Assembly (NCBI GenBank): GCA_002707025.1
Contig: PALG01000031.1
Span: 62,001 to 126,000 of the forward strand
DNA length: 64,000 nt
Origin: Flavobacteriaceae bacterium
GTDB lineage: Bacteria; Bacteroidota; Bacteroidia; Flavobacteriales; Flavobacteriaceae
Direction of reading: 5' to 3'
In this document: piece by piece, positions 1 to 64,000 of the stretch
Numbering within the stretch: position 1 is the stretch's first letter
Layout: each line of letters opens with the position of its first letter
The notes under the pieces: generated by a model
What the model saw: the letters and a program-made list of their open reading frames with translations, nothing else
Databases searched by the model: none
What the model was told of the DNA's origin: nothing
Translations under genes and position numbers: made by a program

Positions 1-393
1 AATATCAATAGGCCATTCCAATTCGGCATACTCTTTTGAAGTTGAATACCCCAATGGAAGCGTTATGGCCGCTGCAACAATAATGAGCTGCCAGCCCCAA
101 AAGTTGAAATTACTTAAAAAATTACTCCACATTCTGGCTTTAAGCAATCGTTGCAAAGAGTAATATACTCCTGCAAAAATGGCGTTTCCAACGAAGGCAA
201 AGATTACTGCATTGGTATGCAAGGGTCGTAATCGACCAAAGCTTAACCAAGAGATGCCATCGGTTAGGTTTGGAAACAAAAACATAAAGGCTAATAATAG
301 CCCCACGCTCATCCCTACAACACCCCATAGAAGAGTGGCATAGAGGAATTTTTTAACGATCTGGTTATCGTAATAAAACTTCTGTACTTCCAT
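1..393 (-). CDS. ccoN: cbb3-type cytochrome c oxidase subunit I (N-terminal part)
   Basis: Catalytic heme-copper subunit of the high-affinity cbb3 oxidase, in the inner membrane. Only the first 131 codons are present; the gene runs off the left edge. The fragment contains the conserved run GRLRPLHTNAVIFAF; His59 in it matches the low-spin heme ligand of CcoN. Three hydrophobic segments are visible (about 16-40, 55-78 and 95-113). It starts 2 nt after the ccoS stop codon, so the two are co-transcribed. In many Bacteroidota CcoN and CcoO are fused; the missing part would show whether that holds here. Expression is probably driven from the operator-containing promoter upstream of ccoS. Confidence 0.93.
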   Translation of the reverse strand, partial: MEVQKFYYDNQIVKKFLYATLLWGVVGMSVGLLLAFMFLFPNLTDGISWLSFGRLRPLHTNAVIFAFVGNAIFAGVYYSLQRLLKARMWSNFLSNFNFWGWQLIIVAAAITLPLGYSTSKEYAELEWPIDI

Positions 394-395
394 AA

Positions 396-587
396 TTACT
401 GGTTATCGTTTTTGGTTTGTGGTTTATCTGTAGAAACTTCCTTAATCACTTCATCCTCAAACAACATACGTACGGAAGGCGTATAGGTATCATCGTATTG
501 CCCTTTCTTTACAGAAATAATAAATACAATGAAAAAGAGTACCGCTACCGTAACACTAATCGCTAAAAGCATGTAAATGATGGTCAT
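396..587 (-). CDS. ccoS: cbb3-type oxidase maturation protein CcoS
   Basis: Small assembly factor of cbb3 oxidase, 63 residues. It has one N-terminal transmembrane helix (about 3-25) followed by a short polar tail with the family-typical stretch KKGQYDD. CcoS proteins are needed to insert cofactors into CcoN. It lies between ccoI and ccoN, the usual order of these genes. The ATG is about 50 bp downstream of the dyad at 636-647 and about 15 nt downstream of the predicted transcription start, so ccoS is the first gene of a ccoS-ccoN transcript separate from ccoI. Confidence 0.9.
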   Translation of the reverse strand: MTIIYMLLAISVTVAVLFFIVFIISVKKGQYDDTYTPSVRMLFEDEVIKEVSTDKPQTKNDNQ

Positions 588-604
588 TTTCTTAAATTAT
601 GGTG

Positions 605-647
605 TAAAAATAGAACGGGAGGCTTTCAGAAAATATGACATATATCA
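605..647 (-). promoter_or_regulatory. CRP/FNR-type operator and promoter for ccoS-ccoN
   Basis: Read on the minus strand, the dyad TGATATATGTCA (636-647) is followed after 23 bp by the -7 box TATTTTTA (605-612). The gap equals that of eight other promoters in this window. The operator centre falls near -41 from the predicted start, the class II activator position. The site carries the C before TGA and the T after TCA seen in most of the set. Confidence 0.75.
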
Positions 648-650
648 GTT

Positions 651-3041
651 TCAAAGAGTTTCTTTTTTCGCAAGCTTTTTCCCAATAAAATAAGTCGCTA
701 CTGTAGTAAAAACCACAATACTGATAGAGCTTAAAGGCATTAAAATAGCAGCCACTACGGGGGAAAGATTTCCGGAAACGGCAAAGCTTAACCCAATAAG
801 ATTATAGATAAGCGAGAGCACAAAGCTCCATTTAATAATCTTCATTCCCTTTTTAGAGATTTGGAAGAAATCGGTTAAATTTTGAAAACGGGAAGCATCC
901 AAAATGCCGTCGCAAGCCGGAGAGAAAACATTCACATTTTCAGAAATAACAATTCCCACATCACTCTGCGCCAAAGCCCCGGCATCATTCAATCCATCCC
1001 CTACCATCATCACTTTTTTCCCTGATTTCTGAAGGTTTTTAATATACTGAAGCTTATCATCGGGTTTTTGTTCGAAGAGCATTACGGCGTGCTTCGGAAG
1101 GATCATTTGTAACCTTTCCCGTTCCCCGTCGTTATCCCCAGAAAGGATAACCAGCTTCTTGTCTTTCCCCAATTCCTGAAAAACTTCCATTAAGCCCTTC
1201 CGATAGGTATTTTGAAAAACGTAGCGTCCTTTATAACCATCGTTGCTACTTACATAAACCGAGGTTTCATTGGTCTCTTCCAAGCTTTCTTTTTGCGCTT
1301 CCACAAAAGAAGCTGCCCCAATTTTCAATTGTCGGTTTTTATGGGTGGCCAAGATACCTTTACCGGTCACTTCCTCAAAAGAGTCGAGAGTGGTGATATT
1401 GTTTTTATTCAACAAGTCGTACAACGCTCTACTTAAAGGATGGTTGGATGCCCGAAGGGAGCTTGTTAACACGGCAGACTCTTCTTCGGTTAAAGGAATT
1501 CCTTCATAGATAATTTTACTTTTTTGATGGGTGGTAATGGTTCCGGTTTTATCAAATACCACGGTATCTACCTGAGCCATTTGCTCAATGATGTAAGATT
1601 CCTTTAAATACAATTGCTGTTTTCCGAAGATGCGGAGCAAGTTGCCGAGGGTAAAGGGAGACGCTAAGGCAATCGCGCATGGGCAAGCCACAATTAATAC
1701 TGCGGTAAATACTTGAAAAGCCTTGGAAGGATCGACTACTAACCAAAATAAGGTGGCCAAAAACGCCAAACTTAACACCCCAATGGTGAAATTTTTACTA
1801 ATTCTATCTGTAAGGGATTGAAATAGATGCTGTTTGTTGGTAGAAAATACTTCATTGCTCCACAATTGTGTGAGATAGCTCTGCTCCACCCCTTTCATGG
1901 CTTGTACTTCAATAATACCCCCCTCCTGTCTTCCGCCGGCAAATAACTTATCGCCCGAATCCTTATGTACCGGCACGGCTTCGCCTGTCACAAAACTGTA
2001 ATCGATCAAAGCGTCACCTTTTAAAAGAATAGCATCCACGGGAAGCAGTTCCTTGTTCCGAACGAGCAACCGATCGCCAGGAAGGACTTCGTAAATAGGA
2101 ACCTGTTCTTCAGAATGGTCTTCCTTGATACGGGTAATAGCAATAGGAAAATAAGACTTGTAATCCCTTTCAAAAGAGAGATACGAGTAGGTTTTTTGCT
2201 GAAAAAACTTTCCGACGAGCAAAAAGAACACCAAGCCTGTAAGACTGTCGAAAAAACCCGTTCCCCAATCCATCACGATCTCCAGAGTACTTCTTAAGAA
2301 CAACACCAAAATCCCTAAGGCAATGGGAACATCGATGTTCAATATTTTGGAGCGAAGGCCCTTGTAAGCTGAAATAAAATAATCTTTAGCCGAATAGAAC
2401 ACCACTGGTACCGAGTAGGCAAACATTAACCAACGGAACAGGTGTTTGAAGCGATCCAACCAAAACTCTTCTACCTGAAAATATTCGGGAAAAGAAAGAA
2501 ACATGACATTCCCGAAGGCAAATCCTGCAATTCCTAATTGATAAATAAGGGTTCGGTTCACTTGTTTCTTTTTTTGATCGGCATTTTCCAAAGAGATGTA
2601 GGGTTCGTACCCCAAACGGGCTAAAAGCGTAACGAGTTCTTTTAAGGAAACTTCTTCGGAAGCATAGGTGATGCGCACGGTTTTCTTCGGAAAATCTACT
2701 TGAGAGGTTCGTACGCCCGCATTCAATTTTTGAAGGTTTTCCAATACCCAGATACACGAACTACAGTGAATGGAAGGGATTAAAAAAGAAACAATCTTAA
2801 TATCGCCATCATGAAACTCGAGCAGTTTTTCGGCAATACTTTCATTATCCAGAAAATCGAATTTACCATCTACTTCCCCTGGGGAAATACCCGGAGTGCT
2901 TTCCAAATCGTAATAATAGGAAAGATCGCTTTCGTGTAAGATATCGAAAACAGTAGCGCAGCCTTGACAGCAAAAAGATTTGTCCTTATGTTTAATCTCC
3001 TTGTCATCGCAAGGATCGCCACAATGATAGCATTGAGCCAT
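651..3041 (-). CDS. ccoI: Heavy-metal P-type ATPase CcoI (copper exporter for cbb3 assembly)
   Basis: P1B-type ATPase that delivers copper for maturation of cbb3 oxidase; 796 residues, inner membrane. In order: a cysteine-rich N-terminal metal-binding domain (C4, C7, C11, C24, C25, C28) typical of CcoI/FixI, an HMA domain with CSSC (C93, C96), membrane helices, the actuator TGEAVP motif, the CPC copper site in VACPCAIAL, the phosphorylation motif DKTGT, HPLS, and the hinge GDGLNDAGAL. All catalytic motifs are intact. It sits directly upstream of ccoS-ccoN with a 63-bp gap that holds a second operator promoter. Its own promoter is at 3065-3107. Confidence 0.95.
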   Translation of the reverse strand: MAQCYHCGDPCDDKEIKHKDKSFCCQGCATVFDILHESDLSYYYDLESTPGISPGEVDGKFDFLDNESIAEKLLEFHDGDIKIVSFLIPSIHCSSCIWVLENLQKLNAGVRTSQVDFPKKTVRITYASEEVSLKELVTLLARLGYEPYISLENADQKKKQVNRTLIYQLGIAGFAFGNVMFLSFPEYFQVEEFWLDRFKHLFRWLMFAYSVPVVFYSAKDYFISAYKGLRSKILNIDVPIALGILVLFLRSTLEIVMDWGTGFFDSLTGLVFFLLVGKFFQQKTYSYLSFERDYKSYFPIAITRIKEDHSEEQVPIYEVLPGDRLLVRNKELLPVDAILLKGDALIDYSFVTGEAVPVHKDSGDKLFAGGRQEGGIIEVQAMKGVEQSYLTQLWSNEVFSTNKQHLFQSLTDRISKNFTIGVLSLAFLATLFWLVVDPSKAFQVFTAVLIVACPCAIALASPFTLGNLLRIFGKQQLYLKESYIIEQMAQVDTVVFDKTGTITTHQKSKIIYEGIPLTEEESAVLTSSLRASNHPLSRALYDLLNKNNITTLDSFEEVTGKGILATHKNRQLKIGAASFVEAQKESLEETNETSVYVSSNDGYKGRYVFQNTYRKGLMEVFQELGKDKKLVILSGDNDGERERLQMILPKHAVMLFEQKPDDKLQYIKNLQKSGKKVMMVGDGLNDAGALAQSDVGIVISENVNVFSPACDGILDASRFQNLTDFFQISKKGMKIIKWSFVLSLIYNLIGLSFAVSGNLSPVVAAILMPLSSISIVVFTTVATYFIGKKLAKKETL

Positions 3042-3064
3042 GGGGTTTTAGTTGAATTTCAAAG

Positions 3065-3107
3065 CAAAAATGCTTCAGAAGTGGCATTTAAAAAATGATA
3101 ATTGTCA
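3065..3107 (-). promoter_or_regulatory. CRP/FNR-type operator and promoter for ccoI
   Basis: On the minus strand the dyad TGACAATTATCA (3096-3107) is followed after 23 bp by CATTTTTG (3065-3072), one mismatch from TAnnTTTG. The predicted start is near 3060, about 20 nt before the ccoI ATG. It lies back to back with the operator serving the divergent usp gene. Confidence 0.72.
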
Positions 3108-3127
3108 GTTATAAAGTTTTCATAATC

Positions 3128-3170
3128 TGAGGAAAATCATACGAAATCCGCAAATAGCGCTGTATATTTA
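3128..3170 (+). promoter_or_regulatory. CRP/FNR-type operator and promoter for the first usp gene
   Basis: The weaker dyad TGAGGAAAATCA (3128-3139) keeps only the outer TGA/TCA but has C before and T after like the other sites. It is followed after exactly 23 bp by TATATTTA (3163-3170). The usp ATG is at 3191. Its spacing, rather than its sequence, argues that it is a real site distinct from the ccoI operator. Confidence 0.62.
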
Positions 3171-3190
3171 ACTATCAAATCATTTTTATT

Positions 3191-4003
3191 ATGAAACGTA
3201 TTTTGTTGCCAACCGACTTTTCAGAAAACTCCTTAAACGCAATTCATTATGCCCTTACGTTTTTTAAGGGAATTCCTTGCGAGTTTTGCTTTCTGAACAT
3301 TCAGAAACCTTCGGAATATGTGACCGGCGAAATTTACACTTCTTCTCCTACCGAGAGTACGATTTACGATTCGGTAGCAAAGGATCATAAAGAAAAACTG
3401 AATGAACTTGTACTCCGTTATGAAAAAGAATATGAACAACAGCCTTTCACATTTGATAGTATTTTTGATTTTGATGTGTTTGTAGATGCGATTCAGCAAG
3501 TGGTGAATACTCGAAGTATCGAGCTAATTATCATGGGTACCAATGGGGCTACCGATGCTGCTGAAGTTTTGTTTGGCAGTAATACCTTAAAAGTTATTAG
3601 AAACGTGAACTGTCCTATTTTGGCGATTCCTGAAGGCTTTCAATACCAGCAGTTTGCTTCGGTTTTATTTACCTATAAAAAAGAAGATGAATTTCATCCC
3701 GATGCATTAAAACCTTTAGGCGATTTAATTAATGGAAAAACCGTTTCGTTGGAAGTGCTTTGCGTGGACAATCACAAAGAACTTCCTAAAAGCGATGTGC
3801 TTAACTTGTTTTCTGAAGTTAACTACCACGAAGTAGATGGCGTGCCCACTCCTGAAGCAATCAATAGCTACGAACAACTCCTCCCCGTAGACATGCATAC
3901 CATTTTTGTAAAACCCAAATCCTTTTTCCAGCGCATTTTTTCGGGAAGTGATGTTCCCAAAATAAGTTATGAAAGTAAGGTGCCGCTTTTGGTACTAAAA
4001 TAG
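3191..4003 (+). CDS. Universal stress protein, tandem UspA domains
   Basis: Cytoplasmic universal stress protein of 270 residues. It starts with the MKRILLPTDFS signature of the family. The first UspA domain (about 1-150) keeps the nucleotide-binding pattern G-2x-G-9x-G-S in MGTNGATDAAEVLFGS. The second half (about 155-270) has the fold's hydrophobic rhythm but no such motif. It is transcribed alone, divergently from ccoI, and both face their own operator. Tandem-domain USPs of other bacteria bind ATP or AMP and act in energy-starvation survival; the specific role here is not known. Confidence 0.92.
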   Translation: MKRILLPTDFSENSLNAIHYALTFFKGIPCEFCFLNIQKPSEYVTGEIYTSSPTESTIYDSVAKDHKEKLNELVLRYEKEYEQQPFTFDSIFDFDVFVDAIQQVVNTRSIELIIMGTNGATDAAEVLFGSNTLKVIRNVNCPILAIPEGFQYQQFASVLFTYKKEDEFHPDALKPLGDLINGKTVSLEVLCVDNHKELPKSDVLNLFSEVNYHEVDGVPTPEAINSYEQLLPVDMHTIFVKPKSFFQRIFSGSDVPKISYESKVPLLVLK

Positions 4004-4057
4004 GGAGGCTATTTTTTTGGGGTTCCTTCAAGGTATTACTTCCTATTCGCAAGGGAA

Positions 4058-5428
4058 TTAAACCAAAACCTCCACTACATCGTGCAGTTTAGGAATGCTA
4101 ACATTCCAACCATAGGTTTCTTTTACCTTTACTCGAAGAGCATCACTGGCCGTTGGTTCTCCATGAATTAAAAATACCTGCTCGGGGATATTCTTGATTT
4201 CACTTGCCCATTGTAGTAAATCACTTTGGTCTGCGTGTGCCGACAAACTTTCCAAATGATGGACTTTGGCCTTAACCGGATAGTATTTTCCAAAAATTTT
4301 CAACTCATGGGTACCCTCCAGTAGCTGTCTTCCTCGGGTTCCTTCAGCTTGAAAGCCAACCAATAAAATCTTCGTACTAGGTTTACCTATTAATTGCTTA
4401 ACATATGTAAGCACCCTTCCGCCGGTCACCATGCCACTTCCAGCTATGACCACCTTAGGCCTTGGATCATCAATGGTTTCCCAGGTTTCCCTATAGGAAG
4501 TAATGATGTGCATGCGCTTTTTTAAAGCGTTAATTTGTGAAGAATTTAAAAGATGCCATTTCGGAAAAAGCGCAAACACGGAAGTTACATTATTACCCAT
4601 TGGGCTATCCACAAAAATTGGGATGTTGGGAATTTTGTTCCCCTGATACAGTTTCCATAAAAGGTACATCAATACTTGCAGTCTTTCCACGGCAAAAGAA
4701 GGAATAATCAAAGTACCTCTATGATGGATTACCTCATGAATAAGGGTTACCAAAGTTTCAGAAACCCGCTCTTCGGGATGTCGCTTATTTCCATAGGTAC
4801 TCTCCATAAAGAGATAGTCGACCCACTTTGGCTTATCAGGAGGAAACAACAAAGGATCTTCCTTTCTACCAATATCCCCAGAAAAAACAAAGATTTTATC
4901 AAAGATCTGTAGCTCTATAAAAGTAGCTCCAATAATATGACCGTTGTACCGAAAGCGGCATTGCATATGTTCAGATAGGGAAATCCAATCCTCCTTTTCA
5001 ATGGTCTTAAAATGTTTTAAGGTTTCTTCTACGGCCTTTTCATCAAAAAACGGCAAGGCAGGTTGGTGGGAGGAATATCCTTCCTTATTGGCCTTTTCGG
5101 CTTCCTCCATATGGATTTTAGCACTATCCCTTAAAATAATTTCTGCAATACCCATAGTAGGGGCGGTTCCCAAAATTTTTCCTTGAAAGCCCTGTTTTAG
5201 TAATCTTGGCAAATACCCTACATGATCCAAATGCCCATGCGTAAGCAATACATAATCTACGGTGGCTACCGGAAAAGGAATCGGTTCCCAATTTTGAAGC
5301 CGTAGTTCTTTGAGTCCTTGAAATACCCCGCAATCGATCATGATATTCGCTTCTGGGGTTTCCAATATAAATTTAGATCCCGTAACGGTTCCCGAGGCGC
5401 CTAAAAAATGAATTTTTACAGTTCTCAT
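4058..5428 (-). CDS. MBL-fold beta-CASP RNase-like hydrolase
   Basis: Metallo-beta-lactamase fold hydrolase of the RNA-processing (CPSF73-like) group, about 456 residues. The metal motif is LLTHGHLDHVGYL (HxHxDH). A beta-CASP insert follows, and the C-terminal RMMBL part carries SLSAHADQSDLLQW. Related bacterial proteins are zinc-dependent RNases. The ATG at 5426-5428 gives MRTVKIHFLGASG, the usual family start, 2 nt after the upstream stop; an in-frame ATG at 5443 would overlap the upstream gene. It is the last gene of a five-gene operon usp-usp-usp-(ATP-cone nuclease)-MBL. Substrate is inferred from family only. Confidence 0.88.
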   Translation of the reverse strand: MRTVKIHFLGASGTVTGSKFILETPEANIMIDCGVFQGLKELRLQNWEPIPFPVATVDYVLLTHGHLDHVGYLPRLLKQGFQGKILGTAPTMGIAEIILRDSAKIHMEEAEKANKEGYSSHQPALPFFDEKAVEETLKHFKTIEKEDWISLSEHMQCRFRYNGHIIGATFIELQIFDKIFVFSGDIGRKEDPLLFPPDKPKWVDYLFMESTYGNKRHPEERVSETLVTLIHEVIHHRGTLIIPSFAVERLQVLMYLLWKLYQGNKIPNIPIFVDSPMGNNVTSVFALFPKWHLLNSSQINALKKRMHIITSYRETWETIDDPRPKVVIAGSGMVTGGRVLTYVKQLIGKPSTKILLVGFQAEGTRGRQLLEGTHELKIFGKYYPVKAKVHHLESLSAHADQSDLLQWASEIKNIPEQVFLIHGEPTASDALRVKVKETYGWNVSIPKLHDVVEVLV

Positions 5429-5430
5429 AA

Positions 5431-6255
5431 TTAGGAATGACAAATTGCGTTGATATCTTCCAAAATTCTTGCTTTTCTATTTTCTGAAATCCCTAAATGG
5501 TCTAAATAAAAATCATCCTGAATCAATTGCCTGCACAGTACTACGTTTCGGGATAAAAGAAATTGTTTTTCACGTTTACTCAACAAGGTAGAAACTGTAA
5601 TAGGGTACAACGACAATCGGTCAATGCGATCCTTCAAAGCATCTCCCTTAGGGTAGTCCCAACTCAACAAATACAGTCCAGAGCACTTCCCATAATCCAT
5701 GGCATCCTTGGTAAACTGTGTGTTTGTTACCACCCATCCTTCATTTGGCGATCGCTTTCTTTCGAAAGCTAAAATATCCCGATACCGGGAATGAATGTAT
5801 AAGGGCACTTTAACATCACATTTCCTGGAGGGATCGCTATGAAACTTACACTCGGCGACAATATATTGCTCCTTCTTTTGAGCTACCACATCTACTTCAT
5901 GCGTAACGCATTTTCCACGAAACACTTGCCCTACGCCTGTTTCATATCCTGAATATTGTAATAAAGCAGCAATAAATTTTTCAAAAGGAAATCCTGTAGG
6001 GCCCAATTCATACAACGCATTTTTCAGTTTGTATTTTGATGCAAAAACCGTTTTTTTCTTTTTCAACAATGCAAATGCCCTATGATAGATCTCCTTGGTA
6101 GAGATTCCTTGATACAATTCATCCCTAACCGTATTTACAATTTGTTTGATGGTAGCTGTATCGGCCCCACTACGCTGTAAAGAATTACGCAACTTTTCAA
6201 TAGAGAAATGTGCTCGTTTTCCTGAGGCCTTGACAATTTCAATAGGTGCTTCCAT
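5431..6255 (-). CDS. ATP-cone domain fused to a PD-(D/E)XK (Mrr-like) nuclease domain
   Basis: 274 residues in two parts. Residues 3-90 form an ATP-cone, the nucleotide-sensing domain of ribonucleotide reductases and NrdR (start IEIVKASGKRAHFSIEKLR). Residues about 90-215 resemble restriction endonuclease type IV/Mrr, with a D122 ... E135-C136-K137 active-site pattern. The C-terminal tail (215-274) is unassigned. This suggests a nuclease gated by ATP/dATP levels. It lies between usp genes and a beta-CASP RNase-like gene, with 2-nt gaps on both sides, so it is tightly co-expressed. Catalysis is inferred from motif residues; a non-cleaving binding role is possible. Confidence 0.85.
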   Translation of the reverse strand: MEAPIEIVKASGKRAHFSIEKLRNSLQRSGADTATIKQIVNTVRDELYQGISTKEIYHRAFALLKKKKTVFASKYKLKNALYELGPTGFPFEKFIAALLQYSGYETGVGQVFRGKCVTHEVDVVAQKKEQYIVAECKFHSDPSRKCDVKVPLYIHSRYRDILAFERKRSPNEGWVVTNTQFTKDAMDYGKCSGLYLLSWDYPKGDALKDRIDRLSLYPITVSTLLSKREKQFLLSRNVVLCRQLIQDDFYLDHLGISENRKARILEDINAICHS

Positions 6256-6257
6256 GG

Positions 6258-7109
6258 CTAACTTCTATGATCGTGCAGTGCCAGCACAGGAACTTTGGCA
6301 TGCATTCCTAGTTCTTGGACCATCGGTTTTCTGAACAAGGTGGAAAAAAACGTGTGTTTTTTATTGATAAAAGCAATCATGCCGCTATCCCTACTTTGCA
6401 CAAAAAGATCGACTGCTTCATTAATGTCTTTATTGGACACAAAATGGCAAGTAAATTCTATATTTTCGAAATTCTGCTCTAAAAGTTCCTTGAAGTTTTG
6501 TTGTTCTTCGGAAAGGGTTTCCGATTCTGTTACATGAAGAATTCGAATATCAGCCTGTGCAATCTGCGCAAAATCAATCAAGGTTTTCAGCTCTTGCTTT
6601 TTATAATGAGTTTGAAAACTGGTTGGAAAAACAATTTCAGAAACTTTGGTGTAAAGTGTTTGCGGAGGAATGGCCAGGACCGGGCAATTACGTACTTTTT
6701 CCATCACCGTTACAGTATTACTCCCGAAAGTAGCATTTAAAGCATCGGTATCCCCTTTTGTACCCATCACAATTAAATCGATATCTTTCATAGCGACCAC
6801 TTCTTTGATGGCATCCAATAAATTATTTTGCTGGGAAAGGGTATAAAATTGGTGGTGTTCGGCTTCATCCCGAAAAGCCAATTGGGTTAAAATACGCTCC
6901 AATCCTTTTTCTGAGTTTTCTTTAAAGGTTTCAAAAATACTCTGATCCATTGGAGCGGTCATTAAATTATCGTTGGACAATGTGTTTACATTGTAAACAT
7001 TAAGAATATAGAAGTCGCAAGGCTCATTTACAAAAAAGTCTGCTGCATAAGCGATCGCGTCCCAAGCATTTCGGGAAAAATCGGTTGGTATTAAGATACT
7101 TCGTCTCAT
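6258..7109 (-). CDS. Universal stress protein, tandem UspA domains
   Basis: About 283 residues. The first domain carries MGTKGDTDALNATFGS, an intact G-2x-G-9x-G-S nucleotide motif; the second (about 150-283) lacks it. The ATG at 7107-7109 gives MRRSILIPTDFS, matching the other paralogues; an ATG three codons upstream (7118) is also possible. It is third in the operon, 2 nt from the ATP-cone nuclease gene and 10 nt from the preceding usp. Sequence differs a lot from its neighbours, so the paralogues are old rather than recent duplicates. Confidence 0.9.
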   Translation of the reverse strand: MRRSILIPTDFSRNAWDAIAYAADFFVNEPCDFYILNVYNVNTLSNDNLMTAPMDQSIFETFKENSEKGLERILTQLAFRDEAEHHQFYTLSQQNNLLDAIKEVVAMKDIDLIVMGTKGDTDALNATFGSNTVTVMEKVRNCPVLAIPPQTLYTKVSEIVFPTSFQTHYKKQELKTLIDFAQIAQADIRILHVTESETLSEEQQNFKELLEQNFENIEFTCHFVSNKDINEAVDLFVQSRDSGMIAFINKKHTFFSTLFRKPMVQELGMHAKVPVLALHDHRS

Positions 7110-7119
7110 AGGGTTCATT

Positions 7120-7965
7120 TTACGTAACTGGAAGGAGTAGATAGGGAACTTGAGTGGTATTACCTACTTTCTTAATTATGGGTTCCCTAAAAAGTTTTAT
7201 AATGGCATTGTGTTTTCGATTGAGTAAGCACAAGAGGTCCAATCGTTGTTCCTCTGTAAATATTGCCAGACTCTTTGAAACGCTTTCTTCCAGGGGAATC
7301 TCATGAAAAAAGCTAGGGATTTCTTTAAGATTTTCTTTAAATGCTTTCTTTATGTCTTGTTGCGTTTCATTTAAGGTTTGTGCTTCCCCTACATGAATCA
7401 CCTCCCAAGTTGCATTGAATTGCTGGGTCAACGCTTTCAACGAACCTTCGTTTGCGAGGTCAAAAAACGCCGTAAAGTCTGTGGCAAATCCAATCTTGGA
7501 AGGGATTTCAAATGTGTTCATTTCAGGAACCACGAGCAGTGGACAGCCTTTTATTTTTTGTATCATCTTGGCGGTGGTACTGCCCATTAAAATATTTTCC
7601 TCTGCACTTCGACCCTTGGTTCCCATCACGGTGAGTTCTATGGCTTCTTTTTGAATAAGTTTATTTACAGCACGGTAAATTTCTAGGCTCGTCGCAATAA
7701 AACGAAAAGTAGAATGTGTTTCTCCCAGTTTTTCTTTCAGGCTTTTCAAAAACAGGGCTCCCTCTTCTTCAGCTTCGGTATAAAGCTTTTCCACCACCTG
7801 TTCAGATTTTCCAATATCAACCCTACTGGTAAGGCTGGATACTTCACTTTCGAAAGAATACACGACTACAAACTCTACCGATTTTCCTCCATAGAGTTTT
7901 TCGGCATAAAACAGGGCGTCGCTAGAATTTTTAGAGAAATCTGTCGGAATTAAAATTTTTTTCAT
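7120..7965 (-). CDS. Universal stress protein, tandem UspA domains
   Basis: 281 residues starting MKKILIPTDFS. The first domain contains MGTKGRSAEENILMGS (intact G-2x-G-9x-G-S). The second domain keeps the fold pattern but has RKHNAIIKLFREP where the glycine motif would be, so it probably does not bind nucleotide. It is second in the usp-usp-usp operon, 10 nt downstream of the first usp. Nothing unusual in codon use. Confidence 0.91.
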   Translation of the reverse strand: MKKILIPTDFSKNSSDALFYAEKLYGGKSVEFVVVYSFESEVSSLTSRVDIGKSEQVVEKLYTEAEEEGALFLKSLKEKLGETHSTFRFIATSLEIYRAVNKLIQKEAIELTVMGTKGRSAEENILMGSTTAKMIQKIKGCPLLVVPEMNTFEIPSKIGFATDFTAFFDLANEGSLKALTQQFNATWEVIHVGEAQTLNETQQDIKKAFKENLKEIPSFFHEIPLEESVSKSLAIFTEEQRLDLLCLLNRKHNAIIKLFREPIIKKVGNTTQVPYLLLPVT

Positions 7966-7975
7966 AATTGGTTTT

Positions 7976-8821
7976 TTATCTTGATAAATTTTGTAATACT
8001 AAAAATGGGATTTGGGTTCCTAAGCCAAAGGTTTCTATCTTGGAGGTTTGCAACAGGTTTTCAAGATAGGAATGTCTGGAATTCACCATGACCAGCATAT
8101 CTACTTGGTTGGCATTAATAAATTCGTGAATGGTTTCAGAAATATTTTTCCCAGAAACATGGATACTTTCATAGCGGCATGGCTCTAATGAATTCTCTAG
8201 AAAAGCTTTGTGATCTTCTTGTCGAATTGATAGCTTCTCAAACTTTGAAACATATAATAAAGTAAGCTTTGCTGCAAAGTTTTTAGCCAAACAGCTCAAT
8301 AGCTTCAGTTCTCTTTTTTGATAGGGTACTTGATAATCTGTTGCCAACACAAGGCTTTTCAAATCTATTTCAGTAAAACAACACGGAACGGCTAGCACCG
8401 GTGATTTCACATACCTAATAACTTGAAGTGTTTGACTTCCAAAGGTTACTTCCTTACTATTGGAAGCCCCTTGAGTTCCCATTGCCACAATATCCATATT
8501 CTCGGCTTCCACCAAATCATTTACTACATCGACCAACGATCCAAAAACAGCTTTAGGGATAATCTGGTGTTTAGGATTGGGGGCAAACTCCTTGATTTTG
8601 GCAAGAAATGTTTCGAAAGAACGCTCTGTTTGCTGCTTTTTTTCTTCCTTAACTTCCTCAAAACGAGCCCTTGCCTTAATGGCTTTATCTTCATATACTT
8701 CATCGGCATAGGCATGTACGATAAATATTTCACTTTTATCATATTTAAAAAGCTCCAAGGCACAACGGGTGGCATTCATGGAGTTTTCAGAAAAATCGGT
8801 AGGAATCAATATCTTTCTCAT
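7976..8821 (-). CDS. Universal stress protein, tandem UspA domains (first gene of operon)
   Basis: 281 residues from the ATG at 8819-8821, giving MRKILIPTDFSENS; an ATG two codons earlier (8827) is an alternative. The first domain has MGTQGASNSKEVTFGS (intact nucleotide motif); the second has NSRHSYLENLLQTS instead. It heads the five-gene operon running down to 4058. The promoter with dyad 8875-8886 and -7 box 8844-8851 is just upstream, giving a leader of about 20 nt. The role within the operon is inferred to be stress or energy-state signalling. Confidence 0.91.
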   Translation of the reverse strand: MRKILIPTDFSENSMNATRCALELFKYDKSEIFIVHAYADEVYEDKAIKARARFEEVKEEKKQQTERSFETFLAKIKEFAPNPKHQIIPKAVFGSLVDVVNDLVEAENMDIVAMGTQGASNSKEVTFGSQTLQVIRYVKSPVLAVPCCFTEIDLKSLVLATDYQVPYQKRELKLLSCLAKNFAAKLTLLYVSKFEKLSIRQEDHKAFLENSLEPCRYESIHVSGKNISETIHEFINANQVDMLVMVNSRHSYLENLLQTSKIETFGLGTQIPFLVLQNLSR

Positions 8822-8843
8822 AATCATGCTTTATTTCAATATA

Positions 8844-8886
8844 GAAATTTACAAATAGTTTGAAAGACAAAGCATGATAAATATCA
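8844..8886 (-). promoter_or_regulatory. CRP/FNR-type operator and promoter for the usp-ATP-cone-MBL operon
   Basis: On the minus strand the dyad TGATATTTATCA (8875-8886) stands 23 bp before TAAATTTC (8844-8851). C precedes TGA and T follows TCA. On the plus strand no -7 box lies at this distance, so the site points towards the usp operon and not towards the small gene at 8954. Confidence 0.75.
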
Positions 8887-8953
8887 GAAAGTTAGCACAA
8901 TTAGCAAAAGTTTAAGAGTCTAAAAGATAGGTTTTTGTAACTTAACAATAAAA

Positions 8954-9187
8954 ATGAAAAATTTAGGAATTCCACTACTTATAGCTACCAGTATACTCCT
9001 CTTAACATTGGTGATTTTTTCAAGCCTCAACATTTCTTTTGCTTGGGTTTACGTCCTTACGGTGGTAGGGCAATTTCTTTTGGTGTTCACGGTTTATAAA
9101 ATCCTTACAGATGATTACACCACCGATAAAACTTTTGATGATTTTTACGAAGATTATCCCATAGGGAAAATAAAGGATCATTCGTGA
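8954..9187 (+). CDS. Small two-helix membrane protein, unknown function
   Basis: 77 residues, not recognised. Two transmembrane helices (about 5-27 and 32-50) are followed by an acidic, aspartate- and tyrosine-rich tail (DDYTTDKTFDDFYEDYP) of about 25 residues. Its 3' end overlaps the 3' end of the convergent usp gene by 10 nt, so the two messages can pair. A possible -7 region TAGGTTTT lies at 8928-8935. Its location inside the usp island suggests a link to respiration or stress, but nothing in the sequence proves it. Confidence 0.7.
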   Translation: MKNLGIPLLIATSILLLTLVIFSSLNISFAWVYVLTVVGQFLLVFTVYKILTDDYTTDKTFDDFYEDYPIGKIKDHS

Positions 9188-10014
9188 AGCACTAAAAAGG
9201 GGATATCGGTATGATAGCTAATCTTTGCAATCGTTGGCTTAAAAAGTAAACGCTGAAAGAAATTAAGATTTTTACCAACCATCGCGATAATATTAACGCC
9301 CATGGAGTCTATGAACTCTTGAAGCCCTTTTTCTAGTTCTGGACTTTGAATCCAATGAAAACTATGGTTCACTTCTTGAAGTGAACTACTCAAAAAATCA
9401 CGGTTTTTAATTTGGTCATCTTCAAGCTTACTCCCCTTTCTTACCACCCGCAAAATCTTTAAAGAAGATTCGTGGTAAGAGCTAAACTCTTTTAAGGTTT
9501 TGATAATTTTATCTTTATATAGAATATTGAAATCGGTTGGAAACGCCACACTTGCTGGGGTTTGATAGGCTGCTTTTTCGGGAATGACCAAAGTAGGGCA
9601 TTTAACCCTGGTTATCACAGCTCCTGCATGACTTCCCAAAGTAGCTTCTTTAATTCCGGATGCCCCTTTGGTTCCCATGATAATTAAATCGATATCATGC
9701 GCTTTTACGTATTTCCGGATGCCCTCAATAAATAAGGAACTTTCAAAGTGCAAGTGGATGGTATGCTCATGGTGGGGATAAAGGTTATCAATTTTCTCTT
9801 TGAGTTCTTCTAGCTTTTGAAAGGCCCCTTTGGAAAGTAGGTTCGATACAGAAATACCCTGTGGATGAAGGTTTTTATCATTTTCAACCATTCCACTAAT
9901 TCCTAAATGCAGGAAATGAAATTGCAGTTTCTCGCCCTTAAAAAAGTGCAAGGCATAGGCAATGGCATTCCATGAATTCTCGGAAAAATCTGTTGGAAAC
10001 AGAATTCGTTGCAT
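9178..10014 (-). CDS. Universal stress protein, tandem UspA domains
   Basis: 278 residues from the ATG at 10012-10014, giving MQRILFPTDFSENS. A longer in-frame ORF starts at 10050, but that ATG lies upstream of the predicted transcription start (near 10029), which argues against it. The first domain has MGTKGASGIKEATLGS, an intact nucleotide motif, followed by HA instead of NT. The second domain lacks the motif. It is transcribed alone from its own operator promoter, downstream of the regulator gene. Confidence 0.9.
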   Translation of the reverse strand: MQRILFPTDFSENSWNAIAYALHFFKGEKLQFHFLHLGISGMVENDKNLHPQGISVSNLLSKGAFQKLEELKEKIDNLYPHHEHTIHLHFESSLFIEGIRKYVKAHDIDLIIMGTKGASGIKEATLGSHAGAVITRVKCPTLVIPEKAAYQTPASVAFPTDFNILYKDKIIKTLKEFSSYHESSLKILRVVRKGSKLEDDQIKNRDFLSSSLQEVNHSFHWIQSPELEKGLQEFIDSMGVNIIAMVGKNLNFFQRLLFKPTIAKISYHTDIPFLVLHE

Positions 10015-10032
10015 ACTTTCCATTTTCTGCTT

Positions 10033-10075
10033 CAAAAATAGGTGTCGCAACGAGGGTAAAGAATGACTTTTGTCA
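10033..10075 (-). promoter_or_regulatory. CRP/FNR-type operator and promoter for usp
   Basis: The best match of the set. On the minus strand the perfect palindrome TGACAAAAGTCA (10064-10075) stands 23 bp upstream of a perfect -7 box TATTTTTG (10033-10040). It lies only 10 bp past the stop codon end of the regulator gene, in the short gap between that gene and usp. Confidence 0.8.
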
Positions 10076-10084
10076 GTTTTGAAA

Positions 10085-11128
10085 TTATTCCATATGCTGA
10101 AGGGCTTCCAGTCTTAAAATACGGATGTTTCGGCCTTCAATTTCGATAATACCTTCCTTTTTGAAACCCGATAAAGTTCGAATCAAGCTTTCGGTAGCGA
10201 TGCCTGCCACATTAGCCAAGTCGTAACGTGAAATCTTAATACTGTCTTCCGGCTTCTTATTCATTATTTTAGCAAATTGAAGGATGGTCTGTGCTGTTTT
10301 TTTCCGTACCGAACTATAGGCCATCTGCAGTAGCTGTTGTTTTATTTCTGAAAGATTTTCCGTGAGCACATTGACCAACTCTAAAGTAACATCCTTACTC
10401 TTTCCCAAGATATCCCTTAAATCCTGTTTTGAAATAGCAGCCAATTCTACGTTTTCCACTGCGGTAGCCGACTCTTGGTAAGGCATATTCTCTTCAAAGG
10501 AAGTAAATCCGAGGAAGTCGTCTGGTTTGTACAAAGCCGTAATCAATTCCTTACCGCTCTCCTCCATTTTATGGGTTTTTACGATGCCTTTCAGAATTAA
10601 AAAAACATAATTGGAATGCAAGCCTTCTTCGTAGATGGACTCCCCTTTTTTAAACTGAAGAATTTCCCCATTATCATCAAAAAAATTTTTGAGTTCATTT
10701 AGATTTCGCAACGAATCCTCTGCTTCAATTACTTCGGTCTTCTCCAAGGATTCCAAAATCTTGGCTTTGGCAATCCTACTTTCAATGGCACTCAACAATT
10801 CCTCTTCTTCAAAAGGCTTCGTGAGGTAATCATCGGCCCCCATATCCATTCCCTTCCGAATTTCCTTATGTTCTGTTTTTGCCGAAAGAAAAATGAAAGG
10901 AATAAACCGGGTTTCCTCTTTTTGCGAAAGGGCTTCCAGAACGCCATAACCATCTACCTCGGGCATCATGATATCGCATATAATAAGATTGGGATGCAAG
11001 GATACGGCTTTATCTATCCCAACCCTCCCGTTAGGAGCTACCGTTACCTCATACCCAGAGAGTTCTAGCAGTTCGGCCGTATTTTCACGTAAAGCAATAT
11101 CGTCTTCAATTAAGAGAATGGTTTTCAT
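10085..11128 (-). CDS. Receiver domain fused to CRP/FNR-type transcription regulator
   Basis: 347 residues. The receiver domain (1-120) has the acidic pair E8-D9-D10, phosphoacceptor D52 and K104. A linker follows, then a cyclic-nucleotide-binding-like sensor domain (about 145-260) and a CRP winged helix (about 265-340). The recognition helix has E313-S-L-I-R317; FNR and CRP use this Glu/Arg pair to read the GA of TGA half-sites. No N-terminal cysteine cluster exists (only C51), so it should not sense oxygen through an Fe-S cluster as FNR does. It follows its kinase gene by 10 nt. It probably activates the dyad promoters of this region when phosphorylated. Confidence 0.92.
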   Translation of the reverse strand: MKTILLIEDDIALRENTAELLELSGYEVTVAPNGRVGIDKAVSLHPNLIICDIMMPEVDGYGVLEALSQKEETRFIPFIFLSAKTEHKEIRKGMDMGADDYLTKPFEEEELLSAIESRIAKAKILESLEKTEVIEAEDSLRNLNELKNFFDDNGEILQFKKGESIYEEGLHSNYVFLILKGIVKTHKMEESGKELITALYKPDDFLGFTSFEENMPYQESATAVENVELAAISKQDLRDILGKSKDVTLELVNVLTENLSEIKQQLLQMAYSSVRKKTAQTILQFAKIMNKKPEDSIKISRYDLANVAGIATESLIRTLSGFKKEGIIEIEGRNIRILRLEALQHME

Positions 11129-11138
11129 GGTTGTTTTA

Positions 11139-12362
11139 TTAATGAGCCCAAGGAATTTCTATAGCAAAAGTACTACCCTTATCTTCTTCGCTCTCAAAAG
11201 TAATATCCCCGCCTAGGTTTTCCAAATGGCTTTTGGCTATGTTGAGGCCTATTCCAGTTCCTTGATTCAATAAAGCATTTTCGGCCCTAAAATAGCGTTT
11301 AAAAATAAATTTTTGTTCTTTTTTGGGAATCCCGATTCCTTCGTCAGAAATTTTAATAATGATGTTTTTTCCCTTCGGAAGCACCAAAATATCAATACTT
11401 GTTTCTTCTGGAGAATATTTAATGGCATTATTTACCAGGTTGGTCAATACCAATTCCAGTACCTTTTCATCAAAATTAATCTCTATGTCGTCTATTCCCT
11501 CGGGATAGTTAATAATTTGCCCTTCTTTTAAAAGCATATTGGCATTGTAGACAACTTCATTAATAACCTTACTGAGAGGGAATTGGGTGATTTTATAATT
11601 TACCTTACCGGTTTCCAAACGTTCTACCGAAAGGAAATCATCTAAAATATTATTCAAGTATTTTACCTTACTGGTAATCGTTTTGATGTGCTTTTCACGT
11701 TTTTCCTGTTGTTCTTCTTTAACATACTTCCCTATAAGGTTGGAAGACGTTAAGATTCCGCTTAATGGAGTTTTAAACTCGTGAGAGACCAAAGAAAGGA
11801 ATTTGGTTTTCAAGTCATTGAGCTCCCGCTCTTTTTTAAGCGATTCCTTCATTCTGTTTTCGGCTTCTTTTCGACGCTCAATTTCGGTTTCCAACTGCTT
11901 TATGGTTTGCTTCAAATCCTTGGTTCGTTTATGAACCATATACTCCAGTTCGTCATTTAACTCCTTCATTTGGCGTTCCTGCTCCTTCCGCAAGCTAATA
12001 TCGATGACCATAGCCATGACACATTGCTGGCCATTGGCCAAAAAAGGTTTTAGTCCTACCTCAACCGGAAATTGCGAACCGTTTTTTCGTACCCCAAATA
12101 ATTCCCGTCCTTGCCCCATAATTCGCTTTTCCGAATGATCCATAAAATGATCTACATGGTGGGTATGGGCTTGGTGGTATTTTTGAGGAATTAATAGACG
12201 AAGTGGTTGATCGATCAATTCTTCCTTCTCATAGCCAAAAAGCTGTGCCAAGGTTTCGTTCACGGTCACCATTTTTTGTTGGGAATTTACGATGACTATT
12301 CCTTCTGAAATGGTTTCAGTAAGAAGGTTAAAGACGTCCTTTTCTTTGTCGCGAAAGTCCAT
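11139..12362 (-). CDS. PAS-domain sensor histidine kinase, FixL-like
   Basis: 407 residues, no transmembrane segment, so cytoplasmic. In order: PAS (about 12-125), coiled coil (125-185), HisKA with phospho-His194 in SHEFKTPL, and HATPase with N311/N312 in LVNNAIKYSP, DEGIGIP at 340 and GTGIGLNIAKSHL near 370. The PAS domain has H66 and R86, 20 residues apart, in a context close to the FixL heme pocket (IMGQGRELFG before RKNGSQFP). FixL His200 and Arg220 have the same spacing. Heme binding is therefore plausible but unproven, as non-heme PAS domains can share this motif. The partner is the adjacent receiver-CRP fusion. Confidence 0.9.
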   Translation of the reverse strand: MDFRDKEKDVFNLLTETISEGIVIVNSQQKMVTVNETLAQLFGYEKEELIDQPLRLLIPQKYHQAHTHHVDHFMDHSEKRIMGQGRELFGVRKNGSQFPVEVGLKPFLANGQQCVMAMVIDISLRKEQERQMKELNDELEYMVHKRTKDLKQTIKQLETEIERRKEAENRMKESLKKERELNDLKTKFLSLVSHEFKTPLSGILTSSNLIGKYVKEEQQEKREKHIKTITSKVKYLNNILDDFLSVERLETGKVNYKITQFPLSKVINEVVYNANMLLKEGQIINYPEGIDDIEINFDEKVLELVLTNLVNNAIKYSPEETSIDILVLPKGKNIIIKISDEGIGIPKKEQKFIFKRYFRAENALLNQGTGIGLNIAKSHLENLGGDITFESEEDKGSTFAIEIPWAH

Positions 12363-12399
12363 TATTCAAATGTAGCCAATTTCATCAAAATTTACCAAC

Positions 12400-12442
12400 T
12401 GATTTATATCATAAAACAAGTTACTTTCTGCTTGTATCTTTA
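12400..12442 (+). promoter_or_regulatory. CRP/FNR-type operator and promoter for the TerB-like-trx-deo operon
   Basis: On the plus strand TGATTTATATCA (12400-12411) stands 23 bp before TATCTTTA (12435-12442). C precedes TGA and T follows TCA only in this direction, so the site points to the gene at 12463 and not to the divergent kinase. The kinase side has a TACATTTG at 12367-12374, almost at its start codon and with a different spacing. Confidence 0.73.
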
Positions 12443-12462
12443 ACTCTCTAAACATCAATAAA

Positions 12463-12867
12463 ATGACTCCTTCAGAAAACACCCAACTTTCCTTTTATCA
12501 AAAAGCAGGAGAACTTTTTTATACCGTTGCCGCCGCAGATGGGGTCGTGCGCAAAAAAGAGTTTCAAGCCCTTAAAAAAATGGTGAAGGAAGAATGGAAA
12601 GATCTTGATGACTTCGAAGATGAGTTTGGGGTTGATGCGGCGCATCAATTGGAAATCGTGTTCGACTGGTTGGATTATGAAAGCCTAGATGCAGAAGAAT
12701 GCTTCGAAAGTTTTGAAGACTTTTACAAAGAGCACCCTACTCTTTTTTCAAAAAAAAGGAAAGACCTTATTTTAAAAACCGCACATGCGATTGCCCATGC
12801 CTTTGCTGGAAAAAATAAAAGCGAGCTCATCGTGCTTGGAAAACTACAATTACTTTTTAACCGTTAA
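12463..12867 (+). CDS. TerB-like protein
   Basis: 134 residues, cytoplasmic, mostly helical and acidic. It resembles the TerB (tellurite resistance) fold: helix 1 with the AAADGVVRKKEF pattern of the TerB N-terminal loop, and a C-terminal helical bundle. No signal peptide. TerB-like domains bind metal ions or act as stress-response adaptors in other systems; the function in stand-alone copies is not established. It is the first gene of an operon controlled by the dyad promoter at 12400-12442 and is 2 nt from the next gene. Confidence 0.75.
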   Translation: MTPSENTQLSFYQKAGELFYTVAAADGVVRKKEFQALKKMVKEEWKDLDDFEDEFGVDAAHQLEIVFDWLDYESLDAEECFESFEDFYKEHPTLFSKKRKDLILKTAHAIAHAFAGKNKSELIVLGKLQLLFNR

Positions 12868-12869
12868 AA

Positions 12870-13751
12870 ATGAAAAAAATAGCACTTATTTTTTTAAGCA
12901 CCCTCTTATGGGCTGCTTGTAAAAATGACCTTCAGGAAAAAAACCTTCCCACCAAGGTTCAGGAAGAAACAAACAAAGTGGTCCTTGTAGACACCCTGAA
13001 AGAGTTCAAAACTGACATTGACATAACCCCACCGCAACATATTGAACTTAAACACCAACAGCTCGTTGAGAAGGAGGATGAAAAGGACGCAATAGGCCCT
13101 TTGCTAAAAGATGAAAGATTTTTAAAGGAAACCGATAGCTATGTGTTGGATTTCAACTATCCTTTCCTTAATGAAGCATGGAAGCCTACCCATCAAAATT
13201 TTAACCATTACATTTCCAAAGAATATTTAAACATATCAGAGATAGAGGCTCAGATTTTAGAAGATAAGGAACTGCTATGCGACACGCTACGGATTCATCA
13301 AATCCGTGAAAAACGATTGGTAAATTACAAGGTATATCAAGTTAATGAACAATTGTTAAGTGTGTTGTTCTATAAGGAAAACTACTATTCTGGAGCCATG
13401 CACCCTGCCTTTACTTTCGATTGCCTCAACTTCGATCTGGAGAGGGGCGTTTTTATGACGTATGAAGATTTCTTTATTCAAGGTTCGGAAGAAGAACTTC
13501 GCAACATTCTTAATGAAACCCTTTCAGGGAAAATTCAAAAGGGTGACGTCTTTTATGATTGCTGGGACATTACAAGTGATGATTTTTTCAGATATAAGAA
13601 TAATTTTGTAGTAGACGACCAAAGAGTTGAATATTATTTTGAAGATTGCGTAATTTGTCCCTCCTATACGGGGCAGTACTCTGTAGAAATACCTTTGGAA
13701 AAATTGTTACCCGTATTGAGGCGTTATCATTTAAATCCGTTAAAATTCTAG
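12870..13751 (+). CDS. Lipoprotein with DUF3298/RsiV-like domain
   Basis: 293 residues. The signal sequence MKKIALIFLSTLLWAAC gives a lipid-anchored Cys17. The C-terminal half (about 160-285) has the DUF3298 pattern: a YSGAMHP motif, a FDL strand, FMTYEDFF, and a closing YSVEIPLEKL strand. This domain also occurs in the anti-sigma factor RsiV and in PdaC. It contains several cysteines (about 237-268). It is 2 nt after the TerB-like gene and 5 nt before thioredoxin. Function in the cell envelope is unknown. Confidence 0.8.
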   Translation: MKKIALIFLSTLLWAACKNDLQEKNLPTKVQEETNKVVLVDTLKEFKTDIDITPPQHIELKHQQLVEKEDEKDAIGPLLKDERFLKETDSYVLDFNYPFLNEAWKPTHQNFNHYISKEYLNISEIEAQILEDKELLCDTLRIHQIREKRLVNYKVYQVNEQLLSVLFYKENYYSGAMHPAFTFDCLNFDLERGVFMTYEDFFIQGSEEELRNILNETLSGKIQKGDVFYDCWDITSDDFFRYKNNFVVDDQRVEYYFEDCVICPSYTGQYSVEIPLEKLLPVLRRYHLNPLKF

Positions 13752-13756
13752 CAAAA

Positions 13757-14053
13757 ATGAGTAGCTTTAAAGAAATTATTGGAAGCCAGAAATTGGTACT
13801 GGTCGATTTTTCGGCAGATTGGTGTGGTCCTTGCAAAATGTTAGCTCCCATACTGAAGCAAGTAAAGGATGAAATTGGAGAAGGAGTGAAAATCGTTAAA
13901 ATTGATGTGGATAAAAACAAAGCCCTTTCCTCTCAATACCAAGTTATGGGGGTTCCCACAATGATTCTTTTTAAAGAAGGAAAACAAGTTTGGAGACAAT
14001 CTGGCGTTTTACAAAAACACGAATTAGTTCAATTACTTCAAAGTTATTCTTAA
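13757..14053 (+). CDS. trxA: Thioredoxin
   Basis: Cytoplasmic thioredoxin of 98 residues with active site ADWCGPCKM, the cis-proline in MGVPTMILF, and normal length. The ATG at 13757 (MSSFKEIIG) is chosen because it is 5 nt after the lipoprotein stop; the longer ORF open from 13646 would overlap that gene by 106 nt and adds residues foreign to thioredoxin. The next gene, deoC, starts directly after the stop codon. As part of the dyad-controlled operon it could keep thiols reduced during oxygen shifts. This may be one of several thioredoxins in the genome. Confidence 0.93.
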   Translation: MSSFKEIIGSQKLVLVDFSADWCGPCKMLAPILKQVKDEIGEGVKIVKIDVDKNKALSSQYQVMGVPTMILFKEGKQVWRQSGVLQKHELVQLLQSYS

Positions 14054-14698
14054 ATGCAATTAAGTCAGTTTATAGACCACACCCTTTTAAAACCCACGGC
14101 AACTCCCAAAGCTATAAAACAATTATGCCTTGAAGCAATTGAGCATCAATTTTATGCAGTGTGCGTCAACAGTTGCTATGTGCATCTTGCTTCAGAAACC
14201 CTTCAGTTTGAAAGAGTAAAGGTTGCTGCCACCATAGGCTTTCCCCTTGGAGCCATGAGTGCCGAGGCAAAAGTTTCCGAAGCAATACACTGTATACAAC
14301 ATGGGGCCGATGAAATTGATATGGTACTCAACATCGGGTTTTTAAAAGCGGGGTTAACCAAAAGTGTTCGTGAGGAAATTTCCTCTATAAAGAAAGCCAT
14401 TGGCGAAAAAGTGCTAAAAGTGATCATAGAAACCTGTTACCTCAACGAACCGGAAATTAAATTGGCTTGTGAAATTGCTGAAAAAGCGGGAGCAGATTTT
14501 GTGAAAACCTCTACCGGCTTTGGAACCGGCGGAGCCACCCTAAAAGACATTCAATTAATGAAGGCTTCCATTGGCCCCACCATGAAGATCAAAGCTTCTG
14601 GCGGTATTACCAGCGGAAAGGAAGCGTTGGAGTACATTGCTCATGGAGTGAGCAGAATAGGGACTTCCAGTGGCATTAAACTGTTAAAAACCCAATAA
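14054..14698 (+). CDS. deoC: Deoxyribose-phosphate aldolase
   Basis: Splits 2-deoxyribose 5-phosphate into acetaldehyde and glyceraldehyde 3-phosphate. 214 residues with the key residues D89 (EIDMVLNIG), Schiff-base lysine K151 (FVKTSTGF) and K180 (KIKASGGI). The ATG abuts the thioredoxin stop codon, and deoD follows after 3 nt. With deoD it forms a nucleoside-breakdown pair that supplies carbon to glycolysis. The acetaldehyde produced could feed an aldehyde dehydrogenase such as the one at 54183, but that gene is far away. Confidence 0.96.
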   Translation: MQLSQFIDHTLLKPTATPKAIKQLCLEAIEHQFYAVCVNSCYVHLASETLQFERVKVAATIGFPLGAMSAEAKVSEAIHCIQHGADEIDMVLNIGFLKAGLTKSVREEISSIKKAIGEKVLKVIIETCYLNEPEIKLACEIAEKAGADFVKTSTGFGTGGATLKDIQLMKASIGPTMKIKASGGITSGKEALEYIAHGVSRIGTSSGIKLLKTQ

Positions 14699-14701
14699 TT
14701 T

Positions 14702-15409
14702 ATGAGCACCCACATTGAAGCCCCAGCGGGGGCCATAGCAGAGTCGGTGTTACTCCCTGGAGATCCCATGCGCGCCAAATGGATTGCCGAAACATTTTTA
14801 AAAGATGCGATTTGTTATAATGATGTACGTGGAATGCTAGGGTACACCGGTCTCTTTCAAGGGAAAAGGGTTTCGGTACAAGGAACTGGAATGGGGATTC
14901 CTTCAGCATTAATTTACTGTCATGAACTTATAAACGACTACGGAGTTAAGAATTTAATTCGCGTGGGAAGTGCAGGGTCCTACCAACCCGATATTCACCT
15001 TCGGGACATTGTTATTGCCATGGCGGCCTCTTCTACTTCAGGAATCAATAATTCACGTTTTATCAATGCCGATTATTCTCCCACGGCGAATTTTGAATTA
15101 TTCCTAAAAGCTGTTCAATACGCTCAATCACAACATATTCCTATAAAAGCAGGTAATGTGCTTTCGGCAGACGAATTTTATGAAGATGAATACAACTCTT
15201 TTAAAAAATGGGCTGAATTTGGAGTACTTTGCGTAGAAATGGAAACCGCAGGATTGTATACAATTGCTGCCAAATTCAAAGTACGGGCGTTGGCAATCTT
15301 GACAATTTCCGATTCTTTGGTTTCTAAAGCAAAAACCACTTCCGAAGAACGGGAAACCACCTTTTCCAAAATGGTGGAAATTGCTTTGCATACTGCCATT
15401 GAAATATAA
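14702..15409 (+). CDS. deoD: Purine-nucleoside phosphorylase
   Basis: Phosphorolysis of purine (deoxy)nucleosides to base and (deoxy)ribose 1-phosphate. 235 residues, the hexameric DeoD type: start MSTHIEAPAGAIAESVLLPGDP, the phosphate-binding RVGSAGS stretch, and VEMETAGLY near residue 180, followed by the catalytic aspartate in ISDSL. Last gene of the TerB-like operon. A strong hairpin follows at 15411-15434. Co-transcription with deoC is typical; co-transcription with thioredoxin and a TerB-like protein is not. Confidence 0.95.
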   Translation: MSTHIEAPAGAIAESVLLPGDPMRAKWIAETFLKDAICYNDVRGMLGYTGLFQGKRVSVQGTGMGIPSALIYCHELINDYGVKNLIRVGSAGSYQPDIHLRDIVIAMAASSTSGINNSRFINADYSPTANFELFLKAVQYAQSQHIPIKAGNVLSADEFYEDEYNSFKKWAEFGVLCVEMETAGLYTIAAKFKVRALAILTISDSLVSKAKTTSEERETTFSKMVEIALHTAIEI

Positions 15410-15410
15410 A

Positions 15411-15434
15411 AGCCGAGCGCCATCGCGCTCGGCT
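15411..15434. terminator. Bidirectional terminator between deoD and usp
   Basis: Perfect 10-bp GC-rich stem AGCCGAGCGC / GCGCTCGGCT with a 4-nt loop. On the minus strand it is followed by TTTTAT, so it mainly ends the usp-hpf transcript and probably also stops deoD messages. Confidence 0.85.
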
Positions 15435-15461
15435 CCTTACTACTAATAATCAAAAAATTAC

Positions 15462-16298
15462 TTACATTTTTATGGTCATTACTGGTAAATCGGAATGGTT
15501 GACCAAGTCTTCACTTATGCTTCCGGAAAAGAAGTGAGCCAATCCTCTACGACCATGGGTAGGCATAAAAATAGCATCCGCTTTTACTTCATTGGCATAC
15601 GTAAAAATACCTTCTTCGATATTGTAAGCATTGTAAGTATCTACATCCTTAATATGGTACTCTTCATCGGCTTTGGCTTCCAATAAAAATTGTAGGATCC
15701 GGTTGTGCATTTCTGGAGTGCTTCGGAAACCATCGCCAGGAGTATTCACATAAACCAACTTCATTTTAGCCCCTAAAACATTCAAGAGATTTTTTGCCTT
15801 TTTGAATACATTGACGGCTTCCAGGTCGAGGTTGGAAGCAAATACCACATTTTCCAGACTGAAATCCTTGGCTTTGTGTTTAATTACCAGTACAGGGATT
15901 TCTGAAGTACGGACCACTTTTTCAGTATTGGAACCTACAAAAACCTCTTTTAGGCCACTACTACCATGGGATCCCATGACGATTAAATCGCATTTAAATT
16001 CTTGGGCCACACTGTTAATTTCATTAAAGTGTTTGTAATTTTGCACGGTAGTTTCTACAGAAACTCCATCCAAATATTCCTTATCCAGAAATTCGTTAAA
16101 TCGTTTTTCGGCCAGTTTCATATAAAACATGGCTTCCATCATTTCTTTGGATTCCTCTTTATTGATAACGGCTTCCGAAAGTCCCATCATGTGTAAAGCA
16201 ACAATGGAAATATCATATCTTTTAGCCAATTGGGAGGCAACTTCCAAGGCATAGTCTGAATGTTCAGAAAAATCGATAGGTACTAGAATTTTTTTCAT
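15462..16298 (-). CDS. Universal stress protein with two recognisable UspA motifs
   Basis: 278 residues starting MKKILVPIDFSEHS. Unlike the other five paralogues of this window, both halves keep a glycine motif: MGSHGSSGLKEVFVGS in the first domain and MPTHGRRGLAHFFSGS in the second (first glycine replaced by proline). It may thus bind nucleotide in both domains. It lies 16 nt downstream of the hibernation-factor gene and shares its dyad promoter at 16642-16684, so a stalled-ribosome response and this stress protein are made together. Confidence 0.92.
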   Translation of the reverse strand: MKKILVPIDFSEHSDYALEVASQLAKRYDISIVALHMMGLSEAVINKEESKEMMEAMFYMKLAEKRFNEFLDKEYLDGVSVETTVQNYKHFNEINSVAQEFKCDLIVMGSHGSSGLKEVFVGSNTEKVVRTSEIPVLVIKHKAKDFSLENVVFASNLDLEAVNVFKKAKNLLNVLGAKMKLVYVNTPGDGFRSTPEMHNRILQFLLEAKADEEYHIKDVDTYNAYNIEEGIFTYANEVKADAIFMPTHGRRGLAHFFSGSISEDLVNHSDLPVMTIKM

Positions 16299-16314
16299 TT
16301 TATGGTTTTTTAGA

Positions 16315-16617
16315 TTAGTGATTGGCTCGAAAGGTTACTTCCTTTCTTTTCTTTAGTTGTTTTTCCAAATCGGAAATAGTTTGCTTCACTGCCAGCTCAA
16401 AATTTTTCTCCGTAGAAGAAGCAAAAATCTTAGGGCCAGGTAAACTTAGTTCCATTTCGCAGGTTTTTTCTTGGGTCGCATTGTTTTCGGTTTTAAAAAA
16501 AACATCGGCATGAATTACCCAACTATATTTGGACGATAGTTTGTTTAATTTCTCGGTCGTGAATTGTGTAAGAGCCTCACTGGTAGGCATTTTTACGAAT
16601 TGAATATCTGAAGTCAT
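16315..16617 (-). CDS. hpf: Ribosome hibernation-promoting factor family protein (HPF/RaiA)
   Basis: 100 residues; short HPF/YfiA type without the C-terminal dimerisation domain. Features visible: an alternating beta strand with DIQFVKMPTSEAL, the KLNKLSSKY helix, the LPGPKIFASS strand and the closing helix FELAVKQTISDLEKQLKKRKE. Such proteins bind the 30S decoding region and inactivate ribosomes in stationary or energy-poor cells. It is the first gene of a two-gene operon with usp and is driven by a dyad promoter, placing translation arrest under the same control as cbb3 oxidase. Confidence 0.87.
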   Translation of the reverse strand: MTSDIQFVKMPTSEALTQFTTEKLNKLSSKYSWVIHADVFFKTENNATQEKTCEMELSLPGPKIFASSTEKNFELAVKQTISDLEKQLKKRKEVTFRANH

Positions 16618-16641
16618 TACTCGGGCTTTTTAATTTCATGA

Positions 16642-16684
16642 TAAAATTACAACCCTTGCGTTTCTTAAAATATGACGATGGTCA
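16642..16684 (-). promoter_or_regulatory. CRP/FNR-type operator and promoter for hpf-usp
   Basis: On the minus strand TGACCATCGTCA (16673-16684) stands 23 bp before TAATTTTA (16642-16649). C before and T after the dyad are present. The dyad begins a few bases past the T-run of the neighbouring terminator, a very compact arrangement. Confidence 0.74.
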
Positions 16685-16687
16685 GTT

Positions 16688-16721
16688 CCAAAAAAAAGCC
16701 AAGCAATATTGCTTGGCTTTT
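16688..16721 (-). terminator. Terminator of the SQR-TusE-DsrE operon
   Basis: Fully self-complementary hairpin with arms AAAAGCCAAGCAAT / ATTGCTTGGCTTTT (16694-16721). On the minus strand it ends in a T-run, followed directly by the hpf operator. It lies just past the DsrE-like gene stop. Confidence 0.88.
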
Positions 16722-16734
16722 CAAAATACCATGT

Positions 16735-17208
16735 TTAAATAAACAGGAGATGCGTATCTTCTTGGTCGGCCCGATTATAAAAATCGCCAATGGTTAAAAT
16801 ACCGTCCAGCTCCTCAATAAGGTCTTCTCTTTTTAAATGAAACATATCTACCGCCAATTTACAGGCCCAAAGCTTGCATCCAGAATCGGAAAGGATTTCC
16901 AAAAATTCCCCAACGGGGGGCATATCCAATTTCTCCATTTCCTTTTTCATCATTTTGGTAGCTAGGGCTTCCACACCAGGTAACCCTCCTAACATGGTGG
17001 GCATGTGCATGGCCGGATTTCCAACCGTGGCTACGTGTAAATGTTCCAATTTTTTCTTCTGAATGGCTTCCAACCCAAAAAAGGTAAAGAATATTTCAGA
17101 TTCGATGCCTTCCATTCTTGCGCCATTGGCCATTACAAAAGCAGCATACACATTTTCAAGGGTGGCCTTGGATAAAATGAAGAGCATCTTTTTTACTTTC
17201 GTACTCAT
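16735..17208 (-). CDS. DsrE/DsrF-family sulfur-transfer-like protein (DsrE2 type)
   Basis: 157 residues, cytoplasmic. The N-terminus (KKMLFILSKATLENVYAAF) and the SGCKLWACKLAVDMF segment with C110 and C115 fit the DsrE2/peroxiredoxin-like DsrE family; the latter cysteine is at the position used for persulfide carriage. A methionine- and proline-rich middle (MHMPTMLGGLPG) is typical of this subgroup. It follows the TusE-like gene by 17 nt and ends the operon. It would accept sulfane sulfur generated upstream and pass it to TusE; this is inferred from families and context. Confidence 0.82.
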   Translation of the reverse strand: MSTKVKKMLFILSKATLENVYAAFVMANGARMEGIESEIFFTFFGLEAIQKKKLEHLHVATVGNPAMHMPTMLGGLPGVEALATKMMKKEMEKLDMPPVGEFLEILSDSGCKLWACKLAVDMFHLKREDLIEELDGILTIGDFYNRADQEDTHLLFI

Positions 17209-17225
17209 AACGTTTCATTTTTAAC

Positions 17226-17534
17226 TTAAATACAGCTTTTAGGTTTAGGGATTCCAGCAATCAAGGTGGCTTTCTTTAAAGGCCCTCCAGGAAAGAGGCT
17301 ATAAAACTCCTTGATATCCAAAACCCCACTTTTCTTAATTCCCCGAATAGATAGGGGCTCTTCATTTTGATATTTATCATGGATATAGTCGATCACCTCC
17401 CAGTGACGGTCGGTCATATCGATTCCGTGTTCTTGGGCAAGACTCTCCCCTATGGCTTTGTTCCATTGATTAAAATCGGTTAAATAGCCTTCCTCATTAA
17501 CTTCTATTTCGGTATTTGCGATGATCTTTTTCAT
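17226..17534 (-). CDS. tusE: TusE/DsrC-family protein with a single C-terminal cysteine
   Basis: 102 residues. The DsrC fold is clear: the DFNQWNKAIGESLAQEHGI start, the RHWEVIDYIHDKY helix and a C-terminal arm after FPGGPLKKA. The penultimate Cys101 (CysA) is present, but the second DsrC cysteine, 11 residues earlier, is Thr90. By the published DsrC classification that makes it TusE-like, a sulfur carrier that cannot form the intramolecular DsrC trisulfide bridge. No dsrAB is nearby. It sits 10 nt after the SQR-like gene. Confidence 0.87.
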   Translation of the reverse strand: MKKIIANTEIEVNEEGYLTDFNQWNKAIGESLAQEHGIDMTDRHWEVIDYIHDKYQNEEPLSIRGIKKSGVLDIKEFYSLFPGGPLKKATLIAGIPKPKSCI

Positions 17535-17544
17535 GGTTTTAATT

Positions 17545-18801
17545 TTAAGATGAAACTTCTTTTACTTTTTCAAAATTTTTGCCTTTTTCAGACATGGTAG
17601 CTGAAACAAAAGGAATGTGTATTCCCTTGATGAGCATGTTCCAATAAATCCACCGGAAAGCCATTTTCCCCATATGGTTGGCCCTGCTCTCCTTCAATAA
17701 TTTTAAGGGACCAATACCTGGCAACGGGAAGGTTCCCTCAACGGGTTCATGGGTATAATTGAAATCGATTAAAAGGGCTTTGCCATTTCCTGTTTCAATA
17801 AAGCAGTTGGCATGACCATCAAACTCTTCTTTTAAAGGCTCCCCTTTGATGTACCGGAGAATGTTTTCGGTTAAAATTTCGGCTTCAAAATGAGCCACCG
17901 AACCAGCTTTCGAAGCCGGAAGGTTGGTAGCATCCCCAATGGCAAAAATATTTTCATGTTGCTTGGTTTGGAGCGTTGCTTTATGGGTTGGCACAAAGTT
18001 TAAATCGTCCCCCAAACCAGAACGTTCGATTAGGGAGTCCCCCATATTGGTGGGCACAGTGACCAATAAGTCGTAGGGTACTTCCACATCGGCATAATCG
18101 ATAATTCTCTTGCTTTCATAATCTACCCGCTCAATATTAAAATCGGTAACTTCTTTAATGTTTTTTTCCTCCAAAAGATAATGAAGGGCTTCAGTAGCCT
18201 TCGGTTTGGTAAAAGCCCCTCCCAAAGGAGTTACGTAGGTAATCTCTACTTTGTCCCGCATTCCTTTGTGTTTAAAGTAAGAATCGGCTAAAAAAGCAAA
18301 CTCTAAGGGAGCCACAGGACACTTTATCGGCATTTCGGTGATGTGCACCACCAATTTACCCCCTTCCCAGTCCCGTAGCTTGTCGCGAAGGGCCAAGGCT
18401 CCTTCAAACGTGTAAAAATCGAAAATAGATTGGTACCATTCTGGACCCTTCATCCCTTCAATTTCCTCGGGAGCGATCTTCGTTCCTGTAGCTATGATGA
18501 GGATGTCGTAAACTACTTCCGTTTCATCCTCCAGTAGTACTTGATTGGTTTCAGGTACGATACGCTCAATCCTCTTCTGAATATAGCGAACCCCTTTCGG
18601 AATAAACTTTTCCCCTTTCTTTTTTACCTGACTAGGTTTGTAAATATCAAAAGGAAGAAATAGAAAGCCCGGCTGGTAATAGTGGGTTCTATATTGATCG
18701 ATAATGCTAATGTTCCAGTTCTCCTTCGGAAGCTTATGAACCAAATGATTGGCCATCATGGTTCCAGAAGTCCCAGCGCCTAAAATGACTAGATTTTTCA
18801 T
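17545..18801 (-). CDS. Sulfide:quinone oxidoreductase-like FAD flavoprotein
   Basis: 418 residues. Rossmann FAD motif GAGTSGTMMA (8-17), second dinucleotide motif ATGTK (104-108), and the FAD-binding GDATNLP (289-295). C161 (IKCPVAPLEFAF) and C333 (ANCFIETG) align with the two redox cysteines of sulfide:quinone oxidoreductases; the third cysteine of type I enzymes is not seen. The C-terminal part (about 370-405) has amphipathic stretches that fit membrane attachment. Likely reaction: sulfide oxidation to sulfane sulfur with electrons to the quinone pool. First gene of the SQR-TusE-DsrE operon, under a dyad promoter. Confidence 0.85.
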   Translation of the reverse strand: MKNLVILGAGTSGTMMANHLVHKLPKENWNISIIDQYRTHYYQPGFLFLPFDIYKPSQVKKKGEKFIPKGVRYIQKRIERIVPETNQVLLEDETEVVYDILIIATGTKIAPEEIEGMKGPEWYQSIFDFYTFEGALALRDKLRDWEGGKLVVHITEMPIKCPVAPLEFAFLADSYFKHKGMRDKVEITYVTPLGGAFTKPKATEALHYLLEEKNIKEVTDFNIERVDYESKRIIDYADVEVPYDLLVTVPTNMGDSLIERSGLGDDLNFVPTHKATLQTKQHENIFAIGDATNLPASKAGSVAHFEAEILTENILRYIKGEPLKEEFDGHANCFIETGNGKALLIDFNYTHEPVEGTFPLPGIGPLKLLKESRANHMGKMAFRWIYWNMLIKGIHIPFVSATMSEKGKNFEKVKEVSS

Positions 18802-18856
18802 GGCTTTTAGAATTTCGACTTACACAAAACTTTATCTAAGTCCTTATTATTCAATA

Positions 18857-18899
18857 TAAAATTACTGCTACAGCCTTCTAAAAACTATGATATTGGTCA
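18857..18899 (-). promoter_or_regulatory. CRP/FNR-type operator and promoter for the SQR-TusE-DsrE operon
   Basis: On the minus strand TGACCAATATCA (18888-18899) stands 23 bp before TAATTTTA (18857-18864). T follows the dyad; A instead of C precedes it. The leader to the ATG at 18801 is about 50 nt. Confidence 0.72.
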
Positions 18900-19318
18900 T
18901 ATCCATTGATGCTATACTACTACCAATAAAATTTCGGTGTACATTCCCTTTAGGAAATAATGGAAGAAAGTTATATGCTTTTGATACCTTACAAACTCTC
19001 GGTGCCAATCAAAAAAAACTGCTTGTTTTGCATGTTTTATTTTTTTCAGAAAAAGGATTTCGAGAATCTCTTTACATCGCTATTACTGTAAAGGAAGTCC
19101 TTAGGCAACCTTGTAGGGGGTTAATTTAAGTCAGAGTTTCAAGCTAGTAAAAAGGATTTGGAGAATCCTATTAAACCCTTATGGCAAATGGAAAGCACAC
19201 ATCTTCGATGCTACATTTATATGTCATCCAAATCTTTTGAGCAAGCTCGGGTAATTGGATTTACAGTATCCTTTTACATCGCATTAGTTGCAAATTAAAG
19301 CGATGCTTTAACTAAATG
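18900..19318. other. Intergenic stretch without recognisable gene
   Basis: About 420 bp between the SQR operon promoter and the tRNA terminator. An 80-codon ORF on the plus strand (18887-19129) has no ribosome site, no recognisable product and begins inside the operator, so I do not call it. A 6-bp inverted repeat CATCGC/GCGATG lies near 19278-19305. I see nothing else. Confidence 0.6.
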
Positions 19319-19364
19319 CAAAAAAGCTTACTTAAGAAAATACATTTTCTACGTAAGCCTTTTG
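19319..19364 (-). terminator. Probable terminator of tRNA-Pro
   Basis: On the minus strand, just downstream of the tRNA, GCTTACGTAGAAAA can pair imperfectly with TTTTCTTAAGTAAGC and is followed by a run of T. The stem has an internal mismatch/bulge. Confidence 0.6.
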
Positions 19365-19374
19365 CTTTAGTTTG

Positions 19375-19448
19375 TCGGGATGACAGGATTTGAACCTGCG
19401 ACCCCACGCACCCCATGCGTGTACGCTACCAGACTGCGCCACATCCCG
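19375..19448 (-). tRNA. tRNA-Pro (anticodon GGG)
   Basis: Cloverleaf read on the minus strand. The acceptor stem CGGGATG pairs with CATCCCG, with discriminator A. The D arm contains AGTCTGGTAGC. The anticodon stem CACGC/GCGTG encloses the loop ATGGGGT with anticodon GGG. The T arm contains GGTTCAAATCC. CCA is not encoded. It reads proline codons CCC/CCU. Confidence 0.95.
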
Positions 19449-19523
19449 AAAATTGGATTGCAAATATATCCCTTTTTATTTTTTTTCAAACATTTTAAGT
19501 ATCTTTTCCCTAAAGAAATTACT

Positions 19524-20645
19524 ATGAAATTATTACTGTCATTCTTATTCCTATTAACCCCCATCTTTTCGTGTAAAAATAATCCCAATCAAACGGAAGT
19601 CGCCCTAACCATAGAGCACTCCAGGCCCTATGACATTGAAAATGTCGTGGACGGGCTCACAAATCCCTGGGGAATGACCTGGCTTCCAGATGGTAGCATG
19701 CTTATTACCGAAAAAAATGGGGAACTGATCCATTTCAAAAACGGGGAAAAAACACAAATCAGTAATGTACCAGAGGTGTACAACCGAGGCCAAGGAGGAC
19801 TGCTCGATATTGTTTTGCATCCAAACTATTCAGAAAATGGTTGGATTTACATGACTTATAGCTCTGCCGAAGGAGAAGGCAGTGGAGGAAACACCAAATT
19901 AATAAGAGCTAAGCTCGAGGGCAATTCGTTAGTCGAAATTCAAAGTCTGTACAAGGCAACGCCCAACTCTACCCGAGGACAGCATTTTGGATCCCGTATT
20001 GCGTTTGACAATGAAGGATACCTATACTTTTCTATAGGCGAACGGGGAGATCGCGACACCAATCCGCAGGATATTACCCGTGACTGCGGAAAGATTTACC
20101 GTTTATACGATGACGGACGCATCCCAGAGGACAATCCCTTTTACAACGAGCCCAATGCTAAAAAAGCTATTTTTTCCTACGGACATAGAAATCCGCAAGG
20201 ATTGGTAAAACACCCTGAAACAGGAGCCATTTGGGAACACGAACATGGCCCCAAGGGAGGGGATGAAATTAACATTATTCAAAAAGGAAAAAACTATGGA
20301 TGGCCTGTAGTCACCTACGGAGTAAATTACAGTGGGACTACCATTACCGAGGAAACCGAGCGCCCTAACATGGAAGGCCCCATTCATTATTGGGTCCCTT
20401 CCATTGCACCCTGTGGAATGGATTTCGTTACTGGGAATAAGTACCCCGATTGGAAAGGCCACCTTTTGGTAGGATCCTTAAAGTTCAACTATGTAGAATT
20501 GGTTCGGTTGGAAGGAAGCAATGTAATAGGTCGTGAAAAAATTGCAGAGGACATTGGCCGGGTTCGAAATGTAAAGATGGGACCCGATGGTTATATTTAT
20601 ATTGCACTAGAAGAGCAAGGTATTGTAAAAGTTATTCCGAATTAA
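19524..20645 (+). CDS. PQQ-dependent aldose sugar dehydrogenase-like lipoprotein
   Basis: 373 residues. Lipoprotein signal MKLLLSFLFLLTPIFSC. The body is the glucose/sorbosone dehydrogenase six-bladed propeller (GSDH/YliI type): GLTNPWGMTWLPDGSMLITEK, the GQGGLLDIVLHP segment, FGSRIAFDNEGYLYFSIGERGD, and YGHRNPQGL, which carries the conserved catalytic and PQQ-binding region. Periplasmic sugar oxidation with PQQ would follow if the cofactor is supplied. An ORF open from 19380 overlaps the tRNA gene; the ATG at 19524 is the first with a signal peptide. Stands alone; a bidirectional terminator follows. Confidence 0.9.
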   Translation: MKLLLSFLFLLTPIFSCKNNPNQTEVALTIEHSRPYDIENVVDGLTNPWGMTWLPDGSMLITEKNGELIHFKNGEKTQISNVPEVYNRGQGGLLDIVLHPNYSENGWIYMTYSSAEGEGSGGNTKLIRAKLEGNSLVEIQSLYKATPNSTRGQHFGSRIAFDNEGYLYFSIGERGDRDTNPQDITRDCGKIYRLYDDGRIPEDNPFYNEPNAKKAIFSYGHRNPQGLVKHPETGAIWEHEHGPKGGDEINIIQKGKNYGWPVVTYGVNYSGTTITEETERPNMEGPIHYWVPSIAPCGMDFVTGNKYPDWKGHLLVGSLKFNYVELVRLEGSNVIGREKIAEDIGRVRNVKMGPDGYIYIALEEQGIVKVIPN

Positions 20646-20646
20646 A

Positions 20647-20674
20647 TAAAAAAGGCCGCAGTTGCGGCCTTTTA
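20647..20674. terminator. Bidirectional terminator
   Basis: Perfect stem AAAGGCCGCA / TGCGGCCTTT with a 2-nt centre, flanked by A-run and T-run, between two convergent genes. Confidence 0.9.
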
Positions 20675-20692
20675 AATAATCTTGTTAATTTT

Positions 20693-22021
20693 CTAGAAGC
20701 TAATAACAGCTTCGAAAACCAATCCGCTGAATTTTCCTTCGTTACGGATATCTCCAGGGGCAAAATCGTTATAGGTTTGGGAAACGTACTCTAACTTAGC
20801 CAAGGCATTTTTTGTTAAGAAAGCACCAAATCCAAAGTTAATACGGTCGATAGACACATCGGTTCCGCCAGCTAATTCCCCGCTTACGGTGTTGTAACGT
20901 CCACCAATATAAAAGTTCTCGTTTGTTCCGAAGCGATATAAGGCTTCAGCCATAAGCTGCGTAAAATTACGATCTACAGCCTCCCCATTACTATCAAATT
21001 CGGAAGCAGCACGGCCAGTAGCTGTTTCAAACATTCCGAAGAACTCAAAACCACCATACTTTACGAAAGGGTTTACCATAATAGCAGTGACCTCATTTCG
21101 GAATCCGGGATCGAAACGACCCGAACGGAAGTTACTGGAAGCACTAGCTTCGGCATCTTCCAAGACTAAGTAATACCTACCTCCAGCACGGTCGGCAGTA
21201 TAGAGGTATACGCTTCTGGATTGAGCCGTATTATATACAGACCCGGTTAAACGAACGCGAAGATCGCTGTTAATCTGTTTGTCCCATCCCAATTTGGCCA
21301 AAAGTGATGGAGAAGTAGTTTCAGGGTTATCTACAGATTGATTCAACTTCCCATTGGATAGTCCTACCATGGCAATCCATCCATTATTTTGGTAGTAAAG
21401 CTCTCCTCCTACCTCTGTTGTAAAGGCATCCATGATAGCATTTCCAACAAATGGATTGTAAATAGCTTGGGCATTGTCGGATCTTCTGAAGTGCATATCT
21501 CCATAGTTATTTTCCATATGGCCTATTTTCACGGTAATATGCTTCATAAAATCCTCCCATAGTCCATCTTGGATGAAATTCAGGTTATCTACTTGGATAT
21601 AACCTCCTTTTACGTAGGGTTCTGGATGGTGGCGGGAAGATAAATACGTACGTAGGTGCATACGTAAACCATCATGCAATTGAACATCTAGATCAAGGTT
21701 GGCGGTAGCAAGGTTAAAATTATCACCTATCTCTTTTAAAGGTAAAGTTTCAAACCAAGGGCTCTCTGGATTGGCGGCGGCAGCTTCGGTCCAACCATTT
21801 TCATGGTCAATCATTTGAAATTGTAGGGCCGATGATCCTCCCACTCGTACTTTCACTCCATCAAATTCTGTGGTTGCAGTATCTTTAGGAGCTTCAAAAA
21901 CGTTAATACCTTCTTTACTAGGCTCCCGGTAATTGTTTAAACTTCTTTTGTTCTGTCCAAAGCTTATCGTAAGAACGAAAAGCATTCCGACAAGGGTTAG
22001 TTTGTTGATTAAATTTTTCAT
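20693..22021 (-). CDS. Outer-membrane beta-barrel porin-like protein
   Basis: 442 residues with signal peptide (MKNLINKLTLVGMLFVLTISFG) cut before QNKRS. The rest alternates in a beta-barrel pattern, with many aromatic and glycine girdle residues, and ends in Phe as outer-membrane barrels do (LVFEAVISF). It resembles phosphate-selective-porin-like OMPs of Bacteroidota, but I do not recognise a specific substrate. It starts 2 nt downstream of the yceI stop and is thus in the dyad-controlled yceI transcript. Confidence 0.8.
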   Translation of the reverse strand: MKNLINKLTLVGMLFVLTISFGQNKRSLNNYREPSKEGINVFEAPKDTATTEFDGVKVRVGGSSALQFQMIDHENGWTEAAAANPESPWFETLPLKEIGDNFNLATANLDLDVQLHDGLRMHLRTYLSSRHHPEPYVKGGYIQVDNLNFIQDGLWEDFMKHITVKIGHMENNYGDMHFRRSDNAQAIYNPFVGNAIMDAFTTEVGGELYYQNNGWIAMVGLSNGKLNQSVDNPETTSPSLLAKLGWDKQINSDLRVRLTGSVYNTAQSRSVYLYTADRAGGRYYLVLEDAEASASSNFRSGRFDPGFRNEVTAIMVNPFVKYGGFEFFGMFETATGRAASEFDSNGEAVDRNFTQLMAEALYRFGTNENFYIGGRYNTVSGELAGGTDVSIDRINFGFGAFLTKNALAKLEYVSQTYNDFAPGDIRNEGKFSGLVFEAVISF

Positions 22022-22023
22022 GA

Positions 22024-22623
22024 TTAAAGGTAGTTTAAGTTAAAATCAATGATTATGTCATCGCCTGTTTTTAAGGTTCCAAGCAATGCTGTTGGAGGCT
22101 CCACTCCAAAGTCGGTCATTTTCAAAGGTTTCTCTCCTTTTATTGTAATGCTGTTGTTAGTTGCTTTTATATGTACATTAATGGCCACACTTTTGGTTTG
22201 CCCAGCAATGGTAAGACTCCCTTCAAGTGTAGCAGTATAGGTTTGTGGTCCCGAACTTTTCAGCGATTTAATGTTCTTAAATTCATAAAGGATATTAGGG
22301 TGTGTGTCGCTTTTTAAGGCATCATAACACTTTTTATCCATGACACGTTTTCCACTTTCAAGGGTAGTGACCCCCACTTTAACCTTGATATTATCTATGG
22401 AAAGAGCTTCAGTATTGGATTGAAAACTAATCTTACCTGTAAATTGATTAGAAACCATTTCCCAGTCATGTAGGGAAGAAGTTCCCTTGATGATAAAATG
22501 GGAGGTATTGTCGTTTAATTGATAGGTCTTCAAGGTTTTAATTTCTGAAGATCCTGCAGCAGAAGATTGGCCATACCCGGTCGAAAGAACGCAGAGCAAT
22601 AAAAAGGCAATAAGAGATTTCAT
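22024..22623 (-). CDS. YceI-family periplasmic lipid-binding protein
   Basis: 199 residues from the ATG at 22621-22623 (MKSLIAFLLLCVLSTGYGQ, a signal peptide). The ORF could extend to 22653, but that ATG lies within the predicted -7 box, so the shorter start is favoured. The YceI lipocalin-like fold shows in SHFIIKGTSSLHDWEM, the MDKKCYDALKSDTHPNILYEF segment and the closing strand GDDIIIDFNLNY. Family members bind polyprenoid lipids in the periplasm and are often adjacent to cytochromes. It heads the yceI-porin operon. Confidence 0.88.
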   Translation of the reverse strand: MKSLIAFLLLCVLSTGYGQSSAAGSSEIKTLKTYQLNDNTSHFIIKGTSSLHDWEMVSNQFTGKISFQSNTEALSIDNIKVKVGVTTLESGKRVMDKKCYDALKSDTHPNILYEFKNIKSLKSSGPQTYTATLEGSLTIAGQTKSVAINVHIKATNNSITIKGEKPLKMTDFGVEPPTALLGTLKTGDDIIIDFNLNYL

Positions 22624-22650
22624 AGGGGTTAATTTTACTGGTTGATGAAA

Positions 22651-22693
22651 CAAAACTACTAGGGAAAAAGTTGATAAATAATGACATTTATCA
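22651..22693 (-). promoter_or_regulatory. CRP/FNR-type operator and promoter for yceI-porin
   Basis: On the minus strand TGATAAATGTCA (22682-22693) stands 23 bp before a perfect -7 box TAGTTTTG (22651-22658). T follows the dyad; A precedes it. This is the last site of the set in the window. Confidence 0.75.
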
Positions 22694-22784
22694 TTTTGAG
22701 GTGTAACCTAGATAGCGCGGGAAAGCAGAATAATTTACGTACCTTTAGAAAGTATTTACTTTATCAATTTAAAACCTTCTTAAA

Positions 22785-23222
22785 GTGAAAAACTACCTGC
22801 TCATTATGACCCTTGTGCTATTTTCCTGTAAAGAAAAAAAGGAACCCACGGCACATTTCACCAACGCCACTAATCATCAGCAACAGGATTCCCTAAAAGA
22901 AAGCCAAGAACGGGGTGGAATAATATATACCAACTTCTGTATGCAATGCCACATGGCAAATGGATTGGGGATTCCTGGAACTTTCCCCCCATTGGCAAAG
23001 TCGAATTGGCTAACGGAAAAAAGAACGGAAAGCATTCACGCTGTGAAATTTGGCCAAAAAGGAAAAATAGAAGTTAATGGAAAAGTGTACAACAGCATTA
23101 TGGCACCAATGGGTTTGAGCGATCAAGAAGTAGCCGATGTGCTAAACTATGTTATGAATTCTTGGGGAAACACCCAAAAGGAGCGGGTTACTCCAGAAGA
23201 AGTTTCTCAAGTGGAAAAATAG
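22785..23222 (+). CDS. Monoheme cytochrome c lipoprotein
   Basis: 145 residues starting at GTG (22785); this start supplies the lipoprotein signal MKNYLLIMTLVLFSC, which the next in-frame ATG would shorten. Class I cytochrome c: heme motif CMQCH (about residues 51-55), GIPGTFPPLAKSNWL, and the axial methionine in SIMAPMGLSD. It would be anchored to a membrane facing the periplasm and pass electrons, for example to cbb3 oxidase or from a periplasmic dehydrogenase. Divergent from the yceI operon. Its likely -7 box TACCTTTA (22740-22747) is not at the 23-bp distance from the operator. Confidence 0.88.
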   Translation: MKNYLLIMTLVLFSCKEKKEPTAHFTNATNHQQQDSLKESQERGGIIYTNFCMQCHMANGLGIPGTFPPLAKSNWLTEKRTESIHAVKFGQKGKIEVNGKVYNSIMAPMGLSDQEVADVLNYVMNSWGNTQKERVTPEEVSQVEK

Positions 23223-23256
23223 GCTTTGACCATGAAATTTCCTTCATCATAATTAC

Positions 23257-23264
23257 TAACTTTG
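23257..23264 (+). promoter_or_regulatory. Probable -7 promoter element for udk
   Basis: TAACTTTG is a perfect match to TAnnTTTG, 16 bp before the udk ATG. No dyad stands upstream of it, in contrast to the regulated set. Confidence 0.5.
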
Positions 23265-23280
23265 CCCTAAACCAAAAACT

Positions 23281-23889
23281 ATGCTCATAATTGGTATTGC
23301 CGGGGGCACCGGCAGCGGGAAAACTACAGTGGTCGATCAAATTGTCTCTGAACTTCCCAAAGAGGAAGTGTGCATTATTTCTCAGGATTCTTATTATAAA
23401 GACACTAGTCATTTAAGCTATGAAGAACGTGTAAAGATAAATTTTGACCACCCACAAGCCATCGATTTTGATTTGTTGGTTGGGCACCTAAAGGAACTTC
23501 GCAAGGGATATACTATCGAGCAACCTGTCTATTCCTTTGTAGAACACAACCGGACGGGCGAAACCCTCACCACACACCCAAAAAAGGTGATCATTGTAGA
23601 AGGTATCTTAATTTTAACCCATCCCGACATTCGGGAAATGTTCGATGTAAAGCTTTTTGTACATGCAGATAGCGACGAAAGATTAATAAGAAGGCTAAAA
23701 CGTGATATTGCCGAAAGGGGACGTGATTTAAATGAAGTACTGAACCGGTACCAAAGCACCCTAAAACCCATGCATCAACAGTTTATTGAGCCTACAAAAG
23801 AGTATGCCGATATTATTATCCCTACCAATCGATACAATACAGTGGCAGTAAAACTCATTAGAAACATTATTCATCAAAGATTATCGTAA
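23281..23889 (+). CDS. udk: Uridine kinase
   Basis: Phosphorylates uridine and cytidine with a nucleoside triphosphate; pyrimidine salvage in the cytoplasm. 202 residues: Walker A GGTGSGKTT (8-16), SQDSYYKD, the FDHPQAIDFDLL motif, and VIIVEGILIL Walker B region, then the lid RLKRDIAERGRDL. Normal length. First of a run of genes with small gaps to the DivIC-like gene. Confidence 0.95.
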   Translation: MLIIGIAGGTGSGKTTVVDQIVSELPKEEVCIISQDSYYKDTSHLSYEERVKINFDHPQAIDFDLLVGHLKELRKGYTIEQPVYSFVEHNRTGETLTTHPKKVIIVEGILILTHPDIREMFDVKLFVHADSDERLIRRLKRDIAERGRDLNEVLNRYQSTLKPMHQQFIEPTKEYADIIIPTNRYNTVAVKLIRNIIHQRLS

Positions 23890-23898
23890 CTTTAAAAG

Positions 23899-24234
23899 AT
23901 GAAAATTTCCAAGCTTAAAAAAAATAAATGGATTCGATGGATAAGTAACAAATATGTGTTGATACTTATTTTTTTTCTTGTTTGGATGTTTTTCTTCGAT
24001 ACAAATTCCTATTTTATTCATAAAGAATTAAACGAAGACATCGAATCCCTTGAAAAAAGCAAGGACTATTACCAGCAGGAAATAAAAAAAGACAAGGTAT
24101 TTATTCAAAAAATGAAAGACAGTAATGAAATGGAAAAGTATGCCCGTGAAAAATATTACCTAAAAAAAGAAAACGAAGACATCTATATCATTCAACACGA
24201 GGATAGTATTAAAAAAGAAAACAAAAATGAGTGA
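23899..24234 (+). CDS. Septum formation initiator DivIC/FtsB family protein
   Basis: 111 residues. One transmembrane helix (about 19-37, IFFLVWMFFFD) followed by a coiled coil (about 45-85) and the family motif ARE(K)YYLKKENEDIYII. FtsB/DivIC proteins link early and late cell-division proteins at the septum. It starts 9 nt after udk and overlaps the start of mutA by 8 nt, an arrangement seen in other Flavobacteriia as far as I recall. Confidence 0.86.
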   Translation: MKISKLKKNKWIRWISNKYVLILIFFLVWMFFFDTNSYFIHKELNEDIESLEKSKDYYQQEIKKDKVFIQKMKDSNEMEKYAREKYYLKKENEDIYIIQHEDSIKKENKNE

Positions 24235-25591
24235 TCTTTTTCAAGAATTTCAGCCTATTTCAGCCAAAGAGTGGAAACAAAAAATTCAAGCAGACCTGAA
24301 AGGAGCCGATTATAATGAAACCTTGGTATGGCAAAGTTTGGAAGGAATTCACGTAAAACCTTTTTATCACCGGGAAGATTTTCCAGATGGATTCACCTCC
24401 ATTCCTGGACAACCCAAACATTGGCACATAGGGCAACGTGTTTTTATTGACGATACTACGATTGCCAATAGGCTTATTTTAGAGGCCGTAAACCGAGGAG
24501 CCGAAGCCATTACCCTTGCTGCAAATGCTATTTTTGATATTGAAAAAGTCTTTGAAAATTTTCCCTTTTCAGAAGTACCCATTTATTTCGATTGGGGGTT
24601 TTTGGATGCTCATTTCCTAAAAACACTCATTGAGTTCTTCACACAAAACAAAGCCACTGTTCATTATAATTTAGATATCATTCATCACTTGGCAAAAGAT
24701 GGCAATTGGTTTTTCGATTTACAAAAAGATCATTTTATTTTAGATGAAATTGTTAACAACCATCCCTCAAAAAATATCTTAAGTGTCGATACCAGTTTGT
24801 ATCAAAATGCCGGGGCGAATACCATTCAGCAATTGGCCTATGCACTTGCCCATGCGAACGAATATTTAAATCATTTTCATGGGAAGAAAAATCTGCATCT
24901 TACTTTCAAGGTTTCCGTAGGAAGTAATTATTTTTTTGAAATTGCCAAAATTAGAGCACTTAGATGGTTGTATGCTTCCCTAGCTTCAGAATATAGCCTC
25001 CCTGAAGAGTGCCATATCGTGGCAATTCCCTCGAAACGCAATAAAACATTGTACGATTATAACGTCAACATGCTTCGTACCACGACCGAATGTATGAGTG
25101 CCGTTTTAGGAGGTGCCAACATGGTAACCAATTTGCCTTACGATGCCATATACCATAAAAGCAATTCCTTTGGCGAACGCATTTCCAGAAACCAACTTTT
25201 GGTATTGAAGGCAGAAAGTTACTTCGATTTGGTATCCAATCCTGCGGAAGGAAGTTATTATATCGAAAGCTTGACACAAGAACTGGCCAATAAAGCCCTC
25301 CATATTTTCAAGGATATTGAAAAAGGGGGCGGATTTTTAAGTCAGTTGAAAGATAGCACCCTTCAGAAAAAAATAAAGGAAAGCGCACAAAAAGAACAGC
25401 AGTGGTTTGAGGAAGGGAAACTGATTTTGGCAGGAACCAATAAATACCCTAATCCTGAAGACCGTATGAAGGACCAATTGGAACTTTACCCTTTTGTAAA
25501 AAATAATCCCAGAAAAACCCTCATTGAACCCATTATCGAGCGAAGATTGTCAGAGAAAACAGAACAAGAACGAATAAATCAAGAGGTATGA
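24227..25591 (+). CDS. mutA: Methylmalonyl-CoA mutase small subunit
   Basis: 454 residues. Non-catalytic partner of MutB in the heterodimeric, B12-dependent mutase (succinyl-CoA to/from methylmalonyl-CoA). The TIM-barrel part is recognisable (LKGADYNETLVWQSLEGI start; TTECMSAVLGGANMVTNLPYDA). It ends before a cobalamin-binding-like domain, so it is shorter than the classical propionibacterial small subunit (over 600 residues). It overlaps the next small gene by 4 nt (ATGA). Confidence 0.92.
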   Translation: MSDLFQEFQPISAKEWKQKIQADLKGADYNETLVWQSLEGIHVKPFYHREDFPDGFTSIPGQPKHWHIGQRVFIDDTTIANRLILEAVNRGAEAITLAANAIFDIEKVFENFPFSEVPIYFDWGFLDAHFLKTLIEFFTQNKATVHYNLDIIHHLAKDGNWFFDLQKDHFILDEIVNNHPSKNILSVDTSLYQNAGANTIQQLAYALAHANEYLNHFHGKKNLHLTFKVSVGSNYFFEIAKIRALRWLYASLASEYSLPEECHIVAIPSKRNKTLYDYNVNMLRTTTECMSAVLGGANMVTNLPYDAIYHKSNSFGERISRNQLLVLKAESYFDLVSNPAEGSYYIESLTQELANKALHIFKDIEKGGGFLSQLKDSTLQKKIKESAQKEQQWFEEGKLILAGTNKYPNPEDRMKDQLELYPFVKNNPRKTLIEPIIERRLSEKTEQERINQEV

Positions 25592-25764
25592 ACAGTTTAG
25601 GATTGGAAATTGCATTAGGCATCGTCTTTGCCCTTTTGGGTTTTGGTTTACTTATACGTTACAAGAGATTAAGCACCCATAAATATTACCGAATCATCAT
25701 TTTAATTACTGGTTTTCTTTTTGTGGGGTTTGGCGTCTATCTGGCACTTCGAAATTTTTTATAA
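25588..25764 (+). CDS. Small two-helix membrane protein between mutA and mutB
   Basis: 58 residues, starting MNSLGLEIALGIVFALLGFG. The start overlaps the mutA stop (ATGA) and the stop codon directly abuts the mutB start. Two predicted transmembrane helices (about 4-23 and 35-55) are joined by a basic loop RYKRLSTHKYYR. No homologue recognised. Strict coupling to both neighbours makes accidental openness unlikely. It may anchor or regulate the mutase, which is otherwise soluble, but that is only a guess. Confidence 0.75.
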   Translation: MNSLGLEIALGIVFALLGFGLLIRYKRLSTHKYYRIIILITGFLFVGFGVYLALRNFL

Positions 25765-27894
25765 ATGACTAGAAAAAGCATACAAAACATCACTTTAAAG
25801 AAGTTTTCTTCGGAAACCGAAACGAATGCAACAAACACCACTGCAGAAGGGATTGCGATTAAAAAAAGGTATTCTGAAGCAGATTTGGAATCCTTGGAAC
25901 ACTTGGATTTTGTAGCGGGAATCGCACCCAATTTGCGGGGGCCCTACTCCACCATGTATGTTCGCCGCCCTTGGACCATTCGTCAATATGCTGGTTTTTC
26001 TACCGCAGAAGACAGTAATGCATTTTATAGAAGAAACCTTGCCGCTGGGCAAAAAGGGCTTTCAGTAGCATTCGATTTGGCGACACACCGAGGCTATGAC
26101 AGCGATCACGAACGCGTTGTTGGGGATGTTGGGAAAGCAGGAGTAGCGATTGATAGTGTAGAGGACATGAAAATTTTGTTCGATCAAATTCCGTTGGACA
26201 AAATGAGTGTCTCCATGACCATGAACGGTGCGGTACTTCCTATTATGGCTTTCTATATAGTTGCTGCGGAAGAACAAGGCGTTTCCGCTGAAGCACTGGC
26301 AGGAACCATTCAAAATGATATTCTGAAGGAATTCATGGTACGAAACACCTACATTTATCCTCCTACCCCTTCCATGAAAATTATTGGGGATATTTTTGAA
26401 TATACCAGTAAGAACATGCCCAAGTTCAACTCCATTTCTATTTCTGGGTACCACATGCAAGAGGCGGGAGCTACGTGTGATATTGAGTTGGCTTATACCC
26501 TAGCCGACGGATTGGAATACATCAGGAAAGGTATGGAAGCAGGAATGGATATAGACAGCTTTGCACCCCGACTTTCGTTTTTCTGGGCCATTGGTATGAA
26601 CCACTTCATGGAAATTGCCAAAATGCGGGCTGCACGAATGCTTTGGGCAAAATTGGTGAAACAGTTTCAGCCAAAAAACCCAAAGTCATTAGCGCTTCGT
26701 ACCCATTGCCAAACCAGTGGTTGGAGTTTGACCGAACAAGACCCCTTCAACAACGTAGCCAGGACTTGCATTGAAGCCGCTGCTGCGGCGTTTGGAGGTA
26801 CCCAGTCCTTACATACCAATGCCTTGGACGAAGCCATAGCGCTTCCTACCGATTTTTCGGCAAGGATTGCCCGAAATACACAAATTTACCTTCAGGAGGA
26901 AACCCAAATTACCAAAACGGTCGATCCCTGGGCGGGCAGTTATTACGTAGAATCCCTTACCAAAGAGATTGCCGACAAGGCCTGGGAACTCATTCAGGAG
27001 GTTGAAGAATTAGGCGGAATGACAAAAGCGATTGAAGCCGGAATTCCGAAGCTCCGGATTGAAGAAGCGGCTGCCCGAAAGCAAGCAAGGATAGACAGTG
27101 GTCAGGACGTGATTGTAGGCGTAAATAAATTCCGTCTTCCAAAAGAGGATCCGTTACAGATACTGGATGTAGACAACCAGAAGGTTCGGAAAGGACAAAT
27201 GGAACGTTTGGAACGAATTAAATCTGAGAGGAATTCAGAAAAAGTTACCAAAACTTTAAACCAATTAACCGAAGCGGCCAAAACCGGTGAGGGAAATTTA
27301 TTGCATTTAGCAGTAGAAGCTGCTAGGGAAAGAGCTACCTTGGGGGAAATTAGCGGAGCGTTGGAAAAAGTCTTCGGAAGGTATAAAGCACAAATTAAAT
27401 CGTTTAGCGGCGTGTACAGTAAAGAAATTAAGAAAGACCCCGATTTTGAAAAAGCGCGTGAATTGGCCAATCAGTTTGCAGAATTGGAAGGACGCCGTCC
27501 CCGAATCATGATTGCCAAAATGGGGCAGGATGGCCACGACCGTGGCGCGAAAGTAGTGGCCACAGGCTATGCCGATGTAGGATTTGACGTGGATATTGGT
27601 CCCTTGTTTCAAACCCCTGCGGAAGCAGCGAAACAAGCCATGGAAAATGATGTGCACATTTTAGGGGTTTCCTCCTTGGCGGCAGGCCACAAAACCTTGG
27701 TTCCACAAGTCATTGAAGCACTTAAGCAATACGGAAGGGAAGATATTATGGTAATTGTAGGCGGAGTGATTCCTGCACAGGATTACGATTATTTATTTGA
27801 AGCCGGAGCATTAGCCGTGTATGGCCCAGGGACGAAGATTAGTGAAGCGGCCATTGAAATTCTTACAATATTAATAGATTCAGAAAACGAATAA
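25765..27894 (+). CDS. mutB: Methylmalonyl-CoA mutase large (catalytic) subunit
   Basis: 709 residues. N-terminal TIM barrel with [20 protein letters not shown] and the [19 protein letters not shown] substrate segment; C-terminal cobalamin domain with the DxHxxG motif ([10 protein letters not shown]) followed by [10 protein letters not shown] and GGVIPAQDY. All B12-binding hallmarks are intact. It works in propionate/odd-chain and branched amino-acid metabolism. The start directly follows the stop of the small membrane protein gene. Confidence 0.97.
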
Positions 27895-27903
27895 TAAGAC
27901 ACT

Positions 27904-28785
27904 ATGAATTATACCGGAAAAATGTTGCGTGATGATGCGCTTCAAGGAAAAACAATTGTAGTAACCGGAGGCGGAAGTGGTTTGGGAAAAGCCATGACCA
28001 CGTATTTTTTGGAGCTCGGTGCTAATGTGGTGATTACTTCCAGAAATATTGAGAAACTGAATACCGTGAAGGAAGAATTGGAAGCTTCAACTGGTGGAAA
28101 AGTACTTCCAGTGCAATGCGACGTACGCAACTACGAAGAAGTGGAAGCGATGGTTGAAGCATCCGTAGCTTCTTTTGGAACGGTGGACGTATTGTTGAAC
28201 AACGCTGCCGGAAACTTCATTTCCCCTACGGAAAGGCTTTCTGCCAATGCGTTTGATACGATCATCGATATTGTTTTAAAAGGTACGAAGAACTGTACCT
28301 TAGCCTTCGGAAAGCATTGGATTGATAAAAAAGAAACGAACAAATCGGTTTTAAACATTGTCACTACCTACGCATGGACGGGTTCTTCGTATGTAGTTCC
28401 CAGTGCCACTGCCAAAGCAGGGGTTTTGGCTATGACACGTTCATTAGCGGTGGAATGGGCCAAGTACGGCATGCGCTTTAATGCGATTGCCCCCGGGCCT
28501 TTCCCTACCAAAGGGGCTTGGGACCGATTGTTACCTGGGGATTTGAAGGAAAAATTTGATCTGGCCAAAAAAGTGCCTTTAAAAAGGGTGGGCGAACACC
28601 AAGAATTGGCCAATTTGGCTGCCTATCTGGTATCCGATTTTTCGGCTTATGTAAACGGAGAAGTGATTACCATCGATGGTGGCGAATGGTTGAAAGGTGC
28701 CGGACAGTTCAATCTGTTGGACCAAATCCCAGAACAAATGTGGGATATGCTCGAGGCCATGATTCGTGCTAAAAAGTCGAAATAA
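27904..28785 (+). CDS. SDR-family 2,4-dienoyl-CoA reductase-like enzyme
   Basis: 293 residues, cytoplasmic. Cofactor motif TGGGSGLG (residues 20-27), NNAAGNF, and the segment TTYAWTGSSYVVPSATAKAG with lysine for catalysis. The stretch KYGMRFNAIAPGPFPTKGAW is very close to the NADPH-dependent 2,4-dienoyl-CoA reductase (DECR) type rather than to FabG. It would remove double bonds during beta-oxidation of unsaturated acyl-CoA. It follows mutB by 9 nt, linking fatty-acid and propionyl-CoA breakdown. Its last 29 bp recur downstream. Confidence 0.88.
   Translation: MNYTGKMLRDDALQGKTIVVTGGGSGLGKAMTTYFLELGANVVITSRNIEKLNTVKEELEASTGGKVLPVQCDVRNYEEVEAMVEASVASFGTVDVLLNNAAGNFISPTERLSANAFDTIIDIVLKGTKNCTLAFGKHWIDKKETNKSVLNIVTTYAWTGSSYVVPSATAKAGVLAMTRSLAVEWAKYGMRFNAIAPGPFPTKGAWDRLLPGDLKEKFDLAKKVPLKRVGEHQELANLAAYLVSDFSAYVNGEVITIDGGEWLKGAGQFNLLDQIPEQMWDMLEAMIRAKKSK
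28757..28785 (+). repeat. 29-bp direct repeat, copy 1 (3' end of the SDR gene)
   Basis: The end of the SDR gene, including its stop codon, is identical to 28865-28893. It encodes the last residues MIRAKKSK. Confidence 0.95.
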
Positions 28786-29085
28786 ACACGTCGTGGGTGG
28801 TCAACCCTACAAAATGAATACATTGCAGCGCAATCATTTTGGAGGATTGGGCGTAAAACACCATCCATGATTCGTGCTAAAAAGTCGAAATAATTGTCCC
28901 AGATAAGGTGACAAGATTTGAACGACTTCTTTCGGGTTTTTCATAAAAAACTGGGGACTTCCCAAACACTAGTTGATTCATTGCTTGCTTTTTCATAAAA
29001 AATTGTTCACTTCCTGTTAACAAAATTCATTTTCTATCCGCATAATTAATCGTATTTTTAGACATTAAAAATTTGTAGGAATTTA
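28786..29085. other. Noncoding stretch with the repeat spacer
   Basis: 300 bp between the SDR gene and parA. It holds 79 bp of spacer between the two repeat copies, then AT-rich sequence. TATTTTTA at 29053-29060 could be a -7 box for parA. No ORF, tRNA or clear parS palindrome was seen. Confidence 0.6.
28865..28893 (+). repeat. 29-bp direct repeat, copy 2
   Basis: Exact copy of 28757-28785, 108 bp downstream, now outside any gene. It looks like a partial duplication or recombination scar of the SDR gene end. Confidence 0.95.
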
Positions 29086-29850
29086 ATGGGTAAAATTATA
29101 GCCGTTGCCAATCAAAAGGGGGGAGTTGGGAAAACCACTACTTCAGTTAACTTAGCCGCTTCCTTAGGAGTTTTAGAAAAAAAAGTGCTTTTAATCGATG
29201 CCGACCCTCAGGCAAATGCCACTTCAGGTCTAGGCGTAGAGGTGGAAGAAGTTTCACTAGGCACCTACCAACTTCTGGAACATAGTATTAAAGCGGAAGA
29301 AGCTATTATTACAACCAATACACCCAACTTAGACCTCATCCCCGCCCATATCGATCTGGTTGCCATAGAAATTGAATTGGTCGATCAAGATCAACGGGAA
29401 TCCATGATGAAAAAGGCCATCGTTGGACTCAAAGAAAAATACGATTACATTCTTATTGATTGTGCGCCGTCTTTGGGATTGCTTACCCTAAATGCGTTAA
29501 CAGCTGCCGATTCGGTAATCATTCCCATTCAATGTGAATATTTTGCATTGGAAGGCCTCGGAAAGCTTCTCAACACGGTAAAAAGCGTTCAAAAAATTCA
29601 CAATCAAAACTTAGATATTGAAGGCTTATTGCTCACAATGTACGATTCTCGCTTACGACTTTCCAACCAAGTAGTTGAAGAGGTGAAAAAACACTTCGAT
29701 GAGATGGTTTTTGAAACAATCATTCAGCGAAACGTGCGTTTAAGTGAAGCACCAAGCTACGGTGAAAGCATTATTAGTTACGATGCAGGTAGTAAAGGTG
29801 CCAATAATTACTTAAGTTTGGCACAGGAATTAATTGAGAAAAACGCGTAA
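29086..29850 (+). CDS. parA: Chromosome-partitioning ATPase ParA
   Basis: 254 residues. Deviant Walker A KGGVGKTT (residues 10-17, with the signature lysine K10), the DADPQANATSGLG switch, and the DYILIDCAPSLGLL Walker B. It moves ParB-bound origins to the daughter cells. Standard length for chromosomal (Soj-type) ParA. parB follows after 6 nt. First gene of a six-gene run up to wbqC. Confidence 0.96.
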   Translation: MGKIIAVANQKGGVGKTTTSVNLAASLGVLEKKVLLIDADPQANATSGLGVEVEEVSLGTYQLLEHSIKAEEAIITTNTPNLDLIPAHIDLVAIEIELVDQDQRESMMKKAIVGLKEKYDYILIDCAPSLGLLTLNALTAADSVIIPIQCEYFALEGLGKLLNTVKSVQKIHNQNLDIEGLLLTMYDSRLRLSNQVVEEVKKHFDEMVFETIIQRNVRLSEAPSYGESIISYDAGSKGANNYLSLAQELIEKNA

Positions 29851-29856
29851 GGATTT

Positions 29857-30756
29857 ATGGCGAAAGCAACGAAAAGACAAGCATTGGGTCGCGGACTTTC
29901 AGCACTACTGAAAGATCCCGAGAATGATATTAAATCGGTTGAAGATAAAAATGCCGACAAGGTAGTGGGCAACATTGTCGAACTGGAAGTGGAATCGATT
30001 GAAGTCAATCCGTTTCAGCCCAGAACCAGCTTTAACGAAGAAACCCTTCGCGAACTGGCTTCTTCCATTAAGGAGTTAGGTGTTATACAACCCATTACCG
30101 TTCGGAAACTAGATTTCAACAAATACCAATTAGTAAGTGGGGAAAGAAGGTACCGTGCTTCAAAAATGATTGGCCTTGAGACCATTCCAGCGTATATTCG
30201 TATTGCTAATGACCAAGAATCCCTGGAAATGGCCTTGGTGGAAAACATCCAGAGACAGGATCTAGATCCCATTGAAATTGCCCTCTCCTACCAACGCTTG
30301 ATTGATGAAATTAAAGTCACCCAAGAAGAGTTAAGCGATCGGGTGGGAAAAAACCGATCTACCGTAACCAATTACCTCCGACTTTTAAAACTGGATCCTA
30401 TTATTCAAACAGGGATGCGGGATGGCTTTATCTCGATGGGTCACGGAAGGGCTTTGATTAATGTCGATGACTATGAAGTCCAACTCAATATCTACGAAAA
30501 TATTTTAAGCAAGTCCTTATCGGTTCGTGAAACGGAAGCTTTGGTTCGGAAATATAAAAACCCAGATGAAAAAGCATCCAGCTCCAAAAAAGAAACACCC
30601 CATTTTGTAAACAAAGGAACCCGAGAACTTTCCGATGTATTGGATACCCAAGTTTCTGTCAAAACCAATAAAAATGGTAAAGGACAATTGGTCATTCCCT
30701 TTAAAAATGAAGCCGACTTTCAACGTATTTTGAACCTCATAAAAAGTGAAAAGTAG
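29857..30756 (+). CDS. parB: Chromosome-partitioning protein ParB
   Basis: 299 residues. N-terminal LGRGLSALL (typical Spo0J start), the CTP/ParB core with GERRYRASK (about 93-101) and ENIQRQDLDPIE (131-142), then the helix-turn-helix (about 155-185: SDRVGKNRSTVTNYLRLL), and a C-terminal dimer domain. Binds parS and spreads along DNA. The stop codon overlaps the start of the next gene by 11 nt. Confidence 0.95.
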   Translation: MAKATKRQALGRGLSALLKDPENDIKSVEDKNADKVVGNIVELEVESIEVNPFQPRTSFNEETLRELASSIKELGVIQPITVRKLDFNKYQLVSGERRYRASKMIGLETIPAYIRIANDQESLEMALVENIQRQDLDPIEIALSYQRLIDEIKVTQEELSDRVGKNRSTVTNYLRLLKLDPIIQTGMRDGFISMGHGRALINVDDYEVQLNIYENILSKSLSVRETEALVRKYKNPDEKASSSKKETPHFVNKGTRELSDVLDTQVSVKTNKNGKGQLVIPFKNEADFQRILNLIKSEK

Positions 30757-31315
30757 GCTTTTCCATATCTTTTTTTTAATGGGGCTTTCCCTTAGCGCGC
30801 AGACCGATTCCCTTTCCGTAGAAAATGAAAAGCAATTGGTCGTTAAGGATAGTTTGGTTAAAGAACAATACAATCCCTTAGCGCCGGCAAAAGCTGCTTT
30901 TTATTCTGCCGTTCTACCGGGTTTAGGTCAAGCTTACAATAAAAGGTATTGGAAAATACCCATCATCTATGCAGGCATAGGCACCGGTATTTATTTCTAC
31001 GTACAAAACACGAACGAATACAACCGCTTTCGGGACGCCTATAAAAGACGTTTGGCTGGTTTTAGTGATGATGAATTTCAAGGAATCTCCGACGCACGCT
31101 TACTGGATGCACAAACCACTGCTAGTAGAAACCGGGATGTAAGTATAATTGTCTCCCTGGCTTTTTATATGCTGAATATTGTAGACGCTAATGTAGATGC
31201 CCACTTAAGACAATACAACATTAGTGAAGACTTGAGCTTGGAACCTACTTTTGAAGTAAACCCTATTAATACACAACCTCATTACGGATTGTCCCTAAGA
31301 TTAAAATTAAAATGA
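30746..31315 (+). CDS. DUF5683 membrane protein
   Basis: 189 residues from a GTG start at 30746, which gives the signal peptide MKSRLFHIFFLMGLSLSAQ. The core has AAFYSAVLPGLGQAYNKRYWKIPIIY, the DUF5683 hallmark, and a second hydrophobic helix (about 130-145). It overlaps parB by 11 nt and dapB by 4 nt. Conserved in Bacteroidota next to parAB in other genomes I recall; function is not known. Membrane-embedded or periplasmic. Confidence 0.8.
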   Translation: MKSRLFHIFFLMGLSLSAQTDSLSVENEKQLVVKDSLVKEQYNPLAPAKAAFYSAVLPGLGQAYNKRYWKIPIIYAGIGTGIYFYVQNTNEYNRFRDAYKRRLAGFSDDEFQGISDARLLDAQTTASRNRDVSIIVSLAFYMLNIVDANVDAHLRQYNISEDLSLEPTFEVNPINTQPHYGLSLRLKLK

Positions 31316-32013
31316 AAATTGCATTATTAGGCTACGGAAAAATGGGAAAAACCATTGAAAATTGGGCGCTTCAAAAAGGCCATGAAGTGGTATATAAAGC
31401 AACTGGGGCTCATGAAGAAGGTAGTTTTGATAAGGCTCACGTAGCGATAGAGTTTTCCATCCCTGAAGCTGCCGTAAAGAACATTAACCGTTGCTTCGAT
31501 AAAGGTATTCCCGTGGTTTGCGGAACTACCGGTTGGTTAAAAGAATATGATGAAATCCTAAAAAACTGTAAAAAGCGTAACGGAAGCTTTATCTATGCGT
31601 CCAATTTCAGCGTGGGGGTCAATCTTTTCTTTAATTTGAATGAATACTTTGCCCAACTTATGGAACCTTGGAAAGACTATACGCCTTCCATTGAAGAAAT
31701 TCATCATACCCAAAAAAAAGATGCTCCTAGCGGTACTGCTATTACCCTAGCTGAAGGGGTTTTAAAATTTTCTGAAAAAAAGGACTGGTCACTCGACCCC
31801 AAAGATTCAGATAAATTGTCGATAAATGCGCTTCGGGAAGGGGATGTAAAAGGTACGCATAGTATTGAGTATCGCTCAAATATTGATACGTTAAGTATTA
31901 AGCATGAAGCCCATTCGCGCGACGGATTTGCGCTTGGGGCAATACTGGCAGCCGAATGGTTAGTGGATAAAAAAGGGGTTTTTAGCATGAAAGATGTGCT
32001 AAACTTAAATTAA
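31312..32013 (+). CDS. dapB: 4-hydroxy-tetrahydrodipicolinate reductase
   Basis: 233 residues. Second enzyme of the dihydrodipicolinate branch: reduces HTPA to tetrahydrodipicolinate for lysine and meso-DAP. NAD(P) motif GYGKMG (7-12), CGTTGW, the IEEIHHTQKKDAPSGTA catalytic motif with K (about 135-140), and the C-terminal tetrahydrodipicolinate domain. Shorter than E. coli DapB by about 40 residues, as in other Bacteroidota. Overlaps the DUF5683 gene by ATGA. Confidence 0.94.
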   Translation: MKIALLGYGKMGKTIENWALQKGHEVVYKATGAHEEGSFDKAHVAIEFSIPEAAVKNINRCFDKGIPVVCGTTGWLKEYDEILKNCKKRNGSFIYASNFSVGVNLFFNLNEYFAQLMEPWKDYTPSIEEIHHTQKKDAPSGTAITLAEGVLKFSEKKDWSLDPKDSDKLSINALREGDVKGTHSIEYRSNIDTLSIKHEAHSRDGFALGAILAAEWLVDKKGVFSMKDVLNLN

Positions 32014-32055
32014 TTAAAGAATTTTGGGCAATTTTGTCCTTTAACATAAAAAATT

Positions 32056-33615
32056 ATGACGTTTACAGGTTGGTTTCTATTTTTCTTGATCGTTCAGGTA
32101 ATTCATTTCCTTGGTACTTGGAAACTATATGTCGCTGCAGGTAGAAAGGCTTGGGAAGCTGCCGTACCTGTGTACAATGCAGTAATTTTGATGAAGATTA
32201 TTAATCGACCTTGGTGGTGGGTTATCTTACTTTTTGTCCCTATCGTCAACCTCATCATGTTTCCTGTAGTCTGGGTAGAGACTTTGCGAAGCTTCGGCTT
32301 CAATTCGTCAAAAGACACTTTTTTGGTCCTAATTACCTTCGGACTATACACTTATTACATCAATTACACGCAAAAGATTGAGCACATCAAAGATCGAAGT
32401 CTAAAACCCAGAACTACTACTGGGGAGTGGGTAAGTTCTATTTTATTCGCTGTAGTGGCTGCCACTATTGTGCATACCTACTTTATGCAGCCTTTTACCA
32501 TTCCATCGTCTTCTTTAGAGAAAACCTTATTGGTGGGAGACTATCTTTTTGTAAGCAAATTTCATTATGGGGCACGGGTTCCCCTTACCCCTGTCGCACT
32601 CCCAATGGTGCATGATACTATTCCGGTGGTGAAAACAAAATCCTACCGCTCCAAACCACAAATACCGTATTTTCGATTACCCGGTTTTGAAGACATTGAA
32701 AGAAACGATATTGTAGTCTTCAATTGGCCCGTAGACACCCTTATCGACATTCGACCAGGACACATGCGCGGAAGTGTTCAAAAACCGATCGACAAAAAAT
32801 CCAATTACGTAAAACGCTGTGTTGGGCTACCAGGGGATTCTCTAGAGGTTCGGGAAGGTTATGTATATATCAACGGAAAGCAAAATGTATTGCCAGAGAG
32901 AGCCAAGCTACAGTTTGGTTATCAATTCAGGACAACACAACAGTTAAATCCCCAATATATGGCCGATCGCTATGGGGTAACCGATGTATATCCCATGAAT
33001 AGGGAGTATACCGTTTTCTCGGCTCATATGACAGATGAGGCCTTTGAAAAATTTAAAAATTATCCTTCTTTAGACACTATTATACGCGTAAAAGGAGCCA
33101 AAGGGCAATGGAATAAGGATATTTTCCCTTACGATCAAAGATATCCTTTCAACAATACCAATTTCGGCCCTATTTACATTCCTGAAGCAGGAAAAACCGT
33201 TACTATCACCCCCGAAAGCATCCCTTTCTACAAACGGATTATTGAAGTGTACGAAGGCAGCGAAATGGGCATCCAAAACGAGATTACACAATCGGGGACG
33301 CAAGTACTTTTAAATGGTGAACCTATTTCTGAATATACCTTTAAAATGGATTATTATTGGATGATGGGTGATAATAGGGACAATTCGCAAGATGCAAGAG
33401 CTTGGGGCTACGTCCCCTATAACCATGTGGTAGGGAAACCTGTATTTATCTGGATGAGTTGGGAAAATGGTATCTTTAAAGGAGCTCGATGGAAACGGTT
33501 CTTTACCACCGTTGGAGGTGATGGTCAACCCGTTTCCTATCTTAAATATTTCTTGATCCTCTTGGCCGGTTGGTTTGTTTTTAACTTTTTCAGAAAGAAA
33601 AAGAAGAAAGCTTAA
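32056..33615 (+). CDS. lepB: Signal peptidase I, long Bacteroidota form
   Basis: 519 residues, membrane bound. Four hydrophobic segments in the first 150 residues (three of them precede the catalytic domain). The catalytic serine lies in MQPFTIPSSSLEKTLLVGDY, the lysine in NYVKRCVGLPGDSLEV, and GDNRDNSQDARAWGYV closes the active domain. A large insertion (about 290-420) separates the two parts, typical for this phylum. It removes signal peptides of exported proteins. 42 nt after dapB. Confidence 0.93.
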   Translation: MTFTGWFLFFLIVQVIHFLGTWKLYVAAGRKAWEAAVPVYNAVILMKIINRPWWWVILLFVPIVNLIMFPVVWVETLRSFGFNSSKDTFLVLITFGLYTYYINYTQKIEHIKDRSLKPRTTTGEWVSSILFAVVAATIVHTYFMQPFTIPSSSLEKTLLVGDYLFVSKFHYGARVPLTPVALPMVHDTIPVVKTKSYRSKPQIPYFRLPGFEDIERNDIVVFNWPVDTLIDIRPGHMRGSVQKPIDKKSNYVKRCVGLPGDSLEVREGYVYINGKQNVLPERAKLQFGYQFRTTQQLNPQYMADRYGVTDVYPMNREYTVFSAHMTDEAFEKFKNYPSLDTIIRVKGAKGQWNKDIFPYDQRYPFNNTNFGPIYIPEAGKTVTITPESIPFYKRIIEVYEGSEMGIQNEITQSGTQVLLNGEPISEYTFKMDYYWMMGDNRDNSQDARAWGYVPYNHVVGKPVFIWMSWENGIFKGARWKRFFTTVGGDGQPVSYLKYFLILLAGWFVFNFFRKKKKKA

Positions 33616-33627
33616 AAGAACCCTTCC

Positions 33628-34245
33628 ATGATATTGCTGCACCCAACCTATTTCCCAAGTATTGCTCAAATGGTAGCCATTGTGCAAAGCGAAGGATTGG
33701 TTTTTGAAGTATTCGATAATTATCAAAAACAAACCTATCGAAACCGTACGTATATTGCCCACGCCAATGGAAAATTAGCGTTGAACATCCCTATTCAGCA
33801 TTCTAAAAATGGGGAACGGCAGCAAACCAAGGAAGTCGTCGCCGATAATAGCTTTCCCTGGCAATCACAGCATTGGAAATCGCTTCAAACGGCTTATCGT
33901 ACCTCTCCTTTTTTTGAATTTTACGAGGACGACCTAGCTCCGCTATTTCAGAATAGAGTATCAAATTTATTGAATCATAACCTACAAATATTCGATACTT
34001 TGTGTGATTTATTGGGGTTGGAAGCAAGCTATTCCACTTCCCCGGAATATTTCAGGGAGCCAAAGCAAAAGGATTTACGGTATTTGGTAGCGGCAAAGAA
34101 AGAAAGAAATTATAAGCTCACCCCCTACACGCAAGTCCTAGAGGCGCATCATGGTTTTATTTCGAATCTTTCGGTATTGGATCTGCTTTTTAACGAAGGC
34201 CCCAATTCCCTTCTTTATTTGGAATCCCAGAAAATAGCATTTTAA
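33628..34245 (+). CDS. WbqC-family protein
   Basis: 205 residues, cytoplasmic. WbqC hallmark at the start: LLHPTYFPSIAQMVAIVQS, then the NRTYIAHANGKLALNIPIQ strand. Related proteins occur in O-antigen clusters and also stand alone. Enzymatic function is not known. It lies 12 nt after lepB at the end of the par-lep run and runs towards the convergent EEP gene with 1 nt between them. Confidence 0.84.
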   Translation: MILLHPTYFPSIAQMVAIVQSEGLVFEVFDNYQKQTYRNRTYIAHANGKLALNIPIQHSKNGERQQTKEVVADNSFPWQSQHWKSLQTAYRTSPFFEFYEDDLAPLFQNRVSNLLNHNLQIFDTLCDLLGLEASYSTSPEYFREPKQKDLRYLVAAKKERNYKLTPYTQVLEAHHGFISNLSVLDLLFNEGPNSLLYLESQKIAF

Positions 34246-34246
34246 A

Positions 34247-35272
34247 TTATTCCCATCCCAAGTGTGTGACAATAGGATAGTGATCTGAAAAACTTTCCTT
34301 TACATTATCGAAAGCGATAATTTCAAAGGTTTCCGAAAGTAGGGAAAAGTCAATCCGTAGCGGATATCCATTAAAATAAAAGGTGGTTCCCAGTCCATTT
34401 CCCCGCTGCTGAAAGGCATCCTGCAAATCCTGTTTCAAGTTTTTATAAATATAGGAATATGCCGTATTATTAAAATCGCCCGTAAGAATCGTAGGGTACT
34501 TATTTTCAGCTTGATGTTGTAAAATTTCAGCCACTTGCTTTTCCTGTTGTACAAAACTCTGGGAAAGCCGTTTCTTTATCCGTTCGGTGCCTCGCTGTTG
34601 CAGGAAGTCAACCGAAGGTAAAATCCCTAAGGATTGCAAATGAATGTTATAAAGTCGCAGCGTATCCCCTTTCACAACCAAATCGCTGTAAATGGTATTG
34701 TTATAGGTGTTTTTGAAATCAAAGCTACCTGTATTTACGAGAGGGTACTTAGAAAAAATGGCATGGCCTAGCTTATTTTTCCCTTTGAAATATACAAAGC
34801 GATATGGGTACGCCGAAAAATCAACTTGATGATCGGCATAATACTCTTGAATGCAAATTACATCGGGGTTTTGATTTTGAAGTAATCTAGAAAAAGATTC
34901 CGACACCTGTTTTGCATTATTATCTTTTTCATACGCGTTAAAAAGCCGCACGTTGTAAGAAAGTATCTTCAGCTGTTTGGGAAACGCTTCCGAATTTCCT
35001 TCCGAAGAAATTTCAAAAAGGGAATTGGAAAAAAGATATCCCACAATCAATACCGTAAAAGACAACCAAAACCGCTTTCTGAAATTGAGCACCCAGTACA
35101 CTGCAAAAATGATATTGAGCACGATTAAAGGAGAGACCACAATACTTAAAATGGATAAAGTGGGAAATGAAGAAGGTTGTAAATAGGGCAAACCGTAAGC
35201 GATCAACAACAGTAAGGCTACTACTATGTTGATGATGTAAAATAGTTTCCCGATGAACTGAATCTTCAGCAA
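34247..35272 (-). CDS. Membrane-anchored endonuclease/exonuclease/phosphatase family protein
   Basis: 341 residues. Three hydrophobic helices (about 8-28, 36-62, 68-88) precede an EEP domain: LSYNVRLFNAYEK, the metal glutamate in ICIQEYY, IHLQSLGI, TGDFNNTAYS (the D-x-N pair) and the closing SDHYPIVTHL with the catalytic histidine. Could act on nucleic acid, lipid phosphates or sphingomyelin. The rhomboid gene is 11 nt upstream. Confidence 0.86.
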   Translation of the reverse strand: MLKIQFIGKLFYIINIVVALLLLIAYGLPYLQPSSFPTLSILSIVVSPLIVLNIIFAVYWVLNFRKRFWLSFTVLIVGYLFSNSLFEISSEGNSEAFPKQLKILSYNVRLFNAYEKDNNAKQVSESFSRLLQNQNPDVICIQEYYADHQVDFSAYPYRFVYFKGKNKLGHAIFSKYPLVNTGSFDFKNTYNNTIYSDLVVKGDTLRLYNIHLQSLGILPSVDFLQQRGTERIKKRLSQSFVQQEKQVAEILQHQAENKYPTILTGDFNNTAYSYIYKNLKQDLQDAFQQRGNGLGTTFYFNGYPLRIDFSLLSETFEIIAFDNVKESFSDHYPIVTHLGWE

Positions 35273-35283
35273 AATATGGCTTG

Positions 35284-36162
35284 TTAGTGATCTTTCCCTG
35301 CTTTAAACAGGAAATCTTTTTCTTCTTTTGTAAGACTCTCGTAACCGCTCTTCCCTATCTTATCCAAAATCGCATCAATTTTCTTTTGGTGGTCACTTTT
35401 ATCCTCTTTCTTAGAACGCTGAGATGGGCGTTGTGTTGTGCGGTTTCGGTGCACCGTTTTAAAAGGGCGTTTCTTTTTGGGTTTGAAGAGGTTAACGAAC
35501 CCATCCATAAGTTTCTCAAACCATTTCCCAATATCGTTCCCCTGCATCAATTGACGTGCATATACATAACCAAACAGCACGCCTCCCAAATGGGCCAATA
35601 AACCACCAGCATTATTTAATGTGGGAAGTTGAATAAGGTCCCATAAAATTAAGAATACGGCAATATACCATAGTTTTAAATTAAAGGTGAAAATCCGTAC
35701 AGGGGCATTCGGCGAATAGGTGGCCGCAAAGGCCATGATGGCCCTAACTGCCGCAGAAGCCCCTAACAGTGTTCCATTCACGGCAGAAAATGCAGGAAAT
35801 AGATTGTAAGAAATCATGTATACCACGCCGCCGCTTATCGTCCCTAATAAATAGAGTGTAAGAAAGCGTCTTTCAGAAAAAAGATTGAGTACATGCCTTC
35901 CAAAAAAGTAAAGCCACAACATATTGAACAGGATATGAAAAAACCCTGCATGTAAAAATCCATAGGTAATAAGGGACCAAGGCTGGATAATAAACCTGCC
36001 AACATCTTCGGGAAGAACAAACCACTGTAGCAATACTCCTGCAGAAATTTGTAATAAAGCTGCAGCAATCGTGACCACTATAAAGATCAAAGCATTGATG
36101 ACTATGACCTTGGTAAGGATATCGGCAGTTTTAAATTGATTGACCAAACTTCCCTGACTCAT
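35284..36162 (-). CDS. Rhomboid-family intramembrane protease homologue, GASA active-site variant
   Basis: About 292 residues. Six-helix rhomboid core with HILFNMLWLYFFG, GASAAVRAIMAF and AHLGGVLFG. The catalytic serine is in GASA, where rhomboid proteases normally have GxSG; the histidine of LAHLGG is kept. Activity is therefore uncertain. A C-terminal basic tail (about 225-292) has KKRP and TTQRPSQRSKK runs. Start at 36162 (MSQGSLVNQF), 1 nt after the preceding rhomboid stop; an upstream ATG (36225) would overlap that gene by 62 nt. Confidence 0.82.
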   Translation of the reverse strand: MSQGSLVNQFKTADILTKVIVINALIFIVVTIAAALLQISAGVLLQWFVLPEDVGRFIIQPWSLITYGFLHAGFFHILFNMLWLYFFGRHVLNLFSERRFLTLYLLGTISGGVVYMISYNLFPAFSAVNGTLLGASAAVRAIMAFAATYSPNAPVRIFTFNLKLWYIAVFLILWDLIQLPTLNNAGGLLAHLGGVLFGYVYARQLMQGNDIGKWFEKLMDGFVNLFKPKKKRPFKTVHRNRTTQRPSQRSKKEDKSDHQKKIDAILDKIGKSGYESLTKEEKDFLFKAGKDH

Positions 36163-36163
36163 A

Positions 36164-36910
36164 TCAATTCCATCTTTGATTGTTGAAACTGTTTTTCTTC
36201 CAATAGTACGCCATGATAAAGCCAAATAGCGCTCCTCCTACATGCGCCCAATTGGCAATGTTCTGCCCAAATAATGAGAAGCCTGTAAGTCCGCTAAATA
36301 AATCCAACAAAATCAAAGCAGGTATAAAGTATTTTGCTTTTATGGGTATGGGAAGGAATATCAACATTAAAGCCACATTGGGGTACATCATTCCAAAAGC
36401 TACCAACACTCCATAAATAGCTCCGGAAGCTCCTACAGCTGGTGTATTGAAAGCTGCGTACATACTATCAATATTTTCTCTTGAAACCGTTTCCAATATG
36501 GCTTCACTACCTCCTTTTCCATTCACTAAAAAATTCTGAATTTCCCCTTCACTCCATCCACCAGCCAGTAACTGATTCATCACCGAATGAATCTCGTAAT
36601 ACGCCACAGACTCATGAATTAAAGCCGCTCCCAATCCTGCTGAAAAATAAAAAAACAGAAATTTATTCCGTCCCCATTGGGCTTCCAAAGGAGATCCAAA
36701 CGCCCATAAAGCATACATATTAAATAGGATGTGGAATAACCCCCCATGCATGAACATATGCGTAATAGGTTGCCAATATTGAAAGTTGGGGTTTTCAAAA
36801 TAGAATAGGGAAAATAAACGATAGACGATATCCCCCGAAATGTAAGTGCCTGCAAAAAACAGCACATTACATATAATCAACACTTTTACTGTTTCAGTAA
36901 TTCTTCCCAT
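36164..36910 (-). CDS. Rhomboid intramembrane serine protease
   Basis: 248 residues. Full rhomboid motifs: HGGLFHILFNMYALW, catalytic S162 in GASGAIYG, H223 in ANWAHVGGALFGF. Normal six-helix core, with a soluble insertion between helices (about 105-155). It cleaves membrane-anchored substrates inside the membrane. It lies directly after mutL (stop/start spacing of a few bases: the ATG is at 36908-36910, next to the mutL stop at 36911). Confidence 0.91.
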   Translation of the reverse strand: MGRITETVKVLIICNVLFFAGTYISGDIVYRLFSLFYFENPNFQYWQPITHMFMHGGLFHILFNMYALWAFGSPLEAQWGRNKFLFFYFSAGLGAALIHESVAYYEIHSVMNQLLAGGWSEGEIQNFLVNGKGGSEAILETVSRENIDSMYAAFNTPAVGASGAIYGVLVAFGMMYPNVALMLIFLPIPIKAKYFIPALILLDLFSGLTGFSLFGQNIANWAHVGGALFGFIMAYYWKKNSFNNQRWN

Positions 36911-38752
36911 TTAAGCAAATTTTTTATCGAAATCGTTGACATCCATGGTTACCAATACCAATTTATTGGTAGGGGAAACACTGGGCTCTTTACAGGCAAA
37001 CAATTGATGGATTAAATGTTCTTGGGCTTTGGGCTCCAATACCGTACCCGACTTTATCGCCATGCTTTTTGCCAAGGATTTGGCTAATAAATCATTCTGA
37101 CTAAAGCTGGCATCTGGTACTTCATTTTCAAAATCCCTCACCAAGCCCTGTAGAATTCCTTCTACATTACTTTCCAATACCCCACTGGGGACCCCACTTA
37201 TTTCTAAAGTCTCATTCTCTATTTCTGAAAAAACAAATCCCGTATGCTCCAACTGTTCCTGAAGGGACTTCAATATCGCTACATGGGGCTTTGAAAAATG
37301 TAAGGATAGAGGAAATAACAATTGCTGGCTTACCGCTTCTTGTACGGTAATGCTTTTCAATAGTTCTTCATACAAAATTCGTTGATGTGCCAAATGTTGA
37401 TGAATTACCATGAGCCCGCTTTTAATCGAACTTACAATGTATTTATTTTGCACCTGAAACGTTACTTTGGAAGCCACTTCAGTATCCTTTTCAAAGAGCC
37501 GCCCCGTAACTTCTTCACTTTCTACTTCAAATCCTTTTAATTCTGAAGGCATCGCTTCATCCTCGAGCCCTACATACATCGATTCCCAAGAGGCAACCCT
37601 TTCCCTTTTATAAGGAAATGAAATGTCTTTTTGACGGGCTTCCTTTTGAAAAGGATTGAAATTCTTGTCGACCTCAACGCTAGGGGCTACCGGACTTTTC
37701 TTGGAGTACTCATAGGGGGTGTCAAAACCCGTATCCTTTTCAAAGTCCAATACCGGCGCAATACTGAACTGCCCCAAACTATGTTTAATGGTAGAGCGAA
37801 GCATGGCGTAAATAGCATGCTCATCTTCAAATTTAATCTCGGTTTTGGTAGGATGAATATTGATGTCAATCGAATGCGGATCAACTTCCAGATACAGAAA
37901 GTAACCTGGGTGATTTTCGTTTTTTATCAAGCCTTCAAAAGCAGCCGCCACCGCATGATGCAAATAGGGACTTTTAATAAATCGGTCGTTCACAAAAAAG
38001 AACTGTTCCCCCCTACTTTTCTTGGCAAACTCTGGTTTCAGCACAAATCCCTGAACTTTTACAATATCGGTCTCTTCGGAAACAGGCACCAACTTTTCAT
38101 TGGTTTTACTCCCAAAGATATTTACAATTCGTTGCCTTAGATTGCTTTCCGGAAGCTGAAATACATCACTCCCATTATGGATCATGGAGAAAGCCACTTG
38201 AGGGTGGGCCAAAGCGACCCGATGAAATTCATCAATAATATGACGGGTTTCTACAGGGTTGCTCTTCAAGAAATTTCGACGTGCGGGTATATTATAAAAT
38301 AGGTTTTTTACCGAAAGCATGGTTCCCTTTGGAACTACCACTGCCTCTTGTGCGGTTACTTCGCTTCCTTCGATGGTGATTTTGGTGCCAATTTCTGAAG
38401 CAGCCGTCTTCGTTTTCAATTCTACATGGGCGATAGCTGCAATGGACGCCAATGCCTCTCCCCGAAAGCCTTTAGTGTTGAGATTGAAAAGGTCTTCCGC
38501 ATTTTTAATTTTGGAAGTCGCATGACGCTCAAAACACAAGCGGGCGTCGGTCACGCTCATACCTATTCCGTTATCAATTACTTGAATGAGTGTTTTTCCC
38601 GCATCCTTTAAAACCAATGTAATATCTGTAGCCCCGGCATCAATGGCATTTTCCAACAATTCCTTGACTACGGAAGCAGGGCGTTGCACCACTTCCCCAG
38701 CAGCAATTTGATTGGCAACGTGGTCGGGTAGTAATTGAATAATATCGGCCAT
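36911..38752 (-). CDS. mutL: DNA mismatch repair protein MutL
   Basis: 613 residues. GHKL ATPase: ELLENAIDAGATD (31-43), IDNGIGM, RHATSKI, and GFRGEALASI. The C-terminal dimerisation domain is present. At 451-458 the site of the MutL nuclease motif DQHA-x2-E-x4-E reads HQHLAHQR, with D, A and the first E replaced, so strand nicking is doubtful here. First gene of a run with the rhomboids; the small membrane protein gene abuts upstream. Confidence 0.95.
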   Translation of the reverse strand: MADIIQLLPDHVANQIAAGEVVQRPASVVKELLENAIDAGATDITLVLKDAGKTLIQVIDNGIGMSVTDARLCFERHATSKIKNAEDLFNLNTKGFRGEALASIAAIAHVELKTKTAASEIGTKITIEGSEVTAQEAVVVPKGTMLSVKNLFYNIPARRNFLKSNPVETRHIIDEFHRVALAHPQVAFSMIHNGSDVFQLPESNLRQRIVNIFGSKTNEKLVPVSEETDIVKVQGFVLKPEFAKKSRGEQFFFVNDRFIKSPYLHHAVAAAFEGLIKNENHPGYFLYLEVDPHSIDINIHPTKTEIKFEDEHAIYAMLRSTIKHSLGQFSIAPVLDFEKDTGFDTPYEYSKKSPVAPSVEVDKNFNPFQKEARQKDISFPYKRERVASWESMYVGLEDEAMPSELKGFEVESEEVTGRLFEKDTEVASKVTFQVQNKYIVSSIKSGLMVIHQHLAHQRILYEELLKSITVQEAVSQQLLFPLSLHFSKPHVAILKSLQEQLEHTGFVFSEIENETLEISGVPSGVLESNVEGILQGLVRDFENEVPDASFSQNDLLAKSLAKSMAIKSGTVLEPKAQEHLIHQLFACKEPSVSPTNKLVLVTMDVNDFDKKFA

Positions 38753-39052
38753 CTAACGGGATTGCGTGAAAATACTTAAATCAAAATCTATGATCCAAAG
38801 AAACAAAAACACTAAAATTGCGATGATAATCCACACAGTTGAATTAAAAGCTACATTTCCCCTATTTCGGTAGTGGGAACGTTCTTGGCGCCATTGATTT
38901 CCAAAATCATTCTTATTGAATGTTTCATAATACATATCCATTTTGGTTTTGTATTCTTTTGGATCGACGTCTTCTTTTCCCTTGTAATACCTTGGGGTAT
39001 AATTAAAACGATTGTTCGTTTTCAGTCTTTTTATGAGCGTGAATTTTATCAT
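38753..39052 (-). CDS. Small single-helix membrane protein, unknown function
   Basis: 99 residues from MIKFTLIKRLKTNNRF; a start six codons upstream (39070) is possible. A basic, tyrosine-rich N-terminus (KTNNRFNYTPRYYKGKE) is followed by one C-terminal transmembrane helix (about 74-93). Homologues in Flavobacteriia are often labelled riboflavin synthase beta because ribH is next door; nothing in the sequence supports an enzyme. Its stop abuts the mutL start. Possibly a membrane adaptor. Confidence 0.75.
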   Translation of the reverse strand: MIKFTLIKRLKTNNRFNYTPRYYKGKEDVDPKEYKTKMDMYYETFNKNDFGNQWRQERSHYRNRGNVAFNSTVWIIIAILVFLFLWIIDFDLSIFTQSR

Positions 39053-39132
39053 AACGGCAAAGATTTTCAAAGTTAGGTAAAATCAAAAACAATGCCGTGA
39101 AGCATTTCCCAAAAATTGTTAACAAACCTTTT

Positions 39133-39630
39133 CTAGAATTTGGCGTCTTTGCGTAGTTGTGCCATTTTTATGGCTGCTATTGCCGCTTCGGTACCTTTGT
39201 TTCCATGTTTCCCGCCGCTACGATCAATAGCTTGCTGAAGGGTGTTGTCGGTAAGCACGCAAAAAATTACAGGGATATCCTGTTGCAAGTTTAGGTCTTT
39301 AATACCCTGTGTCACTCCATCGCACACAAAATCGAAATGCTTGGTTTCCCCTTGAATAACACTTCCTATGGCAATAATGGCATCCAGCATATCGAAACTC
39401 TGGGTCATTTTTTTGCAGCCATAGATCAATTCGAAGCTCCCGGGAACATTCCATCGAACGATATTCTCTTTGATGCCACCGCAATCCAAAATGGCATCAA
39501 AAGCCCCTTGAAACATTCCTTCGGTGATCGTTTCGTTCCATTCAGAAACAACCATCCCAAACCGAAAGTTCTTCGCGTTTGGGATGGATTGCTTATCGTA
39601 AGTAGATAAATTTTTATTCTCTGTGGCCAT
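39133..39630 (-). CDS. ribH: 6,7-dimethyl-8-ribityllumazine synthase
   Basis: 165 residues. Forms the lumazine precursor of riboflavin. Conserved segments: FRFGMVVSEWNETIT, VPGSFELIYGCKKM, IAIGSVIQGETKHFDFV with the catalytic His (ETKHFD), and the C-terminal GNKGTEAAIAAIKM. N-terminal extension of about 15 residues. The TPR-protein gene lies 3 nt upstream. Confidence 0.95.
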   Translation of the reverse strand: MATENKNLSTYDKQSIPNAKNFRFGMVVSEWNETITEGMFQGAFDAILDCGGIKENIVRWNVPGSFELIYGCKKMTQSFDMLDAIIAIGSVIQGETKHFDFVCDGVTQGIKDLNLQQDIPVIFCVLTDNTLQQAIDRSGGKHGNKGTEAAIAAIKMAQLRKDAKF

Positions 39631-39633
39631 AAT

Positions 39634-40401
39634 TTATTTCATGGCTTCGGCTTGCCCTTTGTAGGTCTTAGCTTTAGCAGCCTCAGGACTATCTTTAAAT
39701 TCTTCAGTGATTTTATGGAAAAAATCATAAGCCTCACCAGCTTTACCTAATTCCAAAGCGGTGATTCCAGCTTTCAGCAAAAATCTTGGAGTTGTAACCT
39801 CATTTGCATTTTTAGCCACTGCCTCCTTGTAGTATTTAAGGGCTTCTTCTTTTTGATCCAATTGCATAAAAGCATCCCCTATAGCCCCTTTTGCCAAAGC
39901 AGCCAATAGCATATCATCGCTTTTAAATTGATCTAAATAAGTAATGGCTTCCTGGTATTTTTTCGTTTGCAAATAAGCCATTCCAGCTTGGTAATTCGCA
40001 AGATTTCCTGCGGGAGTTCCACTGTATTTATCTGCGATATCTAGAAGTCCGTATTTTCCTGCATTGCCGTTTAAAGCAAGGTTGTATAAAGAATCCTTTG
40101 CTGCAGTAGCATTCAAGGCTTCTTCATAATAGGAATTTGCTTGAGAGATTTCGTTACTAGCTTCTATTTGATTGGGCTCCATGATAAACTTCTGATAAAG
40201 AATGTATCCCAAAACAGCGATGGCAATGACGCCCACCACTCCAAATATGAACTTTTGATTTTTCTCTACCCAAGCTTCCGTTTTGGAAGCCCCTTCATCT
40301 AGGGTATTGAATACTTCCGCAGTAGTACTTCCTTCTTCTACTTCAATTTCCTTTTCTGCTTTAGTCTTTGGCTTGTAGCCACGTTTTTTGTAGGTTGCCA
40401 T
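39634..40401 (-). CDS. TPR-repeat membrane protein (YfgM-like)
   Basis: 255 residues. A basic start (KKRGYKPKTK), then one transmembrane helix (about 50-70, FIFGVVGVIAIAVLGYILY) and a TPR region in the periplasm (about 80-250) with repeated ALxKGAIGDAFMQLDQKEEALKY-like helices. Similar topology to YfgM and other tetratricopeptide anchors, which assist secretion or envelope assembly. Starts upstream of ribH and shares its transcript. A perfect -7 box TATTTTTG lies just upstream on this strand (about 40424). Confidence 0.82.
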   Translation of the reverse strand: MATYKKRGYKPKTKAEKEIEVEEGSTTAEVFNTLDEGASKTEAWVEKNQKFIFGVVGVIAIAVLGYILYQKFIMEPNQIEASNEISQANSYYEEALNATAAKDSLYNLALNGNAGKYGLLDIADKYSGTPAGNLANYQAGMAYLQTKKYQEAITYLDQFKSDDMLLAALAKGAIGDAFMQLDQKEEALKYYKEAVAKNANEVTTPRFLLKAGITALELGKAGEAYDFFHKITEEFKDSPEAAKAKTYKGQAEAMK

Positions 40402-40539
40402 AGTATGTAATTATTGCGGGGCAAAAATATAATTTTTATTACAATTTAAAAGGGAAAAATCAATAATTTGCAGCATAAAAATTGCGCTGGGCAAAGAAAC
40501 TTTCCGCATTACAACAAATAACATAACTTACTCTAAAAG

Positions 40540-41619
40540 ATGATTTTACAAAAATTATCCTTATTAAACTATAAAAACTTTACGTCTCAATCTTTTGACT
40601 TCGACCCAAAGATAAACTGTTTTGTAGGACTTAACGGAGTAGGAAAAACGAATGTACTGGATGCGATTTACCACCTTTCGTTTGGAAAAAGCTACTTCAA
40701 CCCTATCACCCTTCAAAATATCAAACACGGGGAGGATTTTTTTGTTACGGAAGGGATTTATGAAAAGGACAACTCTTCAGAAAAAATTGTTGTAAGTGCT
40801 AAAAAGGGTCAGAAAAAAATCATCAAACGCAACGGGAAGGCTTATGATAAATTAAGTGAACACATAGGATTTTTACCGTTAGTGATTATATCCCCAAGCG
40901 ATCGCGACTTGATTATTGAGGGTAGTGATACCCGAAGAAAATTCATGGACGGGGTCATTTCGCAAGGGGACCCCATGTATTTACAATCCTTATTGAAGTA
41001 CAACAAGGTTTTGGCACAGCGAAATTCCCTGCTGAAATATTTTGCCGCAAACAATACCTTTAATCAAGATACGCTGGACATTTACAATGAGCAGCTGGAT
41101 ACCTTCGGTACCGATATATTTGAAAAGAGAATGGCTTTTTTAAAGGAGTTCCAGCCCATTTTTATGAACCGCCATGCTTCCATTAGCCAAGAAAACGAAA
41201 AGGTCAACCTTGTGTATGAAAGTCAGTTACAAAACGAAAGGCTATTACAGCTCCTTCAGCAAAATATGGCCAAAGATAAAATGACCCAATACACCAATTT
41301 CGGAATCCATAAAGACGATCTTTCTTTTGAGATTGAAGGACACCCTATTAAAAAATTTGGGTCGCAAGGACAGCAAAAAACCTACTTAATTGCCTTAAAG
41401 TTGGCACAATTCGATTTTATTAAAGCGCAAAGCAAGGTGAATCCCATCTTGCTGCTAGATGATATTTTTGATAAATTGGATGAAGAACGGGTTGCACAAA
41501 TCATTACCTTAGTGGATAATGAAAACTTCGGACAACTTTTCATAAGCGATACCCATGCCGAAAGAACCGAAGCGGTGGTTAAAAAAGTACATCAAAGCTA
41601 TAAAATGTTCCGATTATGA
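40540..41619 (+). CDS. recF: DNA replication and repair protein RecF
   Basis: 359 residues. SMC-like ATPase: Walker [29 protein letters not shown], signature [17 protein letters not shown] and Walker [13 protein letters not shown]. With RecO/RecR loads RecA onto gapped DNA. Normal length. The next gene, a lipoprotein, overlaps by ATGA. Not next to dnaA/dnaN here. Confidence 0.95.
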
Positions 41620-42053
41620 AATTCGCTACCCTTAAAAATTTAATCCTTTTTGTGGTTTTCTTAGGGCTAACATCCTGCAAAACACAAGATCCTGAGGAGC
41701 AAAAAGAAAATATTGCAGGCTATTGGGAAATAGAGCGTGTAACCTTACCCAATGGCACTCATAAGGAATTTACCATCAACACCACCATCGATTTTATTGA
41801 AATTACTGAAAATAAGGGAATTAGGCGAAAATTAGCTCCTAAAATAGACGGTACTTTTGAATACTTTAGGGATGCCGAAAATTTTGAAATGGTGATAGAA
41901 AACGATAGCTTGCATTTATATTACCGTACTGCGTACGCTTCATGGAAAGAAACCGTCTTAGAAGCTTCCGAAGAAAGCCTTATTGTTCAGAATGATGATA
42001 AAAAAATATACCAATACAAAAAATACCAACCCTTGAATTTTACTAATGAGTAA
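41616..42053 (+). CDS. Lipocalin-like lipoprotein
   Basis: 145 residues. Lipoprotein signal [21 protein letters not shown]. The mature part is a beta-rich small barrel: [15 protein letters not shown], then alternating strands up to KIYQYKKYQ, as in the lipocalin-like domain families of Bacteroidota. It overlaps recF by 4 nt and the DUF721 gene by 8 nt, so it is translationally coupled to DNA-metabolism genes without an obvious reason. Specific function unknown. Confidence 0.76.
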
Positions 42054-42342
42054 ACGGCATAGAGAAAATAATTCACTTGGAGAGGTTCTTAAAGACTTTA
42101 TTGCTTCTCATAAACTGGAAAAAGGGCTCAACAAAATTTCTGCAGAAGAAGCTTGGCATCAAGTAATGGGTAGTGCCATTTCAAAATACACGACACATAT
42201 TAAGTTGGAAAACGAAACCCTTTTTGTAAGCTTAAGCTCTTCGGTACTTCGGGAAGAATTAAGCTATGGAAAGGAAAAAATTAAAGGCTTACTGAATGAA
42301 ACCTTAGGTAAAGAGCTCATTCAAAAGGTCATTTTACGCTAA
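42046..42342 (+). CDS. DUF721 (DciA-like) protein
   Basis: 98 residues. DUF721 core: LEKGLNKISAEEAWHQVMG, strand LENETLFVSLSSSVLREELSYGKE, and a final helix. DciA members load replicative helicase in bacteria without DnaC. Adjacent recF fits a role in replication. No zinc motif visible. Ends at the strong terminator at 42341-42372. Confidence 0.85.
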   Translation: MSKRHRENNSLGEVLKDFIASHKLEKGLNKISAEEAWHQVMGSAISKYTTHIKLENETLFVSLSSSVLREELSYGKEKIKGLLNETLGKELIQKVILR

Positions 42343-42372
42343 AAAAAAAGCCGCTCATGGAGCGGCTTTTCT
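42341..42372. terminator. Bidirectional terminator between DUF721 gene and ndk
   Basis: Stem AAAAGCCGCT / AGCGGCTTTT with a 5-nt loop (42346-42370), flanked by A-run and T-run, between convergent genes. Confidence 0.9.
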
Positions 42373-42390
42373 ATAATTTTGATATAAAAA

Positions 42391-42810
42391 TTAGAACATT
42401 TCCCTTCCGGCAAAATGAAACTGACTTTCAATTTCGGCATTTTCATCACTATCACTTCCGTGCACCGCATTCTCGCCAATAGATGCCGCATATAGCTTAC
42501 GAATGGTCCCTTCGGCCGCTTCGGCAGGATTGGTCGCTCCAATAAGCGTTCGGAAATCTTCCACGGCATTGTCTTTTTCAAGAATGGCGGCTACAATAGG
42601 ACCACGGGTCATATATTCTACCAACTCACCAAAGAAAGGACGTTCTTTGTGGATGGCATAGAATGCTTCAGCATCGGCTGTTGTCATTTGGGTTAACTTC
42701 ATCGCAACGATTCTAAATCCAGCTGATGTAATTTTCTCTAAAATAGGCCCAATGTTACCTTTTTCAACGCTATCGGGCTTTAACATAGTAAATGTTCTGT
42801 CTGTTCTCAT
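42391..42810 (-). CDS. ndk: Nucleoside diphosphate kinase
   Basis: 139 residues. Transfers gamma-phosphate between nucleotides through the phospho-histidine in NAVHGSDS (H115 region). Start [13 protein letters not shown] and the Kpn-loop [14 protein letters not shown] are typical. Standard length. Its promoter is a canonical one (TTG, 19 bp, TATTTTTG; 42831-42860) without a dyad, and serves as a constitutive contrast to the regulated set. Confidence 0.96.
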
Positions 42811-42830
42811 GGGTTTTTCAAAATTTGCTG

Positions 42831-42860
42831 CAAAAATACGGCTTTAATTGAAACTTGCAA
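42831..42860 (-). promoter_or_regulatory. Canonical Bacteroidota promoter for ndk
   Basis: On the minus strand TTG (42858-42860), 19 bp, TATTTTTG (42831-42838) form the -33/-7 consensus. The ATG at 42810 is about 20 nt further. Confidence 0.7.
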
Positions 42861-42865
42861 CCCTA

Positions 42866-43930
42866 TTATAGATTAGGAAATTGTTGCGTGTAGGTATCGT
42901 ATAGAAAATTATTTTCCCCTCGTATCTCGAAAGTGACTTCCCTTGCCTCAAAATTAAAACGGAGGATCCCGAAATTAAGCTTCTTCACCACGTTACTCAC
43001 CCGAAACGAATTGCCCTCTGTAGGACCATCCAACCACGTATGTGTGAGCCCGCTAGAAGTAAAGTCTACCAAAGGATAGGACATTTCCGGAATATTTTCC
43101 ACCGAAATTTCGGCCATGTGCCGATCCCCACTTAAAATTATGACTGGGCTGGAAGACTTTGAAATTAACGATTTCAATTTTTGGGTTTCCTTCGGAAAAT
43201 TATACCACTTTTCCCAGAAATGCTCCTTACTTATAACTTGTATGCTGCTTACCAATACGGTAAAGTCGGCTTCGGAAGAAAGCAATTCCTTCTCTAGCCA
43301 TTGCCATTGTGAAGCGCCTAAAATCGTTCCTTTGTGATCTGCATCCCAAGGAATGTAAGGTCCCCCCTCTCCTTCATTTTTACGCAAAGGATCCCTAAAA
43401 TAACGGGTATCCAACAAAATAACTTTGATACTTCCTTTCGTACTATTTAACGTTTTGGAATGATACACTCCTTTTTGTTGACGTAGGGAATCCTCCTCCG
43501 GGACTTGCATGAAATTCCAAAATAATTGTTGGGCTTCGTCTTTTTTTTCCCAATGGACCCCGGCATCATTTTTTCCGAAGTCATGATCGTCCCAAGTTCC
43601 CAAAACGGGGATGCTCTCCACTAGTTTTTGATAGGAAGAATTTGACAAAACTTTGTCATAATCATTTTTCATCTTTTCCATATCATCGGTGTCGGCATAA
43701 ATATTATCCCCCAACCATATAAAAGCCTCGGGAGAATTTTCAAGAATCGCTTCCCAAAGGGGTTGTGGCCGATCCTGATCGTTGCAACTGGCAAAGGCCA
43801 CTATAAAATTGGAGCCCATTAAAGTATCCTTACTTTCTTCCTGAAGGGTTTCAGCTCTATTTTCGGTTGTTTTCTTTGAATTACAAGCAGCCAAGAGCAG
43901 GAATCCACAAAGCGCTAAAAAAGTTCTCAT
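42866..43930 (-). CDS. PhoD-like metallophosphatase lipoprotein
   Basis: 354 residues. Signal MRTFLALCGFLLLAACNS places the anchor at Cys16. Alkaline phosphatase D-type motifs: IVAFASCNDQDRP, FIWLGDNIYADTDD, TWDDHDFGKNDAG, VILLDTRYFRDP and ILSGDRHMAEIS. Periplasmic or surface phosphodiesterase/phosphatase. Transcribed alone; no phosphate-box could be recognised. Confidence 0.88.
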   Translation of the reverse strand: MRTFLALCGFLLLAACNSKKTTENRAETLQEESKDTLMGSNFIVAFASCNDQDRPQPLWEAILENSPEAFIWLGDNIYADTDDMEKMKNDYDKVLSNSSYQKLVESIPVLGTWDDHDFGKNDAGVHWEKKDEAQQLFWNFMQVPEEDSLRQQKGVYHSKTLNSTKGSIKVILLDTRYFRDPLRKNEGEGGPYIPWDADHKGTILGASQWQWLEKELLSSEADFTVLVSSIQVISKEHFWEKWYNFPKETQKLKSLISKSSSPVIILSGDRHMAEISVENIPEMSYPLVDFTSSGLTHTWLDGPTEGNSFRVSNVVKKLNFGILRFNFEAREVTFEIRGENNFLYDTYTQQFPNL

Positions 43931-44006
43931 ACCATGTTGTTTTACACTACTTAAAATTATGCAAACTATAAGGAATAACTGTTAAGAAATTGTAACTTCG
44001 CAACGT

Positions 44007-45026
44007 ATGAATGATACGGCGTTGCAAACCGCAAAAGAGCTACTGAGTCACTCAAAAAAAATTGTAGTGATTGGTCATAAAAATCCCGATGGTGATGCCA
44101 TTGGCTCTTGTTTGGCCTTATCCTTTTTTCTGAAAAAATTGGGACACGACACACAAGTACTCATGCCCAATGACTTTCCAGAATTTTTAAAATGGCTTCC
44201 AGGATGTGAAAATATTCTTTTGTTTGAAAAAGACCGAGAGGAAACCACTAAGCTCGTCAATGAAGCCGACATAATCTTCACTCTTGATTTTAATGCTTTA
44301 AACCGTACGGGTGAATTAGGGACCGTTTTGGAGAAAGTGACGACCCATTTTATCATGATCGATCACCACCAACAACCCGATTCCTATGCAGTGGTAACTT
44401 ATAGTGATGTTACAATGAGCTCAACGAGTGAAATGGTCTATCATTTTATCGATAAACTAGAAGGGTTAAAAAAAATTGATGCGAGTATCGCTACCAATTT
44501 GTATGCAGGCATCATGACCGATACGGGCTCTTTCCGATTTCCATCTACTTCGGCAACCACCCACAAGGTTATTGCGCATTTAATAGAATGTGGCGCAAAT
44601 AACAGTGCGATACATCAAAATATTTTCGACACAAATAGTCCCGATCGCATGAAGCTTTTAGGCGTTGCTTTGGAAAATATGGTGATTTTGGAGGAGTATC
44701 ATACTGCCTATATCACCCTTTCCCAAAAGGAATTGGATGCGCATAACTTCAGAAAAGGGGATACCGAAGGTTTTGTAAATTATTCCCTTTCTATTAAAGG
44801 AATTGTATTTGCTGTCATATTTATTGAAAACAAGCAAGAAAGCATTACCAAAATCTCTTTCCGAAGTAAAGGAAATTTTTCAGTCAATGAATTTGCAAGA
44901 ACCCACTTTCATGGAGGCGGACATACCAATGCGGCAGGGGGCCGAAGCGAAAAGTCCTTAAAAGCCACAGTGAAGGAATTTATTAGTATATTGCCCAAAT
45001 ACAAAAATGCCCTAAATCATGCGTAA
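44007..45026 (+). CDS. DHH-family phosphoesterase (NrnA-like)
   Basis: 339 residues. DHH motifs: GHKNPDGDAIGSCLA (23-37), TLDFNALNRTGE, MIDHHQQPD (119-127), and TDTGSFRFPST; DHHA1 glycine motif FHGGGHTNAAGG. NrnA-type enzymes degrade oligoribonucleotides and 3'-phosphoadenosine 5'-phosphate. Divergent from the PhoD-like gene; gldI overlaps its end by 8 nt. Confidence 0.9.
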   Translation: MNDTALQTAKELLSHSKKIVVIGHKNPDGDAIGSCLALSFFLKKLGHDTQVLMPNDFPEFLKWLPGCENILLFEKDREETTKLVNEADIIFTLDFNALNRTGELGTVLEKVTTHFIMIDHHQQPDSYAVVTYSDVTMSSTSEMVYHFIDKLEGLKKIDASIATNLYAGIMTDTGSFRFPSTSATTHKVIAHLIECGANNSAIHQNIFDTNSPDRMKLLGVALENMVILEEYHTAYITLSQKELDAHNFRKGDTEGFVNYSLSIKGIVFAVIFIENKQESITKISFRSKGNFSVNEFARTHFHGGGHTNAAGGRSEKSLKATVKEFISILPKYKNALNHA

Positions 45027-45573
45027 ATTTTTCGCACTTTTATTTTTAATGTCCTGCTTCTTCAGTTGTAAAACCCCGGAAGCTAGAAAGCCCGTAAAAA
45101 AGACTTCTGGAACTTCTTTCATCAAAGAATCTGCAGAAAGGAACAAAAAGCTTATTGCAGAAGAAGAAGCCCTTATTACTGAAATTATCCGTAAAGACAC
45201 CCTCAATGATTATATTGCTTCAGAAAGTGGCTTTTGGTATTATTACAACAGAAAAGATACCCTTTCCCAAATCATGCCAAAGTATGGGGACAATGTGGTC
45301 TTCAGTTATGACATAAAAAAACTATCGGGCGAAACGATTCTTTCCCAAAATGAAACCGGACTTCAAAATTATGTGGTAGACCAAACCAATCAGGAACTTA
45401 TTTCCGGAATTAGGGATGGCATAAAATTGATGAAAGAAGGGGAAACCGTTACTTTTCTTTTCCCTTCCCACAAGGCTTATGGCTACTATGGCTTAGAAAA
45501 CAGATTGGGAACCAATGTTCCTATACAAAGCACGATTACACTGAAATCAATAAATTCAACCGAAAACAATTAA
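45019..45573 (+). CDS. gldI: Gliding motility-associated lipoprotein GldI, FKBP type
   Basis: 184 residues. Lipoprotein signal MRKFFALLFLMSCFFSC. A charged linker, then an FKBP-type peptidyl-prolyl isomerase domain (about 75-180): GDNVVFSYDIKKL, ISGIRDGIKLMKEGETVTFLFPSHKAYGYYG, and VPIQSTITLKSI. GldI is required for gliding and type IX secretion in Flavobacterium. Overlaps the DHH gene by 8 nt and is 12 nt from a second PPIase gene. Confidence 0.9.
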   Translation: MRKFFALLFLMSCFFSCKTPEARKPVKKTSGTSFIKESAERNKKLIAEEEALITEIIRKDTLNDYIASESGFWYYYNRKDTLSQIMPKYGDNVVFSYDIKKLSGETILSQNETGLQNYVVDQTNQELISGIRDGIKLMKEGETVTFLFPSHKAYGYYGLENRLGTNVPIQSTITLKSINSTENN

Positions 45574-45585
45574 ATAATTTAAGCG

Positions 45586-46695
45586 ATGAAAAAAATTGCA
45601 TTTTTACTGGTACTTTCTACCATTCTCACGATGGGTTCTTGCAAATCGAAATACCCTAACCTTGAAAAAGGTTTGTATGCCGAATTTGTGACCAATAAAG
45701 GAACTTTTGTGGCAAAATTCTATGAAGAGGCAACCCCATTAACAGTCTCCAACTTTGTAGAGTTAGCTGAAGGAAAGCATGAGTTGGTAGATTCTGTATA
45801 CAAAGGGAAACCTTATTTCAACGGACTAACATTTCACCGGGTTATTAAAGACTTCATGATTCAAGGAGGAGACCCCAGAGGGGATGGTACCGGAAATCCT
45901 GGGTATACCTTTCCAGACGAATTTGTAGATAGTTTACAGCATGACCGAAAAGGGCTTTTGGCAATGGCCAACTCTGGCCCTGCTACCAACGGAAGCCAAT
46001 TTTTTATCACGTTGAAAGAAACTCCTTGGCTCACCGGAAAACACACCATTTTTGGGGAAATCGTTATGGGACAGGAAGTGGTAGATTCTATAGGAGTGGT
46101 AAAAACCACAAAACCTGGTGACAAACCCGTAAACCCTGTGATCATTGAAGAAGTAAATATTATCAACAAAGGAAATGTAGCTGTTCCTTCTTTCTCTAAG
46201 CAGATGGAAGAAATGGAAAAAATAAAGCAAGAAAAGGAAGCTCGATTGGCGAAGGTTGCCGAAGATAGAGCGGAAACTTTTCAAGAGAAAAAAGCGGAAG
46301 CGAAGGAATATGACTCCGGAATAAAAATATTCTGGGATAAAGAAGGAGAAGGTTCGAAACCTGATGAAGGTGTCATGGTCATGATGAACTACGCAGGCTT
46401 CATTGACAATGGAAAACTGTTTGACACCAACCTACAGTCTGTTGCTGAAGCCTATGAAGCGGTAGACCATCGAAGAGTAGATGCTGGAAGATACAGTCCT
46501 GTTCCTACTCCGTACAGTAAAGACGCACAATTAATCCCAGGTTTCAGGGAAGCCTTATTGGAAATGAAAGTAGGTGACAAAACCACGGTATTCATCCCTT
46601 CACACTTAGCTTGGGGAGCTCAAGGAGCCGGAAATATCATTCCGCCAAACAGCGATGTCGTATTTGAAATCGAAATCGTTGAGATTGCACAATAA
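45586..46695 (+). CDS. Cyclophilin-FKBP fusion peptidyl-prolyl isomerase lipoprotein
   Basis: 369 residues. Signal MKKIAFLLVLSTILTMGSC. Domain 1 (about 25-200) is a cyclophilin: FHRVIKDFMIQGGDPRGDGTG, GSQFFITL, HTIFGEIVMG. A charged helical linker (200-245) joins domain 2, an FKBP (about 250-369): VMVMMNYAGFIDNGKLFDT, IPGFREALLEMKVGDKTTVFIPSHLAWGAQG. Two different proline isomerases in one envelope protein, after GldI, imply a shared folding role for secreted proteins. Strong terminator follows. Confidence 0.92.
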   Translation: MKKIAFLLVLSTILTMGSCKSKYPNLEKGLYAEFVTNKGTFVAKFYEEATPLTVSNFVELAEGKHELVDSVYKGKPYFNGLTFHRVIKDFMIQGGDPRGDGTGNPGYTFPDEFVDSLQHDRKGLLAMANSGPATNGSQFFITLKETPWLTGKHTIFGEIVMGQEVVDSIGVVKTTKPGDKPVNPVIIEEVNIINKGNVAVPSFSKQMEEMEKIKQEKEARLAKVAEDRAETFQEKKAEAKEYDSGIKIFWDKEGEGSKPDEGVMVMMNYAGFIDNGKLFDTNLQSVAEAYEAVDHRRVDAGRYSPVPTPYSKDAQLIPGFREALLEMKVGDKTTVFIPSHLAWGAQGAGNIIPPNSDVVFEIEIVEIAQ

Positions 46696-46707
46696 ATAAA
46701 ACCATCC

Positions 46708-46739
46708 AAAAAAAGCCGCTTTTTTAAGCGGCTTTTTTT
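46708..46739. terminator. Bidirectional terminator
   Basis: Stem AAAAAAAGCCGCTT / AAGCGGCTTTTTTT with a 4-nt loop between the PPIase gene and convergent pepD. Confidence 0.92.
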
Positions 46740-46744
46740 ATCCC

Positions 46745-48199
46745 TTATTTTTTGGGAATTTCTTTTAGGATTTCCTGTACGTACTTCCAGAATTTCTGCA
46801 AAGAAGAAATACTCGCACGCTCATCGGGCGAATGTGCCCCACGAATGTTAGGCCCAAAGGAAATCATGTCCATTTCAGGATAATTCTGTCCTAATATCCC
46901 ACATTCCAATCCGGCGTGACATGCCGCAACATGAGGCTGTTCCTTGTGCAGCTGAACATATAGTTTTTCCAGTACCTTTAAAATAGGACTATCCATATTA
47001 GGCGCCCACCCGGGATACTCTCCTGAAAAGTCTACTTTGTAGTCTGCCAATTCAAATCCTGCTTGTAAACTCTGTGCCAAATCTTCTTTAGACGAAGTCA
47101 CAGAAGATCGCGTTAGGCAATCGATAGAAATACTTCCATTTTCAACCACGATTTTCGCAACGTTATTAGAAGTTTCTACCAAATCGGCTATCGCCGGACT
47201 CATCCGGTAAACCCCATTATGGGCTGCATAGATGCTTTGAACAAACTTTTTCTGATTTTCGGAATCCATTACTTTTTCAGGCATCGCTATTTCTGAAAAA
47301 GAAAGGGTCATTTCGGGTTCCAGGGTTTTATATTCCTCTTTAATTTCAGAAGCTATTTTTTCAAAAGCTTTTTCAAATGCTGAAAAGTTAGCTTCGGAAA
47401 TAGCCACCTTTACTACACTCTCCCTAGGAATCGCATTCCGAAGACTTCCTCCGTGAACTTCAGAAATTTGAATCAGTCCATTTGTCGCATACAGAATACG
47501 ATTCATTAATTTGTTGGCATTTCCCAATCCTTTATGAATATCCATTCCACTGTGACCGCCCTGCAAACCTTTCAACACCAATTGGTATCCTTTTGAATTT
47601 GCTTGGGGGCTTTTTTCAGCATAACATCCTTTTGCCGTCACGTCGACACCTCCAGCACAGCCCACGCCTATTTCATCGTCTTCTTCGGTATCGAGATTCA
47701 GTAAAATATCACCTTTCAGCAATCCCCCTTCCAGTCCCATGGCACCGGTCATCCCGGTTTCTTCATCTATGGTAAAAAGTGCTTCCAATGCTGGATGGGC
47801 TATGGTGTTACTAGCTAATACCGCCATGATGGTCGCTACCCCTAATCCATTATCGGCTCCTAAAGTGGTTCCTTTTGCCTTCACCCAATCCCCTTCCACA
47901 TACATCTCGATACCTTGCGTGCTAAAGTCGAAATCGGTATCGTTGTTTTTTTGATGTACCATATCCAAGTGCGATTGCATTACAATAGGCTTTCGATCTT
48001 CCATTCCTAAAGTTGCCGGTTTCCTGATAATTACGTTACCTACAGCATCTTCAAAGATCTCTAGATTAAGTTTTGCTCCAAAATCCTTCATAAACGCAAT
48101 GACTTGCCCCTCCTTTTTGGAGGCACGGGGCACCGCATTTAAATCGGCAAAATGATTCCAAACTTCTTTTGGCTCCAGATTTCTTATTTCTTCGTTCAT
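46745..48199 (-). CDS. pepD: Aminoacyl-histidine dipeptidase (PepD-type M20 peptidase)
   Basis: 484 residues, cytoplasmic. M20/M28-like dinuclear zinc peptidase: VMQSHLDMVHQ (His ligand and Asp), GTTLGADNGLGVA, LFTIDEETGMTGA (catalytic Glu pair), the GLQGGHSGMDIHKGLGN dimerisation domain, and HAGLECGIL near the end. Splits Xaa-His and other dipeptides. Normal length for the family. Divergent from DUF3810 gene, with 89 bp between them. Confidence 0.94.
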   Translation of the reverse strand: MNEEIRNLEPKEVWNHFADLNAVPRASKKEGQVIAFMKDFGAKLNLEIFEDAVGNVIIRKPATLGMEDRKPIVMQSHLDMVHQKNNDTDFDFSTQGIEMYVEGDWVKAKGTTLGADNGLGVATIMAVLASNTIAHPALEALFTIDEETGMTGAMGLEGGLLKGDILLNLDTEEDDEIGVGCAGGVDVTAKGCYAEKSPQANSKGYQLVLKGLQGGHSGMDIHKGLGNANKLMNRILYATNGLIQISEVHGGSLRNAIPRESVVKVAISEANFSAFEKAFEKIASEIKEEYKTLEPEMTLSFSEIAMPEKVMDSENQKKFVQSIYAAHNGVYRMSPAIADLVETSNNVAKIVVENGSISIDCLTRSSVTSSKEDLAQSLQAGFELADYKVDFSGEYPGWAPNMDSPILKVLEKLYVQLHKEQPHVAACHAGLECGILGQNYPEMDMISFGPNIRGAHSPDERASISSLQKFWKYVQEILKEIPKK

Positions 48200-48288
48200 A
48201 TTGATTCTTTTATATCTATTCCAAAAGTACTTCTTTATTCTGCTTTGCTAAAATTATAAGGTTGAAGATTTCTTCGTATGTTTGAATC

Positions 48289-49356
48289 ATGCAAAGACGC
48301 ACCCGACTCATCCTCGCAATACTGCTACCCCTTCAGTATCTTGCATTACTTATTTTAAGACAGTTTCCTAATTTTGTGGAGACCTATTACAGTCAAGGCC
48401 TCTATCCCTATATTTCAAGTTTACAACGATATATCTTTGGGTGGGTTCCCTTTTCTGTAGGGGATATTTTTTACCTGCTTTTGATTTTGATGGCACTAAG
48501 GTGGCTCTATAAAAATTTCAAAAGGCTTTGGGAAGAACCCGCCCGTTTTTTTATAGACATTGCCGCTACGCTTTCCATTATCTACTTTACGTTTAACATG
48601 CTATGGGGATTCAATTATTTGAGACCGCCGCTTCACCAAACTTTAGGGCTGCAAAACGATTATACAACCGAGCAACTTTTGCTTACCACGAAGCGGCTCA
48701 TAAAGAAATCCAATGAACTACACCGATCCTTAGGTTATAAGGATAGTGTAAAAATAGAGTTACCCTATTCCCAAAAAGAAATATTTGAAAAATCGGTAAA
48801 CGGCTATCAAAACCTAGAAAAAGAGTTTCCCAGTCTGCATTATGCCCCAAAGAGCATTAAAAAAAGTGGTTGGAGCCTTGGTTTGACCTATATGGGCTAT
48901 AGTGGATATTACAATCCTTTAACCGGGGAAGCACAAGTGAATAATTTGATTCAGAATTATAAGTTTCCGGTGGTAAGTTGTCATGAAGAAGCACATCAAA
49001 TAGGATATGCCGCAGAAAACGAAGCCAATTTTATCGCTACTTTAGCGAGTATTCATAACGAAGACGCTTATATACAATACGCGGGATATATTTTTGTACT
49101 ACGTTATTGCATCAATGAATTGGCCCGAAGGGATATGGCACTTTATGAAGAAATCCTTCCTACAGTCAATTTTGGAATACTGGAAAGCTATCGCGAAATG
49201 CGGGAGTTTTGGCAGTCCTATCAAAATCCGTTTGAAGACTTCTCTAAAGCTTTTTGGGATCAATTCCTTAAAGCGAATAACCAATCCCAAGGAATTAAAA
49301 GTTACAGTTACATGGTAGCGCTAGTGGTAAATTATTTTGAAGACAAACCGCTTTAA
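48289..49356 (+). CDS. DUF3810 membrane protein with HExxH motif
   Basis: 355 residues. Three N-terminal hydrophobic segments (about 8-24, 57-75, 90-110), then a soluble domain. This holds SCHEEAHQIGYAAENEANF, an HExxH zinc-peptidase motif with a later glutamate, so a membrane metalloprotease role is likely but unproven. Family DUF3810 occurs in Bacteroidota and Firmicutes. Transcribed alone upstream of two amidohydrolases with a 93-bp gap. Confidence 0.83.
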   Translation: MQRRTRLILAILLPLQYLALLILRQFPNFVETYYSQGLYPYISSLQRYIFGWVPFSVGDIFYLLLILMALRWLYKNFKRLWEEPARFFIDIAATLSIIYFTFNMLWGFNYLRPPLHQTLGLQNDYTTEQLLLTTKRLIKKSNELHRSLGYKDSVKIELPYSQKEIFEKSVNGYQNLEKEFPSLHYAPKSIKKSGWSLGLTYMGYSGYYNPLTGEAQVNNLIQNYKFPVVSCHEEAHQIGYAAENEANFIATLASIHNEDAYIQYAGYIFVLRYCINELARRDMALYEEILPTVNFGILESYREMREFWQSYQNPFEDFSKAFWDQFLKANNQSQGIKSYSYMVALVVNYFEDKPL

Positions 49357-49449
49357 AATTTCTTAACATCTTGTTAAACTAAAGCGTATTAACAAGATAA
49401 ATGAATGCACCGCCTTATATTTAAAATCTATTAATTAATTCTCCAGCCA

Positions 49450-52407
49450 ATGAAACGATTTACATTTCTACTATTCCTTTTTTTAGTAGCAGAATGCACC
49501 ATCGCACAAGAATACTTCCCTAAGAATGATGGTGTTAAAGAACAAAATAACAACTATACAGCTTTGACCAATGCCACTTTATATGTCACCCCAACTAAAG
49601 TCGTTAAAAATGGAACTTTGCTTATTCAAAATGGTAAAGTGGTAGCTTCTGGAAAAGGGGTGTCTATTCCAGAAAATTCGGTTGTTATCGATCTGGAGGG
49701 TAAACACATCTACCCATCCTTTATTGAAAGTTATTCCGGCTTCGGAATTGAAAAACCCAAACGAAAAGGCGGAGGACGATCGGCACAGTATGGTCCCTCC
49801 CGCGAAGGGTTTTATTGGAACGATCATATCATGCCCGAAAATAACGGGATTTCTTCCTTCACATACGAAAATAAAGATGCAGAAGAACTTCGAAAGTTAG
49901 GTTTTGGCGTCGTAAACACACACCTCATGGACGGAATCGCCCGAGGAACTGGGGTTTTGGTCGCTCTAAATGATGAAGGCAATGATGCCGAAAGAATCTT
50001 GGAAGATCAATCAGGTCAGTTCTTTTCATTTCAGAAAAGTGTGACTAGCAATCAATCCTATCCTACCTCCCTTATGGGGTCCATGGCATTACTTCGTCAA
50101 ATGTATTACGATAGGGATTGGTATAGCAACGGAAATAGTGATACCAAGGATCGCTCCTTGGAAGCCCTTATCGAAAATAAAAATCTTATTTCCTTTTTTG
50201 AAGCAGGAGACAAAGGCAATGATCTAAGAGCCGATAAAATTGGAGATTTATTTAATATTAATTATATCATTGTTGGCGGAGGCGATGAATATGAAGCCAT
50301 TACGGCAATTAAGCATACAAACGCTAAATACATCATCCCTATCAATTTTCCTGAAGCGTATGATGTAAGCAATCCCTACATGGCAAAATATATTTCGTTG
50401 GAAGATTTAAGGGAATGGAACCAAGCTCCGCAAAATCCTAAAGTACTCTCAGAAAATGGAATCAGCTTTGCGCTTACCACTTACGATCTTGAAAAGACCT
50501 CAGAGTTTTCTAAGAAATTACAAAAAGCCTTCGAATATGGCTTCGATAAAACCAAAGCACTAGAGGCTTTAACCACGGTTCCAGCTTCCCTCTTAGGGCA
50601 GAGTGGTTCCCTAGGAACTTTGGAGCCAGGGAAATGGGCTAATTTCTTAGTGACTTCAGGGGATATTTTTGATACGGAAACTACACTATTCCAAAACTGG
50701 GTTCAAGGTGCTAAACATATTATAAATGAAATTAACACCAAGGACCTTAGTGGCACCTATTCCCTTTCAGCAGCAGGAAAGACCTATCAAATGACTTTAA
50801 CCGGAGAAGTGACCAAACCCAAAATGGAGGTCAAATTGGGCGAAACGGAATATCCTTCCAAAGTGACCTATGAAAATAATTGGATTGCTTTTTCATTTGA
50901 AGATAAAGATGCGAATGAAGTATATCGAGGAACTGCTTTAATTCCCTCAAAAGGAAATATAATTAGTGGCCGACTGGTACTTCCCAACGGACTGGAAACC
51001 TCTTTTACCGCAAATAAAACAGGGGAAGCAAAAAAAGAAGACGCAAACAAGAAAAATGGAAAAGAGGAAAAACCAGAAGTCATGCCGCTAACCTACCCTA
51101 ATGTAGGCTATGGATTTTCAACGCTTCCCAAACAACAAAATGTCTTGTTTAAAAATGCCACGGTTTGGACGAGTGAAGAAAGTGGAATTTTAGAAAATAC
51201 CGACGTATTGGTAAAAAATGGGAAAATTGAAAAATTAGGGAAAAACCTAAGTGCTGGAGGTGCTCAAGTAATTGATGCTACCGGAAAACACTTAACTGCG
51301 GGTATCATTGATGAGCACTCTCACCTTGCCACTTTAGCCGTAAATGAAGCAGGACAAAATTCTTCTGCAGAGGTAACCATCGAAGATGTGGTAAATCCTG
51401 AAGATATTGGAATCTACAGAGATTTGGCTGGAGGTGTCACGAGTATTCAAATCCTTCATGGTTCTGCAAATCCTATTGGAGGACGTTCTGCAATTATCAA
51501 ATTGAAATGGGGTAAGAATGCGGAAGAATTGATCTACGACAACAGTCCGAAATTTATCAAATTTGCCCTTGGTGAAAATGTAAAACAAAGTAATTGGGAC
51601 AGTTTCGACCGTTTTCCGCAAACCCGAATGGGTGTGGAACAAGTGTACGTTAATTATTTTAACCGTGCCAAGGAATATGAAGCCCAAAAGAAAAGCGGTG
51701 AACCCTATCGCTATGATGAAGAGATGGAGGTTTTAGTAGAAATTTTAAATGGAGAACGATTTATTAGTTGTCATAGCTATGTGCAAAGTGAAATCAATAT
51801 GCTCATGAAAGTGGCGGAAAAATTTGACTTTAGGATCAATACCTTTACCCATATCTTGGAAGGGTATAAAGTAGCCGATAAAATGGCGGAGCATGGCGTA
51901 GGTGGCTCTACCTTTAGTGACTGGTGGGCGTATAAATACGAAGTGAATGATGCCATTCCTTATAATGCAGCCATTATGACCCGGGAAGGAGTAACCACCG
52001 CTATTAACAGCGATGACGGTGAAATGTCCCGAAGATTGAATCAGGAAGCGGCCAAAACCATCAAGTACGGTGGAATGACCGAAGAAGAGGCATGGAAAAT
52101 GGTGACCATAAACCCAGCTAAATTGCTTCACCTCGATGACCGTGTAGGAAGTATCAAGGAAGGAAAGGATGCCGATTTGGTATTGTGGACCGACACCCCC
52201 CTATCGGTATATGCTAAAGCTGAAAAAACCATGATCGAGGGCACTATTTATTTTGACATGGAAACCGATAAAGCGAAAAGATCGCAAATACAGAAAGAAC
52301 GAAGTCAGCTCATTAACATGATGCTTTCTGAAAAGGAAAAGGGTGGAAAAACCAAAAAGCCCATGAAAAAAGACCGAATTAAATTTGAATGTGAAACCTT
52401 AAACTAA
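49450..52407 (+). CDS. Secreted tandem amidohydrolase-fold protein
   Basis: 985 residues with a signal peptide (MKRFTFLLFLFLVAEC...QEY). Two amidohydrolase-like halves. The N-terminal half (about 30-440) has the strand pattern but ESYSGFG where the metal-binding HxH should be. The C-terminal half (about 560-960) keeps H623-S-H625 (IIDEHSHL), FISCHSY, NTFTHILEGY and TTAINSDDGEM. So only the second half looks catalytic. Between them is a beta-rich, lysine-rich linker. Substrate unknown; family members hydrolyse imides or isoaspartyl peptides. The next gene is 7 nt downstream. Confidence 0.88.
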   Translation: MKRFTFLLFLFLVAECTIAQEYFPKNDGVKEQNNNYTALTNATLYVTPTKVVKNGTLLIQNGKVVASGKGVSIPENSVVIDLEGKHIYPSFIESYSGFGIEKPKRKGGGRSAQYGPSREGFYWNDHIMPENNGISSFTYENKDAEELRKLGFGVVNTHLMDGIARGTGVLVALNDEGNDAERILEDQSGQFFSFQKSVTSNQSYPTSLMGSMALLRQMYYDRDWYSNGNSDTKDRSLEALIENKNLISFFEAGDKGNDLRADKIGDLFNINYIIVGGGDEYEAITAIKHTNAKYIIPINFPEAYDVSNPYMAKYISLEDLREWNQAPQNPKVLSENGISFALTTYDLEKTSEFSKKLQKAFEYGFDKTKALEALTTVPASLLGQSGSLGTLEPGKWANFLVTSGDIFDTETTLFQNWVQGAKHIINEINTKDLSGTYSLSAAGKTYQMTLTGEVTKPKMEVKLGETEYPSKVTYENNWIAFSFEDKDANEVYRGTALIPSKGNIISGRLVLPNGLETSFTANKTGEAKKEDANKKNGKEEKPEVMPLTYPNVGYGFSTLPKQQNVLFKNATVWTSEESGILENTDVLVKNGKIEKLGKNLSAGGAQVIDATGKHLTAGIIDEHSHLATLAVNEAGQNSSAEVTIEDVVNPEDIGIYRDLAGGVTSIQILHGSANPIGGRSAIIKLKWGKNAEELIYDNSPKFIKFALGENVKQSNWDSFDRFPQTRMGVEQVYVNYFNRAKEYEAQKKSGEPYRYDEEMEVLVEILNGERFISCHSYVQSEINMLMKVAEKFDFRINTFTHILEGYKVADKMAEHGVGGSTFSDWWAYKYEVNDAIPYNAAIMTREGVTTAINSDDGEMSRRLNQEAAKTIKYGGMTEEEAWKMVTINPAKLLHLDDRVGSIKEGKDADLVLWTDTPLSVYAKAEKTMIEGTIYFDMETDKAKRSQIQKERSQLINMMLSEKEKGGKTKKPMKKDRIKFECETLN

Positions 52408-52414
52408 GCTTACG

Positions 52415-53722
52415 ATGAGAATTTTTAAAAACATACTATTTGCTAGCATGATCTTTTTTGGGCTTCAGTTATGGGCCCAACAAACTCCCGCACCTGCACA
52501 GTCGGAAACCATCATCCTGAAAGGGGCTACTGCCCATTTAGGAAATGGAAATGTCATTGAAAACAGTATCATCGTGTTCGAGAATGGAAAAATCACGAAC
52601 ATCAGCGGACCTTCGGGTCCTGAAAAAATGGGTAAGACCATTAATATCGCTGGAAAACATGTGTATCCGGGGATTATTGCCCCAGTTTCCACATTAGGAC
52701 TCGCTGAAATTGATGCGATTCGCCCAACACGCGATTTTGATGAAATTGGGGATTTTATTCCGAACATCCGTAGTCTTATTGCTTACAATGCCGAAAGTAA
52801 AGTGGTGGAAAGCATGCGCCCTAACGGTGTGCTGTTAGCTCAAATTACCCCTCAAGGTGGGGATATTTCAGGGACTTCCTCTATCGTACAATTGGATGCA
52901 TGGAATTGGGAAGATGCCGCTGTAAAAATCGACGATGGAATTCATCTTCATTGGCCTAACACGATGCGTCGCGGACGCTGGTGGATGGGTGAAGAACGCG
53001 GCTGGAAACCCAATAAGAAATATGAGGAAGATGCAGCGAAGTTCCATTCCTACATTGCCAATGCCAAAGCCTACGGAAAATCGGATCCTGCTTCTTTAAA
53101 TGAAGGATTTAAAGCCATGCAAGGTTTGTTCGACGGTTCTAAAACACTTTATTTTTATGCGGATGGCGAAAAAGAAATCATTGATGGTATCACCAGTCTT
53201 AAAGAATCTGGTATCCAGAAAATTGTTTTGGTTGGAGGTTATGAAGCTTATAAAATCATTCCTTTTCTGAAGCAAAACAATATTCCCGTTATCGTAGACC
53301 GAGTGCATACCACTCCCAATGCAGATGACGACGATTATGACCTCCCTTATAAGCTTCCAAAGTTATTGGCAGATGGTGGGTTAACCGTAAGTTTAAATGC
53401 CCGTGGACAAATGGAGCGTATGAATACCCGAAACCTGCCTTTTTATGCAGGACAAGTAATAGGACAGGGAATGGACAAGGAAGCTGCCCTACAAATGATC
53501 ACTTCTAACACGGCAAAAATTCTTGGAATTGATAATTCCTATGGAACTTTAGAGGTGGGCAAAAGTGCTACCCTTTTTGTAAGTGAAGGAGATGCCTTGG
53601 ACATGAGTGGAAATATCGTTACCCATGCATTTATCGACGGAAGGGAAGTTTCTTTGGAAACGCATCAAACCAAATTATGGAAACGCTATGCTAACAAGTA
53701 TGGGCAAGAAACAGAAGAATAA
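52415..53722 (+). CDS. Secreted amidohydrolase-fold protein without HxH motif
   Basis: 435 residues with signal peptide (MRIFKNILFASMIFFGLQLWA, cut near AQQ). It is homologous to the N-terminal half of the neighbouring 985-residue protein: VYPGIIAPVSTLGLAEID has no HxH, and no aspartate at the end of a DD motif is seen. Probably not a metal-dependent hydrolase itself, and may pair with the neighbour. C-terminal TAKILGIDNSYGTLEVGKSATL matches the amidohydrolase closing segment. 7 nt after the larger gene. Confidence 0.83.
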   Translation: MRIFKNILFASMIFFGLQLWAQQTPAPAQSETIILKGATAHLGNGNVIENSIIVFENGKITNISGPSGPEKMGKTINIAGKHVYPGIIAPVSTLGLAEIDAIRPTRDFDEIGDFIPNIRSLIAYNAESKVVESMRPNGVLLAQITPQGGDISGTSSIVQLDAWNWEDAAVKIDDGIHLHWPNTMRRGRWWMGEERGWKPNKKYEEDAAKFHSYIANAKAYGKSDPASLNEGFKAMQGLFDGSKTLYFYADGEKEIIDGITSLKESGIQKIVLVGGYEAYKIIPFLKQNNIPVIVDRVHTTPNADDDDYDLPYKLPKLLADGGLTVSLNARGQMERMNTRNLPFYAGQVIGQGMDKEAALQMITSNTAKILGIDNSYGTLEVGKSATLFVSEGDALDMSGNIVTHAFIDGREVSLETHQTKLWKRYANKYGQETEE

Positions 53723-53745
53723 TTGAAGTTATTTTATCAAGAAAT

Positions 53746-53777
53746 AAAAAAACGGATCCTTAGTGATCCGTTTTTTT
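53746..53777. terminator. Bidirectional terminator overlapping the DUF779 stop codon
   Basis: Stem AAAAAAACGGATC / GATCCGTTTTTTT with a 6-nt loop. The stop codon of the convergent DUF779 gene (53760-53762) lies inside the loop. Confidence 0.88.
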
Positions 53778-54125
53778 ATGGAAGTAATCATCTTCTTCTT
53801 TCGTAAGGATTCTGGAATGAATTATAAATCGAACGCCTAACGGAATTTCCAAAGAGAAACTGGCCCCTCTTCCTTCGGTAATATCTATGGTGAGATGGGT
53901 ATGTTTCCAGTACTCGTATTGGTCTTTATTCATATAAAAGTTAACTCCAGCCACGTTTCCCAAAAGCACATCACTTTCATCTAAATACATATCATCTTTC
54001 TCGAAAATCATCGGAGCCGAACCGTCACAGCATCCACCACTTTGGTGAAAAATAAGAGGTCCGTATTTTTCTTTTAGGGTGGCTACCACCTTTTCGGCAG
54101 CTTCTGTTATTTCAATTCTTTTCAT
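53760..54125 (-). CDS. DUF779 protein (aldehyde dehydrogenase partner)
   Basis: 121 residues from MKRIEITEAA (54125); an in-frame ATG at 54140 would be inside a terminator stem. DUF779 hallmarks: FHQSGGCCDGSAPMIF with adjacent cysteines, GNVAGVNFYM, and GRGASFSLEIPLGVRFIIHSR. This family is found next to aldehyde dehydrogenases and may be a small thiol protein or regulator. It is downstream of aldh with a hairpin between them, so it may be expressed at a lower level. Confidence 0.84.
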   Translation of the reverse strand: MKRIEITEAAEKVVATLKEKYGPLIFHQSGGCCDGSAPMIFEKDDMYLDESDVLLGNVAGVNFYMNKDQYEYWKHTHLTIDITEGRGASFSLEIPLGVRFIIHSRILTKEEDDYFHKKTDH

Positions 54126-54141
54126 ATTTTTAAGATACAAA

Positions 54142-54168
54142 AAAAGGCTGGAAGAACTCCAGCCTTTT
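54142..54168 (-). terminator. Intra-operon hairpin between aldh and DUF779
   Basis: Stem AAAAGGCTGGA / TCCAGCCTTTT with a 5-nt loop, followed by T-run on the minus strand. It lies 16 nt past the aldh stop and before the DUF779 start. Confidence 0.8.
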
Positions 54169-54182
54169 CATATTTCTAACTA

Positions 54183-55682
54183 TTAAAAGAAACCAAGCTT
54201 GTTCTTATCGTAAGAGATAAGCATGTTCTTGGTTTGCCGGTAATGATCGAGCATCATTAAATGATTTTCCCTTCCGAAGCCAGACTTTTTATAACCTCCA
54301 AAAGGAGCATGCGCAGGATAGGCATGGTAACAATTTACCCATACACGTCCTGCTTTAATGGCTCTAGGAATTTGATACAATTGGTGTGCATCACGGGTCC
54401 AAACTCCAGCTCCTAATCCGTACAAGGTATCATTGGCAATTTCCAAAGCTTCCGCTTCATCCTTAAATTTAGTCACACAAACCACTGGTCCGAAGATTTC
54501 CTCTTGGAAAACACGCATTTTATTGTGTCCTTCCAAAATGGTAGGCTGAATGTAAAATCCGTTGGCAAATTCGCCATCCAACTTACAAGCATCTCCACCG
54601 GTAAGCACTTTCGCTCCTTCTTCTTTTCCAATTTTAATATATGACTGAATCTTTTCATATTGATCGTTGGAAGCCTGAGCTCCTACCATCGTATTGGTAT
54701 CATACGGATTGTCCTGTACAATGGCCTTGGTTCGTTCAATCACGCGCTCCATGAATTTGTCGTAGATATCTTCCTGTACTAAAATTCGGGAAGGACACGT
54801 ACATACCTCACCTTGGTTAAAGGCAAAAAGTACGGCTCCTTCAATAGCCTTATCCAAGAAAGCATCATCGTGATCCATGACACTATTAAAGAAAATATTA
54901 GGTGACTTCCCACCTAACTCCATGGTTACCGGATTTAAGTTTTTGGAGGCATATTGCATGATTAACTGTCCTGTCGTGGTTTCTCCGGTAAAGGCTACTT
55001 TGTCTACTCGGGAATTGGACGCTAAGGGTTTTCCGGCTTCCGGCCCAAATCCGTGGACAATATTGATAACTCCTGGAGGAAATACATCAGCAATTTTTTC
55101 CATTAATAACGTAGCCGAAGAAGGTGTTTGTTCGGCAGGTTTCAATACCACACAGTTCCCTGTAGCCAAGGCGGGAGGCAATTTCCAAGAAAGCATCAAT
55201 AATGGAAAGTTCCACGGAATGATCTGCCCTACAACTCCAAGAGGCTCTTTAATATTCATGGAAAGGGTGTTCGCATCCAATTCGGTAGCCGAACCTTCTT
55301 CCGCACGAATACAAGCGGCAAAATAACGCCAGTGATCCACGCACAATGGAATATCGGCATTTAGGGTCTCACGAATTGGCTTTCCGTTATCACAGGTTTC
55401 CACCAATGCAAATTCTTCCAGATTGGCTTCAATAATATCGGCAACCTTGTTCAACAAAGTAGCACGCTCTGTAGCCGAGGTATTCCCCCAGCTGTCCTTT
55501 GCGTCGTTGGCTGCATCCAATGCCAATTCCACATCCTCTTTCTGCGAACGGGGATATTTAGCAATTAAGGTATTATCCACTGGGGATTTATTTTCAAAAT
55601 ACTCCCCTCCTACTGGGGCAACGAATTTTCCATTGATGAAATTATCGTACTTTTCTTTAAATGAAGGTTTTGAATAACTCAT
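54183..55682 (-). CDS. Aldehyde dehydrogenase (AldB/ExaC-like)
   Basis: 499 residues. NAD(P)-dependent aldehyde oxidation. Catalytic cysteine in [12 protein letters not shown], glutamate in MELGGKSPN, cofactor site [11 protein letters not shown]. The CTCPSR signature and the downstream DUF779 gene point to the acetaldehyde/chloroacetaldehyde AldB-ExaC-AcoD subgroup. The divergent AraC-type regulator gene lies 210 bp away and probably controls it. Normal length, all catalytic residues present. Confidence 0.93.
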
Positions 55683-55892
55683 AAAATCTGTTTTTAAATG
55701 GTAATTTTTGGTCTAGCAACTTTCACCTCTATTCTATCAATTTCTTAATTCTGAATACTGAAAATTGCTTTTTACATAATTTTTATAAAGTTATTTTGAG
55801 AAATTCAGAAAAAATTGAACAGATATATTACTTTTTAATACAATACTCTGATTTCCATGAAATCTGAAAATATTTTCGTACTATTGAGATAA

Positions 55893-56816
55893 ATGAAAAG
55901 GCTCCTAGACGCACATAGAAACCACCGAAAGCTTACAACTCTTGTAGAAAACAGAACGACATATCATTCTGATTATGCCGAATTAAATATTTACGAGACC
56001 CATCAACAAGCCGAAAAGATTTCGCTCACCTTCGATTTTCCCGTGATTGCCAGCATGCTTACCGGAAAGAAAGTGATGCATATTGATGGGATTCCCTCTT
56101 TCGATTTTTACCCGGGCGAATCGGTCGTAATGCCTACCCACAAAGAAATGGTTATTGATTTCCCCTTGGCAAAGGAAGGTGATCCTACGCAATGCTTGGC
56201 CTTGGGAATTGACAATAATAAAATTGAAGAAGTGGTTCATCATTTCAATGATCGTGTTGCCATTGAAAACGAAAACAACCAATGGGAGCTTCAAAACAAT
56301 GCCTCACACCTTATCAACAATACCGATGTCAACCAGTTAATCGAACGTTTGGTCTATACCTTCACCCATAACAATACCTCAAAGGATTTATTATTGGATT
56401 TAATGATACAAGAGCTTATTGTACGATTACTTCAAACAAAGGCTAAGACCCATATTTTATCGCATTATAACGATGTGCTAAGCGATACGCGTATTGGGAG
56501 TGTGATTAAATTTATCAAGGAAAACTTAACCAATAAGGACATGACTGTGGATCAGCTAGCCGAAAAAGCCTGCATGAGCACCTCGCATTTTCATAAGAAG
56601 TTCAAGAATACGCTTGGTGTTTCCCCTATTGATTACATCAATACTGAAAAAATCAAATTTTCAAAAAAGCTGATCAAGGAATCCAAAGAGTTTCAAATGT
56701 CTGAAATTGCATTTAAATCGGGTTTTAACAATACCAGCTATTTCAACAGACAGTTCAAAAAACTGGAAATGATGACACCGCAACAGTTTAAGAAGTCGGT
56801 GGAAAAACCTAAATGA
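55893..56816 (+). CDS. AraC-family regulator with AraC_N domain
   Basis: 307 residues. N-terminal AraC-type cupin-like domain (about 10-175; SLTFDFPVIASMLTGKKVMHIDG), linker, and a two-helix-turn-helix AraC domain (about 205-300; MTVDQLAEKACMSTSHFHKKFKNTLGVSPIDYI, then SEIAFKSGFNNTSYFNRQFKK). Divergent from aldh, a typical local activator position. The ligand is likely an aldehyde or alcohol, which is inference. Overlap-free; an esterase gene follows after 12 nt. Confidence 0.9.
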   Translation: MKRLLDAHRNHRKLTTLVENRTTYHSDYAELNIYETHQQAEKISLTFDFPVIASMLTGKKVMHIDGIPSFDFYPGESVVMPTHKEMVIDFPLAKEGDPTQCLALGIDNNKIEEVVHHFNDRVAIENENNQWELQNNASHLINNTDVNQLIERLVYTFTHNNTSKDLLLDLMIQELIVRLLQTKAKTHILSHYNDVLSDTRIGSVIKFIKENLTNKDMTVDQLAEKACMSTSHFHKKFKNTLGVSPIDYINTEKIKFSKKLIKESKEFQMSEIAFKSGFNNTSYFNRQFKKLEMMTPQQFKKSVEKPK

Positions 56817-56828
56817 ATCTTATCCCAA

Positions 56829-57665
56829 GTGAAAGCCTATCTCATTTTACTTTTTTTTTCAATCGTTTCCTGTAAACCTACTACCCCTATCGGTTCTGTA
56901 GAAAGCAAGTCTATTTCCTCTTCCATATTACAGAGAGAAGTGGCCTTCCAAGTATACCTCCCAAAAGACGAGGGACATATGACACAAAAATTTCCCGTTA
57001 TCTATTTTTTACACGGTCATGGAGGGGATGAAAAAGATTGGTTTGAAGCTAACGAAGGAAACATACAGGTCTTTTTGGACTCGCTTATAAAAAACAAAAA
57101 AATCCCTCCGGTAATTGCCGTAACGCTCAATGCGGGGAATTCTTGGTATGTGGATCGGCCAGAGCCTATGGAAACTTTTTATTTGGAAGAATTCATTCCT
57201 TTTATTGAATCCACTTATCCCATAAATTCAAATCTAGGCAGAATAGCCGCTGGGGATTCGGCTGGTGGCTACGGAGCCCTTCGGTTTTCCTTACTGAAAC
57301 CGGGTTTATTTGATGCGGTAATTTTATTGAGTCCAGCGTCTTACGAACCCCTCCCTCCCCCTATTTCCTCCTCCCGAAAGGTCGCTGCTTTTACAAAAGA
57401 TGGGGAATTCAATGATTCCATTTGGAATGCCTTTTCGTACACTCATAGGTGGCAAAATTTAGTGAATGCTCCCAAAAAGCCTAAGTACTATCTCTCTGTG
57501 GGAGATGATGATGTATTTAATATTGTTCCCGTGGTCACGACTTTGCAACAGCAAATGCTTCAGGATCATATTCCCAATGAATTAAGAATTACCAACGGCG
57601 GACATGACTGGACCTGTTGGCAACTAAATTTTACAGAAGCCCTTGATGACTTCTTTTCAGAGTAA
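56829..57665 (+). CDS. Putative esterase (esterase D-type alpha/beta hydrolase)
   Basis: 278 residues from a GTG start (56829), the first start that gives the lipoprotein signal MKAYLILLFFSIVSC. Motifs: FLHGHGGDEKDW (oxyanion), AAGDSAGGYGAL (nucleophile serine), GDDDVFN (Asp) and NGGHDWTCW (His). PF00756 family, which includes S-formylglutathione hydrolases and enterochelin or carbohydrate esterases. As a lipoprotein near aldehyde genes it may act on external esters. Ends 1 nt before a convergent gene. Confidence 0.86.
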   Translation: MKAYLILLFFSIVSCKPTTPIGSVESKSISSSILQREVAFQVYLPKDEGHMTQKFPVIYFLHGHGGDEKDWFEANEGNIQVFLDSLIKNKKIPPVIAVTLNAGNSWYVDRPEPMETFYLEEFIPFIESTYPINSNLGRIAAGDSAGGYGALRFSLLKPGLFDAVILLSPASYEPLPPPISSSRKVAAFTKDGEFNDSIWNAFSYTHRWQNLVNAPKKPKYYLSVGDDDVFNIVPVVTTLQQQMLQDHIPNELRITNGGHDWTCWQLNFTEALDDFFSE

Positions 57666-57666
57666 C

Positions 57667-58581
57667 TTATTTTTTAATGAATTGTTGGGTATGGGTATGC
57701 CCTTCGGAAGTAATTTCTACAAAATACATTCCCGTTTGTAAATCATTTAGATTTACGGTAAACTTTCCTTCGCTAGGATTGCTTTTATTTGAAAAAATCA
57801 ACTTTCCAGACACATTGTAAATTTGAATTTCCACTTCAGAAACAACTAATTCTGAAACGATTGTGAGATCATTAGCTACTGGATTTGGGAACAGGAAAAA
57901 ATCATTCTTAAAGCGATTTTCAGAAGTACTCAAGGGACCGTCTGCCTGAATAGCAAATTGAAAAAGGGTGTATTGACAACCCAACTGCAAGGGGTCTATC
58001 CTTCCATAAATAGTTTGTGGATTTATGGTATTTTGATAGCTCTCTGGAGCGGCAATGGCATTGGTATAGGCTTCTGCGTCACTTAAGGTCTCATAATAGG
58101 AAAATTGAAAGTTAAATGGGTCTTGGTTTCCTAAAACAGTGCCTTCATTAAGGGTTAGATCAAAAATCGCCTGCGCATTTCCATCCCCATCGTTCACGAG
58201 AATATCTTGTGGTGGATTTTGAACCTCTGCAATCAGTGGAACAATTAAACTAAACGAAACCACACTCCACCCTTGTCCAGCAGTACTTTGCAAACGGGCA
58301 AAGATAGGTTCTGGATTTGAAATATTGGTGTATGTTTCAGGATTGGGAATAGGGTTAATATTACTTAACGCAGCCCCAGAGGTAAGGTGGTAAGTGACCA
58401 CCACATTGCTTTGTCCATTGATAATGGTGGCTTCCGTTTCGGTAAGGTCGAACACTTCCGTTTGGTCGCCTGGATTATTTACATCACATTCCACTAAATC
58501 GTCTGGAATTCCGGGTACTACTTGGGCCATAGCAGCCAATCCGAAGCAAAAGAAAATTATAACTATTGGTGTTAGTTTCAT
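57667..58581 (-). CDS. T9SS type A sorting-domain protein with two repeat modules
   Basis: 304 residues. Signal peptide (MKLTPIVIIFFCFGLAAMA). Two copies of an about 80-residue module (about 30-120 and 120-215) with the pattern FDLT...NP...YYET...NPQTIYGRI. The C-terminal type A sorting domain (about 230-304; FLFPNPVANDLTI ... GMYFVEITSEG ... QQFIKK) directs secretion by T9SS. Likely surface-attached or released. The neighbour upstream is a larger version of it. Confidence 0.88.
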   Translation of the reverse strand: MKLTPIVIIFFCFGLAAMAQVVPGIPDDLVECDVNNPGDQTEVFDLTETEATIINGQSNVVVTYHLTSGAALSNINPIPNPETYTNISNPEPIFARLQSTAGQGWSVVSFSLIVPLIAEVQNPPQDILVNDGDGNAQAIFDLTLNEGTVLGNQDPFNFQFSYYETLSDAEAYTNAIAAPESYQNTINPQTIYGRIDPLQLGCQYTLFQFAIQADGPLSTSENRFKNDFFLFPNPVANDLTIVSELVVSEVEIQIYNVSGKLIFSNKSNPSEGKFTVNLNDLQTGMYFVEITSEGHTHTQQFIKK

Positions 58582-58602
58582 TTTAGAAAATGTATAATTT
58601 GA

Positions 58603-60405
58603 CTATTGTTTTAGCAATTTTTGGACGGTTGTTTTCCCTTCGGAAGAAATTTCAATAAAATACATTCTGCTTGGCAAGCCTTTAAGGTTTAGGTTGCACT
58701 TCCCTTGCGAGGGAAGTATTTTCTCCACATAGATCACTTTTCCCGACATATTGTAAACCTGTACTTTCACTTCAGACGTAAATCCTCCTGAAGTTAATGT
58801 TACTTCATTTTGTACTGGGTTTGGATACATTGTAAGATCTGAAAAGGCATTGGATTGAATCCCTAGAACACCATCCGTTTCAATATCAAATTGAGTAAGC
58901 CCATAGCCATTGGTGTTGGTATTCATCACTCGCACGTAAATCGTCTGTGGATTGCTCGTATTTTGATAAGCAGTAGGGTTGTTAATAGGATTCAATGTGT
59001 TATTTGAATCACTAAAAGACTCATAATAGCTCACGCTATGCAGGGAGGTATCCAGTCCTTCCAAAATAATGCTTTCATTAAGGGTTAAGTCGAAAATTGC
59101 CTGTCCATCGCCATCACCCTCATCAATAAAAATTAGTGGCGGATTCCCTGTGAGAGGCACGCCAATCACGACCAATTCAAAAGGGGTGATTCGATAACAT
59201 CCCGTGAATAAATTCTGAATTTTACCAAAAACCGTTTGACCATCGGTCATAAAATTCCCTGGAGTAGCAATAGGGTTTTGACCTAACTCGGCATCAGACA
59301 AAGAGGTATAGTAGCTAATAGGTTCAAAATCGGATGGATTTTGCGAGCCTAAAATGGGAAGATCGTTCACCGTTAAATCAAAAGCTTCTAGACCGTTTCC
59401 ATCTAAGTCTTCTGCAATGATTACCTCCAAAAATCCAATATCCGGAGAAAGAGGCTTTTCATTTACAATTAAATCTAAAGCCACTACGGCATAACAAGGC
59501 AAAACACTAGGAGGCGAGTCTTTTGTTACTCTTGCATAAATGGTTTGCAAAAAAGGGACAATATTCTCATAAGGACTTGCCAAGGCATTGCTAGGATTAC
59601 CTTCTTCTGCACCTGTTAAGGTCTCGTAATATACTACAGAAGCACCTAGTTCACCATCAAGAATTTCCGCATCTTTTGTTGTTAGGTCAAATACTCCAAT
59701 GCCATTATTATCCTCATCACAAATTTCTAATGGAACTGGATTAAGATTGGGAGAAGGAATGGCTATTACACCAAGAGTTAATGTAGTTATGATTTTACAA
59801 GGTGAAGAATTATCTTGTATCCTAGCAATAACCGTTTGTGGGTTTGACATATTTACATAATTAGATGGATCTGAAATGGGGATATCACTCTGTTCATTCA
59901 GTATCGATTCAAACCAAGTCACCATAAATTGCGGATTACCGCCCGTTGCTATTGGATCCATAGTGGTTAAGTCAAATATACTTATTTCGTCCACTGGGCT
60001 ACCACTGGCGTCATCATCACATGAATTTAATTCCAAGGGGCCAGGGTCTGGTGGTAATTCCGCAACAATTAAGCTGAAATTTATAATATTAGATAAATTA
60101 CCCGTTAAGTTTTCTATGACTCTTGCATAGATTATTTGAGCTGTAGAACCAACACCATAAGGAAAATTTGAAACAATCTGGTTTGTATTAGCTTCTGCAT
60201 CAGCAAGGGTATCGTAATAAAAAACTGTAAAATTGGCAGGATTCTGAGCCCCTAGAATTTGCAAATCAAAAGTTTCAAGAAAAACAATACCTGTACCGGT
60301 GTATGGATCTTGACATTCAAAGTAATCATCAATTGGATTCGCCACCTGTGCTTGGGCACCAATAAAATAAACGTTTAGTAATACAAAGAATAGTAGTTTT
60401 TTCAT
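58603..60405 (-). CDS. T9SS type A sorting-domain protein with five repeat modules
   Basis: 600 residues from the ATG at 60403-60405 (MKKLLFFVLLNVYFIGAQAQ); an ORF open to 60498 lies upstream of the perfect -7 box TATATTTG (60423-60430), so the shorter start is right. Five modules of about 85-105 residues share FDLT ... YYxxxxDAE ... NPQTIYARV. The C-terminal sorting domain ends in KLLKQ. It may bind carbohydrate or serve as adhesin; modules are not recognised beyond being a Flavobacteriia repeat. 21 bp upstream of the smaller homologue. Confidence 0.88.
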   Translation of the reverse strand: MKKLLFFVLLNVYFIGAQAQVANPIDDYFECQDPYTGTGIVFLETFDLQILGAQNPANFTVFYYDTLADAEANTNQIVSNFPYGVGSTAQIIYARVIENLTGNLSNIINFSLIVAELPPDPGPLELNSCDDDASGSPVDEISIFDLTTMDPIATGGNPQFMVTWFESILNEQSDIPISDPSNYVNMSNPQTVIARIQDNSSPCKIITTLTLGVIAIPSPNLNPVPLEICDEDNNGIGVFDLTTKDAEILDGELGASVVYYETLTGAEEGNPSNALASPYENIVPFLQTIYARVTKDSPPSVLPCYAVVALDLIVNEKPLSPDIGFLEVIIAEDLDGNGLEAFDLTVNDLPILGSQNPSDFEPISYYTSLSDAELGQNPIATPGNFMTDGQTVFGKIQNLFTGCYRITPFELVVIGVPLTGNPPLIFIDEGDGDGQAIFDLTLNESIILEGLDTSLHSVSYYESFSDSNNTLNPINNPTAYQNTSNPQTIYVRVMNTNTNGYGLTQFDIETDGVLGIQSNAFSDLTMYPNPVQNEVTLTSGGFTSEVKVQVYNMSGKVIYVEKILPSQGKCNLNLKGLPSRMYFIEISSEGKTTVQKLLKQ

Positions 60406-60422
60406 CTCCCTAGGTTTTGCTG

Positions 60423-60430
60423 CAAATATA
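60423..60430 (-). promoter_or_regulatory. -7 promoter element for the T9SS repeat proteins
   Basis: TATATTTG on the minus strand, a perfect TAnnTTTG, 17 nt before the ATG at 60405. It decides the start of the 600-residue protein. Confidence 0.55.
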
Positions 60431-60453
60431 GGGAATTGTATTACTTTTACGCT

Positions 60454-61260
60454 ATGCAAAAACACATTTCCAGTCTTCAAAATCCGTTGATAAAGCAAGT
60501 GGTTTCCCTTTCGGAAAAATCACGGGAACGCAAAAAGCAAGAACGATTTCTCGTGGAAGGGGTGCGCGAAACCAAATTAGCCTTAAAAGGGGGCTTTGCG
60601 CTGGAAATCTTACTTTTTTGTGAAGCCATTATGGCTTCGGAAGACTTACAGTTATTGCAAAAGGAGGCTTCTAATACGGTAGAAATTATTTCGGTTTCCA
60701 AAGAGGTGTACGACAAAATAGCTTATCGCAATTCTACGGAAGGGGTGGTAGCTATTTTCAGAAGTAAGGAAAAAACCTTACAACAGTTACAATTCAACAA
60801 GGAGAATCCGTTGATTTTAGTAGCCGAAGCCCCCGAAAAACCAGGGAATATTGGAGCTTTGCTTCGCACGGCCGATGCCGCTAATCTAGATGCGGTGATT
60901 ATTGCCAACCCCAAAACCGATTTATTCAATCCCAATATCATTCGAAGCAGCGTGGGATGTGTCTTTACCAATCAGGTGGCTATGGGAACCACCGCAGAAA
61001 TCATTCAATTTTTAACCGAAAAAAACATCGCGATCTACAGTGCGGCCTTACAAGCCTCTGTAAATTACGATACCTGCACCTTTAAAAATGCCTGCGCGAT
61101 TGTGGTGGGGACCGAAGCCGATGGCCTCACTTCAGAATGGTTGGAACAGAGTACTCAAAATATTAAGATTCCCATGCAAGGGGAAATAGATAGCATGAAT
61201 GTTTCGGTAGCCGCTGGAATCCTTATCTTTGAAGCCAAGCGACAACGTAACTTTCAATGA
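60454..61260 (+). CDS. TrmH/SpoU-family RNA 2'-O-methyltransferase
   Basis: 268 residues from the ATG at 60454 (MQKHISSLQNPLIKQVVSLSEK); a TTG six codons earlier is not needed. N-terminal substrate-binding domain, then the SPOUT knot: VAEAPEKPGNIGALLRTADA (motif 1), IVVGTEADGLTSEWL (motif 2) and IKIPMQGEIDSMNVSVAAGILIFEA (motif 3). Methylates a ribose in rRNA or tRNA; exact target not known. The M48 gene overlaps by ATGA. Confidence 0.92.
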   Translation: MQKHISSLQNPLIKQVVSLSEKSRERKKQERFLVEGVRETKLALKGGFALEILLFCEAIMASEDLQLLQKEASNTVEIISVSKEVYDKIAYRNSTEGVVAIFRSKEKTLQQLQFNKENPLILVAEAPEKPGNIGALLRTADAANLDAVIIANPKTDLFNPNIIRSSVGCVFTNQVAMGTTAEIIQFLTEKNIAIYSAALQASVNYDTCTFKNACAIVVGTEADGLTSEWLEQSTQNIKIPMQGEIDSMNVSVAAGILIFEAKRQRNFQ

Positions 61261-62489
61261 GTCCGAACACACTTTTTTATATTATTATAGGGGTCATCGT
61301 TCTCAATTTTGTGATTGATAAAATCCTAGATGCCCTCAATGCCAAACATTTTGACGATTCCATTCCGAGGGAATTGAACGATGTGTACGATACCGCAGCC
61401 TACGAAAAGTCGCAGCAATACAAAAAAGAGAAGTATCGATTTGGCCTTCTTACCTCAGTCGTTTCCTTTGTGGCTACCCTATTGTTTTTCTTCTTCGACG
61501 GATTCGAATGGGTGGACCAGTGGGCCCGCTCTTTTTCGAACAACAACATAGTCGTAGCCTTGATTTTCTTCGGAATCATAATGCTTGCAAGCGACATCTT
61601 GGGAACGCCTTTTGCATACTACCACACGTTCGTGATTGAAGAAAAATACGGTTTCAACAAAACCACCCTAAAAACATTCTTTTTGGATAAAATAAAAGGT
61701 TGGTTGATGAGCGCTGTATTGGGCGGTGGGATCTTAGCGCTTATCATCTGGTTTTACGAAACCACAGGAGCCCACTTTTGGCTATATGCGTGGGGTATTG
61801 TCACGCTTTTTTCCATATTCCTGAATATGTTTTACGCCAGACTCATTGTACCACTATTTAATAAACAAACCCCTCTGGAAGAAGGGTCCCTAAGAAATCA
61901 AATTGAACACTATGCCGCTCAAGTAGGATTTCAATTAACGAATATTTTTGTAATTGATGGCTCCAAAAGAAGTACCAAGGCCAATGCCTACTTTTCGGGT
62001 TTTGGAAGGGAAAAACGGATTACGTTATACGATACGCTTATTCAGGATTTGGAAGAAGAAGAAATTGTAGCTGTTTTGGCACACGAAGTAGGGCACTACA
62101 AAAGAAATCATATCATTTTCAATTTATTTGCTTCTACAATTACGACAGGATTCATGCTCTGGCTACTATCCCTTTTTGTGGGCTTACCCATTTTTTCGGA
62201 AGCTTTGGGGGTAAGCACCCCTTCTTTTCATGTAGGTTTGATTGCCTTCGGAATTTTATACACGCCCATTTCAGAAATTATAGGGTTGCTTATGAATTAC
62301 CTTTCCCGAAAGTTTGAATACCAAGCCGACGATTATGCAAAAAACACTTTTGAAGCTACTCCCTTGGTTTCAGCCTTAAAAAAACTATCCAAGAACAGTT
62401 TAAGTAATCTTACGCCCCATCCGGCCTATGTTTTTATGCATTACTCCCACCCAACGTTATTACAGCGCTTCAAAAACCTTCAAAATTAG
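61257..62489 (+). CDS. M48-family membrane metalloprotease (Ste24-like)
   Basis: 410 residues. Several transmembrane helices (about 4-20, 62-82, 97-117, 145-165, 175-195, 300-325). Zinc site HEVGHYKRNH (about 277) with the third ligand in FEYQADDYA (about 355). Related to CAAX prenyl protease Ste24/HtpX. In bacteria without prenylation it probably cuts damaged membrane proteins. Overlaps the methyltransferase gene by 4 nt. Confidence 0.9.
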   Translation: MSPNTLFYIIIGVIVLNFVIDKILDALNAKHFDDSIPRELNDVYDTAAYEKSQQYKKEKYRFGLLTSVVSFVATLLFFFFDGFEWVDQWARSFSNNNIVVALIFFGIIMLASDILGTPFAYYHTFVIEEKYGFNKTTLKTFFLDKIKGWLMSAVLGGGILALIIWFYETTGAHFWLYAWGIVTLFSIFLNMFYARLIVPLFNKQTPLEEGSLRNQIEHYAAQVGFQLTNIFVIDGSKRSTKANAYFSGFGREKRITLYDTLIQDLEEEEIVAVLAHEVGHYKRNHIIFNLFASTITTGFMLWLLSLFVGLPIFSEALGVSTPSFHVGLIAFGILYTPISEIIGLLMNYLSRKFEYQADDYAKNTFEATPLVSALKKLSKNSLSNLTPHPAYVFMHYSHPTLLQRFKNLQN

Positions 62490-62541
62490 AAATGGCGTAA
62501 CTTTTGTTGTTCAATTTCCTACAAAGTAGTATTTTTAAACT

Positions 62542-64000
62542 ATGACACAAGTCGCCATAGAAGAAGAAAACAAGGAGATTGCCAAACAGTACAAAGAGCT
62601 GTTAAAGATTAGCTACCGAACGCTTTCCGCTGAGGATAAAAAACTCATCCGGTCGGCTTTCGACGTCGCGGTGGATGCCCATAAGGACCAGCGTAGAAAA
62701 AGTGGGGAAGCGTATATTTTTCACCCCATTGCGGTCGCCAAAATTGTGGCTTCAGAAATTGGACTCGATGCTACATCTATTGCTGCCGCCCTGCTTCATG
62801 ATGTGGTAGAAGATACTTCCTATACCTTGGCCGATTTGGAGCAGATGTTTGGCGAAACGGTAGCGCGCATTGTGGATGGGCTAACAAAGATTTCTGCCTT
62901 GGAGTACCAAAGCGATGTGTCCCTTCAGGCAGAGAATTTCCGAAAAATGTTGCTTACCCTCAATGAGGACATTCGCGTGATCATTATTAAAATTGCCGAC
63001 CGACTGCACAATATGCAAACCATGGATTCGATGCCCGCTCACAAGCAGGTGAAGATTGCTTCAGAAACCTTATATATCTATGCTCCGCTAGCTCACAGAA
63101 TTGGTTTGTACAATGTAAAAACAGAATTGGAAGATTTAGGCTTAAAATATACAGAACCTGATGTGTATCAAGATATTTTAAGCAAAATAAAGGAAAGCAA
63201 GGAAGAACAGGATGCCTATATCGAATCATTTTCCAAAACAATTAGGGATTCCCTAGACGCCGAAAAATTAAACTACAGTATCAAGGGAAGGCCTAAATCC
63301 ATCTTCTCGATTCGAAGGAAAATGATGAAGCAAAATGTAAGCTTCGATGAAGTATACGACAAGTTTGCCATTCGAATTATTTATAAAAGCGATGCTGAAA
63401 ATGAAAAGTTTCTAGCGTGGAAAATCTACTCTATAGTTACGGATCACTTTCGACCTAACCCCACACGGTTACGCGATTGGATTTCTTCTCCCAAATCGAC
63501 AGGCTACGAAGCCTTGCACATAACCGTTATGGGGCCTAAAGGCCGTTGGGTGGAAGTACAAATTCGAAGTGAACGCATGAACGAAATTGCCGAAAAAGGC
63601 TATGCGGCCCATTATAAATATAAAAATGTTGAAAAAGAAGATGGTGGTCTCGATGTTTGGCTGAATAAACTTCAGGATACCTTGGAAAATGCCCAGATTA
63701 GTGCTGTAGATTTTGTAGAGGAATTTAAACTGAATCTTTACGCCAAAGAAATCTTTGTATTCTCCCCTAAAGGAGATCTATACTCTTTGGCCAAAGGAGC
63801 CACTGCTCTGGATTTTGCCTTCCATGTGCATACCGAAGTGGGATCCCATACCCGAGGGGCGAAAGTAAATGGAAAATTAGTTCCTTTAAGCCATGAGTTA
63901 AAAAGTGGAGATCAGGTTGAAATTATTACTTCCGACAAAACGAAACCCTCCTCCAACTGGCTCAATTATGTCACGACGGGACGGGCCATATCCAAAATCA
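62542..64000 (+). CDS. relA: RelA/SpoT bifunctional (p)ppGpp synthetase/hydrolase (N-terminal part)
   Basis: The first 486 codons are present; the gene leaves the right edge. Order: HD hydrolase (about 25-170; metal motif LLHDVVEDT), RelA_SpoT synthetase (about 235-350; YSIKGRPKSIFSIRRKM, FAIRIIYKSDAE, SPKSTGYEALH, VQIRSERM), and the start of the TGS domain (about 405 on; EIFVFSPKGDLYSLAKGATALDFAF). Both catalytic domains look intact, so it makes and removes (p)ppGpp. The ATG at 62542 lies 52 nt after the M48 stop. Confidence 0.95.
   Translation, partial: MTQVAIEEENKEIAKQYKELLKISYRTLSAEDKKLIRSAFDVAVDAHKDQRRKSGEAYIFHPIAVAKIVASEIGLDATSIAAALLHDVVEDTSYTLADLEQMFGETVARIVDGLTKISALEYQSDVSLQAENFRKMLLTLNEDIRVIIIKIADRLHNMQTMDSMPAHKQVKIASETLYIYAPLAHRIGLYNVKTELEDLGLKYTEPDVYQDILSKIKESKEEQDAYIESFSKTIRDSLDAEKLNYSIKGRPKSIFSIRRKMMKQNVSFDEVYDKFAIRIIYKSDAENEKFLAWKIYSIVTDHFRPNPTRLRDWISSPKSTGYEALHITVMGPKGRWVEVQIRSERMNEIAEKGYAAHYKYKNVEKEDGGLDVWLNKLQDTLENAQISAVDFVEEFKLNLYAKEIFVFSPKGDLYSLAKGATALDFAFHVHTEVGSHTRGAKVNGKLVPLSHELKSGDQVEIITSDKTKPSSNWLNYVTTGRAISKI

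Follow-up and report, generated by a model that had tools for sequence, protein, structure and literature searches.

The window analyzed here is a 64,000-bp stretch (C31:62001–126000) of the draft genome of a marine flavobacterium (3.05 Mb, 99.93% complete, 33 contigs). On its minus strand lie an ORF for a soluble sensor histidine kinase (11139–12362) and, starting 10 bp after the kinase gene ends, an ORF for a receiver–CRP fusion regulator (10085–11128); an ORF check placed both exactly where a sequence-only reading of this DNA had put them. The conserved downstream neighbor of the regulator, identified by Pfam and locus comparison, is a universal stress protein gene (9178–10050, minus strand). 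The window also holds several universal stress genes and ccoI, a ccoI/fixI-type P-type ATPase gene assigned by profile matches (651–3041, minus strand) and a predicted target of the regulator. The fused ccoNO, ccoP, ccoG, and hemN are found immediately beyond the window edge. A bacterial genome search returned 80 loci (62%–82% identity), with names mostly from Flavobacteriaceae. The pairing of kinase and regulator, a claim of the sequence-only reading, was borne out, the kinase adjoining the fusion gene in 79 of these 80 related flavobacterial loci. A stress-protein gene nearly always came next after the fusion gene, and cco and hemN were present too at several of the loci. The fusion was present in 21 of 146 Flavobacteriales genomes drawn. 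As a separate observation, a beta-CASP nuclease gene (377 bits against a type VII Cas14 model with a cut-off of 800) adjoins an ATP-cone/Mrr-type nuclease gene at 4058–6255, and the pair is kept in the stress island of many relatives.

Pfam domains confirmed that receiver and CRP regulator form one protein (Response_reg, 1.4e-27; cNMP_binding, 1.7e-18; HTH_Crp_2, 1.5e-12), and the CRP part, a cNMP-type jelly roll and a Crp winged helix, matched CRP structures by fold. AlphaFold gave the expected receiver and CRP folds, with no reliable domain arrangement. The phospho-acceptor D52, correctly named beforehand, the acid pocket E8/D9/D10, and P105 were each found in 81 of 81 sequences, and S82 and K104 were also invariant in a 21-sequence alignment; all residues expected of a response-regulator receiver (acid pocket, Asp, S/T, and Lys) are thus present. 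The features of the CRP/FNR superfamily were likewise found, namely the jelly roll, C-helix, Crp winged helix, and E..R recognition residues; within the recognition segment TESLIR (E313..R317), E313, I316, and R317 occurred in 81 of 81 sequences. Conserved cysteines (Fe–S cluster ligands) were not found in the CRP part among the 81 sequences, 35 of which had no cysteine there, 38 one, and eight two. The cAMP-contact residues of the jelly roll were absent as well: the positions that, by our reading of the CRP motif, correspond to the E. coli CRP contacts E72 and R82 hold F208 and E219, the latter invariant in the 21-sequence alignment. The receiver matched CseB (1.4e-25) and PhoB (1.8e-24) much more closely than FixJ (4.5e-17; 62 bits against a cut-off of 255) and scores as an OmpR/PhoB/CheY-type domain, not as a FixJ-type one. 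The OmpR/CheY-like receiver led us to reject a literal FixJ–FixK fusion, meaning a protein that descends from those two, and a literal compression of FixJ and FixK into one protein is not supported. The comparison across Flavobacteriales points to replacement of FNR instead.

The partner kinase consists, by Pfam, of a PAS domain (residues ∼14–123, with H66 and R86 inside), a HisKA domain with H194, and HATPase_c. Compared with all solved chains, the PAS was closest to Sinorhizobium meliloti FixL (1d06, 1e-15), E. coli DosP (4e-13, with further weaker hits), and Bradyrhizobium japonicum FixL (1e-9). Next came a multi-sensor kinase whose ligand is not stated (5e-8) and, well below it, the PAS of a citrate sensor kinase (5e-4). 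All strong named solved matches were heme sensors, and the alignments to FixL and DosP, as printed, had no gaps across the heme pocket. H66 aligns with the proximal heme histidine of established FixL biochemistry (His200, B. japonicum numbering), and R86 with the distal arginine (Arg220). The histidine was conserved in the kinases of 79 out of 79 relatives and the arginine in 72 (absent in seven). Where relatives have tandem PAS domains, the second lacks the heme-type histidine, so the PAS domains of these kinases do not carry this residue as a rule. More distant receiver–CRP fusions in two other Flavobacteriales groups have partner kinases with a FixL-type PAS (one was tested, 4.9e-31 to FixL), some of them without the arginine or without the histidine. 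A structure model of the kinase was set aside as evidence because its heme pocket had a pLDDT under 50. The FixL-like character proposed for the kinase is supported by the resemblance of its PAS and by both heme-ligand residues; we infer that the PAS binds heme, and the kinase is probably a heme oxygen sensor.

We searched for operators without bias, counting every inverted repeat of 4 or 5 bases within the intergenic DNA of the 80 loci, with expectations derived from coding DNA. The most enriched repeats were TGATA-N2-TATCA (81 observed vs. 0.2 expected), TGAC-N4-GTCA (75 vs. 1.2), and TGAT-N4-ATCA (176 vs. 7), giving a dyad consensus of [AC]TGAY-N4-RTCA[TG] (profile A/C-TGAY-AWWT-RTCA-T/G). 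In 130 of 134 occurrences, the Bacteroidetes −7 box, TAnnTTTG, started exactly 23 bp past the dyad; the 11 downstream occurrences of a control motif showed no preferred position. The dyad center is 29.5 bp from the first T of the −7 box. Class II CRP/FNR operators are centered at −41.5 in E. coli, and the placement of the dyad matches this class II spacing. In the window, 12 TGAYNNNNRTCA were counted against 3.8 expected, and composites (dyad plus −7 box at 23 bp) numbered seven against 0.10; neither count was reached in 100 shuffles. The whole genome contained 16 composites and none of the reversed pattern.

The sequence-only reading had ascribed CRP-type sites to nine promoters of the island, which we take to be the dyads at 636, 3096, 8875, 10064, 12400, 16673, 17368, 18888, and 22682. 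This stood in most respects, as dyads exceeded chance and eight of the nine lie upstream of genes. The remaining one, 17368, is inside the dsrC ORF, lacks a −7 box at the required distance, and was rejected as a promoter site. On the minus strand, a class II composite at 605–647 (dyad 636–647, −7 box 605–612) precedes an operon reading into ccoNO. Others, on the same strand, precede ccoI (3065–3107, one mismatch in the −7 box), the stress-protein genes 7976–8827 (8844–8886, one mismatch) and 9178–10050 (10033–10075), the gene for a ribosome hibernation factor (16315–16617, Ribosomal_S30AE) followed by a stress-protein gene at 15462–16298 (composite 16642–16684), a sulfide:quinone reductase–DsrC–DsrE gene run from 18801 to 16735 (18857–18899), and a YceI-like/porin-like pair from 22653 to 20693 (22651–22693). 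The dyad 10064–10075, singled out by the sequence-only reading, is downstream of the receiver–CRP gene and part of the promoter of the stress-protein gene 9178–10050. The composite search added two sites to the original nine, one on the plus strand ahead of the stress-protein gene 3191–4003 (3128–3170) and one ahead of hemN just outside the window. Also on the plus strand, the composite at 12400–12442 is in class II register for a divergent ORF (12463–12867); this ORF, of 134 aa and with no Pfam match, is beside the kinase in 65 loci. Toward the kinase promoter the spacing from the same dyad is 25, not 23 (24–26 or undetected in most relatives), so direct autoregulation of the kinase–regulator operon is not supported, and class II autoactivation through this dyad was rejected. 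Outside the island, two sites had a close gene behind them, one ferredoxin-NADP-reductase-like and the other DoxX-like (named by inspection). The hibernation factor and the sulfide:quinone reductase–DsrC–DsrE run (16315–18899) share their operator type with cco, which suggests that dormancy and sulfide oxidation may be part of the low-oxygen response.

The dyad did not prove exclusive to genomes with the fusion: it was enriched in fusion-less genomes as well, which pointed to a stand-alone FNR. These genomes encode a CRP of about 230 aa that stands alone. Its Flavobacteriaceae examples have conserved cysteines (N-terminal CxxC, VCxIP) and are encoded a few kilobases from ccoN, and those from another family (f4) are without the N-terminal cysteines. 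Its recognition helix reads GTATES-x-IR, compared with GIATESLIR in the fusion. About half of the fusion genomes also retain FNR, and dyads there may therefore be FNR's. The cco-type FNR is absent from 24 of 50 fusion genomes, and in these the dyad was counted 159 times against 43 for a control. In their loci (up to 21 kb), composites numbered 113 and the reversed pattern 0, with a composite at every ccoNO promoter captured (4/4). In two genomes with no cco and no cco-type FNR (loci L187 and L188), kinase, fusion, stress genes, and operators are nevertheless retained, the circuit outliving the oxidase. A PF00027 search of the window genome returned four proteins. Besides the fusion, these were an HTH-less CBS/nucleotidyltransferase-like protein, a short CRP of 194 aa, and a 209-aa CRP whose gene lies next to a TauE-like gene. 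The sequence-only reading had named an additional FNR/CRP protein as one that might account for the dyads; a stand-alone FNR of the cco-linked type was sought among these four cNMP-domain proteins and not found.

Two genomes of one genus (g3) appear to capture the exchange of one regulator for the other. The gene order is FNR, ccoI, one gene, hemN, operator, ccoNO in G026 and kinase, fusion, one gene, ccoI, hemN, operator, ccoNO in G057, so that the FNR gene and the kinase–fusion pair share one seat beside ccoI. Across the swap the ccoNO operator kept both its dyad and its 23-bp spacing, with the caveat that G057 encodes another Cys-rich CRP with an E..IR helix. The shared recognition helix, the composites kept where FNR is absent, and the same-seat swap together indicate that the fusion very probably took over the operators of FNR, with control moving to the FixL-like kinase; the comparative evidence in this way supports the proposed link between regulator and dyads. 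In a tree of CRP parts, the fusions grouped separately from the stand-alone FNRs (support for the group 34/99, 1 change; deep order uncertain), and the window clade (20 rows) had a support of 100/100. From this separation we take the fusion to be old, with a single origin not secured. The distant receiver–CRP fusions L182, L183, L192, L193, and L194, which also have FixL-type PAS kinase partners, carry an FNR/FixK-like ETVSR helix, so their operator may differ from that of the same cell's FNR. We lean toward extending the replacement to a large part of Flavobacteriaceae, in which the class II operators would have stayed the same while a phosphorylation-controlled FNR relative, driven by a heme PAS kinase, succeeded the cysteine-type FNR there, one protein serving as both response regulator and FNR/FixK.

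Domain make-up, conserved residues, gene pairing, dyads, their fixed spacing, and the absence of FNR are read directly from the genomes, and they suggest the following circuit. At low oxygen, the heme in the FixL-like PAS would be in its deoxy form and the kinase active, phosphorylating D52 of the receiver–CRP protein. The phosphorylated protein would dimerize on the dyads, centered at the would-be −41.5, and directly activate the promoters of cco, ccoI, hemN, the stress proteins, the hibernation factor, and the sulfide:quinone reductase–DsrC–DsrE run. It would stand in the place of the stand-alone FNR, with the same recognition residues and operators but with phosphorylation as its input rather than cysteine-based (probably Fe–S) sensing. 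The fusion alone would very probably switch on the low-oxygen respiration and stress genes, as the stand-alone FNR does in relatives. What we infer here are the heme and its oxygen ligand, the phosphotransfer, the binding to DNA, and the direction of regulation, activity at low oxygen being deduced from the functions of the targets and the FixL precedent. To the model as a whole, from heme-PAS kinase to activated low-oxygen promoters, we assign a probability of roughly two in three.

The regulator could run this regulon through the dyads while the PAS senses something else, such as a flavin, a quinone/redox signal, or heme that binds NO or CO. The ligands of PAS domains are diverse, the resemblance of the window PAS to FixL is no more than moderate (1e-15 to 1e-8), several relatives have a second PAS, and the more distant partner kinases can lack Arg or His. 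But H66 is invariant and R86 nearly so, the strong named solved matches are all heme sensors, the second PAS of tandem kinases lacks this very histidine, and the predicted targets are low-oxygen genes; we regard a different signal as unlikely, though not far-fetched.

Two other readings concern the dyads. Another CRP/FNR protein of the genome might bind them, leaving the fusion with different targets: the dyad is enriched without the fusion too, where a stand-alone FNR is its likely binder, and contig C18 encodes a short CRP-like protein whose E..SR helix (TESLSR) could bind related sites. However, the HTH of that protein is shortened, it lacks a Cys cluster, nothing links it to cco, and none of the four cNMP-domain proteins is a cco-type FNR. 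Moreover, composites persist ahead of the stress genes beside the fusion in G076 and G133, which have neither a cco-type FNR nor cco, making a separate binder quite improbable. The fusion might also be an antagonist, competing for FNR-type operators and acting as a repressor when oxygen is present, given that sequence alone does not set the sign of regulation and that fusion and FNR coexist in about half of the genomes. We find this scarcely credible, as the window genome has no FNR left to antagonize and the dyads sit at the activator position, where sites are not expected to persist without an activator.

Activation by the phosphorylated fusion would make oxygen control testable as a circuit in a major group of marine bacteria. 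It would also represent a natural experiment in network evolution, in which the operator set stays constant and a two-component relay takes over the sensing from a cysteine-type FNR; genomes of all three states (FNR only, both, and fusion only) exist. The operator and its promoter spacing would predict the regulon in other Bacteroidetes too.

We found no description of a receiver–CRP fusion of this kind in the open full-text literature, subscription papers not being covered. FNR/Anr and, within Flavobacteriales, the stand-alone Cys-containing FNR resemble it in CRP fold, E..R helix, class II placement, and cco and hemN targets, whereas the fusion has a receiver domain instead of cysteine ligands, and its operator is flanked by A/C where the classical anaerobox has T. 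In the DosST–DosR dormancy regulon of Mycobacterium tuberculosis, heme kinases likewise go together with a hibernation factor and numerous universal stress proteins, but the kinases are GAF heme kinases and the regulator is of the NarL type. FixL–FixJ–FixK of rhizobia and FixLJ–FixK of Burkholderia share with the window pair a PAS heme-type kinase, a CRP/FNR-family output, and cco and stress-protein targets (PMC9104804, PMC6127331). In the window, one receiver–CRP protein with an OmpR/CheY-like receiver replaces FixJ and FixK, with no transcriptional relay step. A FixK-type regulator has been proposed to control a USP-rich low-oxygen locus in Burkholderia, in work that also mentions the many stress-protein genes of the DosR regulon (PMC6127331). 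In Rhizobium leguminosarum, hFixL–FxkR–FixK and FnrN form two oxygen sensors that converge on one anaerobox type, and FxkR, unlike the fusion, is a separate regulator still acting through FixK (PMC7888657). A similar two-sensor convergence may occur in flavobacteria with FNR as well as the fusion. In NmpRSTU of Myxococcus xanthus, a heme kinase leads to a response regulator acting directly on cco, hemN, P-type ATPase, and stress-protein promoters, though through a protoglobin kinase, a multi-component relay, and an NtrC-type regulator (PMC11841059). FixLJ–FixK, hFixL–FxkR–FixK with FnrN, and NmpRSTU thus use different components to govern genes of this kind.
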